NCBI RefSeq assembly: GCF_003711105.1
Contig: NZ_CP023865.1
Coordinates: 2,020,001-2,084,000 of the forward strand
DNA length: 64,000 nucleotides
Source: Actinoplanes teichomyceticus ATCC 31121
GTDB taxonomy: Bacteria > Actinomycetota > Actinomycetes > Mycobacteriales > Micromonosporaceae
Direction: 5' to 3'
The position numbers were made by a program, and so were the translations under genes. Position 1 is the first letter of the stretch; the number at the start of each line of letters is the position of its first letter. Below, one piece after another: positions 1 to 64,000 of the stretch. A model generated the notes under the pieces. The model was not told where the DNA came from, searched no databases, and saw nothing but the letters and a program-made list of their open reading frames with translations.

Positions 1-1440
1 TTCGTCGTCCCCATCCAGATCGGCGCGCCCGACGTCGCCTTCCCGCGGCTCAACGCGTTCGCCTACTGGTTGTACCTCTTCGGCGGCCTGATCGCCCTGG
101 GCGGCTTCCTCACCCCGGGTGGGGCGGCCGACTTCGGCTGGACCGCCTACGTGCCGCTCAGCAACGGGGAGCACTCCCCGGGTGTGGGCGGCAACATGTG
201 GGTGGTCGGCCTGGCCATCTCCGGCGTCGGCACCATCCTCGGCGCGGTCAACATGATCACCACGATCCTGACCCTGCGCGCGCCCGGGATGACCATGTTC
301 CGGATGCCCATCATGACGTGGAACATCCTGCTCACCAGCCTGCTGGTGGTGCTGGTCTTCCCGTTCCTGGCGGCCGCGCTGTTCGCCCTCGCCGCGGACC
401 GGGTGCTGCAGGCGCACGTGTTCGATGCGGCCACCGGCGGCCCGCTGCTCTGGCAGCACCTCTTCTGGTTCTTCGGCCATCCCGAGGTGTACATCATCGC
501 CCTGCCGTTCTTCGGCATCATCACCGAGGTCGTCCCGGTCTTCAGCCGCAAGCCGGTCTTCGGCTACAAGCCGCTGGTGGCGGCCACCCTGCTGATCGCC
601 GGGCTGTCGATGAGCGTCTGGGCGCACCACATGTTCGCCACCGGCCAGGTGCTGCTGCCGTTCTTCAGCCTGCTGAGCTACCTGATCGCGGTGCCCACCG
701 GGATGAAGTTCTTCGTCTGGATCGGCACCATGTGGCGTGGCCAGCTCACCTTCGAGTCACCGATGCTGTTCGCCATCGGGTTCCTGGTGACGTTCCTGCT
801 CGGCGGGCTGACCGGGGTGCTGCTGGCCTCCCCGCCGGTGGACTTCCACGTGCACGACAGCTACTTCGTGGTGGCGCACTTCCACTACGTGCTGTTCGGA
901 ACGATCGTGTTCGCCGTGTTCTCCGGGATCTACTTCTGGTTCCCGAAGATGTTCGGGCGGATGCTCGACGACCGGCTCGGCAAGGTGCATTTCTGGCTCA
1001 CCTTCATCGGCTTCCACACCACCTTCCTGGTGCAGCACTGGCTGGGCAACGACGGCATGCCCCGGCGGTACGCGGACTATCTGGACACCGACGGGTTCAC
1101 CGGCCTGAACACCATCTCGACGATCGGGTCGTTCATCCTCGGGGCGGCGACGCTGCCGTTCCTCTACAACGTGTGGAAGTCGTACAAGAGCGGCAGGGTC
1201 GTCACCGCGAACGACCCGTGGGGGCATGGCAACTCGCTGGAGTGGGCGACGTCCTGCCCGCCGCCGCTGCGCAACTTCGACCGGATGCCGCGGATCCGGT
1301 CCGAGCGGCCCGCCTTCGACCTCAAGTTCCCCGAGCTCGCGGCCGGTGCGCAGACCGAGGCGGGACCGCCCGAGGGTGGGGCCCGCCCGCTCACCCAGGA
1401 ATCCCACGGCGGTGCGACTTACCAGGAAAGTCGAGAATAG
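1..1440 (+). CDS. ctaD: Cytochrome c oxidase subunit I (5' end outside window)
   Basis: Catalytic subunit of the aa3 terminal oxidase; in this family it passes electrons to O2 at the haem a3-CuB centre in the plasma membrane and pumps protons. The reading frame is open from base 1, so the N-terminus lies upstream: 479 codons remain of a protein usually about 560-580 residues long. Seen: the [10 protein letters not shown] motif at about residues 157-166 (His and Tyr of the crosslinked CuB ligand pair), the paired histidines of WAHHMF, and [14 protein letters not shown] carrying the haem a3 and haem a ligands, with many hydrophobic segments. The tail (about residues 440-479) is polar and cytoplasmic. 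No other oxidase subunit lies downstream here. Confidence 0.97.
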
Positions 1441-1554
1441 GGGCATTTGCCGGTATGCCCGAATAGCGGGCGGCTCAGGGAGCGGCCGTAGCCGGATCAG
1501 GGAGCTATCCGATGGAAGGTCGGACACTTCCTCCTTTATCCGGAAGGATGCTTC

Positions 1555-3234
1555 ATGCCGCTCGCCCGTCGCCCCGTTCCCCGGCCACGCCGTTCCCGCA
1601 GCGCCGCACCCGCCGCCGCCACGGCAGTCGCCGCCGTGGCGCTGGCGGTGCCCGCCATGCCCGCCACGGCCGGCGGCGCATCCTGCGGGACCGGGCGGTT
1701 CACCGCGACGTCGCAGGCCGACCTGGCGCGGATCGCCGTACTCGACCCGGGACCGCTCGCCGCCGGCCTGCCCGCCCTCGCCGACGTCCGCCTCGGCCCC
1801 GCGCACGGTGCCGTCGACACCCGCAACCGCAGCGGCAAGACCGCGGCCACCGCCGGATACGCCGATGCCCGGCTGCTCGGCATGCACCTGCCCGGGCTCC
1901 CGCTGCGCGACGCCGTCGCCGACCATCGGGCCCCCGGCCGGGGACCCGGCCCGGTGCAGGTCACGCTCGCCGCCCTCAACGCCGGCGGCCTGGCCACCGC
2001 CCGACTCGGCAAGGCCAGCGCCGAGGCGACCTGGACCGACGGGTACCACTGCGGCCGGACCGGCGCGCTGACCCGCGCGGCCACCATGATCCAGGGCCTG
2101 AGCGTGCTCGGCGGCGCCGGCACGACACCGGCCATCCAGGCGGTCAGCAAGCACGGCCACACCGGCCGCCGGACCAGCCTGCTCAAGGTCGGCCCGACCG
2201 GCTCCACGCAAAGCGCCACGGACCTGGTGAAACTGCGGGGCGGGCGGATCGGCGTACGGTCGTGTGCCGGTGTCGCCCTCGGCAACCTGACCCTCTTCGC
2301 CGGCACCCCGCAGGAGATCACCGCCAAGGTGATCAGCCAGCCGCGTCTGGAGGCGGTCGCCGGCGGCGACCGCCAGCATTCCGCAGTGACCTATCGGCCC
2401 GCCGTCCTCTCGGTCACCTCCGGAGGCAAGCCGGTGACCGGCCTGGACGGTGAGCACGACAGCGTCTCCGTCGACCTCCTCGGCCGGATGGCCGCGGATC
2501 GGCCGGCGGCGCCGCTCACCGTGCGGCTCTCGCTCGGCTCACCGAGCCAGGAGATCGGCGACTCCCAGGTGCGAGCACAGGCCGCCGCGCTGCGGGTCGA
2601 GGTGAAGCTGGGCTCCGCGCATGTGCTCGACGTCGCGCTCGGCCACCTGTCGGTGTCGGCGACCGCCCCGGCCCGCTCGGGCGGGCGGACGCCCGGTGGC
2701 TACGCGGCCGCGCCGGCCGATGCCGATCACCCGGGCGGATCGGGGGCGGACGAGCCCGGCGGTTCGTCGGCGGACCAGCCCGGCTCGCCCGTGGGCTCGT
2801 CGGCGGATCAGCCGGGTTCGCCCGCGGATCAGCCGGGCTCGTCCGCGGATCAGCCGGGCTCGCCCGCCGACTGGCCGGCGGACCGGCCCGGGGCGCCCGC
2901 CGGATCGGCGGGAGACCAGCCTGACGGCTCGCCCGCCGGCCAGGGTGCCGACTCACCCGCGGGCCAGTCCGGCGACTCGCCGGGCGGCGCGGGCGGCCGC
3001 CCGGCGCCGGGCACCGCTTCGCGGCACACCGGCCCGGGTCGTCCGGGGGCGGCGCAGGATGGCGCCTCCCGGTCGCCGGCCGGCGTCACCCCGGCTTCCG
3101 GTACGCCCAAAGCCGCCGGACTCGCCCTGACCGGCACGAACGTGGCAGCGGTGGGACTGGGCGGGGTGGCCCTGGTCAGTGTCGGCCTGGCCACCCTGTT
3201 CCTCACCCGACGCCGTCGCGGCACCGGGCGCTGA
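1555..3234 (+). CDS. SCO1860-type secreted protein with LAxTG-like sortase signal
   Basis: A 559-residue cell-surface protein. The N-terminus has an Arg-rich start and an Ala/Val hydrophobic run ending near PATAGGAS, consistent with a signal peptide. The body, with the stretch IQGLSVLGGAGTTPAIQAV, resembles the actinobacterial SCO1860 family of LAETG-anchored proteins; function unknown. Residues about 380-520 are low complexity, rich in Asp-Gln-Pro-Gly-Ser repeats, probably a wall-spanning stalk. The C-terminus shows LALTGTN, a hydrophobic helix and RRRRGTGR, the pattern of a class E sortase substrate. The ATG follows AAGGATGCTTC. No sortase gene is in the window. Family call from memory of the motif; anchoring is inference. 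Confidence 0.8.
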   Translation: MPLARRPVPRPRRSRSAAPAAATAVAAVALAVPAMPATAGGASCGTGRFTATSQADLARIAVLDPGPLAAGLPALADVRLGPAHGAVDTRNRSGKTAATAGYADARLLGMHLPGLPLRDAVADHRAPGRGPGPVQVTLAALNAGGLATARLGKASAEATWTDGYHCGRTGALTRAATMIQGLSVLGGAGTTPAIQAVSKHGHTGRRTSLLKVGPTGSTQSATDLVKLRGGRIGVRSCAGVALGNLTLFAGTPQEITAKVISQPRLEAVAGGDRQHSAVTYRPAVLSVTSGGKPVTGLDGEHDSVSVDLLGRMAADRPAAPLTVRLSLGSPSQEIGDSQVRAQAAALRVEVKLGSAHVLDVALGHLSVSATAPARSGGRTPGGYAAAPADADHPGGSGADEPGGSSADQPGSPVGSSADQPGSPADQPGSSADQPGSPADWPADRPGAPAGSAGDQPDGSPAGQGADSPAGQSGDSPGGAGGRPAPGTASRHTGPGRPGAAQDGASRSPAGVTPASGTPKAAGLALTGTNVAAVGLGGVALVSVGLATLFLTRRRRGTGR

Positions 3235-3787
3235 CCGGCTGCCCGGCACCACGCTGACCGGCTGCTCGGTACCGACAGCGCTGCCCGGCTGCTCGGTACC
3301 GACAGCCCTGCCCGGCCCTGCCCGGCCCTACCCGGCACCGCTGCCGGCCGCCGGGGCCGGGTAGGGCCGGGCAGCCCCGGGACGCGGTGGGGGCGGGGCG
3401 GTTGGGTGGCGTTGCGCCTTGCGGGGGCCGCCGTGGCGGGAGTCGTGCCGGCGGCCCCGGAGCGCGGCGCGAGTGGTTCCGGAACGCGAGGTGTTTGCCT
3501 TCCGCCGCCCGGCATGGTTTGGTCCGCGTCTACCACCGGAACTCCGTCGTTGGAGCCGTTGGGTGTCAGGTGCCGTGACGCGGGCATCCACCGGTGAGAG
3601 CTCCGGCGGTCGGCCGCCGCCCCGCATCGCGGGGATTCGCTCCGGCGGCCGACCGCCGGCCCCGGTCCGCCCACCGCGAACCGGCTCGGGCGTACCGGGC
3701 CTTCTCCGGCGCGCCGGGCCGGAGGTCCCGCCCGGGAGTGGCTATGGGGCTGGTGGGCGGTCCGGGAAACCGCCATAAGATGATCGT
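3235..3787. other. Intergenic region, 553 bp
   Basis: Holds short direct repeats built on GGCTGCTCGGTACCGACAG just after the upstream stop, then a large hairpin (listed separately). The rest, 3375-3787, has no reading frame I would defend. A minus-strand frame around 3480-3600 gives a plausible but unrecognised peptide. The promoter of the TetR gene should lie at its right end. Confidence 0.5.
3318..3374 (+). terminator. Large hairpin downstream of the SCO1860-type gene
   Basis: A perfect 19-bp inverted repeat (arms 3318-3336 and 3356-3374, CTGCCCGGCCCTACCCGGC and its complement) around a 19-base loop. There is no U-tract, so it would act as a factor-assisted or U-less terminator, or as an RNA stabiliser. 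Confidence 0.5.
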
Positions 3788-4396
3788 GTGGCGACGCAGA
3801 ACCTCCCACCCCGGGACGCGATCCGTCGTGCGGCCGGGGAGCTGTTCGTCCGGGACGGCTACGGCGCCACCACGGTGCGGGCCATCGCGGCGGCGGCCGG
3901 ATGCGACCCGGCGCTGGTGATCCGGCACTTCGGGTCCAAGGAGGGTCTCTTCCTCGCCGCCGTGTCGGTCTCCGGCGACCTGACCGGCATCCTGACCGGC
4001 CCGATCGAGTCGATCGGGCGCGAGCTGGTCCGTTACGTGCTGGACGGCGCGGAGAGCCCGGTCGCCGGGGTCTACCGCGCCCTGCTCACCGCCTCCGACC
4101 GTCCGGAGATCAAGGAGCGCCTCCGTGCCTCGGTGCACGACGTCTTCGTCGGCCCGCTCGCCGAACGCATCGGCGGGGCCTACCCGGAACTGCGCGCCCG
4201 CCTGGCCGCGGCCCAGTTCGCCGGCCTGATCAACGCCTGCTGGCTGGTCGCCGACCCGGTTCTGGCCTGCGCCGAGCGTGAAGCCGTGGTGGCCCTCTAC
4301 GGCGACGCCATCCAGCGCTTGCTCACCTGCGAAGACCCGCCCACTCCCGGCCGGCCCGGCGATTCCAACGCCGGTACCGGCGGCCCCGTCGGCTGA
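3788..4396 (+). CDS. TetR/AcrR family transcriptional regulator
   Basis: A 202-residue one-component regulator. The N-terminal helix-turn-helix is typical: AAGELFVRDGYGATTVRAIAAAAGC, then the recognition helix and IRHFGSKEGLFLAAV (residues about 9-60). The C-terminal ligand domain resembles the common actinobacterial TetR C-terminal domain; the last 20 residues are a low-complexity tail. GTG is taken as start because it gives the usual short lead into the first helix. It is monocistronic, with the hairpin repeat array downstream. Its target is unknown; the tandem operator in front of the GtrA-like gene 1.3 kb away is one candidate, by proximity only. Confidence 0.88.
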   Translation: MATQNLPPRDAIRRAAGELFVRDGYGATTVRAIAAAAGCDPALVIRHFGSKEGLFLAAVSVSGDLTGILTGPIESIGRELVRYVLDGAESPVAGVYRALLTASDRPEIKERLRASVHDVFVGPLAERIGGAYPELRARLAAAQFAGLINACWLVADPVLACAEREAVVALYGDAIQRLLTCEDPPTPGRPGDSNAGTGGPVG

Positions 4397-4794
4397 ACCG
4401 ACCGCGGCGCCCCGCGCCGGGGAATCACCCGGGTCTGCAGGCGCGGCGTCTCGCGGGTCGAGTGGCGCGCCGGTTCCTGCGACGGCGGGCGCCGATCACG
4501 GGCCCGCTTCCTGGTCCCCGGTGGGTGAGGCTCTCCGGTCCCCGCTTGTGGGGCATTCCGGCCCCGACGGGCGTGAGCTCTCCGCTCGAGCGCGCTCGGA
4601 GTGTGAGCTCTCCGCCCGGCGAGCCCGGAGTGTGAGCTTTCCGCCCGAGCGCGCGCTCCGAGTGTGAGCTTTCCGCCCGAGCGCGCGCTCGGAATGTGAG
4701 CTCTCCGCCCGGCGAGCCCGGAGTCTGAGCTTTCCGCCCGGCGCGCCCGGAGCTGGTGACGAGCGCGGGCGAAGGGGCGGCCCCGCGTTCGTCA
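4397..4794. other. Intergenic region between TetR and GtrA-like genes
   Basis: About 400 bp separating two convergent genes. The right half is the hairpin repeat array at 4573-4752. The left half has only GC-rich sequence with no credible start, ribosome-binding site or family match. Confidence 0.5.
4573..4752. repeat. Array of six 29-32 bp hairpin repeats
   Basis: Units start at about 4573, 4603, 4632, 4664, 4696 and 4725. Each opens with GTGAGCTYTCCGCC (the last with CTGAGC) and continues with a self-complementary core such as CGAGCGCGCGCTCG or CCGGCGAGCCCGG. Two core types alternate. The array lies between two convergent genes and resembles a bacterial REP-type palindrome cluster. No associated transposase is next to it. 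Confidence 0.7.
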
Positions 4795-5634
4795 CTAGCT
4801 CCGGGCGGTCAGGTGCTGGCGGCGGTTGCGGTGCCAGGTGCGGATGCGTCCGGCGGGGCGCTGGTTGAGGACGCCCGGCCCGGAATGGCTGGAGCAGAGA
4901 CGCGCGGTGGGGATGGGAGCCAGCGTGCCCAGGCAGGCGAGGACCGCCAGGGGCAGGCCGCCGGGAGTGCCGCAGGCCGTGCGCAACGCGTCGCCCGGAA
5001 CGGCCGTGGTGAAGTCGGGCGTCCCGGCGGCGGTGGGCGCGCCGGGCGTCCGGGGGAGGGGGCGGGCGCCGGTCGCGGAGGTGCGGACGAAGCGGCGCAG
5101 GGCGGTGCGGCGGGAGCGGCGGCTGCGGATCGTGCCACCCGGGACCTCGCCGGCGGTGGCCGTCGCGGCGGTGGCGGACTCCGGCGCGGGGGTGTGGCGG
5201 CGGGCGGCGAACACCCAGCCGCGCAGGATGAGGTAGCGGGCGCCGCCCACCACGCTGCCGGTCAGGGCCAGGATCAGCGACTCGGTCAGCGCCGACGGGT
5301 GCGGTCCGGCTATGCCGCTCAGCCACGGGGCCACCGCGAGGTTCGCCAGGTAGACGACGACCGACGTGAGACCGGCTTCCCAGTGCAGGCGGCCGATCGC
5401 CGAGGTGGTCACGTTGAAGGTGATCCGGCGGTGGGCCTCGGTGTTCGCCGGGGTCACCACGAGCAAAGCCAGCCAGCTCGCCCAGGTGGCCGCGAGCACC
5501 TCGCGCACGGAGACGTAGACGATCGTCTGCAGGACCGTGCTCAGCGCGCCGACCAGCATGAACCACAGCAGCTGGCGGGGCACGGTCGCGCTCCACGCGG
5601 ATGGGCGGGCGAGCCGTCCGGTCGGACTAGGCAT
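4795..5634 (-). CDS. GtrA-like family membrane protein
   Basis: Predicted 279-residue protein with four hydrophobic segments: RQLLWFMLVGALSTVLQTIVYV, an ASWLALLVVTP segment with NTEAHRRITF, a TSVVVYLANLAVAPWL segment, and ESLILALTGSVVGGARYLILRGWVF. This order, with the Asn/Arg-Phe after helix 2 and the Arg-rich end of helix 4, matches GtrA, linked in other bacteria to moving lipid-linked sugars for cell-wall glycosylation. The C-terminal about 120 residues are low complexity, Arg/Pro/Ala-rich. The start at MPSPTGR is chosen because a longer frame would run through the palindromic operator. No glycosyltransferase partner is adjacent. Confidence 0.75.
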   Translation of the reverse strand: MPSPTGRLARPSAWSATVPRQLLWFMLVGALSTVLQTIVYVSVREVLAATWASWLALLVVTPANTEAHRRITFNVTTSAIGRLHWEAGLTSVVVYLANLAVAPWLSGIAGPHPSALTESLILALTGSVVGGARYLILRGWVFAARRHTPAPESATAATATAGEVPGGTIRSRRSRRTALRRFVRTSATGARPLPRTPGAPTAAGTPDFTTAVPGDALRTACGTPGGLPLAVLACLGTLAPIPTARLCSSHSGPGVLNQRPAGRIRTWHRNRRQHLTARS

Positions 5635-5672
5635 GACTGAACGCTTTCGGACAGCGATGGGTACCGCCGTAG

Positions 5673-5711
5673 TGTCAACATCGTTGACGGGCCCTGTCAA
5701 CGCCGTTGACA
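5673..5711 (-). promoter_or_regulatory. Tandem palindromic operator upstream of the GtrA-like gene
   Basis: Two inverted repeats spaced 22 bp start to start. At 5695-5711 TGTCAAC-GCC-GTTGACA is perfect. At 5673-5689 TGTCAAC-ATC-GTTGACG has one mismatch. Both are 17 bp with 3-bp centres, about two helical turns apart, and end 39 bp before the chosen start codon. On the minus strand each also contains TTGACA, so repressor binding would cover a possible -35 box. The format suits a TetR-type dimer pair. Confidence 0.7.
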
Positions 5712-6160
5712 CCGTGATGCAGGTTACCCTGCGCCATCGTTTGGTGGCGGTGTGAGGTGGGTTCTGTCCGTTTTCATGGACCGGTTCAGGGTAGAAGATC
5801 CGATTTGGCGCACCCGGTTCGGCCGGCTTGACGCGCGGACGACCTGAGGATCTGCAACCTTGCCGTTACCGAGCTGTTTCCGATCAGCGATGCCGGATCA
5901 CGGGACGGGGCCTCGGCCGTACGCCGGTGGTCGCCGCCGGCGCACCATGCGTCGCTCCGCGGCGGCGGCCACCGGCCACGCCGCGTGCGGCACGGCGGAC
6001 CGGATCCCGCGCACCGGTCCGGATCCCGCGCACCGGTCCGGTCCCGCGGTCCGGATCGCGCACCGGTCCGGATCCCGCGCACCGGTCCGGTCCCGCGGTC
6101 CGGATCGCGCACCGGTCCGGATCGCGCCGCCGGCGGCAGCGGCCGCGATCCGGCCCGGCC
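5712..6160. other. Intergenic region with GC-rich tandem repeats
   Basis: No credible gene. From about 5998 to 6125 the sequence is built of a short unit around GCACCGGTCCGGATCSCG, repeated about six times with a variant GGTCCCGCGGTCC interleaved. It sits downstream of the minus-strand biosynthetic operon and could fold strongly at its 3' end. Confidence 0.5.
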
Positions 6161-7396
6161 TCATCCAGCCGCGTCGGCGAGTGTGCCGAGGTAGTCGCGC
6201 AACGAGCGGGCCGGCCGCCATCCCTGCGCGCTCGCGCGCGCGATGTCGAGGACGACCGGGGCGGTCAGTTGCTCCAGGGCGTACCGGGAGAGGACCGGCT
6301 CGTGACGGGTGAGCCGGGCCAGACCGGTGGCCGCCCCGGCGGCCGCGCGGGCCAGGCCGAGCGGCAGGTGCCGCACCGGCACGCCGCAGACCGCCGCCAC
6401 CGTGGCGTCCCGGCTGTAGGCGGCGGCGTCGGCGATGTTGTAGGCGCCCGGCGGCCAGGCGGGCGCGGCCAGGCAGGCGTCGGCGAGGTTCTCCACGGCG
6501 GTCAGGCTGAGCCGGATGTCCGGGCCCGGCAGCAGGGCGCGGCCGCCGCGCACGGCGCGGCGCAGGCGGGGAAGCAGGTGCGGATCGCCCGGGCCGTAGA
6601 CGGCCCGCGGCCGCAGGACGACGGCGCCGGCGGCGAGGGCCAGGCGTTCCCCCGCGGCCTTCGTTCTCCCGTACGCGGTGAGCCCGCCCAGCGGCTGGTC
6701 CTCGCGGATCGGGGTGCGGCTGGGGGCGTACACGCTGGCGCTGCTCACCCAGACCAGCGGGCGGCCGTCGACGGCCTGCAGCAGGCGGGCGGTGCCACCG
6801 ACGTTCACGGCGTGGAAGCGTGCCGCAGCGGCGCGGCCGGGCGGTGGATCGCCGACCGCGGCGGCCAGGTGCAGCACGAGGTCGGCCCCGGTGAGGTCGG
6901 GGACGGCGCGGGTGGCGTCCCAATGCCGGTGCTCGCCCAGCGGGCCGGGGCGGCGACCCAGGCAGATGACCGTGGCGCCGGCCGCGGCGGCGGCCCGGGC
7001 GACCGCGGAGCCGCAGAAGCCGCTGGCGCCGGTGACCGCGATCCGCATCCCGCGCAGCGGCAGGCCGGCCGCGCTGTCCGCTCCACCGACCCTGCTGCCC
7101 GCGCCCCTGGCCCTGCTGCCCGTGCTGCCCGCGCCCCTGGCCCTGCTGCCCGTGCTGCCCGCGCCCCTGGCCCTGCTGCCCGTGCTGCCCGCGCCCCTGG
7201 CCCTGCTGCCCCCGCTGCCTGCGCCGCCGGCCCCGCTGCCTGCGCCGCCGGCCCCGCTGCCGCTGCTTGCGCCGCCGGCCCCGCTGTCCGCGTCACCGTC
7301 TGCGCGGTCCGCGGCGGGCCCGGTGGCGCGGACCGCGGGCCGGACGGGGTCGCCGTCGCCCGGGGCCGGGCGGTCCGCGGCGGCCGGGGCGGTCAT
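6161..7396 (-). CDS. NAD(P)-dependent extended SDR (OleD-like reductase/epimerase)
   Basis: Last gene of the six-gene operon. The catalytic module begins at MRIAVTGASGFCGSA, a Rossmann TGxxGxxG motif, followed by LVLHLAAAVGD, VNVGGTARLL and a YGRTK active site (Tyr-x-x-x-Lys) preceded by VWVSSASVYA. Members include sugar epimerases and OleD, which reduces the 2-alkyl-3-oxoacid made by OleA; beside OleA- and OleC-like genes the OleD reading is favoured but not proven. The ATG overlaps the P450 stop by four bases, giving a 116-residue leader of Gly/Ser/Ala/Arg repeats from four perfect-to-near-perfect 30-bp units. An internal ATG at 7048 would give a normal short protein, so the true start is uncertain. 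Confidence 0.8.
   Translation of the reverse strand: MTAPAAADRPAPGDGDPVRPAVRATGPAADRADGDADSGAGGASSGSGAGGAGSGAGGAGSGGSRARGAGSTGSRARGAGSTGSRARGAGSTGSRARGAGSRVGGADSAAGLPLRGMRIAVTGASGFCGSAVARAAAAAGATVICLGRRPGPLGEHRHWDATRAVPDLTGADLVLHLAAAVGDPPPGRAAAARFHAVNVGGTARLLQAVDGRPLVWVSSASVYAPSRTPIREDQPLGGLTAYGRTKAAGERLALAAGAVVLRPRAVYGPGDPHLLPRLRRAVRGGRALLPGPDIRLSLTAVENLADACLAAPAWPPGAYNIADAAAYSRDATVAAVCGVPVRHLPLGLARAAAGAATGLARLTRHEPVLSRYALEQLTAPVVLDIARASAQGWRPARSLRDYLGTLADAAG
7098..7217 (-). repeat. 30-bp tandem repeat, four copies, in frame
   Basis: Units at 7098, 7128, 7158 and 7188, the first three identical and the last with two changes. Being a multiple of three it encodes repeated Gly-Ser-Arg-Ala-Arg-Gly-Ala-Gly-Ser-Thr in the N-terminal leader of the SDR. 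Further imperfect 21-bp Gly/Ala units continue to about 7290. Confidence 0.85.
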
Positions 7397-8595
7397 CGGG
7401 TCGCCGCCAGGATCAGGCGGGACCAGCCGGGCAGCGCGCCGTGCCGGTCGACGCGGGCGCGGACCACCCGCGGGCGGTGCCGGGCCAGCGCCCGCAGGGC
7501 GTCGGTGAGCTGCCGGCGGGCCAGGCGGGCGCCGGGGCAGGCGTGCGTACCCGCGCCGAAGACCAGCTGCGCGATCTGCGGCGGAGCGGGATCGGCCGGG
7601 CACGGGTCGGTGCGGTGCGCGTCCACGGCGTGGCGGGCGACCAGGATCAGCCGGTCGCCGCGGCGCACCGGGCAGGAGCCCGCCGTGCCCGGGGCCGCCG
7701 CGACCCTGGGCAACAGCGGGGTGGGCGCGGTGACCCGCAGCAGCTCGGAGGTCAGCGCGTCCGGCGCGGTCTCGGCGTAGCGCCACAGGCCGGCGTCGGC
7801 GCACCAGGCCGCGGCCCGCGGCAGCGCGGCGACGGTCGTGTTGATCGCGGCCACGGCGAGCATGGCGGCGAGCGCCACACCGTCGGTCACCCGGTCCCGC
7901 GCGGCGACCGGCGCCGGGTGACCGGCGGGGCAGCCGTCGGGGCGCGCCGCCGGACCGGTGGCGCCGGTCGAGGCCACCAGGGCGGTCAGATCGGCCGCGG
8001 CGGCCCGCGCGGCGCGGCGCAGCCCGGGGCGGGGGATGCCGGGGAGGTGCTCCCGGGCGGCCGTGGCCGCCGCGGCGCGGGCGGCGGCCGCCAGCGCGTG
8101 CGGGTCGGCGTCCAGGTCGAGCAGGGCGGCGGCGGTGGCGCCGGCCATCTCGGCGGCCACGTCGACCAGATCGATCGTGGCGCCGCCGGCCAGCGGGGCG
8201 AGCCGCCGGTCGAGGACGGCGGTCCAGACCGGGCGCAGCCGTTGCACGCCGTCGGCGCCGAGGGCGTCGGCGAGCGCGCGCCGGGTGCCGCGGTGCTCGT
8301 CGCCGTCCTGGTCGAACAGCAGGCCGCCGCCGGTCAGGTCACCGGCCGCGCCTCCGGTGGTGCCGGCGGCGGAGCGGTCCAGCGGGATCCGGGTGAGGCC
8401 GTCGCGGAACGCGTCCCGGGAGTGGATCAGGACGGTGCCGCCGAGCCGCCGGACCGGCCGGCCACGGGTGAGCGTGAGCAGCGTGAACAGCACCGGGTGG
8501 CGGAACGAGTACACCCGCCGGTCGCGCCGCCGGGCCCGCCGCATCCCGCTGCCGGTCCGGCGCGCCGGGCGACCGGACGGTTCGGCAGGCGTCAT
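7393..8595 (-). CDS. Cytochrome P450
   Basis: A 400-residue haem-thiolate monooxygenase. Seen: the haem loop FGAGTHACPGARL with the Cys ligand at residue 353, and the K-helix ExxR in SELLRVTAP. The I-helix reads AMLAVAAINTTVAAL, where the acidic residue that normally precedes the conserved Thr is Asn. That pair assists O2 cleavage in most P450s, so the chemistry may be unusual. There is no membrane anchor, as usual for bacterial P450s. Translationally coupled: its ATG overlaps the upstream glycosyltransferase stop, and its stop overlaps the SDR start. Electron-transfer partners are not encoded nearby. The likely role is oxidation of the operon's lipid-like product (inference). Confidence 0.9.
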   Translation of the reverse strand: MTPAEPSGRPARRTGSGMRRARRRDRRVYSFRHPVLFTLLTLTRGRPVRRLGGTVLIHSRDAFRDGLTRIPLDRSAAGTTGGAAGDLTGGGLLFDQDGDEHRGTRRALADALGADGVQRLRPVWTAVLDRRLAPLAGGATIDLVDVAAEMAGATAAALLDLDADPHALAAAARAAAATAAREHLPGIPRPGLRRAARAAAADLTALVASTGATGPAARPDGCPAGHPAPVAARDRVTDGVALAAMLAVAAINTTVAALPRAAAWCADAGLWRYAETAPDALTSELLRVTAPTPLLPRVAAAPGTAGSCPVRRGDRLILVARHAVDAHRTDPCPADPAPPQIAQLVFGAGTHACPGARLARRQLTDALRALARHRPRVVRARVDRHGALPGWSRLILAATR

Positions 8596-9344
8596 CGGAC
8601 GTGCACCTCGGTGGCGGTGGGCGGCAACCAGCGCCGGTCCCAGTACCACAGCAGGGTGCGGCGCGCGCCCCAGGCCCGCAGCCGGCGCAGGCTCGCCTCG
8701 ACCACGAGGTCCTCGGCGCGCACGATCCGGTCGGTGTGGCGGCGGGCGCGGTTGAGCAGGGTGACGTCCTCGGACCCGGCTTCCAGGGGCTCGCGGGCGG
8801 TGCCGCCGCAGCGCCGGTACAGGTCGGCGGTCAGGGCCAGGTTGTGGCCGTGGACCAGGACGTACGGGGTGCGGAAGTCCGGCGCCCGGTGCGCGCCGCG
8901 GTACCGGCCGTAGAGCGCGGCGAGCCGGACCACGGCCGGGAACACGTGGCGCTCGGCCAGGGACGGGTGCTCGTCCCGGCGCGGGACGCTGCGGCCGCAG
9001 ACCAGTTCGGCGCCGGAGGTCAGGTACGCGCGGGCGGTCGCCACCCAGCCGGGGCCGGGCCGGCAGTCGGCGTCGGTGCGGGCCAGCAGGGTGGCGCCGT
9101 GCGCGATGGCGTACCGGAAGCCGGTGTCGGCCGCCGTACCGGCGCCGGGCTCCGGCTCGGTCACCACCTCGATCGGGAACGGCGCGCCGCACCGGCGGAC
9201 CACGGCCGCGGTGTCGTCGGTGGACGCGTTGTCGACGACGACCAGGGTGAAGTCGGTGTCGGTCTGGGCGGCCAGGGCGTCCAGGGTGGCGCCGATCGAG
9301 GCGGCCTCGTTGAAGGCGGGCACGATGACGGCGAGGGGTCTCAT
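8592..9344 (-). CDS. GT2 family glycosyltransferase (first paralogue)
   Basis: A 250-residue single-domain GT-A protein. MRPLAVIVPAFNEAASIGATL begins the nucleotide-sugar fold. VVVDNASTDDT and the LLARTDADCRPGPGW segment carry the metal-binding Asp-Ala-Asp. It lacks membrane helices, so it is probably cytosolic or peripheral. It is clearly paralogous to the GT2 gene at 10985-11725 (shared ATLDALAAQTDT, VVDN-STD, LARTDADC and CGG-R segments). The start overlaps the ligase stop by four bases and the stop overlaps the P450 start. It probably modifies the operon product; sugar donor and acceptor cannot be read from sequence. Confidence 0.88.
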   Translation of the reverse strand: MRPLAVIVPAFNEAASIGATLDALAAQTDTDFTLVVVDNASTDDTAAVVRRCGAPFPIEVVTEPEPGAGTAADTGFRYAIAHGATLLARTDADCRPGPGWVATARAYLTSGAELVCGRSVPRRDEHPSLAERHVFPAVVRLAALYGRYRGAHRAPDFRTPYVLVHGHNLALTADLYRRCGGTAREPLEAGSEDVTLLNRARRHTDRIVRAEDLVVEASLRRLRAWGARRTLLWYWDRRWLPPTATEVHVR

Positions 9345-10954
9345 CGGCGTACCTCGGCTCGGGCGAACGCGGCGGCGGCCGCGCGGTCCGGCTTGCGGGA
9401 GCGGCCGGCCAGCGGCACGGGCGCGAGGAGAACCCGGTCCGGCCGGGCGGCGCCCATCCGCCGCAGCGGGTCGCGCAACGCGGCCCGGACCGCCGAGGGG
9501 TCCGCGCCCGGTGCGGTCTCGACGATCGCCACGACCTGCTCGTCGCCGTCGGTGGCCGGGATCCCGACCAGGACGGCCAGGGACACGCCGGGCACGTGCA
9601 GGGACGGCTCGTAGAGTCCGGGATAGATGTTCTCGGCGCGGCGCAGGATCATGTCCTTGGCCCGCCCGGCCAGGACGACCCGGCGGCCGTCGAGGCGGGC
9701 GAGGTCGCCGGTGGCGATCCACTCGTGTGGTTCGGCGCCCAGATAGCGGTCGCAGACCCCGGCCCCGGCCAGCAGCAGCTCCCCGGCCCGGTCCGAGCCC
9801 GGAGCGGGACCGGGGGGTGCTGAACCGGGGCGCGTGCCGGGTCCGGGTCCGGAGGGTGCTGAACCGGGGCGCGTGCCGGGTCCGGAGGATGCGCCCGGCG
9901 CGGGAAGCTGCGGTGTGCCCGGCGCGGGGCGCGACGGCGCGCCCGGCGGCGGGCCGAGCCGGGCGCGGACACCCGGCAGCAGCTCGCCGACCAGGTCGCC
10001 GTCCGCGGTGTGCGCGGCCTTCCCGGCCGCTTCGACGGCGGCCGCCGGGAAGACCTCGGTCAGCGCGTACACGCACCACGCCTGCTCGGCCCCGGCCGCC
10101 CGGACCCGGTCGAGCAGCGCCGCCGAGACCGGCGCGGATCCGCTGTAGACCCGGCCGCCGAACGGGACCCCGGCGTCCAGCGCGGCCCGCAGCTGCGGCG
10201 GTGTCAGATAGGTGGCCTGTGGCCGCAGCGCGGTCATCTGCCGGGCCAGCGAGCCTGGCCGGCGGGCCGGCACGGCCACCGGCGCGCCCACGGCCAGCGC
10301 CGGGACCAGCACGAAGAACATCCCGCCGAGGATCGGCACGCCGGGCCGCGGTCGTACCAGCTCGGCGACCGCGCGCATCCCGGCCCCGAGTCCGGTCCGG
10401 GTGTGCACGACGGCGCGCGGGCTGGCCGTCGTCCCGGAGGTGAAGATGACCACCGCGTCCCCGTCGCCGTCGAAGACCGCCGGGAGCGGGCCGCCCGGCG
10501 GCAGGGCCGGGGCGGACCCGGGCAGGCGGCGGCCGACGGTGACGGTCGGGGCGAGCCGGGACAGGTCGGGCAGGGCCAGGCCGGCGCGGCGGGCCAGCGG
10601 CGCGGCCCAGCCGGCGACCGCCTGGGCGGCCGCGTCGGCGACGATCAGCGCCGGCCGCGCCAGCGCGAGCCGGGCGAGCAGGACGTCCGGCCCGGCGGAG
10701 GGGTCGAGCACGGCGATGCGCAGGCCCATCCGGTACGCGGCCAGCAGCACCGCCAGGGCCCGCGCCCCCGGGCGCACGGCGACCCCGAGTGTGTCGCCGG
10801 GGCGCAGACCACGGGCGTGCAGGGCGGCGGCGTACCGGTCGCGAAGCTCGGCCAGGTCTCCCCGGCTGACCCGGCGGCGGCCCAGCAACGCCGGGGTGTC
10901 GTCGCCGGGCCGCAGGCCGGCGGTCAGCTCATCGAGCACGGCAGCGCCCGGCAT
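9341..10954 (-). CDS. AMP-dependent acyl ligase, OleC-like (ANL superfamily)
   Basis: A 537-residue adenylate-forming enzyme. Seen: P-loop VIFTSGTTASPRAVVHT, the motif YALTEVFPAAAVE, GDLARLDGRRVVLAGRAKDMI, and the C-terminal catalytic Lys in GRSRKPDR. The Ala/Leu-Thr-Glu-x-x-Pro form with following Val-Glu resembles OleC (YGATEALPVxSIE), which turns beta-hydroxy acids into beta-lactones, more than ordinary acyl-CoA synthetases. That reading is from memory and needs a tree. Residues about 345-400 are a Pro/Gly/Ala insert encoded by tandem repeats, between the core and the C-terminal lid domain. It starts 30 bp after the upstream GT2 gene without a strong ribosome-binding site, and its stop overlaps the next start. 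Confidence 0.85.
   Translation of the reverse strand: MPGAAVLDELTAGLRPGDDTPALLGRRRVSRGDLAELRDRYAAALHARGLRPGDTLGVAVRPGARALAVLLAAYRMGLRIAVLDPSAGPDVLLARLALARPALIVADAAAQAVAGWAAPLARRAGLALPDLSRLAPTVTVGRRLPGSAPALPPGGPLPAVFDGDGDAVVIFTSGTTASPRAVVHTRTGLGAGMRAVAELVRPRPGVPILGGMFFVLVPALAVGAPVAVPARRPGSLARQMTALRPQATYLTPPQLRAALDAGVPFGGRVYSGSAPVSAALLDRVRAAGAEQAWCVYALTEVFPAAAVEAAGKAAHTADGDLVGELLPGVRARLGPPPGAPSRPAPGTPQLPAPGASSGPGTRPGSAPSGPGPGTRPGSAPPGPAPGSDRAGELLLAGAGVCDRYLGAEPHEWIATGDLARLDGRRVVLAGRAKDMILRRAENIYPGLYEPSLHVPGVSLAVLVGIPATDGDEQVVAIVETAPGADPSAVRAALRDPLRRMGAARPDRVLLAPVPLAGRSRKPDRAAAAAFARAEVRR
9816..9887 (-). repeat. In-frame 33-39 bp repeat inside the ligase gene
   Basis: Two copies of a unit beginning GGTGCTGAACCGGGGCGCGT at 9816 and 9855. 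The first carries an extra six bases, so the reading frame is kept. They encode Gly-Pro-Gly-Thr-Arg-Pro-Gly-Ser-Ala-Pro in the linker between the ligase N- and C-domains. Confidence 0.75.
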
Positions 10955-10984
10955 GGCGGGGACGGGTGATGGTCGCCGGCATGG

Positions 10985-11725
10985 TCACCTCGGGTCCGGG
11001 GTGAGCGGGCCGCTGCCGCGGTCGAGGTACCACCGGGCGGTGCCCAGCACGCCGTACGCGGTGAGCCGCCGCGTCGAGTTCTCCACGACCATCTCCCGGC
11101 TGCGGACGATCGACGCCGTGGTGCGGCGCACCCGGTTGAGGAACATCCGGTCGGTCGGCGACGGCCGCCGCGGCATCCCGCCGCAGGCCTGGTAGAGCGC
11201 CGCGGTGATGGCCATGTTGTTCCCGGCGTGCATCCGGTACGGCGTGCGGTAGCCGTGGCCGCGGTGCGCCGGGCGCAGCCGGCCGAACGCGGCGGCGATC
11301 GTGACCAGCCCGGCGAAGGCCACCCGCCCGGCCGGGCCGTGCTCGTCGCGGCGTGCGGTGATCCGCCCGCACACCATGCCGGCCCCGCCGTGCAGCGCGG
11401 CCCGGGCCGCCGCCACCCAGCCGGGCCGGGGCAGGCAGTCCGCGTCGGTACGGGCCAGGAAGCCGGCCCCGGCGGCGATGGCGTGCCGGAACCCGGTGTC
11501 GACGGCGCAGCCGACGCCCTTCTCCGGCTCGGCGATCAGGCGCACCGGGAACGGGGCGCGGCCGGCGAACGCCTCGACCGCGCCGGCCGTGGTGTCGGTC
11601 GAGCCGTTGTCGACCACGAGCAGGGTGAAGCCGGTGTCGGTCTGGGCGGCCAGGGCGTCCAGCGTGGCGCCGATCCGGGCGGCCTCGTTGTATGCCGGGA
11701 CCACCACCCACAGGTTCGTGGTCAC
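10985..11725 (-). CDS. GT2 family glycosyltransferase (second paralogue)
   Basis: A 246-residue GT-A fold protein: NLWVVVPAYNEAARIGATL, LLVVDNGSTDTT, and FLARTDADCLPRPGW with the Asp-Ala-Asp metal motif. No membrane segment. It is a paralogue of the GT2 gene two positions downstream; the pair flanks the ligase gene, suggesting tandem duplication and division of labour (two sugars or two sites). Its ATG overlaps the stop of the ketosynthase-like gene by four bases. Substrates are unknown. Confidence 0.88.
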   Translation of the reverse strand: MTTNLWVVVPAYNEAARIGATLDALAAQTDTGFTLLVVDNGSTDTTAGAVEAFAGRAPFPVRLIAEPEKGVGCAVDTGFRHAIAAGAGFLARTDADCLPRPGWVAAARAALHGGAGMVCGRITARRDEHGPAGRVAFAGLVTIAAAFGRLRPAHRGHGYRTPYRMHAGNNMAITAALYQACGGMPRRPSPTDRMFLNRVRRTTASIVRSREMVVENSTRRLTAYGVLGTARWYLDRGSGPLTPDPR

Positions 11726-12717
11726 GAGTGCTCCCAGACCATGGTCATCATGCTGACCCCGCCGCCGAGGCCCATGAAGAGCACCCGGTCGCCCGTGGTC
11801 AGCTGCGGCGCGACCCGGGCCAGCTGTACGCCGAGGGTGGCGCTGGCGACGTTGCCGAGCCCGGTCACGGTGATCTCCAGCCGGTCCCGGGGCACGCCGG
11901 TGACCTCGATGAACCGGTCCAGGTAGGGCAGGGTCACCTGGTGCACCAGGATCCGGGCGTAGTCGGTGTGCTCCAGGCCGGTGCGGGCCCGGACCCGGTC
12001 CAGGATGCTGGCGCCGACCTTCTCGAAGACGCCGCGCAGCCGGTGCCCGTCGCCGGTGAAGTAGGTGTGCTCGTCGCCGCGCGGGTGCCGGGAGCCGCCG
12101 CCCGGGATGCCGCCGACCGTCCAGTGCTGCGAGTGCGTCTCGGTGTCGATGTCCAGGATGCCGCCGCGGGCGACCGGTTCGAGCACCACGGCGGCCCCGG
12201 CGTCACCGAAGGTGAACCCGGCGAACGAGCGGCGCGCCTGCTGGAGGCTGTCGACGCGGCCGCGCATCGCCCGGGTCGGAGTCTCGCCGGTGACCACCAG
12301 GGCGCGGCGGGCCCGGCCGGCCAGGATCATCGCGCGGGCCAGGTCGATGCCGTTGACGAAGCTGTTGCAGGCGTTGGTGACGTCCAGCGCGTGCGCCCGG
12401 CTGCCGAGCTCGGCCTGCACGATGTGCGCGGTGGCCGGTTCGACCATGTCGCGGGAGGCGGAGGCGAACAGCAGCAGGTCGATGTCGAGCGGGTCCAGGT
12501 CGGCGTGGGCCAGGGCGGCGCGGGCGGCGTGCACGGCGAGGGTGGAGGCGTACTCGCCGGGGCCGGCGACGCGGCGCCGCTCGATGCCGGTGAGCCGGGC
12601 GAACAGCCCGCGGGGCAGGCGGACGCCACCGGCGGTGGCCACCCCGTCCTGCAACTGCCCGGTGGTGACCTCGCGCTCCGGAAGGTACGCGCCCACCCCG
12701 GTTATCCCGACATACAT
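11722..12717 (-). CDS. Thiolase-fold ketoacyl synthase III, OleA-like
   Basis: A 331-residue FabH/OleA-type condensing enzyme and first gene of the six-gene operon. The Cys-His-Asn triad is visible: Cys117 in DVTNACNSF, His259 in ILVHQVT and Asn289 in GLGNVASAT. Residues 93-97 read Glu-Pro-Ala-Thr-Ala, the position where OleA carries its catalytic Glu (alignment from memory). OleA joins two acyl chains head to head; FabH homologues elongate malonyl-ACP. With OleC- and OleD-like neighbours and no acyl carrier protein, the head-to-head reading is favoured. The start at MYVGITG fits the family; it lies 16 bp after the kinase stop, so co-transcription with the kinase is possible. Confidence 0.85.
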   Translation of the reverse strand: MYVGITGVGAYLPEREVTTGQLQDGVATAGGVRLPRGLFARLTGIERRRVAGPGEYASTLAVHAARAALAHADLDPLDIDLLLFASASRDMVEPATAHIVQAELGSRAHALDVTNACNSFVNGIDLARAMILAGRARRALVVTGETPTRAMRGRVDSLQQARRSFAGFTFGDAGAAVVLEPVARGGILDIDTETHSQHWTVGGIPGGGSRHPRGDEHTYFTGDGHRLRGVFEKVGASILDRVRARTGLEHTDYARILVHQVTLPYLDRFIEVTGVPRDRLEITVTGLGNVASATLGVQLARVAPQLTTGDRVLFMGLGGGVSMMTMVWEHS

Positions 12718-12733
12718 GAGCGCACATTCTGCC

Positions 12734-14086
12734 CTAGGCGAAAGTCTGCAGGACAACGGCGAGTTTCGGCAGCTGGGCACCCCAGTCCGGGCGGGGGGCG
12801 CGCCACTCGACGACGTACGTGCCGCGGGTGCCGGACACCACCCGCCGCAGCCCGCGCATGGGCCCGTCCTCGGGGTCGGTGAACGTGTACTCCCACAGCG
12901 CGTCCGGTGGCTCGGGAAGCGACGTGATCCGCAGCCGCCGGTAGCCGGGCAGCCGCGTCGAGCGTTCCTCGGCGACCAGCGCCGCGACCATGTCGGCGGG
13001 TGGGTGCGGCCATCGCCTGATCCGCAGCGTGACCCGGCCGGGCGGGTCGGTGAAGGTGACCGTGCCGGCGATCCGGCCGGGCGACCAGCCGGCCGGGACC
13101 GCCAGCTGGAAGCCGGCCGGGTCGCTCCACGTCGTGTAGCCGGCCGGGGTGCCGGCCGACGGCGGGCGCTCGTCGCCCTGCGCGCTGCCGCCGATCACCA
13201 GGGTGGCGACCAGGGTGAGGGCGGCGGCGAGAGCGGGCACCCGCCGGCGGATCCGGGACCGGGGCGGCGGCTCGACGGCACGGCGCAGCAGCTCGGCGGT
13301 GCCGGCCGGGTCCAGGCGGGCGCCCGGGTCGTAACGCAGCAGGCCGGCCAGGACCGGGGTGAGCGGGCCGGCCCGGCGGGACGGGTCGGGCGGGCCGTCG
13401 GCCAGGGCACGCAGGGTGGCGGCGGTGCTGCTGCGGGCGTACGGCGGCCGCCCCTCGACCGCGTGGTACAGCGTCGCGCCGAGCGACCACATGTCGGAAC
13501 TGGCCGTGGACACCCGGTCGAAGAGGCGTTCCGGGGCGATGTATTTCGGGGAGCCGAGCACGACCCGCGCCCCGGTCAGCGCGGCGACCCCGGCCTCGGT
13601 CACCGCAGGACCGAAATCGATCAGTACGACCCGGCCGTCGTCAGCGATCAGCACGTTGCCGGGCTTGACGTCGAGATGCAGCAGCCCGGCCCGGCCGACG
13701 GCGGTCAGCGCGTCCAGCACGGCCAGGCCGATCCGTGCGACCCGGGCCGGTGGCAGCGGCCCTCGCTCCTGGATGAGCTGCTGCAACGACCGGCCCGGAA
13801 CGTATTCCATGATCAGCCAGGGGCCGTTCGGGTCGGGCAGGACGTCCAGGGTGCGGATCACGTGCGGGTGCCGGACGCGGGCCGCCGCCTGCGCCTCGCT
13901 GACCGCCCAGGTGCGCACCACGGCCTGCTGGTCGGGGCGCAGTCCGGGTGGGACGGTGCACTGTTTGATCGCGACGTCGATGTGCCGGACCTCGTCGTGG
14001 GCGAGCCAGACGTGGCTCATGCCTCCGGAGCCGAGGGGCCGGATGATCCGGTAGCGCCCGGCGATGACCGCTTGCACCGTGACCAA
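12734..14086 (-). CDS. Membrane Ser/Thr protein kinase with extracytoplasmic domain
   Basis: About 450 residues: kinase domain, transmembrane helix, outside domain. Seen: Gly-rich loop PLGSGGMSHVWLA, VAIKQ lysine, LLHLDVKPGNVLI catalytic loop, LIDFGPA metal loop and GSPKYIAPERL. The catalytic loop has Leu where most kinases have Arg (HLD rather than HRD), so it is a non-RD kinase that may not need activation-loop phosphorylation. The helix near RRRVPALAAALTLVATLVIG precedes about 180 residues that may sense an external signal. Start uncertain: TTG at 14086 has AGGGG 7 bases upstream; GTG at 14077 is the alternative. It lies directly in front of the OleA-like operon and may regulate it. Confidence 0.85.
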   Translation of the reverse strand: MVTVQAVIAGRYRIIRPLGSGGMSHVWLAHDEVRHIDVAIKQCTVPPGLRPDQQAVVRTWAVSEAQAAARVRHPHVIRTLDVLPDPNGPWLIMEYVPGRSLQQLIQERGPLPPARVARIGLAVLDALTAVGRAGLLHLDVKPGNVLIADDGRVVLIDFGPAVTEAGVAALTGARVVLGSPKYIAPERLFDRVSTASSDMWSLGATLYHAVEGRPPYARSSTAATLRALADGPPDPSRRAGPLTPVLAGLLRYDPGARLDPAGTAELLRRAVEPPPRSRIRRRVPALAAALTLVATLVIGGSAQGDERPPSAGTPAGYTTWSDPAGFQLAVPAGWSPGRIAGTVTFTDPPGRVTLRIRRWPHPPADMVAALVAEERSTRLPGYRRLRITSLPEPPDALWEYTFTDPEDGPMRGLRRVVSGTRGTYVVEWRAPRPDWGAQLPKLAVVLQTFA

Positions 14087-14691
14087 AGCCGCACCCCTGG
14101 TGTAGGCCAACAGTAACCATGACGCTACTGCAGGTATGCACCCGGCGCCTGTCAGGTTTCCGGCGCTGCCGCGGCCCCCGATCGGAGTATTGCCGTGGGC
14201 TCCCTCCCTCGTGGACACTGCCGCCGCCGGACGTCCTCGGCGGACGGACCCGCCGGTCGGCGCCCGGGGATCTGCCCGCCGCGGGGCCCGGACCGCGCCG
14301 GCCATCCGGCAGGCCGGAACCCGTGGGCCGCGGCACATGCCGGAATGGCCCTGTCGATCGTGCCCGCGCCGCTCCGCCCGGTTTCCCCGGACGCCTTTCG
14401 CGGCTGCGGTCGGGCATCGCCGCCGATGACGCGAGTGCTGAATACGCAATGACGCCGGTGATTGCGACACGTTCCGCCGGTGTCCGTGAACGACGTCTCC
14501 GGGGAAATGGCCGCCCGGGTGCCGATGACCATTTCCGGTGACCGCTGATGTCGATGCTCCGGCCGTGGCGCACTGATCACGGGCCCCGGGGGTGAGCGCC
14601 CCGGCCGGGTGCTCGGGCGTACCGAGAAAGTGAAGGTGATGACATTCTCGTTACCGGTGGGTAACGTGACTCGTCGGTAAGGGGGTGACAG
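14087..14691. other. Intergenic region, about 600 bp, no gene recognised
   Basis: Divergent promoter region between the minus-strand kinase and the plus-strand TetR gene. Several frames stay open but show only Arg/Pro-rich peptides, with no ribosome-binding site or family motif. It is locally less GC-rich around 14420-14660. It contains the TetR-type palindrome at 14649-14666. Confidence 0.5.
14649..14666 (+). promoter_or_regulatory. Palindromic operator before the TetR gene
   Basis: CGTTACC-GGTG-GGTAACG, a perfect inverted repeat with 7-bp arms, ends 25 bp before the TTG start. A further half-site CGTCGGTAA follows at 14671-14679. Position and form suit TetR autoregulation. Confidence 0.65.
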
Positions 14692-15264
14692 TTGCTCTAC
14701 GGAGCCCCGCCTGCGCGTCGCCGGGACGCCCAGCGCAACCGTGCGGCCATCGTCCTGGCCGCGAGCCAGGTGCTGACCGAGAGGGACCCGGTCGCCCTGA
14801 TGCCGGAGATCGCCCGCCGGGCCGGCGTCGGCCAGGCCACGCTCTACCGGCACTTCCCGGACCGGCACGCGCTCACCGCGGCGGTGATCGAGCACCAGCT
14901 GGACCGCCTGGAGCAGCTGGCCGCCGGCCCCGGCGCGCACCCCGAGCACTTCCGCGACCTGCTGCGCGCGGTCCTGCACACGCAGATCGCCATGCCCGGG
15001 CTGATGGCGCTGATCCGGCGCCTCGACCGGGCCGCCCGCCATCGCTACCGCCGGCGTGCCCTGGCCGCCCTCGCCGGTCCGCTGCGCCGCGCCCGCGAGC
15101 ACGGCCACGTCCGCGCCGATCTGGTCCCGGAGGACCTGGCCCTGCTGTTCACCATGGTGCAGGGCGTCGCCGGAGCCGGCGCCGACGCGGCCGCCGCCCG
15201 GGCCGCCGCCGACCGCTGCGTCGACCTGATGCTCGACGGCATCTGCCGCTCCACCCCCGGCTGA
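14692..15264 (+). CDS. TetR/AcrR family regulator
   Basis: A 190-residue regulator. The helix-turn-helix reads RAAIVLAASQVLTERDPVALMPEIARRAGVGQATLYRHFPDRHALTAAV (residues about 18-68), with the usual YRHF recognition helix. The C-terminal domain resembles the TetR type with Ala-rich helices. The start is TTG, supported by AAGGGGG seven bases upstream; no ATG or GTG in frame gives a full domain. The perfect palindrome 25 bp before the start is a likely self-operator. It is monocistronic; target unknown. Confidence 0.85.
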   Translation: MLYGAPPARRRDAQRNRAAIVLAASQVLTERDPVALMPEIARRAGVGQATLYRHFPDRHALTAAVIEHQLDRLEQLAAGPGAHPEHFRDLLRAVLHTQIAMPGLMALIRRLDRAARHRYRRRALAALAGPLRRAREHGHVRADLVPEDLALLFTMVQGVAGAGADAAAARAAADRCVDLMLDGICRSTPG

Positions 15265-15415
15265 TGGCGGCCGTGCCCGGCCGGCTCAGCGGCACGGTCG
15301 CCGCGTCGAGCAGCGCGAATTCCGGCCTACGCGACGCCGGCCGGTCGGCGTGCCGCGGCGCGGGCACGGCCGCAGGGCCGCCCGGCGGGTCGTTACGCCC
15401 GATTCTTCGGACGGA

Positions 15416-16720
15416 TCAGGTCGCCACCGTGGCGGGCTCGTCGCTCTGCACCGGCCGCAACCGCAGCTGGGTGATCGCCCGCCCGGTGACCTCCACCACC
15501 TCGGCGGTGTGGCCGTCGATCGCCACCGTCTCGCCCGGCGCCGTCGGGATGTGCCCGAGCCGGGCCAGGACCAGACCGGCGACCGTGGTGTAGTCGCCCT
15601 CGTCCTCCTCGTCGAGCTCGACACCGATGTCCGGCAGGTCGTGGATCGGGAAGGTGCCCGGCAGCAGCATCGCGCCGTCGTCCTCGCGGATCACCGACTG
15701 CACGTCACGGTCGGTCTCGTCGTAGATCTCGCCGACCACCTCCTCGACCAGGTCCTCCATCGTGACGATCCCGTCGATCGCCCCGCGCTCGTCCACGACG
15801 AGCGCGAACTGCTGGCGCTGGGTGCGCAGCTGACGCATCGCGTCGGCGATCTTCAGCGTCTCGGGCAGGAAGGTCGGGGCGAACATGTGGCCGCGGACCG
15901 GGCCCTCCGCGCCGACCAGGTCGCGCAGGTGCACCACGCCGAGCACGTCGTCGAGGCCCATCGGGCCGGTCACCGGCGCCCGGGAGTGCCCGCCCTCGAC
16001 GAGCAGCCGCAGCCCCTCGGGCGCGGGCAGGTCGGCGGGCAGGACCAGCACGTCCCGGCGGGGCACCAGGATCTCCCGCAGGATGCGGTCGGCGATGTCG
16101 AACGCGCCACTGATGATCGTCCGCTGCTCCGGGGTGAACTCCTGCTGCTGGGCGACCATGTCGCGGATCTCCTCGGTGCTGACCTCCTCGCGGCCCGCCT
16201 CCGGGTCGCCGCCGCTCATCCGCACCACCAGATCGGTGGCCTTGCCGAGCAGCCACACCACCGGCCGGGAGAGCGTGGAGAGCACATCCAGCGGCCGGGC
16301 CACCAGCAGCGCCCAGCCCTCGGCCCGCTGCATCGCGATGCGCTTGGGGGCCAGCTCGCCGACGACCAGGGTGAAGAAGGTCAGCACGACGGTGACCAGG
16401 ACGATCGCCGCGGGCTCGGCGGCGGTGCCGAGGAAGCCGAGCGGCTCGATCAGCGGCTGGGCCAGCGAGACGGCCGCGGCCGCCGACGCCAGGAACCCGG
16501 CCATGGTGATGCCGATCTGAATGGTGGCGAGGAACCGGTTCGGGTCCCGTGCCAGCCGGGCCAGCGTGCGCCCGGCGCGGCTCTGCCGCTCCAGACGCTG
16601 CAGCTGGCTCTCCCGGAGTGAGATCAGGGCCATCTCGCTGCCGGAGAACACCGCGTTGAGCAGCACCAGAACCACGACCAGGACTACTTGCCACCCGTAT
16701 CCGCCCACGGCGGACATCAA
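15416..16720 (-). CDS. Hemolysin-C/CNNM family transporter-like protein
   Basis: A 434-residue CNNM/CorC/HlyC-type membrane protein. N-terminal membrane domain (DUF21, residues about 8-185) with helices VVLVVVLVLLNAVFSGSEMALISL, the IQIGITMAGFLASAAAA segment and VVLTFFTLVVGELAPKRIA. Then a CBS pair (about 205-330, IVTMEDLVEEVVGEIYDE) and the C-terminal CorC_HlyC domain (about 345-425). Some relatives are linked to Mg2+ or Co2+ export and resistance; the haemolysin label is historic. Met1 and Met2 are adjacent, so the start could shift by one codon. Single gene on the minus strand. Confidence 0.93.
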   Translation of the reverse strand: MMSAVGGYGWQVVLVVVLVLLNAVFSGSEMALISLRESQLQRLERQSRAGRTLARLARDPNRFLATIQIGITMAGFLASAAAAVSLAQPLIEPLGFLGTAAEPAAIVLVTVVLTFFTLVVGELAPKRIAMQRAEGWALLVARPLDVLSTLSRPVVWLLGKATDLVVRMSGGDPEAGREEVSTEEIRDMVAQQQEFTPEQRTIISGAFDIADRILREILVPRRDVLVLPADLPAPEGLRLLVEGGHSRAPVTGPMGLDDVLGVVHLRDLVGAEGPVRGHMFAPTFLPETLKIADAMRQLRTQRQQFALVVDERGAIDGIVTMEDLVEEVVGEIYDETDRDVQSVIREDDGAMLLPGTFPIHDLPDIGVELDEEDEGDYTTVAGLVLARLGHIPTAPGETVAIDGHTAEVVEVTGRAITQLRLRPVQSDEPATVAT

Positions 16721-16973
16721 CTCCTTAGACGACGTGTCACTCGGCGCCGCAGACCGGCGCTGAGTCAGTCAAGGTACCCGCCGAAGCTGAACGCCACTCC
16801 CAGGAAACCCGATCGGCACGAAACCGTCCGCTGCCGTATCGTGTCGCGGTCCCGACGCGCCGGGAAGCCCCGGCGCGTCGGCCGGACCTTTCCCTACATC
16901 TTCCGGGCGGTGCGCCGATTGTTGCGGTACGGCCGGTGACTCGGCATCCGTCGTCCGTTGAAGGAGACACAGC

Positions 16974-18512
16974 GTGCGGTTGTTCGGTTCCCGGCAGACG
17001 ACCCCCGAGGCCATCCGGCCGATCCCGCGCGACGTCGAGGCGCTGGAGGAGCTGGTGCTGGCCCTCGAATCGGCGATCGACGAGGCCACCGCCTGGCGGA
17101 TCACGGTGGCCAGCACCGTCGAGTCGTACGGTTTCGGCTACGGGGCGGTGTGGGTGCCGGACGGCCGGCAGCTGCGGCTGGTGCACGAGACCGGCCGGCT
17201 CAGCCCGCAGATTCAGGCGGTCACCCCGGGCCGGACGTTGCCGCTGGAAACCGGGCTGATCGGCAAGGCGTACCGCAACCGGCAGCTGACCCACGCCGAT
17301 GCGCCCGGCGAGTGCGGTGACTGCCGTCGCTGCCAGGCCGCCATGAACGCCGGGATGGTCGCCGGCATGGTCGTGCCGGTCACCAAGGGCGCCGAGGTGG
17401 TCGGGGTGCTGGAGTACTACTCGCCGACGCCGCTCTACCTGGACGACTCGCGCCGGGAGAAGTTCGCGACGATCGCCCGGATCGCCGAGCGGGCGCGCAG
17501 CGCCGCGGTCGCCGCCGCCGAGCTGCGCCAGGTCGCCGACGACCGGATGGCGGTCACCACGGTCGTCACCAACCTGGGCACCGCCCAGGACAGCCAGGCG
17601 GCGCTGCGGGCCGCGCTGGACTCGGTGCGCCAGGCGTTCGGATGGGCGTACGGGTCGTACTGGGAGATCGACCCGGCCGAGCGGGTGCTCAGGTTCGCGG
17701 TCGAGTCCGGCTCGGCCGGCGAGGAGTTCCGCCGGGTCACGCTCGCCGCGACGTTCGCCGAGGGCGTCGGGCTCTCCGGCCGCGCCTGGCGGGCCAAGGA
17801 CCTGGTCTTCGTCCGTGACCTGGCGGAGATCACCGACTGCGTGCGGGCGCCCGCCGCCGGCCGCGCCGGGGTCCGCTCCGGCGTCTGCTTCCCGATCACC
17901 AGCGGGGACCAGATCGTCGGCACCATGGACTTCTTCACCACCGAGTACATCGAGCTGTCCGACTCCCGGGCGGCCGCCCTGCGCAACGTGCAGCAGCTGG
18001 TCAACCAGCGGCTCGACGTGCTGCGCAGCAGCGAGCGGGCGGCCGCCAACGCGCGGGCCCTGCTGGACACGGTCGAGCGGCTGCGCAGCGCCAGCGGCGA
18101 CGCGACCGCCGTCGCCGAGCAGGCGGTCAGCCGGGCCTCGGCGATGACCACCGAGGTGGCCGCGCTGGGCCAGGCGTCCACCGCGATCGGCGACGTCATC
18201 AAGATCATCGAATCGATCGCGGAGCAGACCAACCTGCTCGCGCTGAACGCCACCATCGAGGCGGCCCGGGCCGGCGAGTCCGGCAAGGGCTTCGCGGTCG
18301 TCGCCGGCGAGGTGAAGGAACTGGCCCGGGAGACCGCCGAGGCGACCCAGCGGGTGGCCCAGCAGATCGCCGGGATCCAGGCCAGCGCCGAGACCGTGGC
18401 GGCCGGCATCCACACCACCAGCGAGACCATCGGCAAGATGGACGCGGTCCAGGTGCGGATGAACGAGGTGCTGGCCGAGCAGGCCGAGATGGCCCGCGGC
18501 CTGGAGCGCTGA
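16974..18512 (+). CDS. Soluble GAF-GAF methyl-accepting chemotaxis transducer
   Basis: A 512-residue cytoplasmic receptor with no membrane helix. Two GAF domains (about residues 25-180 and 185-345; the first has the Cys-rich [12 protein letters not shown]) feed a helical MCP signalling domain. The hairpin tip reads [41 protein letters not shown], the CheA/CheW contact region. The signalling domain is short, so adaptation may be limited. GTG start after a GAAGGAGA ribosome-binding site. It implies a chemotaxis system, hence motile cells or spores, in the host. No che genes are adjacent. Confidence 0.93.
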
Positions 18513-18615
18513 CCCTCCCGCCGGCTTGATCGGGCGACTTCTCTGTCGTACCCCCGCGTTACCGTGCTGCGATGCAGCAGGATGCGCTGACACGGCTACG
18601 CAGAGGAGTGGGCAG

Positions 18616-19731
18616 ATGAGCGGCGTTCGCTTACTGGTCGGCACTCGCAAGGGTGCCTTCATCCTGACGTCCGACGGCACCCGACAGGACTGGCAGGTCG
18701 ACGGCCCGCACTTCCCGGGCTGGGAGATCTACCACGTCAACGGCTCCCCGGCCGAGCCCGACCGGCTCTACGCCTCGCAGTCCTCGGGCTGGTTCGGCCA
18801 GGTGATCCAGCGCTCCGACGACGGCGGGCGGCACTGGGAGCCGGTGGGCAACGACTTCACCTACCAGGGTGACGTCGGCGAGCACCTGTGGTACGACGGG
18901 ACCCCGCGCCCCTGGGAGTTCAAGCGGATCTGGCACCTGGAGCCGTCCCGGACCGACCCGGACACCGTGTGGGCCGGCGCGGAGGACGCCGCCCTCTACA
19001 AATCCACCGACGGCGGCCAGAAATGGGAGGAGCTGACCGGGCTGCGCCAGCACCGGAGCGGCCCGCAGTGGCAGCCCGGGGCGGGCGGGATGTGCCTGCA
19101 CACCATCCTGCTGCACCCGTCCGACCCGGAGCGGATGTTCGTGGCGATCTCGGCGGCCGGCGCGTTCCGCACCGACGACGGCGGCGTCACCTGGCAGCCG
19201 ATCAACGCGGGGCTGCGCTCCGGCGGCATCCCGGACGAGGACGCCGAGGTCGGGCACTGCGTGCACCGGCTCGCCATGCACCCGTCCCGGCCGGACACGC
19301 TGTTCATGCAGAAGCACTGGGACGTGATGCGTACCGACGACGCGGGCGGCCGGTGGCGGGAGGTCAGCGGCAACCTGCCCACCGACTTCGGCTTCCCGAT
19401 CGCGGTGCACGCGCACGAGCCGGAGACCGTCTACGTCGTCCCGATCACCAGCGACTCGCTGCACTACGTGATGGACGGCAAGCTGCGCGTCTACCGCAGC
19501 CGCACCGGTGGCGAGGAGTGGGAGCCGCTGACCGCGGGGCTGCCCCAGTCGCACTGCTACGTCAACGTCCTGCGGGACGCGATGGCGGTGGACACCCTCG
19601 ACGAGTGCGGCGTCTACTTCGGCACCAGCGGGGGACAGGTGTACGCGTCCGCCGACAGCGGCGACACGTGGACCGCGATCGTGCGTGACCTGCCGCCGGT
19701 GCTGTCCGTCGAGGCACAGGTGCTGCCATGA
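18616..19731 (+). CDS. BNR/YVTN beta-propeller protein (sialidase-like fold)
   Basis: A 371-residue protein built of repeats with Asp-box signatures: [40 protein letters not shown], and ADSGDTWTA. These mark a beta-propeller of the WD40/YVTN/BNR type. There is no signal peptide, so it is probably cytosolic, unlike secreted sialidases. Sialidase catalytic residues are not evident, so an enzymatic name is not justified. ATG preceded by AGAGGAG. Its stop overlaps the start of the MoaD-like gene by four bases, so the two are made together. Confidence 0.85.
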
Positions 19732-20024
19732 TCCGGGTGATCCTGCCGGTGCACCTGCGCACGCTGGCCCACTCCGGCAAGGAGGTGCGGGTGGAGGTGG
19801 CCGGGCCGGTCACCCAGCGCGGGGTGCTCGACGCGGTGGAGCGCGACTACCCGATGCTGGTCGGCACGATCCGGGACCGGACGACCGGGCAGCGGCGGCC
19901 ACTGGTGCGGTTCTTCGCCTGCGAGGAGGACCTGTCCAACGAGCCGCCGGACGCCCCGCTTCCGGAGCGGGTGGCCCGCGGCGAGGAGCCGTTCATGGTG
20001 GTCGGGGCGATGGCCGGCGGCTGA
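19728..20024 (+). CDS. MoaD/ThiS-type ubiquitin-like protein
   Basis: A 98-residue beta-grasp protein. It starts [24 protein letters not shown] and ends VVGAMAGG with the C-terminal di-Gly that in MoaD, ThiS and CysO is adenylated and thiocarboxylated as a sulfur donor. The insert [19 protein letters not shown] resembles the usual long loop. Translationally coupled to the beta-propeller gene. No E1-like activating enzyme (MoeB/ThiF) is in the window, so the sulfur-carrier role is an inference. Confidence 0.85.
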
Positions 20025-20059
20025 CCGCGCCGGGACCGGGGCTCCGGGGTCTTGCGGCC

Positions 20060-20094
20060 GCGGCGGCCCGGCGCGGCTCGCGCCGGGCCGCCGC
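20060..20094 (+). terminator. Strong hairpin after the propeller/MoaD-like operon
   Basis: A perfect 16-bp stem (arms 20060-20075 and 20079-20094, GCGGCGGCCCGGCGCG and complement) with a GCT loop, 35 bp after the stop. No U-tract, as is common for actinobacterial hairpin terminators. Confidence 0.65.
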
Positions 20095-20241
20095 CGCCGG
20101 TGACGGTTCACCCTCCGGGGCCCGGAGGGCTTCGCCGGCCCGTTCCGAATGCGAAGCCCTCGCCGGCCCACCTTTCGTTCCCGGCGGCTCGCTGACCGGT
20201 CGCCGCTTCGCACGGGACGGTTCGGCGCGGCGGTCCGGTGA

Positions 20242-20370
20242 CGGGTCGCGGCTCCGCACGGGTCGCGGCTCCGCGCGGGTCGCGGCTCCGCACGGGGCGC
20301 GGCTCCGCACGGGTCGCGGCTCCGCGCGGGTCGCGGCTCCGCACGGGGCGCGGCTCCGCACGGGGTGCGG
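20242..20370. repeat. 17-bp tandem repeat, seven copies plus a partial
   Basis: Unit CGGGTCGCGGCTCCGCR. The variants follow a higher-order pattern: copies 2-4 and 5-7 form two identical 51-bp triplets. It lies at the 3' end of the minus-strand secreted-protein gene. Confidence 0.85.
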
Positions 20371-20387
20371 CCTTTCCGGCCCGCTGT

Positions 20388-20774
20388 TCAGTGCCGGGCG
20401 GCCTGCGGCGGCGTGGGCGTGAGCAGTGTCGTCGTCTGGCCCGCCGGGCCGTTGATGTTCACCACCGGCGGCAGGACCGCCGGCACCTCCACGTTGACGT
20501 CGACCACGGGCACGCGCGGAACGCCGGCGTTGCGGACCACCTGGATCGAGCCATTGACGATCAGCACGGATTGCTGCTGGTTCGCCCGCCAGAGCGAGCA
20601 GTCCTGGCGGTCCCACAGACCGGTCTCCTCGCCGATCCGGTTGAAGGTCTGGCAGGCCGCCATGACGTCCGGATCCGGCACGGCCGGCGGGGCCGCCGAT
20701 GCGGGACCGGGCGGCACCGCGAGCGCGGCGACCGTCCCGGCTCCGGCGACGGCCAGCCTCATCGCTGTTCGCAT
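20388..20774 (-). CDS. Small secreted protein, unknown function
   Basis: A 128-residue exported protein not recognised as a named family. MRTAMRLAVAGAGTVAALAVPPGPASA is a Sec-type signal peptide. The mature part has a short conserved-looking core, VMAACQTFNRIGEETGLWDRQDCSLW, followed by QQSVLIVNG, then a Pro/Val tail. The core resembles the neighbour encoded at 20856-22322 (ACEEISRIGAAVGAWQETDC), so the two are paralogues with a conserved Cys pair. The ATG is chosen for its GGAGG ribosome-binding site. Extracellular role unknown. Confidence 0.75.
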   Translation of the reverse strand: MRTAMRLAVAGAGTVAALAVPPGPASAAPPAVPDPDVMAACQTFNRIGEETGLWDRQDCSLWRANQQQSVLIVNGSIQVVRNAGVPRVPVVDVNVEVPAVLPPVVNINGPAGQTTTLLTPTPPQAARH

Positions 20775-20855
20775 TCTCAGCCTCCTCGGCTGTTCACTGG
20801 ACATACCGGTGGCGGCCGCTCCCGCCGTTCGGCGGAAGCGGCCGTGGAAACAGGT

Positions 20856-22322
20856 TCAGCGCCGGGACGGGTTGCTCGGTCCGGAGGCGTTGGTGGTGGT
20901 GTTACCGCTGTTGGCGGCCATGCTGTCGGCCGCCGTGGCGGCGCTGCTCGCGGTGGCGTCGGCCGTCCCGCTCGCGGTGGTGTTGCTCGGCTGGCTGGCG
21001 GCGGTGCTGGTGTTGTCGGTGCCGCTCGCGGTGGTGTTGTTCGGCTGGCTGGCGGCGGTGCCCGTTGCGGTGTTGTCGCCGCTCATCCGGCCGGCTGCGG
21101 CGCTGGTGGCGTCGTCCGAGCCACCCGCGGTGTTGCCGGTGTTCGTCGCGTTGGTGGCGGCGTTCGTGCTGGCGGCGTTCACCGGGGCGTTCCCGGTGTC
21201 GCCCGCGGAGGCGCTGTTGTCCAGTGCGGTGGCGCTGGCGCTGGCCGGACCGGTGGTGCTGGGGTCGCCGACCAGACTCGTCGCGTTACCGGTGATGGCG
21301 TTGTCCGCCGCGGTGTTGCCGGCCGCGTTGGCGTTGGCGTTGGCGGCGGTGCCGGTCGCGGTGTCGTCGTTGCCGCCGGTGGTGTTGCCGGCAGCGGTGA
21401 CCGGCTGCTCAGTGCCCGGTTCCAGCGTCAGGGTCGGTCCGGTCATGTCGGCCGGGGCCGGCCCGGTGGTGTCGGTCGGAGCTGTTCCGGTGGTGTCGGT
21501 TGGGGTGGTTCCGGTGGTGTCGGTTGGAGCTGTTCCGGTGGTGTCGGTTGGGGTGGTTCCGGTGGTGTCGGTTGGAGCTGTTCCGGTGGTGTCGGTTGGG
21601 GTGGTTCCGGTGGTGTCGGTTGGGGTGGTTCCGGTGGTGTCGGTTGGGGTGGTTCCGGTGGTGTCGGTCGGAGCTGTTCCGGTGGTGTCGGTTGGGGTGG
21701 TTCCGGTGGTGTCGGTCGGAGCTGTTCCGGTGGTGTCGGTCGGAGCCGTTCCCGTGGTGTCCGTCGGCGCCGGGCCGGTCGTGTCGGCCGGGGCCGGGGC
21801 GTTCGTGGCCGGCGCCGGGCCGCCGGTGGGGCCCTGCGGGCTTGTCGTCACGGGCTGGGCCGGCGCCGGGCCGGTCGCGGGTGACGGTGTGCCGGTGTCG
21901 ACCGGTGTGCCCGAGGTGTCCGGGGCGCCGGTCGCCGGGGCGACGGGTGTCCCCGGGCCGCCGCTCGGGGCGGTGCCGTCGTCCGGACCGCTGACGCTCG
22001 GCATCTCCGGCCAGGCCGGTTCGCCGCTCTCGTCGAAATCGACGACCAGCACGAATATCCGGCGGACTCCCTGGAACCCCTGTCTGCAGTCGGTCTCCTG
22101 CCAGGCGCCGACGGCGGCGCCGATCCGACTGATCTCTTCACACGCGATCCTGGAGTCGTAGTAGCCGGCGATGTCGCCGTTACGGTGGCTCTGCGCCTGG
22201 CCCCTCATCGCGCCGCTGGTGTCCGGCACGTCCGCGGGCGCTGCCTGCGCGGGTCCGGCGAACGCGGCGCCGGCGAGGAGTCCCGCTCCGGCAAGGGTCA
22301 GGCTCCGTGTCGTCTTGCTCAT
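20856..22322 (-). CDS. Secreted protein with long Thr-Pro-Asp repeat domain
   Basis: A 488-residue exported protein. Signal peptide MSKTTRSLTLAGAGLLAGAAFAGPAQA; a core of about 70 residues (IACEEISRIGAAVGAWQETDCRQGF, IFVLVVDF) shared with the small secreted protein next door; then a Pro/Thr/Ala region with about 15 copies of an eight-residue unit (Thr-Gly-Thr-x-Pro-Thr-Asp-Thr); then an Asn/Ala/Thr/Ser-rich tail. The composition suggests a stalk or glycosylated surface protein, but there is no sortase motif or C-terminal anchor. ATG after AAAGGGATG. Function unknown. Confidence 0.75.
   Translation of the reverse strand: MSKTTRSLTLAGAGLLAGAAFAGPAQAAPADVPDTSGAMRGQAQSHRNGDIAGYYDSRIACEEISRIGAAVGAWQETDCRQGFQGVRRIFVLVVDFDESGEPAWPEMPSVSGPDDGTAPSGGPGTPVAPATGAPDTSGTPVDTGTPSPATGPAPAQPVTTSPQGPTGGPAPATNAPAPADTTGPAPTDTTGTAPTDTTGTAPTDTTGTTPTDTTGTAPTDTTGTTPTDTTGTTPTDTTGTTPTDTTGTAPTDTTGTTPTDTTGTAPTDTTGTTPTDTTGTAPTDTTGPAPADMTGPTLTLEPGTEQPVTAAGNTTGGNDDTATGTAANANANAAGNTAADNAITGNATSLVGDPSTTGPASASATALDNSASAGDTGNAPVNAASTNAATNATNTGNTAGGSDDATSAAAGRMSGDNTATGTAASQPNNTTASGTDNTSTAASQPSNTTASGTADATASSAATAADSMAANSGNTTTNASGPSNPSRR
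21440..21800 (-). repeat. 24-bp in-frame tandem repeat, about 15 copies
   Basis: Unit around GGTGTCGGTTGGGGTGGTTCCG, encoding Thr-Gly-Thr-(Thr/Ala)-Pro-Thr-Asp-Thr. The inner copies differ only by silent changes and the Thr/Ala switch, indicating recent expansion; the outer copies are more diverged. Confidence 0.85.
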
Positions 22323-22413
22323 CTCATCCCTTTCCTGGCAGTAGCCGTTTTCCGGGGAAAAGCTGAACACGACCGGGCCGAGCGTTTCCTCCGATCGAAG
22401 GAATCAGCGGGAT

Positions 22414-22432
22414 ATTTCCGAAAATGGGAAAT
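22414..22432. promoter_or_regulatory. Weak inverted repeat in a divergent promoter region
   Basis: ATTTCC-N7-GGAAAT between the minus-strand secreted-protein gene and the truncated TetR gene, on AT-richer DNA. It could be the former operator of that TetR; only six-base arms. Confidence 0.35.
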
Positions 22433-22497
22433 CTGGCTGGGTATAACCGGGCCCTGGCGTAATCCTGCCCCCTGTGGCGACGGCATAGCATCGGGGC

Positions 22498-22866
22498 ATG
22501 GTGAGGCCTACGGGGGCAGCGACCCGGGAGGAGATTCGTGTTGCGGCGACCCGGCTGTTCCGCGAGCGTGGCTATTCGCGCACCTCGGTGCGGGACATCG
22601 CGGCCCTCGCCGAGATCAACCCGGCTCCGGTGATCCGCCATCTCGGCACCAAGGAGCTGCTGTTCCTGGGCACCATGCAGCTCACCATCGACGACGAGCC
22701 GCTGCTGGCCGCTCCGGTGACCGCGTTCGGCGAGCGCTTCATCGAGCGGCTGCTCGCCGACGACGACATGCGCGGGGTTTACCTGGCGCTGGTCCGGGGA
22801 TCCAGCGAGGCGCCACCCCGCCCGGGGCGACCGCGTTCACCCGGAGGCCCTCCCCGCCGTACATGA
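22498..22866 (+). pseudogene. Truncated TetR family regulator
   Basis: The N-terminal DNA-binding half is intact: TREEIRVAATRLFRERGYSRTSVRDIAALAEINPAPVIRHLGTKELLFLGTM (residues about 9-62). The family continues to about 190 residues, but after YLALVRGSSE (about residue 103) the sequence changes into the reverse complement of a dehydrogenase remnant and stops at residue 122. The ligand-binding domain is mostly gone. The gene is probably dead, although a dominant DNA-binding fragment cannot be excluded. Confidence 0.75.
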
Positions 22867-23240
22867 AAGCGGTGTTCCTGGTGATGCCGACCACGACGTG
22901 CTTGGAGGCGGTGTAGGCCACCCCTGCCGCGTTGCCGCGCAGCGCCGCCTCGGACGCGACGTTGACGGTTCGCGCCGCGCCGGGCGCTGAGCATGGCCGG
23001 CAGCACCGCGCGGGTGAGTCTGACGAGGCCGTCGACGTCGACCGCGAAGATCCGGTCCCACACCGCGTCGGAGGTCTCGTGGATCGGGGTGAAGTCGTCG
23101 ACGACCCGGCGACGTTGGCCAGGCCGTCGATCCGGTCGCCGGCCGCGGCCAGGATCCGGGCGATGTCGTCGGCGCTGGTGATGTCGGCGGGCACCGGGAC
23201 CACCGCGTCGCCCAGCTCGGCGGCGAGTGAGGCCAGGCCG
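22806..23240 (-). pseudogene. Short-chain dehydrogenase remnant, frameshifted
   Basis: Minus-strand SDR fragments in two frames: VVPVPADITSADDIARILAAAGDRIDGLANVAG, then in another frame WDRIFAVDVDGLVRLTRAVLPAML, then back in the first frame VNVASEAALRGNAAGVAYTASKHVVVGITRNTAF and LRVNAVAPGGV. The YxxxK active site is present, but the N-terminal TGxxxGIG motif and the C-terminus are missing and at least two frameshifts are needed. It abuts the truncated TetR gene, so both lost their 3' ends at one junction near 22,800. Confidence 0.8.
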
Positions 23241-23442
23241 TACGTTCACTTCTGCACCGGAGACGAACGGCCGCCGCGCCGGGCGCAGCGGCACCCGCGG
23301 TACGGACGGACGCCGCCGGGCCGGTGCTCCACCGGTGACCCGGGGCGGGGACGTGACCAGCGGTGATCGGTCACGAGCGGGCGCCGGCTGGATCCTGCGG
23401 ACGAGCCTGACCCCGGTGCTCCGGGTCGGCTAGGGTTCCGCC

Positions 23443-24642
23443 GTGGGATTGCTCGACCGGTTCGTCTCTCCGCGGCGCCGATTTGCGGCGCTGGCTCTGC
23501 GTGTCGCCCGCAGGACACCGGGTGTGGAACGCGCGGTGCACCGGCCGGACGAGTTCGCCATCGCGATCTATCGCACCGGGTCGGCCGGGCCGGCCCACCT
23601 CTATCTCGCCAACATCTTCCGCGAGACGGCCGGTGTGACCACGGCCGAGCGCCGGGAGCGCCTGGCCAAGCTCGTGCGGATCATGGCGGCGCCGCCGCCG
23701 CAGGACACCTGGGAGACCGTACGTCCCAAGCTGCGCCCGGTGCTGCGCCCGGTGACGTTCGGGTCGGCCGGCCCGCCCGGGATGCGCCCGCCGATCTCCC
23801 GGGCCGCGCTGCCGTACCTGAAGGAACTGGTCGTGGTGGACCAGCCGGACGCGATGGCCTACGTCGTCCCGGACCGGGTCGACGAGTGGGGCGTCACCGT
23901 CGAGGAGGTGTTCGCCACCGCCCGGGACAACCTCGCCGAGATGGCCCGCGCCTCACTGGAACAGCCCTGGCCCGGCGGACAGCCGCTGATCAGCATGCTC
24001 GACGACGGCGACGCGTACTTCACCTCGCTGCTGCTGGCGCCCGGCTGGCTGGCCGAGGTCGGCGAGCGGCTCGGCGGGCCGGTGCTGGCGTTCGCGCCGG
24101 ACAACAACACGCTGCTGCTGTGCCCGCTGCCGCGGATCACCGCCGAGCCGTTCTACGCGCTGGCCGGCCAGCACTTCAAGGAGGCGCCACGGAGCCTGTC
24201 GCCGGTCGGTTACGTGGCCGGGCCGCAGGGTCGCACGATCGCGTACGCCCCGCCGGCCGGGCACCCGCACCACCTCTCGGCCCGCCGCGCCGCGATGCTG
24301 CTCGCGCTCACCGAGTACCACGGGCAGACCGACTGGCTCGCCGAGCAGTACGCCCGGGCCGGTGTCGACGTGCAGGTCGGCGTGCTGCTCGCGACCGAGC
24401 CGGTGGGCGGTGTCCCGGAGACCGTGGCGGTGTGGACGGCCGGCGTGAGCACGCTGCTCCCCAAGGCGGACACCATCGCGTTCGTGCACCCGGAGACCGG
24501 GCCGCGGTTCCGCGCGCCGTGGGACACGGTCGCCGAGCGCGTCGGGCTGCAGGCCGAGCCGCTGCTCGCCCCACCCAGGTTCCGGGTCGACGACTGGCCG
24601 GCCCCGGAGGTCCTCGCCGAGATCCGCCAGGAGTGCCCCTGA
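23443..24642 (+). CDS. DUF1444-like protein
   Basis: A 399-residue soluble protein without signal peptide or membrane segment. The central part (about residues 125-255) resembles DUF1444/YtpQ: LKELVVVDQPDAMAYVVPDRVDEWGVTVEEVFATARDNL, then YFTSLLLAPGWLAEVGERLGGPVLAFAPDNNTLLLCP. No catalytic motif is visible and the family has no firm function. GTG start. A 26-bp repeat begins seven bases after the stop. It may be co-directional with the P-loop kinase gene, but 126 bp of repeats separate them. Confidence 0.7.
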   Translation: MGLLDRFVSPRRRFAALALRVARRTPGVERAVHRPDEFAIAIYRTGSAGPAHLYLANIFRETAGVTTAERRERLAKLVRIMAAPPPQDTWETVRPKLRPVLRPVTFGSAGPPGMRPPISRAALPYLKELVVVDQPDAMAYVVPDRVDEWGVTVEEVFATARDNLAEMARASLEQPWPGGQPLISMLDDGDAYFTSLLLAPGWLAEVGERLGGPVLAFAPDNNTLLLCPLPRITAEPFYALAGQHFKEAPRSLSPVGYVAGPQGRTIAYAPPAGHPHHLSARRAAMLLALTEYHGQTDWLAEQYARAGVDVQVGVLLATEPVGGVPETVAVWTAGVSTLLPKADTIAFVHPETGPRFRAPWDTVAERVGLQAEPLLAPPRFRVDDWPAPEVLAEIRQECP

Positions 24643-24648
24643 CCGCGA

Positions 24649-24726
24649 GCCGGGTCCTGCCGTCGCTCACTCCGGCCGGGTCCTGCCGTCGCTCACTCCG
24701 GCCGGGTCCTGCCGTCGCTCACCTCG
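24649..24726. repeat. 26-bp tandem repeat, three copies
   Basis: Units at 24649, 24675 and 24701, beginning GCCGGGTCCTGCCGTCGCTC, identical, starting directly after the stop codon of the DUF1444-like gene. Confidence 0.85.
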
Positions 24727-24768
24727 GCCGGGGAAGGGGCGTGCCGGGGGCTGTGCTGGGATCGGGGT

Positions 24769-25374
24769 GTGGCGGGGGAACGGGAGCGCTGGCCGGAGCA
24801 GGCCGTGGCACGGGTGGTCGAGTGGGCCCGCGGCCGGGAGCCGTCCGCCGGCGGGCGGCGGGTGCTCGCCGTCGAGGGGCGCTCCGGGTCCGGCAAGACC
24901 ACCCTGGCCCGCGGCGTGGCCGACCGGCTCGGCGCGCCGCTGATCCACATGGACGACCTGTACGCCGGCTGGGACGGGCTGGAGCCGGGCGTGCTGGCCC
25001 TGCGTGACTGGGTGCTGCGGCCGCTCGCCGAGAACCGTCGCGCAGTGTGGCGGCGGTGGGACTGGGCCGCGGGGGCGTACGCCGAGGAGCATCCGGTGCC
25101 GGACGCGGGCTGGCTGGTGGTCGAGGGGGTGGGCGCCGGGGCGGGCCGGCTCCGGGCGTATCGCAGCGGGTTGATCTGGTTGGACAGCCCCGGCTGGCTG
25201 CGCAAGCGGCGGGCCCTGGCCCGGGACGGGGCGACCTACGCACCGCACTGGGACCGATGGGCGCGCCAGGAGGATGCGTTCTACGCCGCCGAGCGGGTCC
25301 GCGACCACGCCGACCTGGTCATCGCCAACGGCGGCGAGGTACCGGAGCGCGCGGGTGGCCGGCTGCCCGGATAG
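24769..25374 (+). CDS. P-loop kinase, uridine-kinase-like
   Basis: A 201-residue nucleotide-binding protein. Walker A EGRSGSGKTT lies at about residues 36-45, preceded by a beta strand RVLAVEG; IHMDDLYAGWDGLEPG and WLVVEGVGAGAG follow as in uridine kinase-like and (d)NMP kinase folds, with an Arg-rich lid region RKRRALARD. The substrate cannot be assigned. GTG start. Followed by the 68-bp repeats. Confidence 0.8.
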   Translation: MAGERERWPEQAVARVVEWARGREPSAGGRRVLAVEGRSGSGKTTLARGVADRLGAPLIHMDDLYAGWDGLEPGVLALRDWVLRPLAENRRAVWRRWDWAAGAYAEEHPVPDAGWLVVEGVGAGAGRLRAYRSGLIWLDSPGWLRKRRALARDGATYAPHWDRWARQEDAFYAAERVRDHADLVIANGGEVPERAGGRLPG

Positions 25375-25378
25375 GACC

Positions 25379-25570
25379 GGCGGCGCGGACCACCGGCTGG
25401 TCGGCCCGGACCGGTGATGCGGACGGCGGGCTGTCCGGCCGGGGCCGGTGGCGCGGACCACCGGCTGGTCGGCCCGGACCGGTGATGCGGACGGCGGGCT
25501 GTCCGGCCGGGGCCGGTGGCGCGGACCACCGGCTGGTCGGCCCGGACCGGTGACGCGGACCGCCGGCTGC
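25379..25570. repeat. 68-bp tandem repeat, nearly three copies
   Basis: Units at about 25379, 25447 and 25515, beginning GGTGGCGCGGACCACCGGCT; the third is partial and slightly diverged. It lies between the convergent kinase gene and sugar-transport operon. Confidence 0.85.
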
Positions 25571-25597
25571 GGCCCGCGCCGGTGTGCCAGCTGCCGA

Positions 25598-25631
25598 GGA
25601 CCCGCCCGCGGGGATCCCCGCCGGCGGGTCC
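25598..25631 (-). terminator. Terminator hairpin of the sugar-transport operon
   Basis: A nested palindrome: outer arms GGACCCGCC (25598-25606) and GGCGGGTCC (25623-25631) around GCGGGGATCCCCGC. It is 5 bp beyond the last minus-strand gene. No U-tract. Confidence 0.6.
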
Positions 25632-25635
25632 GGCC

Positions 25636-26454
25636 CTAACCCTTGACCGCGCCGGCGGTGATGCCGGCGACGAAGTGCCGCTGCAGGAAGGCGTAGGCCA
25701 CGATCATCGGCAGCGAGGCGACGACCACGCCGGTGAACAGCAGCGGGTACTCGGTGAGGTACTCGCCCTGGAAGTCGAGCAGCGCCAGGGGCAGGGTGCG
25801 CTTGTCCGGGTCGTCGATGAACAGCAGCGGGTAGAGCAGGTCGTTCCAGTGCATGACGACCAGGAAGATCGCGGTGGCGGCGAGCGAGGGGTACGACACC
25901 GGCACCGCGATCCGCCGGTACGCCGCCCACGGCCCGGCGCCGTCGAGCTCGGCCGCCTCATAGAGCTCGGCCGGCAGCGTCTTCAGGAAGCCGGCCAGGA
26001 TGAACACCGCGACCGGCAGGGTGACCACGACGTTGACCAGCATCAGCCCGAGCAGGCTGTCGCGCAGGCCGAGCCGGTCGAACTGCACGTACTGCGGGAT
26101 CATCACGGCCTGGGCGGGCACGGCCAGGCCGACCGCGAAGACGGCGTAGAGGATCCGGGACGGCCAGCGCGGCAGCCGGGCCACCGCGAACGCGACCAGG
26201 CTGCCCAGCAGCAGGGTGACCGGCACCGAGACGGCGACCACGAGCACACTGTTGCCGAGCACCCGCAGCAGGTTCTGCCGGGACAGCACGGTGACGTAGT
26301 TGTCCAGCGTCGGGCGGGTGGGCAGGCCGAACGGCGCGGCGAACAGGTCCTGGGTGGTCTTGAAGCTGCCGCCGACGATCACCACGAGCGGCACGATGAT
26401 CAACAGTGCGTAGACGGCTAGCACCAGGCGTCGCGCCACGGCGGGGCCCCTCAT
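25636..26454 (-). CDS. Carbohydrate ABC transporter permease (MalG-type)
   Basis: A 272-residue inner-membrane permease with six hydrophobic helices, e.g. LVLAVYALLIIVPLVVIVGGSF. The coupling motif is ELYEAAELDGAGPWAAYRRIAVP (EAA loop, about residues 180-200) that contacts the ATPase. It pairs with the upstream MalF-type permease; the ATG overlaps that gene's stop by four bases. No ATPase is in the operon, so a shared MsiK-type ATPase encoded elsewhere is likely, as for many actinobacterial sugar importers. Last gene of the operon, followed by a hairpin. Confidence 0.92.
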   Translation of the reverse strand: MRGPAVARRLVLAVYALLIIVPLVVIVGGSFKTTQDLFAAPFGLPTRPTLDNYVTVLSRQNLLRVLGNSVLVVAVSVPVTLLLGSLVAFAVARLPRWPSRILYAVFAVGLAVPAQAVMIPQYVQFDRLGLRDSLLGLMLVNVVVTLPVAVFILAGFLKTLPAELYEAAELDGAGPWAAYRRIAVPVSYPSLAATAIFLVVMHWNDLLYPLLFIDDPDKRTLPLALLDFQGEYLTEYPLLFTGVVVASLPMIVAYAFLQRHFVAGITAGAVKG

Positions 26455-27323
26455 CCGTGTGCCAGTCGTGCGGCCCGGTTCTGCAACCAGGTGACCAGCG
26501 CGATGGCGGCCATGAAGACGATCGACTCGGCCGCCGCGTAGCCGAGCTGCGAGTTGGCGAAGGTGGCGTAGATCCGGGTGGCGAGCACGTCCAGGCTGGA
26601 CCGTGGCGGGTTGCCGGCCAGCCCCAGGATCAGGTCGAAGGCCTTGAACGACTGGATCGTCGTGTACGCCACCACGAGCGCGGTCGCCGGCGCCACCATC
26701 GGCCAGGTGACGTGCCGGAACTGCTGCCAGCGGCCGGCGCCGTCGGTCTTCGCCGCGTCGTACAGCTCCTCCGGGATCTGGTGCAGCCCGGCGATGTAGA
26801 CCACCATCATCTGTCCGGCGTGGAACCAGATCTGGGCCACCGCCACCCACAGGATGGCGGTGGCCTCGTCGCCGAGGTAGGCCGAGCGGAAACGGTCCAG
26901 TCCGACCGCGTCCAGCAGCGCGTTGGCCAGCCCGAAGTTCGGGTCGTAGACGAACTTCCAGATGAACGCGACCGACACCGAGGACAGCACGGTGGGCAGG
27001 AAGAACAGCGCGCGCAGCAGCGTGGACCCGCGGCTGCGGGCGGCCAGCAGGACCGCCAGCAGCAGCGCCAGCGCGGTCTGCCCGAGCACCACCACGAGCA
27101 GGAACTTCAGGTTGTTGGTGAGCGCGTGCCGGAACAGGTCGTCGTTGCTCACCACATCGGTCAGGTTCGCGGCGCCGACCTCGCGGAACGTGGCGCTGTA
27201 GCCGTCCCAGTCGGTGGTCGCGTAGCGCAGGCCCTGCACGGCGGGCAGCAGGAAGAACCCGCCGTACAGGGCCAGCGCGGGCACCGCGAACAGGTACAGC
27301 GTGTGCGGGGTGCGGCGGGTCAT
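26451..27323 (-). CDS. Sugar ABC transporter permease (MalF-type)
   Basis: A 290-residue membrane permease. Helices begin with LYLFAVPALALYGGFFLLPAV and LKFLLVVVLGQTALALLLAVLLA; the EAA coupling loop reads ELYDAAKTDGAGRWQQFRHVTWP. Start at MTRRTPHTL overlaps the stop of the binding-protein gene by four bases; a longer frame upstream would run far into that gene and is rejected. Substrate unknown, CUT1-type by architecture. Confidence 0.92.
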   Translation of the reverse strand: MTRRTPHTLYLFAVPALALYGGFFLLPAVQGLRYATTDWDGYSATFREVGAANLTDVVSNDDLFRHALTNNLKFLLVVVLGQTALALLLAVLLAARSRGSTLLRALFFLPTVLSSVSVAFIWKFVYDPNFGLANALLDAVGLDRFRSAYLGDEATAILWVAVAQIWFHAGQMMVVYIAGLHQIPEELYDAAKTDGAGRWQQFRHVTWPMVAPATALVVAYTTIQSFKAFDLILGLAGNPPRSSLDVLATRIYATFANSQLGYAAAESIVFMAAIALVTWLQNRAARLAHG

Positions 27324-28612
27324 CTCTTCTGGTCGATGACCTTCTGGGCCGCCTCGGCGGCCTCCTCCGGGCTCTTGCCCCCGACCACCTGGACCGCGGC
27401 GTTCTCCACCGCGCCGCGCACGTCCAGGTTGGCGAACTGGAAGCGCGGGGCCAGCGCGGTCCGGCGGGTCAGCCACGGCGCCAGCGCCTTCAGGTCCGGG
27501 TTGGTGTACTCGACGCCCTTGACCGTGACGTGCTGCGCGGTGCCGTTGGCGTAGACACCGGCCACCGCCGGGTCGGAGAGGTGCTCCAGCCAGGCCAGCG
27601 CGGCCGGCTGCTCGGCGGACTTGGCGTTGACGCCCAGGATGAACGTCGCGTTGAAGACGCCCTCGTACCTCGCCCTGTCGGCGGTGGTGGTGATCGGCGC
27701 GAGCAGGTCGATGCCGAAGGTGGCGCCGAGCTTGCGGACCCCGGAGACCTGGAACGAGCCGGTGGCCAGCAGGCCCGCTCTACCCTGGGCGAACAGCGCC
27801 AGCGCGGCGTCGCTGCCGGTCCCGGTGGCGCCCTGCTGGAAGTACGGCCGCAGCTGCTGATACTGCTTGAGCACGGTGAGGAACCAGTCGTCGGTCACCT
27901 TCGCCGCGCCGGTCTCGATCTTCCCGAGCGCGTCGTCGGTCGGCGCGTTGTTGACCACCATGACGTTGAGCAGCTGCCCGGCGTTGGCCGCGTCGCCGCC
28001 GGGCCAGGCGATCGGCGTGACGCCCCGGCCCTTCAACGCCTCCAGCAGTGCCAGGAAGCCGTCCCAGTCCTTCGGCGCGGCCGAGACGCCGGCCTTGGTG
28101 AGCAGGTCGGTGTTGGCCAGCGGCATGTTGAACACCAGCTGGTACGGCAACCCGAGCTGCTTGCCGTCCCGGGCGCCGGCGGTGATCAGGGCGGGCTCGT
28201 ATCGCTGCACGACCGACTGGCCGGTCAGGTCCGTCCACACGCCGGCCTTGGCGACCTCCAGGAACTGCGCGCCGCGGAACGCGGTGAACGCGTCACCGAC
28301 CGAGCCGCCGCGCAGTTTCTGCAGGGCGGTGCTCTGGTAGTCGTTCGACGGGGAGATGTCCTGCCGTACGGTGATCTCGGAATTCTTGCTCCGGAAGTCC
28401 TTGATGATCCGGTCGAAGACGTCCTTGTCCTCGGCGCGCCAGTGCGCGAAGGACAGGTCGCCCTCCCGGGGGCCGGTGAGGCCGCCGCCCGAGCCGCCGC
28501 CGGTGGCCGAGGTGGAGTCGCCCGGGCCGGCGCAGGCGGCCAGCAGCGAGGCGGCGCCGGCGCCGGCGGCGAGCCGGAGCAGGTCGCGGCGGCGCAGGAA
28601 CGGACTGGTCAT
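27320..28612 (-). CDS. Sugar ABC transporter substrate-binding lipoprotein
   Basis: A 430-residue extracellular solute-binding protein family 1 member. RRRDLLRLAAGAGAASLLAACAGPG combines a twin-arginine motif with a lipobox Cys, so it is a Tat- or Sec-exported lipoprotein. The mature part has the usual features: LSFAHWRAEDKDVFDRIIKDF, FTAFRGAQFLEVAKAGVWTDLTG and LGLPYQLVFNMPLANTDLL. The ATG overlaps the stop of the SsuD-like gene by four bases, tying sugar-type uptake to a flavin monooxygenase. Confidence 0.92.
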   Translation of the reverse strand: MTSPFLRRRDLLRLAAGAGAASLLAACAGPGDSTSATGGGSGGGLTGPREGDLSFAHWRAEDKDVFDRIIKDFRSKNSEITVRQDISPSNDYQSTALQKLRGGSVGDAFTAFRGAQFLEVAKAGVWTDLTGQSVVQRYEPALITAGARDGKQLGLPYQLVFNMPLANTDLLTKAGVSAAPKDWDGFLALLEALKGRGVTPIAWPGGDAANAGQLLNVMVVNNAPTDDALGKIETGAAKVTDDWFLTVLKQYQQLRPYFQQGATGTGSDAALALFAQGRAGLLATGSFQVSGVRKLGATFGIDLLAPITTTADRARYEGVFNATFILGVNAKSAEQPAALAWLEHLSDPAVAGVYANGTAQHVTVKGVEYTNPDLKALAPWLTRRTALAPRFQFANLDVRGAVENAAVQVVGGKSPEEAAEAAQKVIDQKR

Positions 28613-29724
28613 GCGGAAACTCCTCCGGAAGTGTCGAGCAGGCCGCGCCGGCGCAGCTCGGGGATCAGGCCTTCACCGGCGTGCCAGACCTCCTCCAGGT
28701 GCGGGTACCCGGAGAGGATGAACTCGTCGACGCCGAGCTCGTGGTACTCGGCGATACGGTCGGCCACCTCCTGATGGCTGCCGACCAGAGCGGTGCCGGC
28801 GCCGGGACGGACCAGACCCACCCCGGCCCACAGGTTGGGGTAGATCTCCAGGCCGTCGCGGGTGCCGCCGTGCAGGGCCAGCATCCGCTGCTGGCCGACC
28901 GACTCGGCCGCGCGCAGCGAGCTCTGGGCCTTCTCGATCTGCTCCGGGGTGAGGGCGTCCAGCATGGCGTGGGCCTGCGCCCAGGCGGCCGCGGCGGTGT
29001 CCCGGGTGATCACGTGCAGCCGGATGCCGAAGCGCACCGGGCGCCCGGCCTCGTCCGCCCGCTTGCGCACCGCGGCGATCTTCTCGGCCACCGCAGCCGG
29101 TGGCTCGCCCCAGGTCAGATAGACGTCGGCGTGCCTGGCGGCGACGGTGAGCGCCGGCTCGGAGGACCCGCCGAAGTAGACCGGCGGCGGGTCGAAACGC
29201 CGCGGCGCGAACGCCCCGGCGACGCGGTAGTGCTCGCCCTGGAAGTCGAACGGGCCCTGCCACGCCCCGCGCAGCACGGTGAGGAACTCGTCGGTGCGCG
29301 CGTACCGGCTGTCCTTGTCCAGCCAGTCGCCGAAGCGGCGCTGCTCGGCGGCGTCGCTGCCGGTGACGATGTTGAGCATCAGCCGGCCCCGGGAGAGCCG
29401 CTGGAAGGTGGCGGCCATCTGGGCGGCCAGGGTGGGGGAGAGCGAGCCGGGCCGGAACGCCACCAGGAAACGCAGCGTGCTGGTCTCCCGGGCGATCGCC
29501 GCGGTGGTCAGCCACGCGTCCTCGCACCAGGTGCCGGTCGGGGTGAGCACCCCGGAGAAACCGTTGCGCTCGGCGGCGCGGGCGACGTCCACCAGGTAGT
29601 CGATGTCCGGCTCGCGCAGGGCGGCGCCGTCGGTGTGGGTGCTCCGGCCACCACGGTCGTCGACGCCGACGATGGACCGGCTGTCGCCGGTCGTGGGCAG
29701 GAACCAATGCAGGACCACGGGCAT
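28609..29724 (-). CDS. LLM-class flavin monooxygenase, SsuD-like
   Basis: A 371-residue TIM-barrel flavin-dependent monooxygenase. It starts MPVVLHWFLPTTGDSR like alkanesulfonate monooxygenase SsuD and keeps GGSSEPALTVAARHADVYLTWGEPP and LVGSHQEVADRIAEYHELGVDEFILSGYPHLEE. SsuD-type enzymes use FMNH2 and O2 to release sulfite from sulfonates; relatives act on sulfoquinovose. The start is chosen over an upstream ATG (29760), which would run into the inverted repeat. First gene of a four-gene operon with a sugar-type ABC importer, which suggests the imported compound is its substrate or a precursor. No flavin reductase is nearby. Confidence 0.88.
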   Translation of the reverse strand: MPVVLHWFLPTTGDSRSIVGVDDRGGRSTHTDGAALREPDIDYLVDVARAAERNGFSGVLTPTGTWCEDAWLTTAAIARETSTLRFLVAFRPGSLSPTLAAQMAATFQRLSRGRLMLNIVTGSDAAEQRRFGDWLDKDSRYARTDEFLTVLRGAWQGPFDFQGEHYRVAGAFAPRRFDPPPVYFGGSSEPALTVAARHADVYLTWGEPPAAVAEKIAAVRKRADEAGRPVRFGIRLHVITRDTAAAAWAQAHAMLDALTPEQIEKAQSSLRAAESVGQQRMLALHGGTRDGLEIYPNLWAGVGLVRPGAGTALVGSHQEVADRIAEYHELGVDEFILSGYPHLEEVWHAGEGLIPELRRRGLLDTSGGVSA

Positions 29725-29749
29725 GGCGCAGATATTCGCAGATATCCTA

Positions 29750-29769
29750 TAGATCAACAAGGTGATCTA
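29750..29769 (-). promoter_or_regulatory. Inverted repeat upstream of the monooxygenase/ABC operon
   Basis: TAGATCA-ACAAGG-TGATCTA, perfect 7-bp arms, 26 bp before the chosen start of the SsuD-like gene, on AT-rich DNA unlike its surroundings. Probable operator; no regulator gene is adjacent. Confidence 0.6.
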
Positions 29770-29933
29770 GGACATGTGCACGTGAACAGGCAACCGCCGA
29801 TCGCATCGACTTCGATCGTGGTGTTCCGGAACGCCGCGTGGTCCGGGCCGGGTCCGCGGGGCTCTCCGGTGCGCGGAGCTCTCCGGTGCGCGGAGCTCCC
29901 CGGTCCGCGGGTGGGACCGGAGAGCCCGGCCGG

Positions 29934-31118
29934 TCACGACACGGCCAGCGCCTGCCACTGCTCGGAGCCGAACACCTCGTAGCGGATCCGCTCGTCCGGG
30001 ATCCCGCGGCGGTGCAGGCCGGCGCGTACCTGCTGCATGAACGGCACCGGGCCGCACAGGTAGACCTCGGCGTCCGGGTGCAGCGGGATCTTCTCGACGT
30101 CGATCCGGCCGCTGCTGTCCTCGTACCACACCTGGCTGGTGAAGGAGCGCAGCCGGGCGCCACTGACGGCGATGTCGGCGCGCAGCGGGTGCCGCTCGGC
30201 GCTGCGATCGGCGTGCACCGCGACCACCTCCCGGCCCGGTGCGGTGCGCGCCACGTGGTCCAGGATGGCCGCCATCGGGGTGATCCCGACACCCGCGCTG
30301 ACCAGCAGCAGCGGGCTGTCGCCGGGGCGCAGCACGAGATCGCCGTACGGCTGGCTGAGCCGCAGCTTGTCGCCCACCTCGACCCGGTCGTGCAGGAAGC
30401 CGGAGATCAGCCCGTCCGGTGCCCCGGCGCGGCCGCGGACCCGGCGCACCGTGATCCGCAACGACCCGGCGGCCGGAGCCTGGGAGAGCGAGTACTGCCG
30501 CAGCTGCCGGCTGCCGTCCGGCAGGTCGACCGCCACCGTGACGTACTGGCCCGGGGTGAACGGCGGCGCCGGCTCGCCGTCCAGCGGGGCCAGCAGCAGG
30601 GACACGGTGTCCTCCGCCTCGGCGATCCGGTTGACCACCTGGTAGTCCCGCCACGGATCGGTGCCGTCCACGCCGGCCTCGGCGTACAGGCGCGCCTCCC
30701 GGCCGATCAGCCGCGCGGCGAACAGCCAGTACACCTCGTCCCAGGCGGCCGCGATCTCCGGTGTCACCGCGTCGCCGAGCACCGTGCCGACCGCGCGCAG
30801 CAGGTAGCGCCCGACCGTGGTGTACTGCTCCGGGCGGATGCCGAGCGCGCAGTGCCGGTGCGCGATCCGCTCGACGATGTGCTCGAAGACCACCGCGTCC
30901 GGGCCGGCTCCGATCAGGTGCGCGGCGAACGCGGCGACCGAGCCGGCCAGCGCCTGCCGCTGCTCGCCGGTGGCCTGCGCCCCGCGGTTGAACAGGTTGG
31001 TCAGCTCGGGATTCTCCCCCAGCATCGTCTGGTAGAAGACGCCGGTGATGGCTTCCAGGTGCGCGCCGACGACCGGAAGGGTCGCCTCCACCACGGGGGT
31101 GCTCGTTGCGGACAGCAT
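29934..31118 (-). CDS. hmp: Flavohemoprotein, nitric oxide dioxygenase
   Basis: A 394-residue cytosolic enzyme that turns NO plus O2 into nitrate using NAD(P)H. N-terminal globin domain (about 1-135) with the proximal His in ERIAHRHCALGIRPEQY; FAD domain (about 145-250) with RQYSLS; NAD domain with SAGVGITPM and YLCGPVPFM. The start MLSATS follows a GGAGGAAACC ribosome-binding site; a TTG 12 bases earlier is less likely. It lies directly behind nsrR on the same strand (15 bp), giving a self-contained NO-sensing and detoxifying unit. Confidence 0.95.
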   Translation of the reverse strand: MLSATSTPVVEATLPVVGAHLEAITGVFYQTMLGENPELTNLFNRGAQATGEQRQALAGSVAAFAAHLIGAGPDAVVFEHIVERIAHRHCALGIRPEQYTTVGRYLLRAVGTVLGDAVTPEIAAAWDEVYWLFAARLIGREARLYAEAGVDGTDPWRDYQVVNRIAEAEDTVSLLLAPLDGEPAPPFTPGQYVTVAVDLPDGSRQLRQYSLSQAPAAGSLRITVRRVRGRAGAPDGLISGFLHDRVEVGDKLRLSQPYGDLVLRPGDSPLLLVSAGVGITPMAAILDHVARTAPGREVVAVHADRSAERHPLRADIAVSGARLRSFTSQVWYEDSSGRIDVEKIPLHPDAEVYLCGPVPFMQQVRAGLHRRGIPDERIRYEVFGSEQWQALAVS

Positions 31119-31133
31119 GGTTTCCTCCAAGGG

Positions 31134-31562
31134 TCAACGACGGCCGATGCTCAGCAGCGTCTCCCGCACCGGCGGCGCGGCGAGATCACCGATCGTGATC
31201 GGGTCCAGTGCGGCGTAGAACGCTCCCTGCGCGGCGCGCAACGCTCCCCGGAGCCGGCAGTTGCCGGTCAACGGGCAGGCCGGGTCGCCGTCGCAGTCGA
31301 CCACCTCGGTCTCCCCCTCCAGGTCGCGGACCAGGCCGCCGACCGACGCGGTGCGGCCGGCGTCGGCCAGCCGCACGCCACCGCCGCGGCCGCGGACGGT
31401 CTCCAGCAGGCCGCGCCGCTGCAGCGTCTGCACCACCTTGGCGAGGTGGTTGCGGGGTACGGCGAGAGCCTCGGCCAGCTCGTCGACGGTCAGCCGGTCG
31501 GCGCGTGCCGCACTGAGCATCAGCACCCGCAGCGCGATGTCGGTGGAGCGGTTGAGTCGCAC
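31134..31562 (-). CDS. nsrR: Rrf2 family NO-sensing repressor NsrR
   Basis: A 142-residue winged-helix regulator: MRLNRSTDIALRVLMLSAA, then LAEALAVPRNHLAKVVQTLQRRGLLETVRGRGGGVRLA. Three cysteines at 90, 96 and 102 (CDGDPACPLTGNC) give the Cys-x5-Cys-x5-Cys spacing that binds the [4Fe-4S] cluster in NsrR. In Streptomyces the cluster reacts with NO and repression of hmp is lifted. Here nsrR is upstream of hmp and a candidate NsrR box precedes it, so autoregulation of the pair is likely. Confidence 0.93.
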   Translation of the reverse strand: MRLNRSTDIALRVLMLSAARADRLTVDELAEALAVPRNHLAKVVQTLQRRGLLETVRGRGGGVRLADAGRTASVGGLVRDLEGETEVVDCDGDPACPLTGNCRLRGALRAAQGAFYAALDPITIGDLAAPPVRETLLSIGRR

Positions 31563-31578
31563 GTGATCACCGTAGGCT

Positions 31579-31603
31579 AAAAGGACTCTGAGATACCTCT
31601 TTT
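31579..31603 (-). promoter_or_regulatory. Candidate NsrR box
   Basis: A 25-bp imperfect palindrome, AAAAGGACTCTG-A-GATACCTCTTTT, 17 bp before the nsrR start. Arms of 12 around one base match the length and AT-rich ends of Streptomyces NsrR sites. Seven of 12 arm positions pair. Confidence 0.6.
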
Positions 31604-31720
31604 GAGAGGGGTTTCACGCTGCGCCCGGTGCAGGACTTTGTGCCTCGATGTTCAGCCTTTCGCGGTTGCTGCCGAACCAGGGGGTTGGAGGCGGCCACCT
31701 TCGACACGAGGCGAACAAAG

Positions 31721-33778
31721 ATGAGTCTTCGGATGTTGCCCAGCACCGTGCGTTTCGCGGCGCTCTACCTCGTCGCGTTGCTCGCCGGCCACCTCACCGT
31801 CCTGGGCGAGCCGGGAGCCATGCCGGTGATCTGGCCGGCCACCGCGGTCGCCGCCGTCTGGCTGGTCGACCGCTTCGACTCGCGCTGGCGGTGGGTGGAC
31901 GCCGGCGTGCTCGGCGTGCTCACCACGCTCGCTCTCGTGGCCACCGGGATGCGCGCCGAGGTCGCCTGCGTGCACGGCGCGGCCGCGGTGCTCGGCGCGC
32001 TGATCTTCGCGTTCGCCGCGCCCCGCGTGCTGCCCGGCGTCTGGGCGGCGGGCAGTGACCCGGAGCGCCGTGGCCGGCCCCTGGCCACCCTCGCCGACCT
32101 GCTGCGGGTGTTGCTGGTGGCGACCGCCGCCGCGCTCGGCGCCGCGCTGGTCGGCGGGCTCGGCGAGCAGCTGGTCACCGGCGACGACGTACTCGCCCGG
32201 ACCGCGATCTGGCTGGTCCGTGACGTGGTCAGCGTGCTGGTCTTCGGCCCCGCCGCGCGGCGGCTGCGGGACCTGCCGGGGGCCCGGCCCGCCTGGCCGG
32301 AGGCGGTCATCGCGTACGCCCTCTCGGCGGCCGCCTACTACTACGTGTTCTCGGTCAACGAGCGCCTGCCGATCGGCTTCGTGCTGCTGGCGATCACGGT
32401 GTGGGTCGCGCTGCGCCTGCCCACCGTGCTGGTGATCGGGCACGTCATGGCCTTCGGGACCGCCGCCGCCGTGTTCACCGTGCACGGGCAGGGGCCGTAC
32501 GCGTCGATCGAGGCCAGCACCCGCGGCACCCAGACCCTGATCGTCCAGCTGTACGTCGGGGTGCTGGCCCTGGTCGGCCTGGCCCTGGCGTTCAGCCGGG
32601 ACGAGCGGACCGCGCTGATCGAGCGGCTGCGCGCCTCCGAGCACGAGGCCACCGAGAAGGCCGGCCTGATGACCACGATCGTCAACTCGATGACCGAGGG
32701 GCTGGCCATCCTCGACCAGCACGGCCGCCTGGTGCTGCGCAACCCGGCCGCCGGACGGCTGCTGGGCAGCACCAGCACGGTCGCCGGGGGCACCACGCTG
32801 GGCAGCGACTACGGCTTCTTCCGCCCGGACGGCACCCCGCTGGCCGACGCCGACATGCCGTACCACCGGGCGCTGGCCGGCGCCGACGTGGAACCGATGG
32901 ACGTGCTGGTCCGCAACGCGGCGGTGCCCGAGGGCCGGATCGTCCGGTTCAACGTGGCCCGGCTGGCCAGCCCGGGCGGTCCGCAACACGTGGTGGTGGT
33001 CTTCCACGACGTCACCGCCGACCGCCGGCACCGTGACGAGCTGATGTCGTTCGCCGGGGTGGTGGCGCACGACCTGCTCAACCCGCTGACCACCATCGAG
33101 GGCTGGGCCGAGGTGCTGGAGACCGAGCTGGCCGGATACCGGCCGGCCGAGCGGGTCGCCCGGATCCAGCGCGCCGCGGCCCGGATGCGGACCTTCCTGA
33201 ACGGGCTGCTCGCCTACACCGCCGCCCGCGACGGCAAGCTGATGCCCACCACGATCAACCTGCAGCTGATGCTCACCGACATCGCCAACAGCCGGTACGA
33301 CCAGGCGGAGAGCAGCGGCGCCCCGCCACCCGCGTTCGCGTTCGGCCAGCTGGATGCGGTCGAGGCCGACCCGGTGCTGACCCGGCAGCTGCTGGAGAAC
33401 CTGATCGACCACGCGCTCCGCAGCGTCCCGCCGGGAGTGCCGCCGCAGATCAGCGCCGCGGCGCAGCCGGCCCCGAACGGCATGTTGCGCATCGACATCC
33501 TGGACAACGGGCGCGGCATCCCGCCCGGAATGCGCCAGGCCATCTTCACCAACTTCCACCGGGCCGAGGGGCACGGCGGTCCCGGGCTGGAGCTGGCGGT
33601 CTGCAAACGGATCGTGGAGCGGCACGGCGGGACCATCGAGGCGGTCGCCAACCCGTACGGCACCGGCACCCGGATGACGTTCACGCTGCCGGCCGGGCGC
33701 TCGGCGTACGCCCGCACCCTGGAGAACCAGTGGCAGCACCGCCCGCAGACCGGCGCGGCCGCATCGAATCGCGGGTAG
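31721..33778 (+). CDS. Membrane PAS sensor histidine kinase
   Basis: A 685-residue kinase. The N-terminal about 300 residues hold roughly eight hydrophobic helices, resembling a MASE1-type membrane sensor. A PAS domain follows (about 318-445, MTEGLAILDQHGRLVLRNPAAGRLL), then the HisKA dimerisation helix with FAGVVAHDLLNPLTTIEGW and an HATPase with DNGRGIPPG and GPGLELAVCKRIVERHGG. Start ATG chosen to begin at MSLRMLPS before the first helix; the open frame extends further without a good start. No response regulator adjoins. It is 85 bp ahead of a second kinase. Confidence 0.9.
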   Translation: MSLRMLPSTVRFAALYLVALLAGHLTVLGEPGAMPVIWPATAVAAVWLVDRFDSRWRWVDAGVLGVLTTLALVATGMRAEVACVHGAAAVLGALIFAFAAPRVLPGVWAAGSDPERRGRPLATLADLLRVLLVATAAALGAALVGGLGEQLVTGDDVLARTAIWLVRDVVSVLVFGPAARRLRDLPGARPAWPEAVIAYALSAAAYYYVFSVNERLPIGFVLLAITVWVALRLPTVLVIGHVMAFGTAAAVFTVHGQGPYASIEASTRGTQTLIVQLYVGVLALVGLALAFSRDERTALIERLRASEHEATEKAGLMTTIVNSMTEGLAILDQHGRLVLRNPAAGRLLGSTSTVAGGTTLGSDYGFFRPDGTPLADADMPYHRALAGADVEPMDVLVRNAAVPEGRIVRFNVARLASPGGPQHVVVVFHDVTADRRHRDELMSFAGVVAHDLLNPLTTIEGWAEVLETELAGYRPAERVARIQRAAARMRTFLNGLLAYTAARDGKLMPTTINLQLMLTDIANSRYDQAESSGAPPPAFAFGQLDAVEADPVLTRQLLENLIDHALRSVPPGVPPQISAAAQPAPNGMLRIDILDNGRGIPPGMRQAIFTNFHRAEGHGGPGLELAVCKRIVERHGGTIEAVANPYGTGTRMTFTLPAGRSAYARTLENQWQHRPQTGAAASNRG

Positions 33779-33863
33779 ATCTCATCACCGGGGCCGGGTG
33801 GCCGACCAATACCGGTGAGGGACGTGCTCCGAAGGACCCGGGGTACGGCGAAGGAGGGTTCGG

Positions 33864-35093
33864 ATGGCGGCCACGGACATCGCCGGCCACACGCTCGAAC
33901 AGGAACGCCTCGCCGCCCTGCACGGCTACGAGGTGCTGGACACCCCGGCGGAGAGCGACTTCGACGACATCGTCGCGCTCGCCGCGCAGCTGTGCGACAA
34001 GCCGATCGCCATGATCAGCCTGCTCGACGAGAACCGCCAGTGGTTCAAGGCGCGGATCGGCGTGGACCGGTGCGAGAGCGCCCGGCAGGGCTCGATCTGC
34101 ACGTACGCCATGCACGGCGACGGCCTGCTGCAGATCCCGGACGCCCGCGACGATCCCCGCTTCGCCGGCGGCGCGACCGTCACCGGCCCGCCGTACATCC
34201 GCTTCTACGCCGGGGCGCCGCTGATCACCCCGCAGGGCCGGCCGCTGGGCACCCTCTGCGTCGCCGCGCCGGAGCCGGGCGCGCTCACCGCGGCCCAGCA
34301 GCGCGGCCTGCTGGCCCTGGCCCGGCACGTGGTCAACCACCTGGAGCTGCGCAAGTACGCCCGGGAGAGACACGACATCCAGGTTCGGCTGCGCGACGCC
34401 GAGCGGATCAAGGACGAGTTCATCGCCCGGGTCAACCACGAGCTGCGTACCCCGCTCACCTCGATCCACGGCTACCTGGAGATGCTCGGCGACCCGGCGC
34501 TGCCGTCCGACGCCCGCGACGGCTTCCTGCAGCGGGTGCAGCGCAACTCCGACCGGCTGCTCTCGGTGGTCGACGACATGCTGCTGGCCGCGCAGGTCAG
34601 CGCCGGCAGCCGGGACTTCGTCCGGACCCCGGCCGACCTGGCCGCGCTGGCCCGCGCCGCGGTCGCCGGGAACCGGCCGCTGGCCGAGGCGAAGGGGCTG
34701 ACCATGGTCGCGGAGGCGGAAGAGCCGGTCTTCGCCGACGTCGACGCGGGGCGGATGGGCCAGGCCCTGGAACGGCTGATCCTCAACGCGGTCAAGTTCA
34801 CCGAACGGGGCACGATCACGGTGACCGCGACCGAGCGGGCCGGGACGGCGGTGCTGCGGGTGCGCGACACCGGGATCGGGATCAGCCGCCAGGACCAGTT
34901 CCGGGTGCTCGCGCCGTTCCGCCGCGCCGCCGACGCCGAGCGGGCCGAGGTGCCGGGGATCGGGCTGGGCCTGAGCATCGTCAAGGCGATCGCCGAGGGG
35001 CACGACGGGACGGTGCGCATCGAGAGCACCCCGGGCGAGGGCAGCACGGTGGCCATCGAGGTGCCGCTCGCCGGGCCGTACCCGCCCGGCTGA
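33864..35093 (+). CDS. GAF-domain sensor histidine kinase
   Basis: A 409-residue soluble kinase. GAF domain (about 10-165) of the type starting LEQERLAALHGYEVLDTPAESDFDDIVALAA, with CTYAMHGDGLLQIPDARDDPRF and FYAGAPLITPQGRPLGTLCV. Phospho-acceptor His in FIARVNHELRTPLTSIHGY; ATPase domain with VRDTGIGIS and GIGLGLSIVKAIAEGH. ATG after a GAAGGAGG ribosome-binding site. No cognate response regulator is in the window. It converges on the PEP-mutase-like gene. Confidence 0.92.
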   Translation: MAATDIAGHTLEQERLAALHGYEVLDTPAESDFDDIVALAAQLCDKPIAMISLLDENRQWFKARIGVDRCESARQGSICTYAMHGDGLLQIPDARDDPRFAGGATVTGPPYIRFYAGAPLITPQGRPLGTLCVAAPEPGALTAAQQRGLLALARHVVNHLELRKYARERHDIQVRLRDAERIKDEFIARVNHELRTPLTSIHGYLEMLGDPALPSDARDGFLQRVQRNSDRLLSVVDDMLLAAQVSAGSRDFVRTPADLAALARAAVAGNRPLAEAKGLTMVAEAEEPVFADVDAGRMGQALERLILNAVKFTERGTITVTATERAGTAVLRVRDTGIGISRQDQFRVLAPFRRAADAERAEVPGIGLGLSIVKAIAEGHDGTVRIESTPGEGSTVAIEVPLAGPYPPG

Positions 35094-35107
35094 ACGCCCC
35101 GGACCGG

Positions 35108-35905
35108 TCACCCGGCGGCGAACGCCGCCTCGATCTCCGCGCCGCGCAGCGCGCGGTCGCGGAACGACGTGGTCCCGGTGGTGAGCAGCTCGCGGGCCGC
35201 GTCGCGCAGGGCGCCGTAGGCGGCCCAGGCCAGCGACCCGCCGGTGGAGACCCGCCGGACACCCAGCGCGGCCAGTTCCGGCACGGCCGGGGCGCCCGCC
35301 ACGGCCAGCACGTTCACCGGCGCGGGCACCTCGGCGACCACCCGGGCGATGTCCGCCGCGGCCCGCAGGCCCGGCGCGTACACCACGTCCGCGCCGGCCT
35401 CCCGGTAGGCCCGCAGCCGGGCCACCGTGTCGTCGAGATCGTCGTGCCCGTAGAGGTGGTTCTCCGCGCGGGCGGTCAGCACGATGCCGTACCGGGCGCA
35501 GGCCCGCGCCGCCGCGGCCACCCGCTCCGCCCCGACCTGCGGGGTCTCGATCCGGCCGGTCGCCGGGTCGTAGTCCTCGATCGAGATGCCGGCCGCGCCG
35601 GCCGCGGCCAGCAGCTCCACCGTCTCGGCGACCCCGGCCGCGGTGTCGGCGAAGCAGCGCTCGGCGTCCACGTTCAGCGGCAGCTCGACCGCGGCGCTGA
35701 GCGCGGCCACGTGCGCCACCAGCTCGTCCCGGGTGACGTGCTGGTCCGGCTTGCCGAGCGTGGCCGCGAAGCCGGACGACGTGGTGGCCAGCGCGGCGAA
35801 GCCCAGGCCGGCCAGCAGCCGGGCCGACCCGGCGTCCCACGGGTTCGGCATGACGAACGTCCCCGCCTCGTGCAATTCCCGGAATCGTGCCCGCGCAGCA
35901 GTCAT
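35108..35905 (-). CDS. Isocitrate lyase/PEP mutase family enzyme
   Basis: A 265-residue TIM-barrel enzyme. It opens ARFRELHEAGTFVMPNPWDAGSARLLAGLGF and keeps PLNVDAERCF and AAGISIEDYDPATGR, metal-binding acidic positions, and LTARAENHLYGHDDLDDTVARL. Members cleave or form C-C or C-P bonds (oxaloacetate decarboxylase, methylisocitrate lyase, PEP mutase). The short form and the lack of a KKCGH motif argue against true isocitrate lyase; the reaction cannot be fixed from sequence. Monocistronic. Confidence 0.85.
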   Translation of the reverse strand: MTAARARFRELHEAGTFVMPNPWDAGSARLLAGLGFAALATTSSGFAATLGKPDQHVTRDELVAHVAALSAAVELPLNVDAERCFADTAAGVAETVELLAAAGAAGISIEDYDPATGRIETPQVGAERVAAAARACARYGIVLTARAENHLYGHDDLDDTVARLRAYREAGADVVYAPGLRAAADIARVVAEVPAPVNVLAVAGAPAVPELAALGVRRVSTGGSLAWAAYGALRDAARELLTTGTTSFRDRALRGAEIEAAFAAG

Positions 35906-35942
35906 GATCCGACCCTAGACGGTCGGCCCGGGACGCCGCCGG

Positions 35943-36449
35943 TCACGCGCCGGTGACCCGCGACGTGAACGCGGCCAGCTTCGCCAGCGCCCGGTCGATC
36001 CTCTCGGTCAGGGTCAGCGTCTCCTCGAAGCGCACCAGCCGCATCCTCGGCCGCCGCTTGCCGCGCAGATACAGCGAGCAGGCCAGGTCCGCGCACAGGT
36101 ACTCGCCGACCGAGTTGCCGTTGCGGCCGGCCGCGCCGGCCAGCGGGGCGGTGAACAGGCTGACGCCGCCGGCCGCGTGGTCGGTCAGGCACACCTGGCA
36201 CATGCTGGAGCGGGCCGCGCTCGTCGCGCCGCCGCGTTCCGCCTTGCGCAGCAGCAGCGCCACCGGGCCGGCCGGGCCGGGCGTCACGATCGCCGCGCGC
36301 TGCGGGGCGGACGGGTCGATCCACCCGAGGAAGTCCAGGTCGGCCCACGGGGTGTCGCGGAAGTCGGGGGGCAGCTTGATCCGCGCTGCCTCACCCTTGC
36401 TGCAGTTGACGAACGAGGCGCGGATCTCCGCCTCGCTGATCGGGTCCAT
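35943..36449 (-). CDS. FBP/FusB-like elongation factor G-binding protein
   Basis: A 168-residue protein. The N-terminal part starts MDPISEAEIRASFVNCSKGEAARIKLP, and the C-terminal part carries a four-Cys zinc finger, MCQVCLTDH and YLCADLACSLYLRGKRRPRMR. This is the FBP family (treble-clef zinc finger), related to FusB, which binds EF-G and frees it from fusidic-acid-stalled ribosomes. Chromosomal actinobacterial members have no proven role in resistance. It lies 34 bp after the large kinase gene on the same strand, so co-transcription is possible. Confidence 0.85.
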   Translation of the reverse strand: MDPISEAEIRASFVNCSKGEAARIKLPPDFRDTPWADLDFLGWIDPSAPQRAAIVTPGPAGPVALLLRKAERGGATSAARSSMCQVCLTDHAAGGVSLFTAPLAGAAGRNGNSVGEYLCADLACSLYLRGKRRPRMRLVRFEETLTLTERIDRALAKLAAFTSRVTGA

Positions 36450-36483
36450 GGGGTCGGACCCTGGCACATCCGGCCCGCGGACG

Positions 36484-38820
36484 TCACCCGATTTCCAGGC
36501 GCAGGGCGAACACGCTGCCGGTCGGCTCGGCCGGCCGGTACGCCACCCGCCCGCCGTTCGCCCGCGCCAGGCTGACCACGATGTGCAGGCCCAGCCCGTG
36601 CCCCTCGGCGGCGGCGTCCGCGGCCCGGGTGTACCGCTCGAACAGGTGCGCCCGCAGCTGTTCGGGGACCCCGGGGCCCTCGTCGTGCACACCGATCTCC
36701 ACCTCGCGGCCCTCGACCGCGACGGTCACCGCGGTGGCGCCGCCACCGTACTTGCGGGCGTTGGTCAGGAAGTTCACCACGATCTGGCGCAGATGGGCCG
36801 GGTTGGCCAGCACCGTCACCCCGGGCGGGCAGCTGATCGGCACCGTGGTGTCGGCCGCGTCCGCCGCGTCGCGCAGCGCCGCCGCCAGCGCGACCGGCTG
36901 GCGTACGGTGGTCAGCTCGCCGGCGTCCAGCTGGCACATCGCCAGCACGTTGTGCCGCAGCTCGTCGATCCGGTGGCCGGCGGCGACGATGCGGGCGGTG
37001 AGCGTGCCCAGCGGCTCGGGCAGCTCGGCCTCGCACAGCATCTCGCCGAAGCCCAGGATGGCGGTCAGCGGGGTGCCGATGTCGTGCGACAGCATCCCCA
37101 TCAGGTCCAGTTTGAGCTGGTTCGCGCGGTGCAGCTGCGCGTTGCGCTCGGCCAGCACGGTCACCGCGGCGTCCCGCTCGCGCCGCGCCCGGACCTGCTC
37201 GGTGATGTCCTGGACCACGCCGATCAGGTGCTGCGGGTGGCCGTCGGCGTCGCGGATCAGGCGCACCCCGGTCTGCACGTCCACCACGTGACCGTCGGCG
37301 TGCACCAGGCGCTTGGTCCGCTCGTACGCGTCGCCCTCCCCGGCGAACAGCCCGGCCAGCGCCTCGGTGTCGCCGGCGCGGTCCTCCGGGTGGGTGAGCA
37401 GGACCACGCCGTACCCGCGCAGCTCGGCGGCCGACCGGCCGACCATCCGCGCGTACGCGTCGTTGACGTGCAGGATGTCGCCGTCCAGCCCGACGATCAC
37501 CTGCCCGATCGTGGACTGGTGGAACTGCACCCGGAAACGCCGCTCGCTCTGCTCGCGGGCCAGCTCGGCCCGCCGGCGGTCGGTGATGTCGGTGTTCGTC
37601 TCGATGATCTCGTAGCCGGTCCCGTCCGCCGACGGGCGCGACACGTGCCGGCTGAGCGCCACCACGACCTGCCCGTCGGAGCGCCGGTGCACCAGCTCAC
37701 CCTCCCAGGAACCGGTCTCCTGGAGGGCCCGCTCCACCTCGGGCAGCGGCTTGGGGAAGGCGGTGGACAGCAGCCGGTGGATGTTGCGCCCGGTCACCGC
37801 GCCGGCCGGCCAGCCGTACATCCGCTCCGCGCCCCGGTTCCAGAACCGGATCGTCCCGTCCGGGTCCCGGACGATGATCGCCGCCGGCGCGGCGTCGATC
37901 AGCTCGGCCTGCCGCCTCAGCTGTTCCTCGGCGGCCCGCCGGGCGCTGATGTCGTGCAGGAACGCGTGGAAGACCGGCCGGCCCCCGGCCGTGTCGGTGG
38001 CCTGCAGGGTCAACTCGACCGGGAAGTCCCGCCCGCGGCGGTCCACCGCGGGCAGCTCCAGCCGGGTGCCGGCCAGCCGGGACGTCCCGGAGTTACGCAC
38101 CCGCTCCAGCCCGCGCCGGTGCGCGTCGCGGTGCTGTTCGGGCACGACCAGCCGGCTCAGGTCCACGCCCACGGCCTCGTCCCGGGACCAGCCGAACAGC
38201 TGCTCGGCGGCCGGGTTCCACTCCAGCACCCGGCCGTCGGCGTCGATCGAGACGTACGCGTCCTGGGAGACCTCCAGGATCCGGCGTACCAGCGCGGACG
38301 TCGCCTCGGCGTGCTGCGCCGCCCGGACCAGCTGAATCTCCGAGGCGACCGCCGCGGCCAGGTCCTCCAGGATCGCCAGCTCCTGCTCCGACCAGGAGCG
38401 CGGCGCGCTGTCGATGGCGCAGAACGCGCCGAGCACCCGCCCGTCGACCCGGATCGGCATCCCGGCGTAGGCGATCACCCCGATCTCGTCGATCGCCCGG
38501 TTGTCCCGCACCAGCGGGTTCGTCCGGGCGTCGGTGACCACCAGGGGCTGGTCGCCGTCCACGACGTGCTGGCAGAACGAGTGGGTCATCGGGGTCTGCC
38601 CGAGCTCGGCCCAGCGCTGCGGCAACCCGAGCTGGCTGGCGAACACCTGCCGGTCGTCGAGCACCAGCGACACCAGCGCGGTGGGCACCCCGAGCAGGCG
38701 CGCGGCCAGCCGAGTCAGCCGGCGTAGGCCGGGCGCCTCCTCGGCGTCCAGCAGGCCGGTCGCCCGTACCGCCGCGAGCCGTTCCGGGTTGTCCACCGGC
38801 CTCTGCAGGAGCACTGCCAT
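36484..38820 (-). CDS. GAF-PAS-PAS-PAS sensor histidine kinase
   Basis: A 778-residue soluble sensor. GAF domain (about 10-165: LRRLTRLAARLLGVPTALVSLV, SFCQHVVDGDQPLVVTDARTNPLV); three PAS domains (about 180-300, 305-425 and 430-550: YVSIDADGRVLEWNPAAEQLFGW, IIVRDPDGTIRFWNRGAERMYGW, VIVGLDGDILHVNDAYARMVG); HisKA with MLSHDIGTPLTAILGF; HATPase ending EGHGLGLHIVVSLARANGG. The repeated PAS modules suggest redox or ligand sensing. No response regulator is nearby. Single plausible start at MAVLLQRPVD. Confidence 0.92.
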   Translation of the reverse strand: MAVLLQRPVDNPERLAAVRATGLLDAEEAPGLRRLTRLAARLLGVPTALVSLVLDDRQVFASQLGLPQRWAELGQTPMTHSFCQHVVDGDQPLVVTDARTNPLVRDNRAIDEIGVIAYAGMPIRVDGRVLGAFCAIDSAPRSWSEQELAILEDLAAAVASEIQLVRAAQHAEATSALVRRILEVSQDAYVSIDADGRVLEWNPAAEQLFGWSRDEAVGVDLSRLVVPEQHRDAHRRGLERVRNSGTSRLAGTRLELPAVDRRGRDFPVELTLQATDTAGGRPVFHAFLHDISARRAAEEQLRRQAELIDAAPAAIIVRDPDGTIRFWNRGAERMYGWPAGAVTGRNIHRLLSTAFPKPLPEVERALQETGSWEGELVHRRSDGQVVVALSRHVSRPSADGTGYEIIETNTDITDRRRAELAREQSERRFRVQFHQSTIGQVIVGLDGDILHVNDAYARMVGRSAAELRGYGVVLLTHPEDRAGDTEALAGLFAGEGDAYERTKRLVHADGHVVDVQTGVRLIRDADGHPQHLIGVVQDITEQVRARRERDAAVTVLAERNAQLHRANQLKLDLMGMLSHDIGTPLTAILGFGEMLCEAELPEPLGTLTARIVAAGHRIDELRHNVLAMCQLDAGELTTVRQPVALAAALRDAADAADTTVPISCPPGVTVLANPAHLRQIVVNFLTNARKYGGGATAVTVAVEGREVEIGVHDEGPGVPEQLRAHLFERYTRAADAAAEGHGLGLHIVVSLARANGGRVAYRPAEPTGSVFALRLEIG

Positions 38821-38965
38821 GTTCGGTTGATCGGCACCGGGTGCCGATACTTGAGCGGCGCGGCCCGGCCGAACCCGGCGGGCGCCCGGCCGGGTGCCCG
38901 CCGGTCGGGCGGACCGGTCCCGGCCCGCTGATCGGGGGCGGCGTGCCGGTCCGGTGCACCCGCGG

Positions 38966-39544
38966 TCAGGGCACCGCGCCGAGCAGGGTCAGGACGTCGG
39001 TGAACATCGTGGTGGTGGCGGTCAGGTCGAGGTGCTCGGCGAGCCAGCCGCGGTGACGCACCCCCTGCAGCACGGCGACCATGGTGGTCCGCACGGTGCG
39101 CAGGGTGGCCGGCGAGAGCAGCACCGCCGAGGTGCCGTCGGCGTGCGCCGCGCGCTGCGCGGCACCCAGGGCGACCAGCGCGGCCGCCGAGCCGTTCAGG
39201 ATCTGGGCGACGTGCAGGCGGTCCCGGTCGAGGTTGAAGGCGGCCACGTGGACGGCCAGCCCGAGCGCCGCCAGCAGCCGCCCGGTCTCGTCGCCGCTGA
39301 GCACGGCCGGCATGGTCGCCGCATCGTCCTCGGCCGCGGTGGCGGCGTCGCCGAACCCGGCCACCAGCTCGGCCGCGACCTCGGGCGGCACCCGCAGCTC
39401 GGGGAGCGCGACGTCCGGGAACCGCTGGCGCAGCTCGGCCTCGACCGCGTCGCGGATGACGTAGCCGGGGACCACCCGGTGGTGCTCGGCGAGTCGGCGC
39501 ATGATCACCGTGACCACGTCGTCGGGGGTCATCGGCCGCTCCAT
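38966..39544 (-). CDS. Unrecognised alpha-helical protein
   Basis: A 192-residue protein I do not recognise. It is Ala/Leu/Val-rich and predominantly helical in appearance: MTPDDVVTVIMRRLAEHHRVVPGYVIRDAVEAELRQRFPDV at the N-terminus and LRTVRTTMVAVLQGVRHRGWLAEHLDLTATTTMFTDVLTLLGAVP at the C-terminus. No signal peptide or membrane helix. ATG at 39544 or 39532 (MTPDD) are both possible. Monocistronic, divergent from the encapsulin operon, so a role as its regulator is conceivable but unsupported. Confidence 0.6.
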   Translation of the reverse strand: MERPMTPDDVVTVIMRRLAEHHRVVPGYVIRDAVEAELRQRFPDVALPELRVPPEVAAELVAGFGDAATAAEDDAATMPAVLSGDETGRLLAALGLAVHVAAFNLDRDRLHVAQILNGSAAALVALGAAQRAAHADGTSAVLLSPATLRTVRTTMVAVLQGVRHRGWLAEHLDLTATTTMFTDVLTLLGAVP

Positions 39545-39866
39545 CCGCCTACCGTATCCGCCGGTCCGGTCGGTGGACGGCGGGCAGCGTGACCCCGGCG
39601 GTGCCGCCGGGTGGTCGCCCGGTGGGCCGCCGGCCGCGCGGTGGGCCGTCCGCCGCGTCGTTGACAGCCTGACCATCGGCCCGGCCCGGGGTTTGCTGAG
39701 GCACGGCGGGCGGGGGATCGCCGGGGCCCGATGCCGGCGATGGGCGCGCCTGTCGGCGCAGGTCACAGCATGTTCCTAGATTCCGCGAAACCCGACAAAA
39801 CAGTCGGATATGCGATAGAACGGCCGTAAGTCCGCATGAGGAAGACCGACGAACGGGGTACGAGCG
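39545..39866. other. Divergent promoter region of the encapsulin operon
   Basis: About 320 bp. The left two thirds are GC-rich with TTGACA at about 39660. The last 100 bp are AT-richer, with a small stem CCGAC-AAAACA-GTCGG at 39790-39805 followed by GATATGCGATAGAAC, a possible promoter. No gene seen. Confidence 0.4.
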
Positions 39867-41276
39867 GTGGCCACTCCGACACACGTGGAGATGCGCGAGG
39901 AAGAGCGGGAGCGGCAGCGCCAGAGCCTCAGCACGGCGGCGGCCCGGAACCTGACCACCACCACCAAGACGCCTCCGCAGATGCAGGAGATCACCTCCCG
40001 GTGGCTGCTGCGCAAGCTGCCCTGGGTGCAGGTGTCCGGCGGGGCGTACCGGGTCAACCGGCGCAGGACCTACCGGATCGGCGACGGCCTGCTCAGCTTC
40101 ACCACCGTCGGCGCCCAGGTGCGCGTGGTGCCCGGCGAGCTGCGGGAGCTCTCCGTGCTCAGCGAGTTCGAGGACGCCGACGTGCTGGCCGCCATCGCGG
40201 ACAAGTTCGTGCAGCAGGAGTACCAGCCGGGCCAGGTGATCGTGGAGTTCGGCTCGGTCGCCGACCACCTCTACCTGATCGCGCACGGCAAGGTGAACAA
40301 GGTCGGCGTCGGCGACTACGGCGACCCGGTCAACCTGGGCGTGCTGGCCGACGGCGAGGCGTTCGGCGAGCAGTCGCTCATCGAGGGCGAGCGGATCTGG
40401 GGCTACACCGCCAAGGCGATGACCGCGGTCACCCTGCTGAGCATCCCCCGTGCCGCGTTCACCCAGCTGCTCGACCAGAACGACCACCTGCGCTCGCACG
40501 TGGAACGCTTCCGGGCCAAGAACCGCCGCCCGCAGAACAAGCACGGCGAGGCGGCCATCGCGATCAGCGCCGGCCACTCCGACGAGCCGGTCCTGCCCGG
40601 CACGTACGTCGACTACGAGCTGAGCCCGCCCGAGTACGAGCTGAGCGTCGCCCAGACCGTCCTGCGCGTGCACACCCGCGTCGCCGACCTCTACAACGAC
40701 CCGATGAACCAGCTCGAACAGCAGCTGCGCCTGACCGTCGAGGCGCTGCGCGAGCGCCAGGAGTACGAGATGATCAACAACCGCGACTTCGGCCTGCTGC
40801 ACAGCGCCGACCTGAGGCAGCGCATCCACACCCGGGGCGGCCCGCCCACCCCGGACGACCTCGACGAGCTGCTCAGCATGCGGCGCAGCACACGGATCTT
40901 CCTGGCCCACCCGCAGGCCATCGCGGCGTTCGGCCGGGAGTGCACCAAGCGCGGCATCTACCCGCCGATGGTGGAGGTGGACGGGCACAGCATGACGGCC
41001 TGGCGCGGTGTGCCGATCCTGCCCAGCAGCAAGATACCGATCACCGAGACGCACACCACCTCGATCCTGGCGATGCGTACCGGCGAGTCCGACCAGGGCG
41101 TGGTCGGGCTGCACCAGACCGGCATCCCGGACGAGTACCAGCCCAGCCTCTCCGTGCGATTCATGGGGATCAACGAGCAGGCGGTGATGTCCTACCTGGT
41201 CAGCGCGTACTACTCGGTCGCCGTGCTGGTGCCGGACGCGCTGGGCATCCTGGACCACGTCGAGCTGTCGCACTGA
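39867..41276 (+). CDS. Family 2B encapsulin shell protein with cyclic-nucleotide-binding domain
   Basis: A 469-residue HK97-fold shell protein that self-assembles into a protein nanocompartment. The encapsulin core is split by an inserted cNMP-binding domain (about residues 95-215: [60 protein letters not shown]), diagnostic of family 2B. The remaining core includes [30 protein letters not shown] and [17 protein letters not shown] start. Its stop shares a base with the start of the terpene synthase gene, the known cargo of such shells. In other actinomycetes and cyanobacteria this trio makes 2-methylisoborneol. Confidence 0.95.
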
Positions 41277-42517
41277 TGCCGCTCGCACCCGATCTCGGCC
41301 GGGAGATCCTGCGCGACCTCACCGGGGCGCCGCCCGGCGATCTCGAGGCGGTGCTCGCCGCCGTACCGGCGGGTTTCGCCGCGCGGACCGGCCCCGGCGC
41401 CGTGCCGGGGATCGCTCTCGCCCCGACCGGCCTGGGCACCTCGGCCGCGCGCGCCTTCCGATCCCGGCCGGACGCGACGCCGCGTCCGGCCGCAGCGCAC
41501 CCGGCGTGGGGCGTGCCGCGACCGGCGCAGCCGTGGAGCGTGTCCCGGCCGGTGGCGCCGCGGCTGTTCTGCCCCGGCCCGCTGCGCGACGACCACGCGC
41601 TGGGCGAGCAGGTCAACGACGCCATCGTCGGGTGGGCCGAGCAGGTCGGCATCTACCGCGGCCGGCTGGACCGGCTGCGCGCGGCGAACTTCGGCCGGTT
41701 CATGATGCTCACCCACCCGGCCACCAGCGACCCGGACCGGTTGCTGGCCGCGGCCAAATGCGTGGTCGCCGAGTGGGCGGCGGACGACTACTACGTGGAC
41801 GAGGTGTCGCTGGGCGCCGACCCGTCGGTGGTCGGCTCCCGGCTGGCCAATCTGCACGCGCTGGTCGACCCGGCGCCGCTGCCCCACGGATACGCCGCCC
41901 AGCTGGCCGAGCACCACCGGCTCCGGCCGGTCTCGATGGCGTTCCGCGGCGCCGTCGAGCACCTGACCCGGTACGCGTCGGTGACCCAGCTGGCCCGCTT
42001 CCGCCACCAGATGGCGATCCTCTTCCTGGCCTGGACGCAGGAGGCCGACTGGCACGTCAACCGTCGCACCCCGCCGGTCTGGGAGTACCTGGTGCAGCGG
42101 CACCTCAACAGCTACCTGCCGCCGATGCTGCTGGTCGACGTGCTCGCCGGCTACGAGCTGCCGCCGCAGGAGTACGACCATCCGCGGGTGCGCCGGGCGT
42201 TCACCACCGCGGGCAGCGCGGCCGTGCTGGTCAACGACCTGTACTCGGCACGGAACGAGTCCGGCGCCGATCACAACCTGCCCAGCGTGCTGGTGGCCGG
42301 CGAGGGCCTGACGCCGCGCGAGGCGGTGCTGCGCACCGTGGAGATCCACAACGAGCTGATGCGGACCTTCGTGACCCTGGCCGCGGAACTCGCGGCGTCC
42401 GGCTCGCCGCCGCTGCGGCGCTTCCTCGCCGACACCTGGGCGTGGCTGGGCGGCAGCCGGGAGTGGCACGCCACCAGCGGCCGGTACCACCCGTCCGAGC
42501 AAGGGGAGAAATCATGA
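41276..42517 (+). CDS. 2-methylisoborneol synthase (terpene cyclase)
   Basis: A 413-residue class I terpene cyclase that converts 2-methyl-GPP to 2-methylisoborneol, the earthy odorant. Metal motifs: DDYYVDE at residues 170-176 and NDLYSARNE at 320-328 (NSE triad form). The first about 95 residues are Pro/Ala/Arg-rich and look disordered; in encapsulated homologues this extension targets the enzyme into the shell. Start overlaps the encapsulin stop; stop overlaps the methyltransferase start, so all three are co-translated. Confidence 0.95.
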   Translation: MPLAPDLGREILRDLTGAPPGDLEAVLAAVPAGFAARTGPGAVPGIALAPTGLGTSAARAFRSRPDATPRPAAAHPAWGVPRPAQPWSVSRPVAPRLFCPGPLRDDHALGEQVNDAIVGWAEQVGIYRGRLDRLRAANFGRFMMLTHPATSDPDRLLAAAKCVVAEWAADDYYVDEVSLGADPSVVGSRLANLHALVDPAPLPHGYAAQLAEHHRLRPVSMAFRGAVEHLTRYASVTQLARFRHQMAILFLAWTQEADWHVNRRTPPVWEYLVQRHLNSYLPPMLLVDVLAGYELPPQEYDHPRVRRAFTTAGSAAVLVNDLYSARNESGADHNLPSVLVAGEGLTPREAVLRTVEIHNELMRTFVTLAAELAASGSPPLRRFLADTWAWLGGSREWHATSGRYHPSEQGEKS

Positions 42518-43368
42518 GCACGACTGCCGTCTCGCCGCTGCGCACCGACTTCGAACGATCCGTGGCGGCCTACTGGAACACTCACCGCGCCGACCCGGTC
42601 AACCTGCGCCTCGGCGAGGTGGACGGCCTCTACCACCACCACTACGGGGTCGGCGAGCCCGATCCGGCCGTGCTCGACGGCCCGGCGCAGACCCGTGAGC
42701 AGCGGATCATCGCGGAGCTGCACCGGCTGGAGAACGCGCAGGCCGACCTGCTGCTCGACCACCTCGGGCCGGTCCAGCCGGGCGACGCGCTGCTGGACGG
42801 CGGCTCCGGCCGGGGCGGGACCAGCATGATGGCGCACGCCCGGTTCGGCTGCCGGGTCGACGGCGTGTCCATCTCCGAGTACCAGGTCGGCTTCGCCAAC
42901 GAGCAGGCGGTCCGGCGCGGCGTCGCCGGCATGGTCCGGTTCCACTTCCGCAACATGCTGGACTCCGGGTTCGCGACCGGGTCCCGGCGGGCGGTCTGGA
43001 CCAACGAGACGACGATGTACGTCGACCTGTTCGAGCTGTACGCCGAGGTCGCCCGGCTGCTGCCCTTCGGCGGCCGCTACGTGTGCATCACCGGCTGCGC
43101 CAACGACGCGACCGGCCGGCGCTCCAAATCGGTCAGCCGGATCAACGAGCACTACACCTGCGACATCCACCCCCGCAGCGACTACTTCAAGGCGCTCGCC
43201 GCGCACGACCTGGTCCCGATCACCGTGGTCGACCTGACCGCGGCGACCATCCCGTACTGGGAGCTGCGCGCCGAGTCCGAAGTGGCCACCGGGATCGAGG
43301 AGGCGTTCCTCACGGCGTACCGGGAGGGCAGTTTCCACTACCTCCTGATCGCCGCCGACCGGGTCTGA
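42514..43368 (+). CDS. Geranyl diphosphate 2-C-methyltransferase
   Basis: A 284-residue SAM-dependent methyltransferase that makes 2-methyl-GPP for the adjacent cyclase. Motif I is LLDGGSGRGGTSMMAHARFGCRVDGVSISEYQVGFA; aromatic N-terminal segments VAAYWNTHRADPVNLRLGEVDGLYHHHYG match the family. Catalytic Glu expected in VWTNETTMYVD. Follows the cyclase with a four-base overlap and AAGGGGAG ribosome-binding site. An intrinsic terminator follows, so the operon is exactly three genes. Confidence 0.95.
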   Translation: MSTTAVSPLRTDFERSVAAYWNTHRADPVNLRLGEVDGLYHHHYGVGEPDPAVLDGPAQTREQRIIAELHRLENAQADLLLDHLGPVQPGDALLDGGSGRGGTSMMAHARFGCRVDGVSISEYQVGFANEQAVRRGVAGMVRFHFRNMLDSGFATGSRRAVWTNETTMYVDLFELYAEVARLLPFGGRYVCITGCANDATGRRSKSVSRINEHYTCDIHPRSDYFKALAAHDLVPITVVDLTAATIPYWELRAESEVATGIEEAFLTAYREGSFHYLLIAADRV

Positions 43369-43385
43369 CCACCCCGGCCGGTTGG

Positions 43386-43421
43386 CCGCCGCCGGGGGCG
43401 ACGCCCCCGGCGGCGGTTTTT
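43386..43421 (+). terminator. Intrinsic terminator of the 2-methylisoborneol operon
   Basis: Perfect 14-bp stem (CCGCCGCCGGGGGC, 43386-43399, and its complement 43403-43416), GAC loop, then TTTTT at 43417-43421. The best terminator in the window, 17 bp after the methyltransferase stop. Confidence 0.92.
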
Positions 43422-43450
43422 CGTGAATATGTTCCGGGTAGTCGCCTGGC

Positions 43451-47868
<4,418 letters not shown>

Positions 47869-47944
47869 GTCGTCCACCGGCCGTCATCGAGCACCGCCAC
47901 GCCGTACCACCTCAGCAACGCCAGCCGTCACGAAACGCGGCCTA

Positions 47945-48979
47945 GGCCGCGTTTCGTAAAGGTCATCAGAGCCATTGGTTGATGACGGCGATGGTGACGG
48001 TGGCTTCGAAGCGGACGGCAAGCTTGTCGTACCGGGTGGCCATCGCCCGGTTCTGTTTGAGCTGGTTGATGCCGCATTCCACGGCGTGACGCTGCCGGTA
48101 CACGACCGGGTCGAACGCCGGAGGACGCCCGCCCTTGGAGCCTTTGGCCTTGCGGTAGGCGTCCTGGTCGGCCTTGCTCGGGATGCACACCCTGATCCTG
48201 CGGCGGCGGGCGTACCCGCGATTGCCCCGGCTGGTGTACGCCTTGTCCGCCAGGACCAGATCCGGCCGGGTACGGGGCCGGCCACCACCGACCCGATAGA
48301 CCTTGATGCGTTCCAGGACCTTGATGAACTGCGGACTGTCACCCCGCTGACCAGCGGTGATCACCGTCGACAGCGTCTTACGACCCTGCTCACAGGCCAG
48401 ATGGGTCTTGGTGGTGAACCCGCCCCGGGACCTGCCCAGAGCATGATCGCCGGGTTCGGCGAACACCCCACCCGGCGGTTCCTTCTGCAGGTCACCATCA
48501 CGACGGGCACCCGCGGCATGCTGATGGGCACGGCTGATCGTGGAATCGACGCTCACCGCCCACTCGATGTCACCGGCGGCGTCGGCCCGGGTCTGGAGCC
48601 GGGCCAGGATCTTCGCCCACGTCCCGTCGCGCTGCCAGCGCCGGAACCAGCGATACAACGTCTGCCAGGGTGCGTACACCTCGGGCACGTCCCGCCACGG
48701 TGTTCCCGCCCGGACCCGCCACCGGATCCCATCGATGATCTGCCGTTTCGTCCATCGCGGCGGACGGCCTCGCCGTGGCTCCGCAGGCAGCGCAGGTTCC
48801 AGCACCGCCCACTGAACGTCGGTGAGATCGTGTCGCCTCGCTGCCGCTACCCTGGGCACGAGGTCTCCGGTGGTTCAGGTTTGCTTGGTCGCTAACCCGT
48901 TTACCGGAGACCTCACTTCGTATCGACAACCGCCACGCCGGGACACGTCACACCTCGCCCGCACTTACGAAACGCGGCC
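47945..48979. mobile_element. IS5 family insertion sequence, 1035 bp
   Basis: Bounded by inverted repeats GGCCGCGTTTCGTAA (47945-47959) and its complement (48965-48979), with TA on both sides (47943-47944 and 48980-48981) as the likely target duplication, typical of the IS427-type group. It contains one intact transposase gene on the minus strand. The left flank ACGAAACGCGGCC (47930-47942) is a second inverted end copy, so the left boundary is a 28-bp palindrome around TA. Confidence 0.88.
47966..48859 (-). CDS. IS5 family transposase
   Basis: A 297-residue DDE transposase, apparently complete in one frame (no programmed frameshift needed). N-terminal DNA-binding part [48 protein letters not shown]; catalytic acids in [12 protein letters not shown] and [11 protein letters not shown]-terminal Glu in [25 protein letters not shown]. 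The element is intact, so it may still move. It separates the flavin monooxygenase from the secreted ribosome-inactivating protein. Confidence 0.93.
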
Positions 48980-49872
48980 TAGCGCCCCGACCCATAATTG
49001 ATCATCACGTACCGCAGGGAGAACATCAGGGCCGCGAGGGTGCGGAACGTCTGGCCCAGGACGGTGATGGTGTAGTTGGACGGTACGTCGCCCCGGGTCA
49101 CGCGATGAATGAAGGTGGACACCCGATCCCAGTCGTTCTCCAGCTGGGCATAGTCCGCACCGATCGGGGTCGTGGTGTAGTGCAGCAGATTGTCGTAGAC
49201 GCGGTTCAGGATCAATCCGAAGCGGGCCGCCTCGGAAATGTACTGAATGGCGTCGACATAGGACTGCTGCCGCTGCTGCAGCGTGCGGCTGCCCGGGTCG
49301 TACAGCCCGAGGATCGAGTTGTACATGCCTTCCGGCGTGAAGACCCGGCTGGCGCGAGCCTGCTGGGAACCGCCGTTGAGGTTGGTGTACGAGCCGGTGC
49401 CGATGTTGCTGAACACCGCCCCGGGCGCCACCGAGCGAATACGTTGCCGGAAGACGTCGGAATAGGTGGAGAACTCGTAGTGGATATTGGTCCGCTGCGA
49501 CCAGAACCCGGCGACGTAGAGGATGTTCGACCACAGGTAGACGGTGGCTATGTGATCACCGTCCAGGACGATGTTGATGCCGATCAGTTGCGCGCCCTGG
49601 CTGGTGGTCTCGTCGACGTTGCTCTCGCTCTGATAGTCGTGGCCGGCGGCCCGGTGAACGGCCGCGATCATGTTGTAGTAATCCGTGGCGGCCTCCGCGC
49701 CACCCCAACGTAAATTGTCGATGTTCCAGGTGATGTTGTAGAAGTTCCCCGACACGTCCGCGGACGCGGGCGTGGGCGAGACCGCGAGTGCCGCGATGGC
49801 GGACACCAGTGCCAGCACTCCTGACATGATGCGGCGCCACGGCCGGCTCCCGCGTGAAGGATTTCGTCGCAC
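48979..49872 (-). CDS. Secreted ribosome-inactivating protein (RNA N-glycosidase)
   Basis: A 297-residue exported toxin-fold protein. Signal peptide near MSGVLALVSAIAALAVSPTPASA. The mature part has the ribosome-inactivating protein fold signatures: Tyr119 (ILYVAGFWS), Tyr162 (GTGSYTNL), the catalytic pair Glu214 and Arg217 in IQYISEAARFG, and Trp248 in LENDWDRVSTFI, in the same order and spacing as ricin A chain or Shiga toxin A. In that family it removes an adenine from the sarcin-ricin loop of 23S/28S rRNA. There is no B-chain or lectin domain. GTG start preferred (GGAGAGG nine bases upstream); ATG at 49896 also possible. The stop codon coincides with the IS end. Codon use is visibly AT-richer than its neighbours. 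Confidence 0.88.
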   Translation of the reverse strand: MRRNPSRGSRPWRRIMSGVLALVSAIAALAVSPTPASADVSGNFYNITWNIDNLRWGGAEAATDYYNMIAAVHRAAGHDYQSESNVDETTSQGAQLIGINIVLDGDHIATVYLWSNILYVAGFWSQRTNIHYEFSTYSDVFRQRIRSVAPGAVFSNIGTGSYTNLNGGSQQARASRVFTPEGMYNSILGLYDPGSRTLQQRQQSYVDAIQYISEAARFGLILNRVYDNLLHYTTTPIGADYAQLENDWDRVSTFIHRVTRGDVPSNYTITVLGQTFRTLAALMFSLRYVMINYGSGR

Positions 49873-49896
49873 AGCTGCACACCTCTCCGGTTCCAT

Positions 49897-50127
49897 TCCG
49901 TCGAGCAGCTCCGTGCGAGCAGAGCTGCCGGTCGGCGACGAGCCGACGCTGTGCAGCCTCTCAAGCCATCGTCAGATGGAGATCCGTCAAATGACTGCAT
50001 TCGCCGCGCCGGGCCCCGTCCGGCCGCCGGGCGGGGGTGAGCCAGGCGGCCGCCGGCATGGGCGTGCTGATCCTCGAAGAACACGACGGCGGTCCGGGCA
50101 GCCCCTGAGCTGCGGCGCGGACGCCGG
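49897..50127. other. Intergenic region, nothing recognised
   Basis: 230 bp between the ribosome-inactivating protein and the aminotransferase gene, both on the minus strand. It should hold the toxin promoter; no clear -10/-35 pair or repeat was found. Confidence 0.4.
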
Positions 50128-51354
50128 TCAGGAGGCCGCGGCGCGGCGGCCGACGTACTCCGACCTCTCCTCGTACTGCTCGGTCCAGCGGCGGCTGCTC
50201 GACTCCAGCGGGTCCGACTCGTGGACCGAGCGGCCGTGGAAGCGCTGGGCGTAGTCGAGCATCCCGTCGACGAGCCGGTCCACGTCCGCGCCCGGGCGTA
50301 CCACCAGGCGCATGAACTGGCTGGTCATGCCCAGCTTGTTGCCACACTCGCGGGTCATGATGCCGTGGTTGGCCACCAGGAAGTCGCGCAGCGCCACGCC
50401 GGACCACTCGTTCGGCAGCTTCACCAGGAAGAAGTTGCCCTGCGAGGGGAACACCGTGAGACCCGGGATGCGCTGCAACTCCCGGCCCATCGACCGGCGG
50501 TCGCGGCTGAGCAGGCGCAGGCTCTCCTCGTACTCCATCTCGTGGTCCTGGATCATGTGGACCACCTTCTCGGCCAGCGAGTTCAGGTTCCACTTCGGCA
50601 GCATCTTCGCGATCCTGCCGGCGATGGCCGGGTTGGCCAGCAGGTAGCCGAACCGGATGCCGTGCAGGCCGAAGTTCTTGCCGAGCGACTTGAGCACCAC
50701 CGCGTTCGGGCGGATCACCGCGTCCGGGCCGACCGAGGGGTAGCGCTCGGCGTCGGAGAAGTCGATGAACGACTCGTCGACCACCACCAGGTCCAGGTCG
50801 CTGAGCGCGTCCAGGAACCGGATCACGTCCCGGCGCGGCAGGTAGTTGCCGTCCGGGTTGTTCACGTTGCAGATCACCGCGACCCGGGACCGGCGCTCCC
50901 GGATGAACTCGACGTACTCCTCCAGGTCCAGCCGGAAGCCGTCGCGCTCCTGCAGCGGAAACATGTCGACCCGTTTGCCGGTCTCCAGCGGCTGGTCGGT
51001 CCACCGGCCGAAGGTCGGGATCGGGATGGCCAGGCTCTCCTTGACCAGTAGATGGTCGATCCAGGTGATCAGCTCGGTGGAGCCGTTCGCCATCGCCACC
51101 GTCTGCGGGTGCAGGCCCAGCACGGCGGCCAGCTTCTTGGTGATGGTGGCCGAGTCGCTCGGGTAGTACTTCAGGATGCTCTTCAGCTCCCGGGTCAGCT
51201 CGTCGAACATCTCCGGGGTGGGGAAGTACGGGTTGCACGGAATGCAGAAGTCGACGATCTCCGCGCCGTCCCCGGCCGCCCGGGCGAGGTCGAAGTAGGA
51301 CGCGCTGTGCGCTCCCCTGTGCAGGATCGACGTGTCGAATGCGGTCCGTGCCAC
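50128..51354 (-). CDS. PLP-dependent class I/II aminotransferase
   Basis: A 408-residue fold-type I enzyme like histidinol-phosphate aminotransferase or CobD-type Thr-phosphate decarboxylase. GRWTDQPLETGKRVDMFPL, VICNVNNPDGNYLPRRDVIRFLDAL (PLP-binding Asn), VVVDESFIDFS (Asp) and the PLP Lys in VVLKSLGKNFGLHGIRFGYLLA. GTG start with GGGAGGACAGC upstream. The last about 35 residues are an extra polar tail. The amino acceptor is unknown and no biosynthetic partner adjoins. Confidence 0.88.
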   Translation of the reverse strand: MARTAFDTSILHRGAHSASYFDLARAAGDGAEIVDFCIPCNPYFPTPEMFDELTRELKSILKYYPSDSATITKKLAAVLGLHPQTVAMANGSTELITWIDHLLVKESLAIPIPTFGRWTDQPLETGKRVDMFPLQERDGFRLDLEEYVEFIRERRSRVAVICNVNNPDGNYLPRRDVIRFLDALSDLDLVVVDESFIDFSDAERYPSVGPDAVIRPNAVVLKSLGKNFGLHGIRFGYLLANPAIAGRIAKMLPKWNLNSLAEKVVHMIQDHEMEYEESLRLLSRDRRSMGRELQRIPGLTVFPSQGNFFLVKLPNEWSGVALRDFLVANHGIMTRECGNKLGMTSQFMRLVVRPGADVDRLVDGMLDYAQRFHGRSVHESDPLESSSRRWTEQYEERSEYVGRRAAAS

Positions 51355-51469
51355 GCTGTCCTCCCGATGCCCTGAAGTGACGTTGCCGCCACCGGGTACG
51401 CGGTACGCAGCCCGATCGTTCACACCATCGTTGATCCGGTAGAGGCTTAAGCCCGAGGAAAGGAACGAC

Positions 51470-51667
51470 ATGCGGGGGATTCTGCGTACCGGACTGATCG
51501 GTTTCGTGGTGCTCGGGTCGGTGACCGTCGCGGACGAGGCGCGGGCCACGCCGGGGGCCGGGGTCGCCGCCCGGACGGTGGGGCAGCGGGCGGTGCACGG
51601 CGCCGGTCCCGCCCGGCACGAGTGGGCCGCGGCGCCGGGCGGCACGGTGTCCACGAGGGAGCGCTGA
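51470..51667 (+). CDS. Possible small exported peptide
   Basis: A 65-residue frame with a start signal (AAAGGAACGAC-ATG) and an N-terminus, MRGILRTGLIGFVVLGSVTVADEARA, that looks like a Sec signal peptide. The remainder is short and low complexity. It could be a real exported peptide or leader, or chance. It lies 83 bp before the GH13 gene and divergent from the aminotransferase. Confidence 0.35.
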   Translation: MRGILRTGLIGFVVLGSVTVADEARATPGAGVAARTVGQRAVHGAGPARHEWAAAPGGTVSTRER

Positions 51668-51750
51668 CCCACCGGGCTTCGTAACGGCCGGTGTGCCGTC
51701 TCCCCTGTTACCGTGACCGGGGACCGGGCGCCTGCGGGAGGAGACACACG

Positions 51751-53220
51751 ATGACCGGCTGGCCGGCCGCTCCGGTGATCTACGAGATCGACACCTGGCC
51801 GTGGCTGACCGGGCTGGCCCGCCGTCTGGGCCGGGAGGTGACCCTGGCCGACGTGCCCGCGGAGGTCTGGGACGAGGTGGCGGTGCCCGGCCTGGACGCG
51901 GTGTGGCTGATGGGTGTCTGGGAGCGCAGCCCGGCGGGGCTGGCCGTGGCGGAGGCGGACGACGGCCTGCGGCAGGCGTTCCGGTACGCGCTGAGCGACC
52001 TGACACCGGCCGACGTGGTCGGCTCGCCGTACTGCGTGCGCCGCTACCGCGCCGACGACCGCCTCGGCGGGCCGGCCGGTCTCGCCGCCGCCCGCGAGCA
52101 GCTGCGCGCCCGTGGGCTGCGGCTGGTGCTCGACTTCGTGCCGAACCACGTGGCCCCGGACCACCCGGCGGTGACCCGGCACCCCGACTGGTTCGTCCAG
52201 GGCACCGAGGAGGATCTGGCCGGTGACCCGGCCGGCTGGTTCCGCGCCGGTGGCCGGGTGATCGCCCAGGGCCGGGACCCGTACTTCCCGCCGTGGCCGG
52301 ACGTCGCCCAGCTGAACGCGTTCTCGGCCGGGATGCGCGACGCGACGCTGGCCGCGATGTCCCAGATCGCGCAGCAGTGCGACGGGATGCGCTGCGACAT
52401 GGCGATGCTGCTGACCAACGAGATCTTCGCCGGCACCTGGGGCCGGTGGGCCGGACCGGCGCCGGCGGCGGAGTTCTGGCCGGAGCTGATCGGCCGGCTG
52501 CGTGAGCGGCACCCCGGCGTGGTGCTGATCGCCGAGGCGTACTGGGACACCGAGTGGACCCTGCAGCAGCAGGGCTTCGACTTCTGCTACGACAAGCGCC
52601 TCTACGACCGGCTCGTGCACGAGGACGCCGGCTCGGTCCGCGGGCATCTGACGGCCGGGCGCGACTACCAGGACCGGCTGATCCGCTTCCTGGAGAACCA
52701 CGACGAGCTGCGGGTGGCCGAGGCCGTGCCGGGCGCCCGGGGCCGGGCCGCGGCGGTGGTGACGGCCACCCTGCCCGGCGCGACGCTCTGGCACGACGGG
52801 CAGTTCGAGGGCCGGCGTACGCATCTGCCGGTGTTCCTCGGCCGATACCCCGACGAGCCGGTCGACGCCGGGCTGCAGGACTTCTATCGCGAGCTGGTGC
52901 GTACCGCGGCGACGATCCGGCGGGGCGGGTGGCGGCTGCTGGCGACCCGCGGCTGGCCGGACAACGGATCGTACCGGGACGTGCTGGCCTGGGCGTGGCA
53001 CGACGAGCACGGGCCGCGCCATGTGGTCGCGGTCAACTACGCCGGGCAGCCGTCGCAGTGCCGGATCGAGCTGCCCTGGGCGCAGCTGGCCGGCCGGGCC
53101 TGGCGGCTGACCGACCGCCTGGACGGCCGGGTCTTCGAGCGTTCCGGCAGCGAGCTGGCCGAGTCCGGCCTCTTCGTCGACCTGCCGGCGTGGGGATTCC
53201 ACGTCGTCGCCTTCGCGTAG
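51751..53220 (+). CDS. GH13 family glycosidase
   Basis: A 489-residue alpha-amylase-superfamily enzyme without signal peptide. Conserved regions: LVLDFVPNHVAPDHP; nucleophile Asp216 in DGMRCDMAM; acid Glu262 in IAEAYWD; Asp318 in FLENHDELR. The N-terminal YEIDTWPWLTGLARRLG and VWLMGVWERSPAG resemble uncharacterised GH13 members, so substrate (trehalose, maltose or glucan chemistry) is open. Start fits GGGAGGAGACACACG upstream. Monocistronic. Confidence 0.9.
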   Translation: MTGWPAAPVIYEIDTWPWLTGLARRLGREVTLADVPAEVWDEVAVPGLDAVWLMGVWERSPAGLAVAEADDGLRQAFRYALSDLTPADVVGSPYCVRRYRADDRLGGPAGLAAAREQLRARGLRLVLDFVPNHVAPDHPAVTRHPDWFVQGTEEDLAGDPAGWFRAGGRVIAQGRDPYFPPWPDVAQLNAFSAGMRDATLAAMSQIAQQCDGMRCDMAMLLTNEIFAGTWGRWAGPAPAAEFWPELIGRLRERHPGVVLIAEAYWDTEWTLQQQGFDFCYDKRLYDRLVHEDAGSVRGHLTAGRDYQDRLIRFLENHDELRVAEAVPGARGRAAAVVTATLPGATLWHDGQFEGRRTHLPVFLGRYPDEPVDAGLQDFYRELVRTAATIRRGGWRLLATRGWPDNGSYRDVLAWAWHDEHGPRHVVAVNYAGQPSQCRIELPWAQLAGRAWRLTDRLDGRVFERSGSELAESGLFVDLPAWGFHVVAFA

Positions 53221-53429
53221 GCGGGACTTCCCGGCAACGGTCCGGGCGGGATCCACCGGTCAGCCCGGACAGCGATCCGCCCGCCCCTTCGCGGGTGAAC
53301 CCGCGCGCCGGATCACGACCCGGTGCGGCGATGTGCGTCCCGGGACCCGGCTCGCGGGTGATGCTCGACAGAGGCCTGCTCGACAGAGGCCGCGAGGCAC
53401 CCGGGTCGTGGCGGAGGGGGAGTTCGGAC

Positions 53430-54002
53430 ATGATGGCGCGGCGGCTCGGCCGGGAGCCCAACGTGCTGCGGCGTACCTCCGACCGGGTCGAGAGCCTGCT
53501 GGTGTTCGTGCTGGTGGTGGCGTTCCTGGCGGGTGCGCCGCTGCTGGCGTGGCGGGCCGGGGACGCCGCCTACCGGGCCGAGGCCCGAGCCTGGCGGTGG
53601 GAGCGCGAGCACGTCTTCCGGGTGGACGCGGTGCTGGTGGAGGACGCCGCCACGACCGGGGCGTGGGGGCCGCGAACGCTGACGCCGCTGGCCGCGCGCG
53701 CCACCTGGACCGCGCCGGACGGTTCCGCGCACAGCGGCATCGTGCAGACCGAGGAGCGGGCGCGGGCCGGCAGCCGGGTCGAGGTCTGGGTGGACGACAC
53801 CGGGCAGCTGCGCGTGCCGCCGGCGCGCCGCAGCCCGGCGTCGCAGGCGATCCTGGTCGGGGCGGCGGCCACGTTGTGCCTGGCCGCCGTGCTGGCCGGG
53901 CTGCACCTGGCCGCCCGCGGCGTGCTGGACCGGCAGCGTGACCGGGCATGGGCGCGTCAGTGGCGGGAGGTCGGGCCCCGCTGGAGCCGGGACCGCCGGT
54001 GA
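53430..54002 (+). CDS. Rv1733c-type membrane protein
   Basis: A 190-residue protein with two membrane helices (LLVFVLVVAFLAGAPLLAW about residues 21-40 and AILVGAAATLCLAAVLAGLHLAA about 141-163) and an outside domain between them containing EHVFRVDAVLVEDAA and GIVQTEERARAGSRVEVWVDDTGQL. This matches the actinobacterial Rv1733c family. Function unknown; the mycobacterial protein is a dormancy antigen. ATG chosen after GGAGGGGGAG. Confidence 0.8.
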   Translation: MMARRLGREPNVLRRTSDRVESLLVFVLVVAFLAGAPLLAWRAGDAAYRAEARAWRWEREHVFRVDAVLVEDAATTGAWGPRTLTPLAARATWTAPDGSAHSGIVQTEERARAGSRVEVWVDDTGQLRVPPARRSPASQAILVGAAATLCLAAVLAGLHLAARGVLDRQRDRAWARQWREVGPRWSRDRR

Positions 54003-54050
54003 CCCCCCTCTATGCTCGGTGGGCGAGGGCAGGAGACGGAGGAGGCTGCG

Positions 54051-54659
54051 GTGGATCTGACGGGAATCCGGGCGGTGCTGCTGGACATGGACGGCACCCT
54101 GGTCGAGTCGCACGCCGCCGTGGAGCGTGCCTGGCGCACCTGGTCGGCCGAGCACGGTGTGGACTCCGACGCGGTCCTGGCCGTCGCGCACGGCGCGCCC
54201 GCGGAGACCACCGTGCGCAGATTCCTTCCGGACGCCGGCCACGATGCCGTGCGCACCGCCGCCGCCCGGCAGCTGGCCCTGCAGTACGACGACCTGGCCG
54301 ACGTCACGCCCTGCCTCGGCGCCGGTGAACTGATCGGCACGCTCGCCCGCCGCGGCCTGCCCTGGGCCGTGGTGACCAGCGCGGATGTCCGCCTCGCGAC
54401 CGCCCGGCTGAGCGCCGCCGGGATCACCCCACCGGTGCTGGTCACGGTCGAGGACGTGCCCGCCGGCAAACCCGCCCCGGACGGCTACCTGCGGGCCGCC
54501 GCGGCCCTGCGCGTCCCGCCCACCGCCTGCCTGGTCGTGGAGGACGCCGAGGTCGGTGTCCGGGCGGGCCGGGCGGCCGGGGCGCGCACCGCCGGGGTGC
54601 GCGGGGTCGCCGCCGACCTCACCGTCGCCGACCTCGCCGAACTGGCCCGCCTGCTCTGA
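54051..54659 (+). CDS. HAD family hydrolase
   Basis: A 202-residue haloacid-dehalogenase phosphatase. Motif I VLLDMDGTLVES with nucleophile and acid Asp, motif II AVVTSAD, Lys in AGKPAPDGYL and motif IV LVVEDAEVGVRAGRAAG. Resembles phosphoglycolate or sugar-phosphate phosphatases. GTG start with GGAGGAGG upstream. The 37-bp repeat begins immediately after its stop. Confidence 0.92.
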   Translation: MDLTGIRAVLLDMDGTLVESHAAVERAWRTWSAEHGVDSDAVLAVAHGAPAETTVRRFLPDAGHDAVRTAAARQLALQYDDLADVTPCLGAGELIGTLARRGLPWAVVTSADVRLATARLSAAGITPPVLVTVEDVPAGKPAPDGYLRAAAALRVPPTACLVVEDAEVGVRAGRAAGARTAGVRGVAADLTVADLAELARLL

Positions 54660-54660
54660 G

Positions 54661-54808
54661 CCGCACCGCCCGCGGTAAGCCGCGCCGCCCCTCTGAGCCG
54701 CACCGCCCGCGGTAAGCCGCGCCGCCCCTCTGAGCCGCACCGCCCGCGGTAAGCCGCGCCGCCCCTCTGAGCCGCACCGCCCGCGGTAAGCCGCGCCGCC
54801 CCTCTGAG
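54661..54808. repeat. 37-bp tandem repeat, four identical copies
   Basis: Units at 54661, 54698, 54735 and 54772, beginning CCGCACCGCCCGCGGTAAGC and ending CTCTGAG. They start at the base after the HAD gene stop codon and each repeats the CTCTGAG that contains the stop. Perfect identity suggests recent expansion. Confidence 0.92.
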
Positions 54809-54932
54809 CCGTGCCGCCCGCTGCCGGCCGCGCCGCGTCGCGCTGTCCCCCTCGCCGCGCGTACCGGGCGCCGCAGCGTGACGGCCCGCGGCACCTGTCC
54901 GGGATTGAGCACAGGCCACCTCGCGTGCCACG

Positions 54933-55391
54933 ATGCCGCGGGTGACCAGCAGATCCGCGGCGGCGCACGAGCAGCGCCTGCGCGACCTGGTCCGGCTCCG
55001 CCGGGTCCGGGACCGCATCGACCGCGATTACGCACAGCCCCTGGACGTCGCGGCGCTCGCCCGGGGCGCGAACATGTCCGCCGGGCACCTCAGCCGCGAG
55101 TTCAAGCTGGCCTTCGGCGAGTCCCCGTACGGCTACCTGATGACCCGCCGCATCGAGCGCGCCATGTCCCTGCTGCGCCGGGGCGATCTGAGCGTCACCG
55201 AGGTGTGCTTCGCGGTCGGCTGCTCGTCGCTGGGCACGTTCAGCACCCGGTTCAGTCAGCTGGTCGGGGTCTCGCCGAGCGAGTACCGCAGGAGCGCGGC
55301 GGACGCGACCGAGGGGATGCCGTCCTGTGTGGCCAAGCAGGTCACCAGACCGGTCAGGAATCGAGAAGCTCCCGCGCCGGCCCGCTCCTAG
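54933..55391 (+). CDS. AraC family regulator
   Basis: A 152-residue protein consisting mainly of the two-helix-turn-helix AraC domain (about residues 20-115): LDVAALARGANMSAGHLSREFKLAFGESPYGYLMTRRIERAMSLLRRGDLSVTEVCFAVGCSSLGTFSTRFSQLVGVSPSEYRR. There is no ligand domain. It lies 10 bp before a glyoxalase-fold gene, a frequent pairing in actinomycetes, so it probably regulates that gene. Confidence 0.9.
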   Translation: MPRVTSRSAAAHEQRLRDLVRLRRVRDRIDRDYAQPLDVAALARGANMSAGHLSREFKLAFGESPYGYLMTRRIERAMSLLRRGDLSVTEVCFAVGCSSLGTFSTRFSQLVGVSPSEYRRSAADATEGMPSCVAKQVTRPVRNREAPAPARS

Positions 55392-55401
55392 CCTGGTCGG
55401 C

Positions 55402-55806
55402 ATGGACATCAGGATTCACGCCAGCTTCCTCCCGCACGACGACCCGGACGCGGCGCTCGCCTTCTACCGCGACCTGCTCGGCTTCGAGGTGCGCAACGAC
55501 GTCGGTTACGGCGGGATGCGCTGGATCACGGTCGGCCCGAAGGGTCAGCCGACGTCGATCGTGCTGCACCCGCCGGCCGCCGATCCGGGCATCACCGAAC
55601 CGGAGCGCCGGGTGATCGCCGAACTGATGGCCAAGGGCAGTTTCGCCGCGCTGACCCTGGCCACCGAGGACCTCGACGGCGTCTTCGAGCGGCTGGTGGC
55701 CGGCGGGGCGGACGTGGTCCAGGAGCCGGCCGACCAGCCGTACGGCATCCGCGACTGTGCTTTCCGCGATCCGGCCGGCAACCTGATCCGGATCAACCAG
55801 CTCTGA
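55402..55806 (+). CDS. VOC (glyoxalase-fold) family protein
   Basis: A 134-residue vicinal-oxygen-chelate protein: MDIRIHASFLPHDDPDAALAFYRDLLGFEVRNDVGYGG and ending FRDPAGNLIRINQL, two paired beta-alpha-beta units. It could be a dioxygenase-like, resistance or glyoxalase protein; metal ligands are only partly clear. Made with the AraC regulator 10 bp upstream. Confidence 0.9.
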   Translation: MDIRIHASFLPHDDPDAALAFYRDLLGFEVRNDVGYGGMRWITVGPKGQPTSIVLHPPAADPGITEPERRVIAELMAKGSFAALTLATEDLDGVFERLVAGGADVVQEPADQPYGIRDCAFRDPAGNLIRINQL

Positions 55807-55810
55807 CCGC

Positions 55811-55833
55811 ACCGCCGCCGCAACGGCGGCGGT
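55811..55833 (+). terminator. Hairpin after the VOC gene
   Basis: 10-bp perfect stem ACCGCCGCCG/CGGCGGCGGT with CAA loop, 5 bp after the stop. No U-tract. Confidence 0.65.
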
Positions 55834-55985
55834 CCGGGCGCGCCGCGCATGGCGGGAGCGGCGTGCGGGACGTCCCGGGGCGTGGCCGGTGGCCTGCGGA
55901 CGCCGGCCACGAGGGCGTACCGGGAAGGGGCGGCCGTGCGGCGACGCGGCCCGGACCGGGCGGCGGTCGCGCGGGTGAGCGGCCC

Positions 55986-56498
55986 TCAGCGAACGCTGTC
56001 GAGCACGGCCATGACCTCGGCGGCCCGCTGCTCGAGCCGGTCCAGGGTCGCCGGCCGGAACGCCTGCGGCGTCTCCGACATCACGCACAGCGTGCCGGCC
56101 ACCACGCCGTGGGTGCGCAGGGGCACCCCGGCATATGCCCGGACCGTGCCGAACAGCGCCGACGGCGGGAAGAACCCCCAGCTGACCGCGTGCAGGTCGC
56201 CGATCAGCAGCGCGGTGTCCAGGTCGGCCACCCGCCGGCACGGCGCCCACCCGGCCGGCATCCCGCCCGAGGGGTCCAGCCAGGCCGGCGCCCCGGTCGC
56301 GGCGGCGAACAGCACCGCATCCTCGCGGACCAGGTTGATCCCGGCGATCGGCGCGTCGAGCTGCTCCGCGACGTCGTCGAGGAGCACCTGCAAGCGGTCG
56401 CGGACCAGCAGCCCGGCCAGGAACAGGTCGGTCACCGCGGCGGCGCGGGTGTCCACCAGCACGTCCAGGGAGCAGGTCTCGAAGGCCGCCACTGACAT
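55986..56498 (-). CDS. GAF-domain protein
   Basis: A 170-residue single-domain sensor-like protein. It contains LLDDVAEQLDAPIAGINLVREDAVLFAAATGAPAWL, and FGTVRAYAGVPLRTHGVVAGTLCVMSETPQAF, matching GAF domains of phosphorelay regulators. No output domain is attached, so it may act through another protein. ATG after AAAGGATC. The ligand is unknown. Upstream lies 500 bp without a gene. Confidence 0.8.
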   Translation of the reverse strand: MSVAAFETCSLDVLVDTRAAAVTDLFLAGLLVRDRLQVLLDDVAEQLDAPIAGINLVREDAVLFAAATGAPAWLDPSGGMPAGWAPCRRVADLDTALLIGDLHAVSWGFFPPSALFGTVRAYAGVPLRTHGVVAGTLCVMSETPQAFRPATLDRLEQRAAEVMAVLDSVR

Positions 56499-57011
56499 CG
56501 ATGATCCTTTCAGCCGAGGGCGCGCCGGTCCGCCGCGTCGGGGGACCGGCACGTGAGACCCACGGTGCGCGGCACCGGGTGCCACCGGGTTGTGCCGCCG
56601 GGTGCGGCCGGGTTGCCGATGAAACCCCTTCCTCCGGGGTACGCCGGAAGGCCGCCGCGTATCTCGGGGTGCCGAGGCGGTCACGCATCGCTGACGTCCC
56701 GTTTCGCCGGCGTTACCGTTCGGGGTCTTGACAGATAACGAACGTCGATGGGTGAATGTGTTGGATCCTGATCGGACAAGTGTGTGGTCACCTAACTTTC
56801 GCGTGTGAAGCCGTTCGGCTTCGAGGGCCCCGTGGCCAACACGGCCAAGCAGGCTCCGGCGTCACCGTGCTCGGCACCCCCACGTCAACAGCAACCGGCA
56901 CCAGGAGATCAGCGGCGCGTTCCTCGCCGCCGTGGTCGTGGCCCCGACGCTCGCGGCGCGGGCCCGGCGTACCCCATCCCCCGAAAGTCGCCCGACCTGC
57001 TAAGGAGTCGC
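56499..57011. other. Intergenic region, about 510 bp
   Basis: Divergent between the GAF gene and the GH2 gene. TTGACA at 56728 with GGTGAATG 17 bp later may be a promoter. A small hairpin GAAGCC-GTTC-GGCTTC lies at 56807-56822. Frames continuing into the GH2 gene from upstream are open but start after the promoter; none has a better ribosome-binding site than the chosen ATG. Confidence 0.45.
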
Positions 57012-59798
57012 ATGCGCCACCTCGTCCTCCGTACGGTGGCCGCGCTCGCGCTGGTCGCCGGTGGTCTCGTGGCCACCGGCGCACCGGCCGCGGCCGTCAT
57101 CCCCAAGACCCCGCCGCTCACCACACCCTGGACCGGCCAGGTCTCCACCACCAACCCGCTGCCGGAGTACCCGCGCCCGCAGATGACCCGAGCGGACTGG
57201 CAGTCGCTCAACGGCGAGTGGCAGTTCCTCAACCCCGGCACCGATGCGGCCGGCAACGTCGACCGCGACGCCGCCCCGCCGATCGGGCAGACGCTGCCGG
57301 AGCGCATCCTGGTGCCGTACCCGCCCGAGTCGGCGCTGTCCGGCATCATGCGCAACGACAACCGCGACCTGATGTTCTACCGCCGCACCTTCACCGTCCC
57401 GGCGGGCTGGGCCGGGCGCCGGGTGCAGCTGCACTTCGGCGCGGTCGACTACGAGGCCACGGTGTGGGTCAACGGCCGTCAGGTGGCCACCCACCGGGGC
57501 GGCTACGACCGGTTCGAGGCGGACGTCACCGACGCGCTGAACGGCGGCGCCAACGAGATCGTCGTGCGGGTCTACGACCCGACCGACGGCCGTGGGGAGG
57601 AGCAGCCGGCCGGCAAGCAGACCAACAACCCGAGCGGCATCTTCTACACGCCCACCTCGGGCATCTGGCAGACGGTGTGGCTGGAGCCGACCGCGGCCTC
57701 GTCGATCTACTCGGTCGACATCTACCCCCACATCTCCGCCGGGACGGCCACCGTGCGGGTGTTCACCCGCGGCGCCGTGAGCGGGCACAGCGTCCTCGCC
57801 GAGGCGCTCTCCGGCGGCACGGTCGTCGGCAGCGCCACCGGCGGCTTCACCGAGTTCACCGTCCCGGTGCCGAACCCCCGGCTGTGGTCGCCCGACGACC
57901 CGTACCTCTACGACCTGCGGGTCTCGCTGCGCAACGCCTCCGGCGCGACCGTCGACCAGGTGGTCAGCTATTTCGGGATGCGCGAGGTCGGCACGAAGAT
58001 GGTCAACGGCGTGCTGCGGCCCACCCTCAACGGCGAGTTCGTCTTCCAGGCCGGCACCCTGGACCAGGGCTTCTGGCCGGACGGGTTGTACACCGCGCCC
58101 ACCGACGCCGCGCTGGCCTTCGACATCCGCAAGCACAAGGACCTGGGCTTCACCATGGTGCGCAAGCACATCAAGGTGGAGCCCGCGCGCTGGTACCACT
58201 GGGCGGACCGGCTCGGCCTGCTGGTCTGGCAGGACATCCCGTCCGGCGGGGACGCCACCAAGACGGCCGCGCAGATCGCCCAGTTCGAGACCGAGGCCCG
58301 CGAGATCGTCGACGAGCACCGGTTCAGCCCGGCGGTGATCACCTACGTGCCGTTCAACGAGGGCTGGGGCGAGTGGAGCCTGGCCGAGACCCAGCGGCTC
58401 ACCCGGAGCCTGGAGAGTCACGACCCGACCCGGCTGATGAACCCGCACAGCGGCTACAACTGCTGCGCCTCCCAGGGCGACCCGGGCACCGGGGACATCA
58501 TCGACTGGCACGTCTACACCGGCCCGGACGCGCCCGCGCCGACCGCCGGCCGGGTGTCGGTCCTGGGCGAGTTCGGCGGGCTGGGGCTGCGCACGCCGGG
58601 GCACGAGTACAGCCCGAACGGGCAGTTCTTCGCCTACGAGCAGATGGCGAGCGCGGCACAGCTCAACGACCGGTTCACCGGGATGATCCGGGACACGCAG
58701 CGGCTGATGACGGCGAAAGGGCTCTCCGGGTTCGTCTATACCGAGATCGCCGACGTGGAGGGTGAATACAACGGCCTCTACACCTATGACCGCCGCGTGC
58801 AGAAGGTGGACACCGCCCAGGTGCGGGCCGCGCTGACGAACCTGATCAACGCGTCCCGTAACCAGAACGCGTCGGTTCCGCTGACCCTCGGTCACGTCCG
58901 GTCGTTCCGGGTCACCACGGCCGGGTACACCGACCGTCACCTGCGGCACGCCGACTCGCTGGCCCGTACCGACGTGATCTCCGGGGACACCGCGCGCCAG
59001 GACGCCTCGTTCCGGACCGTCGCCGGGCTCGCCCACCCGCGCTGCTACTCGTTCGAGCCGGTCAACTTCCCGGGCCGGTACCTGCGGCACGCCGACGGCC
59101 GGGTGCGTATCGACGCGGACACCGGTGGCACGTTCCGGGCCGACGCGACCTGGTGCTCGCGCCCCGGCCTGGCCGCCGGCGGGACCTCGTTCGAGTCGTA
59201 CAACCACCGCGGCTCGTACCTGCGGCACGCCTCGGAGATCGTCCATCTCGCCGCGAACGACGGCTCGGCGCAGTTCGCCGCCGACGCCACCTGGAACGTC
59301 GCGGACCCGGCGCGGTGGCGCAGCTCGGTGCTGCTGCCGTACGACGTGCGGCGTTCGCTGCAGGTGACCACGTGGGGTCACACCGACCGCTACCTGCGGC
59401 ACGCGGACAGCCTGGGCTGGACCGAGGTGGTCGGGGCGGGCAGTTCCGCGCTGCTCAAGCAGGACGCCACCTTCACCCTGCGGCACGGCCTGGCCGACTC
59501 CTCCTGCTACTCGTTCGAGTCGGTCAACTTCCCGGGCCGGTACCTGCGGCACGCCGCCAGCCGGATCCGCCTGGCGGCGAACGACGGCTCGGCGCTGTTC
59601 GCCTCGGACGCCACCTTCTGCGCCCGCCCCGGTCTGGGCGGCGCCGGGGTGACCTTCGAGTCGATCAACTACCCGGGCCGGTACCTGCGACACTTCGACT
59701 CGCAGGCCTGGCTGGCCGGCGGGACCGGATCAACCTGGGACCGGCCGCAGACGCTCTCCGCGGACGCCGGCTGGAACGTGGTCGCCGGCTGGGCGTGA
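57012..59798 (+). CDS. Secreted GH2 glycosidase with two AbfB modules
   Basis: A 928-residue exported enzyme. Signal peptide MRHLVLRTVAALALVAGGLVATGAPAAA. GH2 sugar-binding and immunoglobulin-like domains (about 40-300), TIM barrel with acid Glu450 (VPFNEGWGEW) and nucleophile Glu520 (VLGEFGGLG). C-terminal about 300 residues are two AbfB (CBM42-like) beta-trefoil modules, each with repeats FPGRYLRHAD and TDRxLRHAD, which bind arabinofuranose side chains. It probably acts on arabinose-decorated plant polysaccharide; exact specificity (galactosidase, glucuronidase or other) is unresolved. ATG after TAAGGAG. Monocistronic with a hairpin after it. Confidence 0.92.
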   Translation: MRHLVLRTVAALALVAGGLVATGAPAAAVIPKTPPLTTPWTGQVSTTNPLPEYPRPQMTRADWQSLNGEWQFLNPGTDAAGNVDRDAAPPIGQTLPERILVPYPPESALSGIMRNDNRDLMFYRRTFTVPAGWAGRRVQLHFGAVDYEATVWVNGRQVATHRGGYDRFEADVTDALNGGANEIVVRVYDPTDGRGEEQPAGKQTNNPSGIFYTPTSGIWQTVWLEPTAASSIYSVDIYPHISAGTATVRVFTRGAVSGHSVLAEALSGGTVVGSATGGFTEFTVPVPNPRLWSPDDPYLYDLRVSLRNASGATVDQVVSYFGMREVGTKMVNGVLRPTLNGEFVFQAGTLDQGFWPDGLYTAPTDAALAFDIRKHKDLGFTMVRKHIKVEPARWYHWADRLGLLVWQDIPSGGDATKTAAQIAQFETEAREIVDEHRFSPAVITYVPFNEGWGEWSLAETQRLTRSLESHDPTRLMNPHSGYNCCASQGDPGTGDIIDWHVYTGPDAPAPTAGRVSVLGEFGGLGLRTPGHEYSPNGQFFAYEQMASAAQLNDRFTGMIRDTQRLMTAKGLSGFVYTEIADVEGEYNGLYTYDRRVQKVDTAQVRAALTNLINASRNQNASVPLTLGHVRSFRVTTAGYTDRHLRHADSLARTDVISGDTARQDASFRTVAGLAHPRCYSFEPVNFPGRYLRHADGRVRIDADTGGTFRADATWCSRPGLAAGGTSFESYNHRGSYLRHASEIVHLAANDGSAQFAADATWNVADPARWRSSVLLPYDVRRSLQVTTWGHTDRYLRHADSLGWTEVVGAGSSALLKQDATFTLRHGLADSSCYSFESVNFPGRYLRHAASRIRLAANDGSALFASDATFCARPGLGGAGVTFESINYPGRYLRHFDSQAWLAGGTGSTWDRPQTLSADAGWNVVAGWA

Positions 59799-59810
59799 GG
59801 CAGCGACGGG

Positions 59811-59834
59811 AGCGGGCGCCTCCGGGCGCCCGCT
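59811..59834 (+). terminator. Hairpin after the GH2 gene
   Basis: 10-bp perfect stem AGCGGGCGCC/GGCGCCCGCT with TCCG loop, 13 bp after the stop, followed by TCTG. Weak U-tract. Confidence 0.65.
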
Positions 59835-60077
59835 TCTGTCGGCTTCCGGCGTTCCGGCCCGGACCGGCGCCCGCGGGGTACGCCGGGGCCGGGAACCGGC
59901 GCCCCCAGGTCGCGCTGCTCACCGGTGGGTCATCGGCCGGACACCGGCGTGCCGCCGCTCCCGTGATCGTTGGTACAGCGGGTGGTCGCGGTGCGCGACG
60001 GTGTCCTACATTGCTGTTTCTTGGGCCCGTTCCGCCCGACGGCGGGCCGGGCTGCAGATAACCGAGGAGAGCCAGTC

Positions 60078-60935
60078 ATGACCCAGGACCACACCCCGCC
60101 GCCGGAGCAGCACCCGTCCTCCGGCGGCCCCGTCCCCCCGGCCCCGGGTCCTGACCCGACGTACGGTCCGCCCCAGCCGGGGTACGGCCAGCCGCCGCAG
60201 GGCTACGGTGCGCCGCAGCCGGGGTACGGCCAGCCGCCGCAGGGCTATGGTCCGCCGCAGCCGGGGTACGGCCAGCCGCCGCAGGGCTACGGTGCGCCGC
60301 AGCCGGGGTACGGCCAGCCGCCGCAGGGCTACGGTGCGCCGCAGCCCGGCTACGGCCAGCCGCCGCAGGGCTACGGCCCGCCCCAGCCCGGCTACGGCTA
60401 CCCGCCGGGGTTCGGTCCGGCCCCGATGGGCTACGGCGCTCCGGCCACCAAGCCGATCCTGGTCTGGATCCTGCTGGCCGCCGGCGTGCTCACGTTCCTG
60501 GGTTCGTTCCTGCCGTGGGCCACGGTCACCGCGCCGATCGTCGGCACCCAGTCGGCCTCCGGCATGGACGGTGCGGACGGCTTCTTCACCCTCGTGCTCG
60601 GTCTCCTGCTGGCGGCGTACGCGGGGTTCGCCCTGCTCCGGCGCCCGCTGCCGTCCTTCGCGCCGTGGGCGGCCGTCGGTGTCGCCGGCCTCCTGCTGGT
60701 GATCGCGTTCTACGAGCTGATCCATGTGCAGTCGGCGGCCGACGAGGTGAAGAACGTGCTCGGCGGCCAGGACGACCCGTTCGGCATCGGCAAGGCGTTC
60801 AGCGAGTCGTTCAAGGTCAGCACCGGCTTCGGCCTCTGGCTGATCACCATCGCCGCGCTCGCCGCCGTGGTGACCTCGGTGCTGCTCGCGCTCAACGCGC
60901 GCAAGGCGCGGACCGCGCCGCCGCAGCACTTCTGA
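60078..60935 (+). CDS. Membrane protein with Pro-Gly-Tyr repeat tail
   Basis: A 285-residue protein. The first about 120 residues are a cytoplasmic low-complexity region with about five copies of a 14-residue unit ([14 protein letters not shown]), encoded by 42-bp repeats. Then four hydrophobic helices: [60 protein letters not shown] and [20 protein letters not shown]. Resembles small actinobacterial tail-anchored membrane proteins of unknown role. ATG after GAGGAGAGCC. Confidence 0.85.
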
Positions 60936-60938
60936 CAG

Positions 60939-61853
60939 CTACCCGACCTCGGCGGCGAGCGGCAGGTGGTCGCTCGCCGTCCGAGGCAGGGCGCGCAGCC
61001 GGGTCACCGTCATCGACCGGGCCAGCACCTGGTCGATCCGCGCGGCGGGCAGGGCGGCCGGCCAGGTGAAGGCGAAATCCGCGGGCGGGCCGGTCATGAG
61101 GCGGCCGATCGGGCGCAGCCCCCGGTCGTCGGCCGTGGTGTTCAGATCGCCGATCACGAGCAGCCGCGGCACCGGGTCCGCGGCGATCAGCTCGCCGAGC
61201 ATGCGGGCGCTCTCGTCCCGCCGGGTCGAGGCGAGCCCGCCCGCGCCGATCCGTACCGAGGGCAGGTGGGCGACGTAGACCGCGACGTCGCCGCGCGGGG
61301 CGCGTGCGACCGCCCGCAAACCCCGGTTCCAGTCGGCGCCCAGGTCGTGCGGGCGGATGTCGACCGGCGCGGCCGACCTGAGCGGGAAACGCGACCAGAG
61401 TCCGACGGTGCCCTGCACGGCGTGGTACGGCAGCTCCGCGTCCAGCACGCCGGCGTAGGCCGGCACCGCCTCCGGGAGCAGCTCTTCCAGGCCGACCAGG
61501 TCGGGCTGCCCGGCCAGCAGCGCCCGGGCGGTCGCGGCCGGGTCCGGGTTCTCGTCGCTGACGTTGTGCTGCACCACCCGCAGCTCCGGGGTCCCGGGGT
61601 CGCCGGGCAGCAGGTGCCCGCCGAACTGGACCAGCCACGCGAGCACCGGCAGCAGCGTGGCCAGGGCGGCCGGGCGCGACCGCCGCCAGGCGGCCCCGGC
61701 GAGCAGCACCGGCACGGCCAGCCCCAGCCAGGGCAGGAACGTCTCGACCAGGCTGCCGAGGCGCCCGGCCGTGTTGGGCACCGCGCGGTGGCCGATCAGC
61801 ACGACGGCGACCAGGACGGCGGGCAGGGTGGCGAGGAGACGGCGGGCGGGCAC
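60939..61853 (-). CDS. Membrane-anchored endonuclease/exonuclease/phosphatase family protein
   Basis: A 304-residue protein with N-terminal hydrophobic helices (LLATLPAVLVAVVLIGHRAV, FLPWLGLAVPVLLAGAAW, ALATLLPVLAWLVQFG) and a C-terminal EEP catalytic domain: VVQHNVSDENPDP, PDLVGLEEL, LLVIGDLNTTADD, RIDQVLA and TASDHLPLAAEV. These are the metal-binding Asn/Glu, Asp-Asn and His motifs of the DNase I-like fold. It probably acts outside the membrane on nucleic acid or phospholipid; substrate unknown. GTG start after AAAGGATC. Divergent from the hydrolase-MarR operon. Confidence 0.85.
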   Translation of the reverse strand: MPARRLLATLPAVLVAVVLIGHRAVPNTAGRLGSLVETFLPWLGLAVPVLLAGAAWRRSRPAALATLLPVLAWLVQFGGHLLPGDPGTPELRVVQHNVSDENPDPAATARALLAGQPDLVGLEELLPEAVPAYAGVLDAELPYHAVQGTVGLWSRFPLRSAAPVDIRPHDLGADWNRGLRAVARAPRGDVAVYVAHLPSVRIGAGGLASTRRDESARMLGELIAADPVPRLLVIGDLNTTADDRGLRPIGRLMTGPPADFAFTWPAALPAARIDQVLARSMTVTRLRALPRTASDHLPLAAEVG

Positions 61854-61878
61854 CCCGGTGATCCTTTCAGTCGTCCGC

Positions 61879-61901
61879 TATCTTATTTCGCATGCGAAAT
61901 A
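61879..61901 (+). promoter_or_regulatory. Palindromic operator and -10 box over the start codon
   Basis: TATTTCGCATGCGAAATA (61884-61901) is a perfect 18-bp palindrome whose centre is the ATG of the hydrolase gene. TATCTT at 61879-61884 is a plausible -10 box, placing transcription start at or next to the A of the ATG, so the mRNA would be leaderless. Likely site for the MarR regulator encoded two genes on. Confidence 0.75.
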
Positions 61902-62764
61902 CCGAGACGGCGCGGATCCCGGTCCCGACCGGTGGCGCGATCACCGCCACCCTGTTCACGCCGGAGACCCCGGCCGCCGTCGCGGTCGTGCACCCGGCGA
62001 CCGCCACCCCGCAGGGGTTCTACGCGTCCTTCGCCGGCTATCTCGCCGGCAACGGGATCGCCACGGTCACCTACGACTATCGGGGCACCGGCCGGTCCGG
62101 CCACCCCCGCAAGCACCGCGACCTGGGAATGCGCGACTGGATCGGGGCCGACGCGCCGGCCGTGGCGGCGTGGGCCGGGCAGCGGTTCGCCGGCCTGCCC
62201 CGGCTCGCCCTCGGGCACAGCCTGGGCGGCCACGTGCTCGCCCTCGGCGCCGGCGGCACCGACCTGGCCGCCTCGGTCATCATCGCGTCACACGTGGCCG
62301 CGCTGCGCACCATCCCGAGCCGCCGCGAGCGCGCCCGGGTACGGCTGATGCTGCACCTGGTCGGCCCCGCGCTCGGCCGGGTGCTGGGGTACGTCCCGGC
62401 CCGCCGCCTCGGCCTGGGCGAGGACCTGCCCGCCGCCGCGATGGCCGAGTGGGGCGGCTGGACGCGGCTGGACAACTACTTCTTCGACGACCCGACGATG
62501 CGCGCGCGGGAGCGGGCCGCCACCGTCACCGGCCCGGTGCTGGCCGTCGGCGCCTCGGACGATCCGTGGTCCACCCCGCCGCAGATGGACGCGCTCACCG
62601 GATACCTGACCGCGGCGGGCGTCCAACGGCGGACGTACACGCCGGCCGGCGCCGGGGTGCCGGTGATCGGGCATCACGGGCTGTTGCGGCGCTCGATGCG
62701 GGACACGGTCTGGCCGGAACTGCTGGCCTGGTTGCGCGCGCACGCGGCGAAGGCGTCAAGATGA
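61892..62764 (+). CDS. Alpha/beta hydrolase
   Basis: A 290-residue serine hydrolase. Nucleophile elbow GHSLGG near residue 110, TYDYRGTGRSG, acid Asp in GASDDPWS and His in GHHGLL. It resembles esterases that cleave small acyl compounds; substrate unknown. Probably leaderless (no ribosome-binding site, start within the operator). Four bases separate its stop from the MarR start, so they are co-transcribed. Confidence 0.9.
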   Translation: MRNTETARIPVPTGGAITATLFTPETPAAVAVVHPATATPQGFYASFAGYLAGNGIATVTYDYRGTGRSGHPRKHRDLGMRDWIGADAPAVAAWAGQRFAGLPRLALGHSLGGHVLALGAGGTDLAASVIIASHVAALRTIPSRRERARVRLMLHLVGPALGRVLGYVPARRLGLGEDLPAAAMAEWGGWTRLDNYFFDDPTMRARERAATVTGPVLAVGASDDPWSTPPQMDALTGYLTAAGVQRRTYTPAGAGVPVIGHHGLLRRSMRDTVWPELLAWLRAHAAKASR

Positions 62765-62768
62765 CCGC

Positions 62769-63188
62769 GTGCGCCTGCCTCGCCTGATCTTCCTGCTCTT
62801 CAACGCCGACCGCGCGGTCCGGCGCTGGATCGACGCCCGCTCCGGCGACACCGGGATCGGCGCGTCCGGCGCCGGGGTGCTGTTCTACCTGGCCGGGCAC
62901 GAGAACGCGCTGATCGGCGACGTGACCGCGGCGCTGGGCGCGTCGCCGTCCGGGATGAGCGGCCTGGTCAACCGCCTGGAACGCGGCGGCTGCGTGAGGC
63001 GCTCGCCGGACCCGGACGACGCCCGCGCGGTCCGGCTCGCCCTCACCCCGCGCGGCCACACGGCGGTGACCCGCGCCCACGCCCTCGTCGGCGACCTGAA
63101 CGCCCAGCTCACCGAGGGATTCACCGCGGAGGAACTGGCCGTGGTCGGGCGGTGGCTGGAGCGGGTGACGCGCTTGTCCGCCCGGTGA
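62769..63188 (+). CDS. MarR family regulator
   Basis: A 139-residue winged-helix dimeric regulator: ALIGDVTAALGASPSGMSGLVNRLERGGCVRRSPDPDDARAVRLALTPRGHTAV. GTG start. Together with the hydrolase it forms a two-gene operon; the perfect palindrome in front suggests that it represses its own operon and is released by a substrate of the hydrolase (inference). Confidence 0.92.
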   Translation: MRLPRLIFLLFNADRAVRRWIDARSGDTGIGASGAGVLFYLAGHENALIGDVTAALGASPSGMSGLVNRLERGGCVRRSPDPDDARAVRLALTPRGHTAVTRAHALVGDLNAQLTEGFTAEELAVVGRWLERVTRLSAR

Positions 63189-63365
63189 GGGACCGCTGGG
63201 ACCGACCGGGCAGGGCGCCGCCGGCGTCGAGCTGCCGGGGGACGCCGGAGCCGGTCCCCGCTGTGGCCCGGTCACCGGGGAAACCACCGAATACCAGCTC
63301 ATCCGGTGAGCGACAGAACACACTGGTCATCGCACCGATCAGCGATCGACCAGTGAGGAGAAGCC

Positions 63366-64000
63366 ATGTTCCACCGTCCGCGCAGGAGCAGCGCGCTGAT
63401 GGCCGTCATGCTCGGATCGTGCCTGGGCGCCGCCGGGCCATCCGCGCCCGCCCATGCCGGCGCGACCGGCGCCGTCAGCTGCCCGCAGCGCGACAGACTC
63501 ATCACCGACCGGACCACGTCCTGCTTCTGGACCGACATCCAGATCCGCATCTTCAGACGCGTCAACGACGAACAGACCGGGTACGCCCGGTTCTCCCTGG
63601 TCTCGAATGCCGCCCTGAATCCGCGCAGCCGCCAGTGGACCCAGCGGCTCACCGTCACCATGCTCACCGCCGAAGGCACGGCCACCAGCGGCTTCACCGT
63701 TCAGGCCTCGGCGACCGCCCCGGACGACGACGCCTTCACCATCGGCACCTCACCCGCCCGTCAGCTCCGCAGGATCGGCGCGCCGGTGACCCTGGACTAC
63801 CAGATCAGCGCCGTTCAGGACGACCTCGCCCGCAGCCGCGTCCAACCGGTCGTCGTCCTGCTGCCGGTGACCCCCACCACCGGCGACGTCCCCAGGTACG
63901 CGATGACCGCGGGGGCGCCGGTGGTCCGCTGCGACAACGCCAGCACGGTGGGACCGGACACCGGCGGCTGCGTCTACCCCGACTTCGTCCCCACCTACCG
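63366..64000 (+). CDS. Secreted protein, NucA/NucB-like region (3' end outside window)
   Basis: Reading frame open from an ATG with GAGGAG upstream to the window edge, 211 codons. MFHRPRRSSALMAVMLGSCLGAAGPSAPAHA is a signal peptide. The visible mature part is a beta-rich domain (FWTDIQIRIFRRVNDEQTGYARF, LRRIGAPVTLDYQISAV), ending VRCDNASTVGPDTGGCVYPDFVPTY. That Cys-containing stretch is typical of the start of actinobacterial NucA/NucB deoxyribonuclease domains, so a secreted DNase is possible, but the catalytic part lies beyond base 64000. Confidence 0.65.
   Translation, partial: MFHRPRRSSALMAVMLGSCLGAAGPSAPAHAGATGAVSCPQRDRLITDRTTSCFWTDIQIRIFRRVNDEQTGYARFSLVSNAALNPRSRQWTQRLTVTMLTAEGTATSGFTVQASATAPDDDAFTIGTSPARQLRRIGAPVTLDYQISAVQDDLARSRVQPVVVLLPVTPTTGDVPRYAMTAGAPVVRCDNASTVGPDTGGCVYPDFVPTY

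Follow-up and report, generated by a model that had tools for sequence, protein, structure and literature searches.

A six-gene operon of the soil bacterium Actinoplanes teichomyceticus ATCC 31121 appears, on balance, to direct the synthesis of a glycosylated lipid by an OleA-type pathway, in which a ligase of a clade of its own (LIG) would provide an ending that replaces the OleC and OleB steps. The six adjacent genes were confirmed, as originally predicted, on the minus strand between positions 12717 and 6161 of the window, the 64,000-nucleotide stretch of DNA that was analysed:

KS, 11722..12717, minus strand: predicted OleA-type thiolase-fold synthase, 331 aa; Cys117-His259-Asn289 and Glu93-Pro94
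GTa, 10985..11725, minus strand: family 2 glycosyltransferase, 246 aa; TDADC and conserved Asp192
LIG, 9341..10954, minus strand: adenylate-forming ligase; OleC sister clade, CoA-ligase-like A8 segment
GTb, 8592..9344, minus strand: second family 2 glycosyltransferase; GTa paralog
P450, 7393..8595, minus strand: heme Cys353 and ExxR kept; Asn252 at the I-helix acid position
SDR, 6161..7396, minus strand: extended short-chain reductase; OleD sister clade

Four junctions are four-base overlaps, as had been read, but the ATGA reported for all four occurs in three (LIG/GTb, GTb/P450 and P450/SDR), while KS and GTa overlap by GTGA. The 30-bp gap described between GTa and LIG holds if LIG begins at the ATG at 10954. 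Several LIG homologs begin with MLD- at residue 6 of the window LIG (a GTG), so that the true start is probably the GTG near 10939, giving a 45-bp gap.

We infer the substrates, the order of the steps and the product as follows. KS would join two acyl-CoAs without decarboxylation to yield a 2-alkyl-3-keto acid, with Cys117 as nucleophile and Glu93 of the partner subunit as base, and SDR would convert this to the 2-alkyl-3-hydroxy acid. P450 is a possible source of one chain hydroxyl, and GTa, together with GTb where present, would place sugars onto hydroxyl groups. LIG would adenylate the carboxylate and pass it to an external acceptor, either CoA or a sugar hydroxyl, a step that would stand in for those of OleC (beta-lactone) and OleB (olefin). 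A glycosylated 2-alkyl-3-hydroxy acid activated by LIG is the best reading of the product.

The operon is real and conserved. Among 80 related loci from named genomes, 68 contain KS, LIG, P450 and SDR in one order without a single violation, which excludes chance, and the gene order of the window recurs in other genomes. GTa is present in 67 of these 68 complete relatives and GTb in 36 (at least 60% identity). Twelve loci are without part of the core, eleven of which stop at the end of the available sequence, while L100 is a real loss that retains KS and SDR only; since L107, in turn, has LIG without a glycosyltransferase, the gene set is not inseparable. A close KS is encoded in 54 of the 60 genomes of the window's genus; one of these 54 (G022) has the variant with OleC. 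The operon occurs in Streptomyces and several Micromonosporaceae, and LIG in Actinomadura-, Streptosporangium- and Thermomonospora-type genera. At class level 28 genomes have a KS match, comprising the window's own, 14 with their context examined and 13 set aside from the context check (eight at 68-73% identity, along with G732, G516, G623, G404 and G463). Crude neighbour clustering of the 80 and of the 68 loci gave no near-universal extra partner gene outside the six, a result in which small partner genes could be missed because the ORF caller over-predicts in high-GC DNA. The predicted absence of OleB was borne out, with one OleB query (E 1e-6) matching at none of the 80 loci, so that the OleB required by the oleABCD olefin pathway was not found there; its best match in the window's own genome (33% identity) lies elsewhere on the chromosome.

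LIG contains the Thr-Glu-x-x-Pro motif attributed to it (T299-E300-x-x-P303). As a ligase diagnostic TExxP is ruled out, since E. coli FadD and Aas (TECAP) and FadK (TESSP) also carry it; the form TEx[LFM]P is common to LIG and 13 of the 14 OleC. On the OleC-type profile PRK09274 the window LIG scores 69.8 bits and three relatives 68.8, 72.9 and 78.7 bits, far from the 317, 549 and 598 bits of three OleC/NltC references. The scores on NF045786 are likewise below the level of the references (243-518 bits), with 37.8 bits for the window LIG and 42.4 and 51.2 bits for relatives, where these are not absent among the matches listed. The A8 segment [KR]DM is found in 17/17 LIG rows, with [KR]D in 1/14 OleC rows, while the A10 motif PxDxRHx[AS]K of all 14 OleC occurs in neither the seven distant LIG (by pattern) nor the ten closer LIG rows shown; the OleC-type combination of A8 and A10 is thus not that of LIG. 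Among solved structures, the LIG profile finds its best relatives in malonyl-CoA and fatty-acid CoA ligases, a generic result, and a repeat-rich stretch lies at about residues 335-390. In an unrooted tree with limited ligase sampling (fam_L046 and fam_L058 set aside), LIG forms a separate clade beside OleC, with ten other CoA/AMP ligases on the other side (100/98). The OleC reading of the original prediction stands as regards this position, apart from the CoA ligases, but LIG falls beside OleC rather than within it, scores generically on the OleC profiles and has the A8 segment. Although the trees keep it beside OleC, the profiles and motifs rule out a true OleC, and LIG is classed by sequence as a sister clade of OleC whose A8 hinge resembles that of CoA ligases. 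A glycosyltransferase accompanies LIG in 67 of the 68 complete loci and in 9/9 distant LIG loci, and GT2-LIG fusions occur in four database proteins (three named Thermomonospora; one of the four is L213). No glycosyltransferase match was found beside OleC in the five KS-clade loci with OleC. In L225, KS and P450 of this family adjoin a true OleC.

This last pairing is consistent with a rival explanation in which LIG acts as OleC and the operon makes a glycosylated, hydroxylated beta-lactone that accumulates without OleB, as are the position of OleC nearest to LIG among the ligases compared, the TEx[LFM]P motif and a prediction in the available text of PMC7064751. The A10 motif is missing from LIG, however, the A8 segment is kept and the profile scores are generic, while in the nlt-type locus L117 the ligase is OleC proper. 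The lack of an OleB match in the 80 loci fits this explanation and is also, with the distinction of LIG from OleC proper and its glycosyltransferase fusion in Thermomonospora, among the reasons why a beta-lactone ending is doubtful. A beta-lactone product is considered unlikely, and of the glycosylated, oxidised beta-lactone or beta-hydroxy lipid first proposed, the beta-lactone is not established, because LIG scores generically on PRK09274 and has an A8 segment that OleC lacks; the glycosylated hydroxy acid would be retained. A distinctly unlikely order of steps would have LIG act first, supplying KS with acyl-CoA substrates from free fatty acids, with a free glycosylated beta-hydroxy acid as product. 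The A8 segment and the CoA ligases among the solved relatives of LIG would suit such a role, whereas the glycosyltransferase fusion suggests a late LIG step, the tree places LIG beside OleC and the genome encodes, at other sites, two FadD-like ligases with 34-35% identity to the FadD of E. coli.

SDR has the expected extended-SDR motifs, nearly invariant in 68 rows, and OleD is the best NCBIfam match of all three family SDRs tested (69.6, 65.1 and 88.7 bits), although the window SDR, at 69.6 bits, stays below the profile cut-off of 580. In a tree with only four other reference rows the family forms its own clade beside OleD, and its assignment as an OleD-like reductase is probably right. The first ~112 residues of SDR are a repeat-rich extension, covered by no best match in 69 relatives. 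GTa and GTb are 58-59% identical, in keeping with two paralogous family 2 enzymes; PF00535 and the DxD motif are present (TDADC in 77/78 GTa), and the solved structures matched by their profiles are generic GT2 enzymes. P450 was correctly recognised as a cytochrome P450, with the heme Cys and ExxR in 69/69 rows and 17.2 bits to Pfam PF00067, below the cut-off. P450s usually carry an I-helix acid; its absence in 69/69 rows (Asn252 in the window) makes hydroxylation by P450 uncertain. The missing acid and the best NCBIfam match, the P450-derived glycosyltransferase activator TIGR04515 (43.2 bits, cut-off 343), would suit a non-catalytic activator like EryCII-type proteins. Such activators serve glycosyltransferases of a family other than family 2, to which those of the operon belong, and with the heme Cys and ExxR kept throughout this role appears very unlikely.

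KS contains the predicted Cys-His-Asn triad, and among the family rows Glu93-Pro94 and Cys117 are conserved in 82/82, the His in 81/82 and the Asn in 80/82. The available text of PMC7064751 describes, as an OleA feature, a Glu-Pro pair with the Glu at OleA position 117. None of 17 FabH-type rows has this Glu, while Glu-Pro, NAC, His and Asn are common to 10/10 distant KS relatives and 14/14 OleA rows. Four operons that also encode OleB, OleC and OleD have their synthases, 35-38% identical to KS, in the KS clade of the tree (24 rows, 100/99), so that a synthase of this clade functions alongside classical Ole partners; the OleA-type assignment was upheld by these motifs and this grouping. Ten other OleA form a second, separate clade, and a single OleA clade is not shown by the tree; eight of the ten lie in operons with OleB, OleC and OleD, and L134 and L140 were called by motif and tree position only. 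KAS_L122 (broken frame) was set aside from the trees, NltB_L117 and KAS_L123 from the KS tree (L225 carries the same KS as L123) and the own_L159 row from one comparison. An ordinary chain-extending KAS III, FabH- or PqsD-like, is extremely unlikely: among solved structures KS matches 3h76, an enzyme of PQS biosynthesis, best (112.5 bits), with 3row and 3s21, which we take to be Xanthomonas OleA, behind it at ~90 bits, and the identity of KS to FabH-type rows reaches 33%, but the Glu-Pro and NAC motifs and the splitting off of all 17 FabH-type rows in a clade of their own (100/100) rule out this type, and the grouping with FabH for which the tree was to be checked did not occur. Identity of KS to the second-clade OleA (25-31%) is no higher than to the FabH-type rows (26-33%), which counts against the best explanation. 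To our knowledge, the OleA of Actinoplanes atraurantiacus is the only enzyme of this kind to have been assayed. It was active on p-nitrophenyl hexanoate and unreactive with the acyl-CoAs tested, with little protein available (available text of PMC7064751); this inactivity on acyl-CoAs likewise counts against the best explanation.

No described pathway with this gene set had been known to the original prediction, but a cluster with these gene types is already in print. The available text of Smith et al. (2020; PMC7064751) describes a five-gene form in A. atraurantiacus (OleA-GT-OleC-P450-OleD), predicted to make a glycosylated beta-lactone, in a genome without oleB. With the same gene types and listed order, no oleB and the same or a neighbouring genus, the cluster, going by its published description, is probably the operon of the window lacking GTb, a form also seen in L052 (Paractinoplanes); it differs in having one glycosyltransferase against two in the window and in a ligase called OleC in print. 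The literature matches listed, with most subscription papers outside their scope, included no further work on this cluster and no gene cluster for glucolipsin-type compounds. The oleABCD operons have in common with the window an OleA-type KS, an OleD-like SDR and a ligase beside OleC in the tree, whereas the window operon has no OleB match, a ligase of another clade and, in addition, glycosyltransferases and a P450. Lipstatin (lst) and nocardiolactone (nlt) clusters resemble it in OleA, ligase, OleD-like reductase and lack of OleB, but L117, named nlt-type from its gene set and the one locus from which this contrast is drawn, carries a pair of KS genes together with a true OleC that scores 598 bits on PRK09274. 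The operon would mark an actinobacterial OleA branch whose ending looks unlike the known beta-lactone or olefin ones, and its LIG clade is a place to study the step from acyl-activating enzyme to beta-lactone synthetase.

Glucolipsin, fattiviracin and cycloviracin are actinomycete glycolipid macrodilactones. According to the available text of PMC4365757, glucolipsin is dimeric, with glucose carried on 2-methyl-3-hydroxy acyl chains whose carboxyl is attached to C6 of glucose, and fattiviracins and cycloviracins contain trihydroxy acids with one further glucose. Judged by these structures, each described step could use one enzyme of the operon, and a route to such macrodilactones or close linear kin is tentatively proposed, quite unlikely as it may be. 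KS would join a long acyl-CoA with a short one (propionyl-CoA for the 2-methyl branch), SDR would make the 3-hydroxyl and GTa glucosylate it, a distal hydroxyl would be made and glucosylated by P450 and GTb, and LIG, an OleC relative with the A8 hinge kept, would esterify the carboxylate onto a sugar. If so, LIG and glycosyltransferase would be an alternative to the OleC and OleB ending on the same OleA clade, and the operon is a testable gene candidate for these glycolipids.

The operon and a neighbouring gene are located in the window as follows:
12717-6161, minus strand, operon of six genes in the order KS, GTa, LIG, GTb, P450 and SDR
4795-5712, GtrA-type gene near a tandem array

Four of the operon junctions are four-base overlaps, three of ATGA and one of GTGA rather than the four ATGA overlaps originally predicted, while GTa and LIG are separated by 30 bp, or by 45 bp with the GTG start of LIG to which its homologs point. 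The host genome (8.29 Mb) is assembled in one contig. A KS with 64-100% identity is encoded in 54 of the 60 genomes of this genus, the host included, and is absent from the other six and from all 40 remaining genomes of the order covered by the same search, where the best match reached 48% over part of the protein (G090). In the class sample, 28 of 394 genomes (own genome counted) contain a KS match at E 1e-50 or better, part of which belong to true oleABCD operons. The nearest named relatives of the window are Actinoplanes. Among the best 80 of 156 KS relatives in named genomes, KS, LIG, P450 and SDR occur together in 68 loci with a single gene order throughout, accompanied by GTa in 67 and, at 60% identity or more, by GTb in 36. 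Eleven of the twelve incomplete loci stop at the end of the available sequence, and the twelfth (L100) retains KS and SDR but lacks GTa, LIG and P450. The predicted six-gene minus-strand set is thus real and conserved. In Streptomyces viridifaciens a copy is carried by the linear plasmid pKVP2, where its genes are annotated as ketoacyl-ACP synthase III, glycosyltransferase family 2, acyl-CoA ligase, cytochrome P450 and NAD(P)-dependent oxidoreductase. The operon is preceded by a gene for a Ser/Thr protein kinase (~14080-12734, minus strand; Pkinase, 135 bits), which is separated from the start of KS by 16 bp. Upstream distances of the same kinase are 15-16 bp in L031-L035, five of the 14 Actinoplanes loci, and 370 bp in L056. 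The close spacing in the window and L031-L035 suggests that it may be co-transcribed with the operon in one clade.

According to PMC7064751, OleA is distinguished by a Glu-Pro pair whose glutamate is contributed to the adjacent active site. Glu93-Pro94 of KS aligns with this pair and is present in all 82 family rows, 10/10 distant relatives and 14/14 OleA rows, but in none of 17 FabH-type rows. In a 52-row tree KS falls within a 24-row clade (100/99) with the distant relatives and the KS of L221-L224, operons also encoding OleB, OleC and OleD, whose KS are 35-38% identical to it. A second clade holds ten further OleA, which are 25-31% identical to KS and thus no closer to it than FabH-type enzymes (26-33%), so that the predicted OleA-type kinship is borne out by sequence, although a single OleA clade does not emerge. 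Two actinobacterial clades, one with almost no activity, are also described in PMC7064751. As KS of the window's clade adjoin classical OleC and OleD in L221-L224, the comparison argues for the same reaction. The family SDRs retain the Ser, Tyr and Lys motifs and branch as a clade next to OleD, which is their best profile match. Their scores of 69.6 bits (window), 65.1 and 88.7 bits (two relatives) all fall far short of the OleD cut-off of 580 bits.

For LIG, three tests disagree in direction. Trees place it beside OleC, apart from ten other ligases (100/98), and in a smaller set grouping with MenE (p 0.024) or the FadD group (p 0.014) is rejected. At A5, TEx[LFM]P is common to LIG and OleC (13/14) and missing from the ten other ligases. 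OleC profiles, however, do not recognise LIG as OleC, the OleC A10 motif is absent, and a CoA-ligase-like A8 segment, [KR]DM...NxYPGL, occurs in 71/74 rows of the family, with two of the three exceptions truncated by the end of the available sequence. The OleC-like ligase of the original prediction may therefore be read as an OleC sister retaining the hinge of ligases that transfer their acyl group to an external acceptor.

LIG is accompanied by a glycosyltransferase in 67/68 complete loci and in 9/9 distant LIG loci; in L107 it occurs without one. Among the best 120 of 378 matches, GT2 and LIG form one chain in four database proteins (P0127-P0130), three named Thermomonospora; P0127 is the 801-residue L213 protein. 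Five KS-clade loci encode OleC, with OleB in four and a GT match in none. The locus L225 (G022; 14972-11360, minus strand) encodes KS and P450 62% and 49% identical to those of the window, followed by a true OleC that is 45% identical to NltC. Neither LIG nor GT was matched in this locus, which is possibly a beta-lactone version. L218 and L226 contain KS and P450 without LIG or GT; in L226 (G090, 7243-10246) a KS-P450-SDR group has a broken KS frame. A BrkB-type membrane domain is part of the same protein as GTb, by fusion, in L074 (13252-15024, plus strand), and in L084 (13711-14547, plus strand) GTb is preceded by a separate BrkB gene; BrkB is possibly a membrane partner or exporter.

TDADC is present in 77/78 GTa and Asp192 is invariant across 19 aligned glycosyltransferases, which fits an inverting enzyme, the GT2 mechanism being inverting. 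The P450 Cys and ExxR are kept in 69/69 rows, where the I-helix position usually holding an acid in P450s is occupied by Asn (56), Thr (9), Ser (2) or Ala (2). Enzyme classes and residues are read directly from the sequence, and substrates, order and product are inferred: most likely, KS and SDR would form a 2-alkyl-3-hydroxy acid, the glycosyltransferases and P450 would decorate it and LIG would activate its carboxylate. A candidate product type, the closest known one that might use each enzyme, is the glucolipsin/fattiviracin macrodilactone. As outlined in PMC4365757, glucose in glucolipsin is attached to the 3-hydroxyl of 2-methyl acyl chains whose carboxyl is linked to glucose C6, and fattiviracin and cycloviracin contain trihydroxy acids and a further glucose. 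A glycosylated beta-lactone, proposed for the A. atraurantiacus cluster by Smith et al. (PMC7064751), is unlikely here because LIG lacks OleC features. The original prediction knew of no described pathway with this gene set, but Smith et al. had already published a five-gene cluster of the same type. The ligase distinction, GT-LIG linkage, breadth and product hypothesis are added here, no earlier statement of them being found in the literature searched.

In-frame tandem repeats occur at 7073-7286, as a 30-bp unit within the ~110-residue N-terminal extension of SDR, and at 9805-9967 in LIG. Best matches to SDR in 69 relatives begin only at residue 113 or later, and P450-SDR spacing varies among other Actinoplanes (e.g. 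L037). Tandem arrays with 49-bp and 93-bp units lie directly downstream of the operon (5995-6127) and near the GtrA-type gene (4573-4752), respectively.
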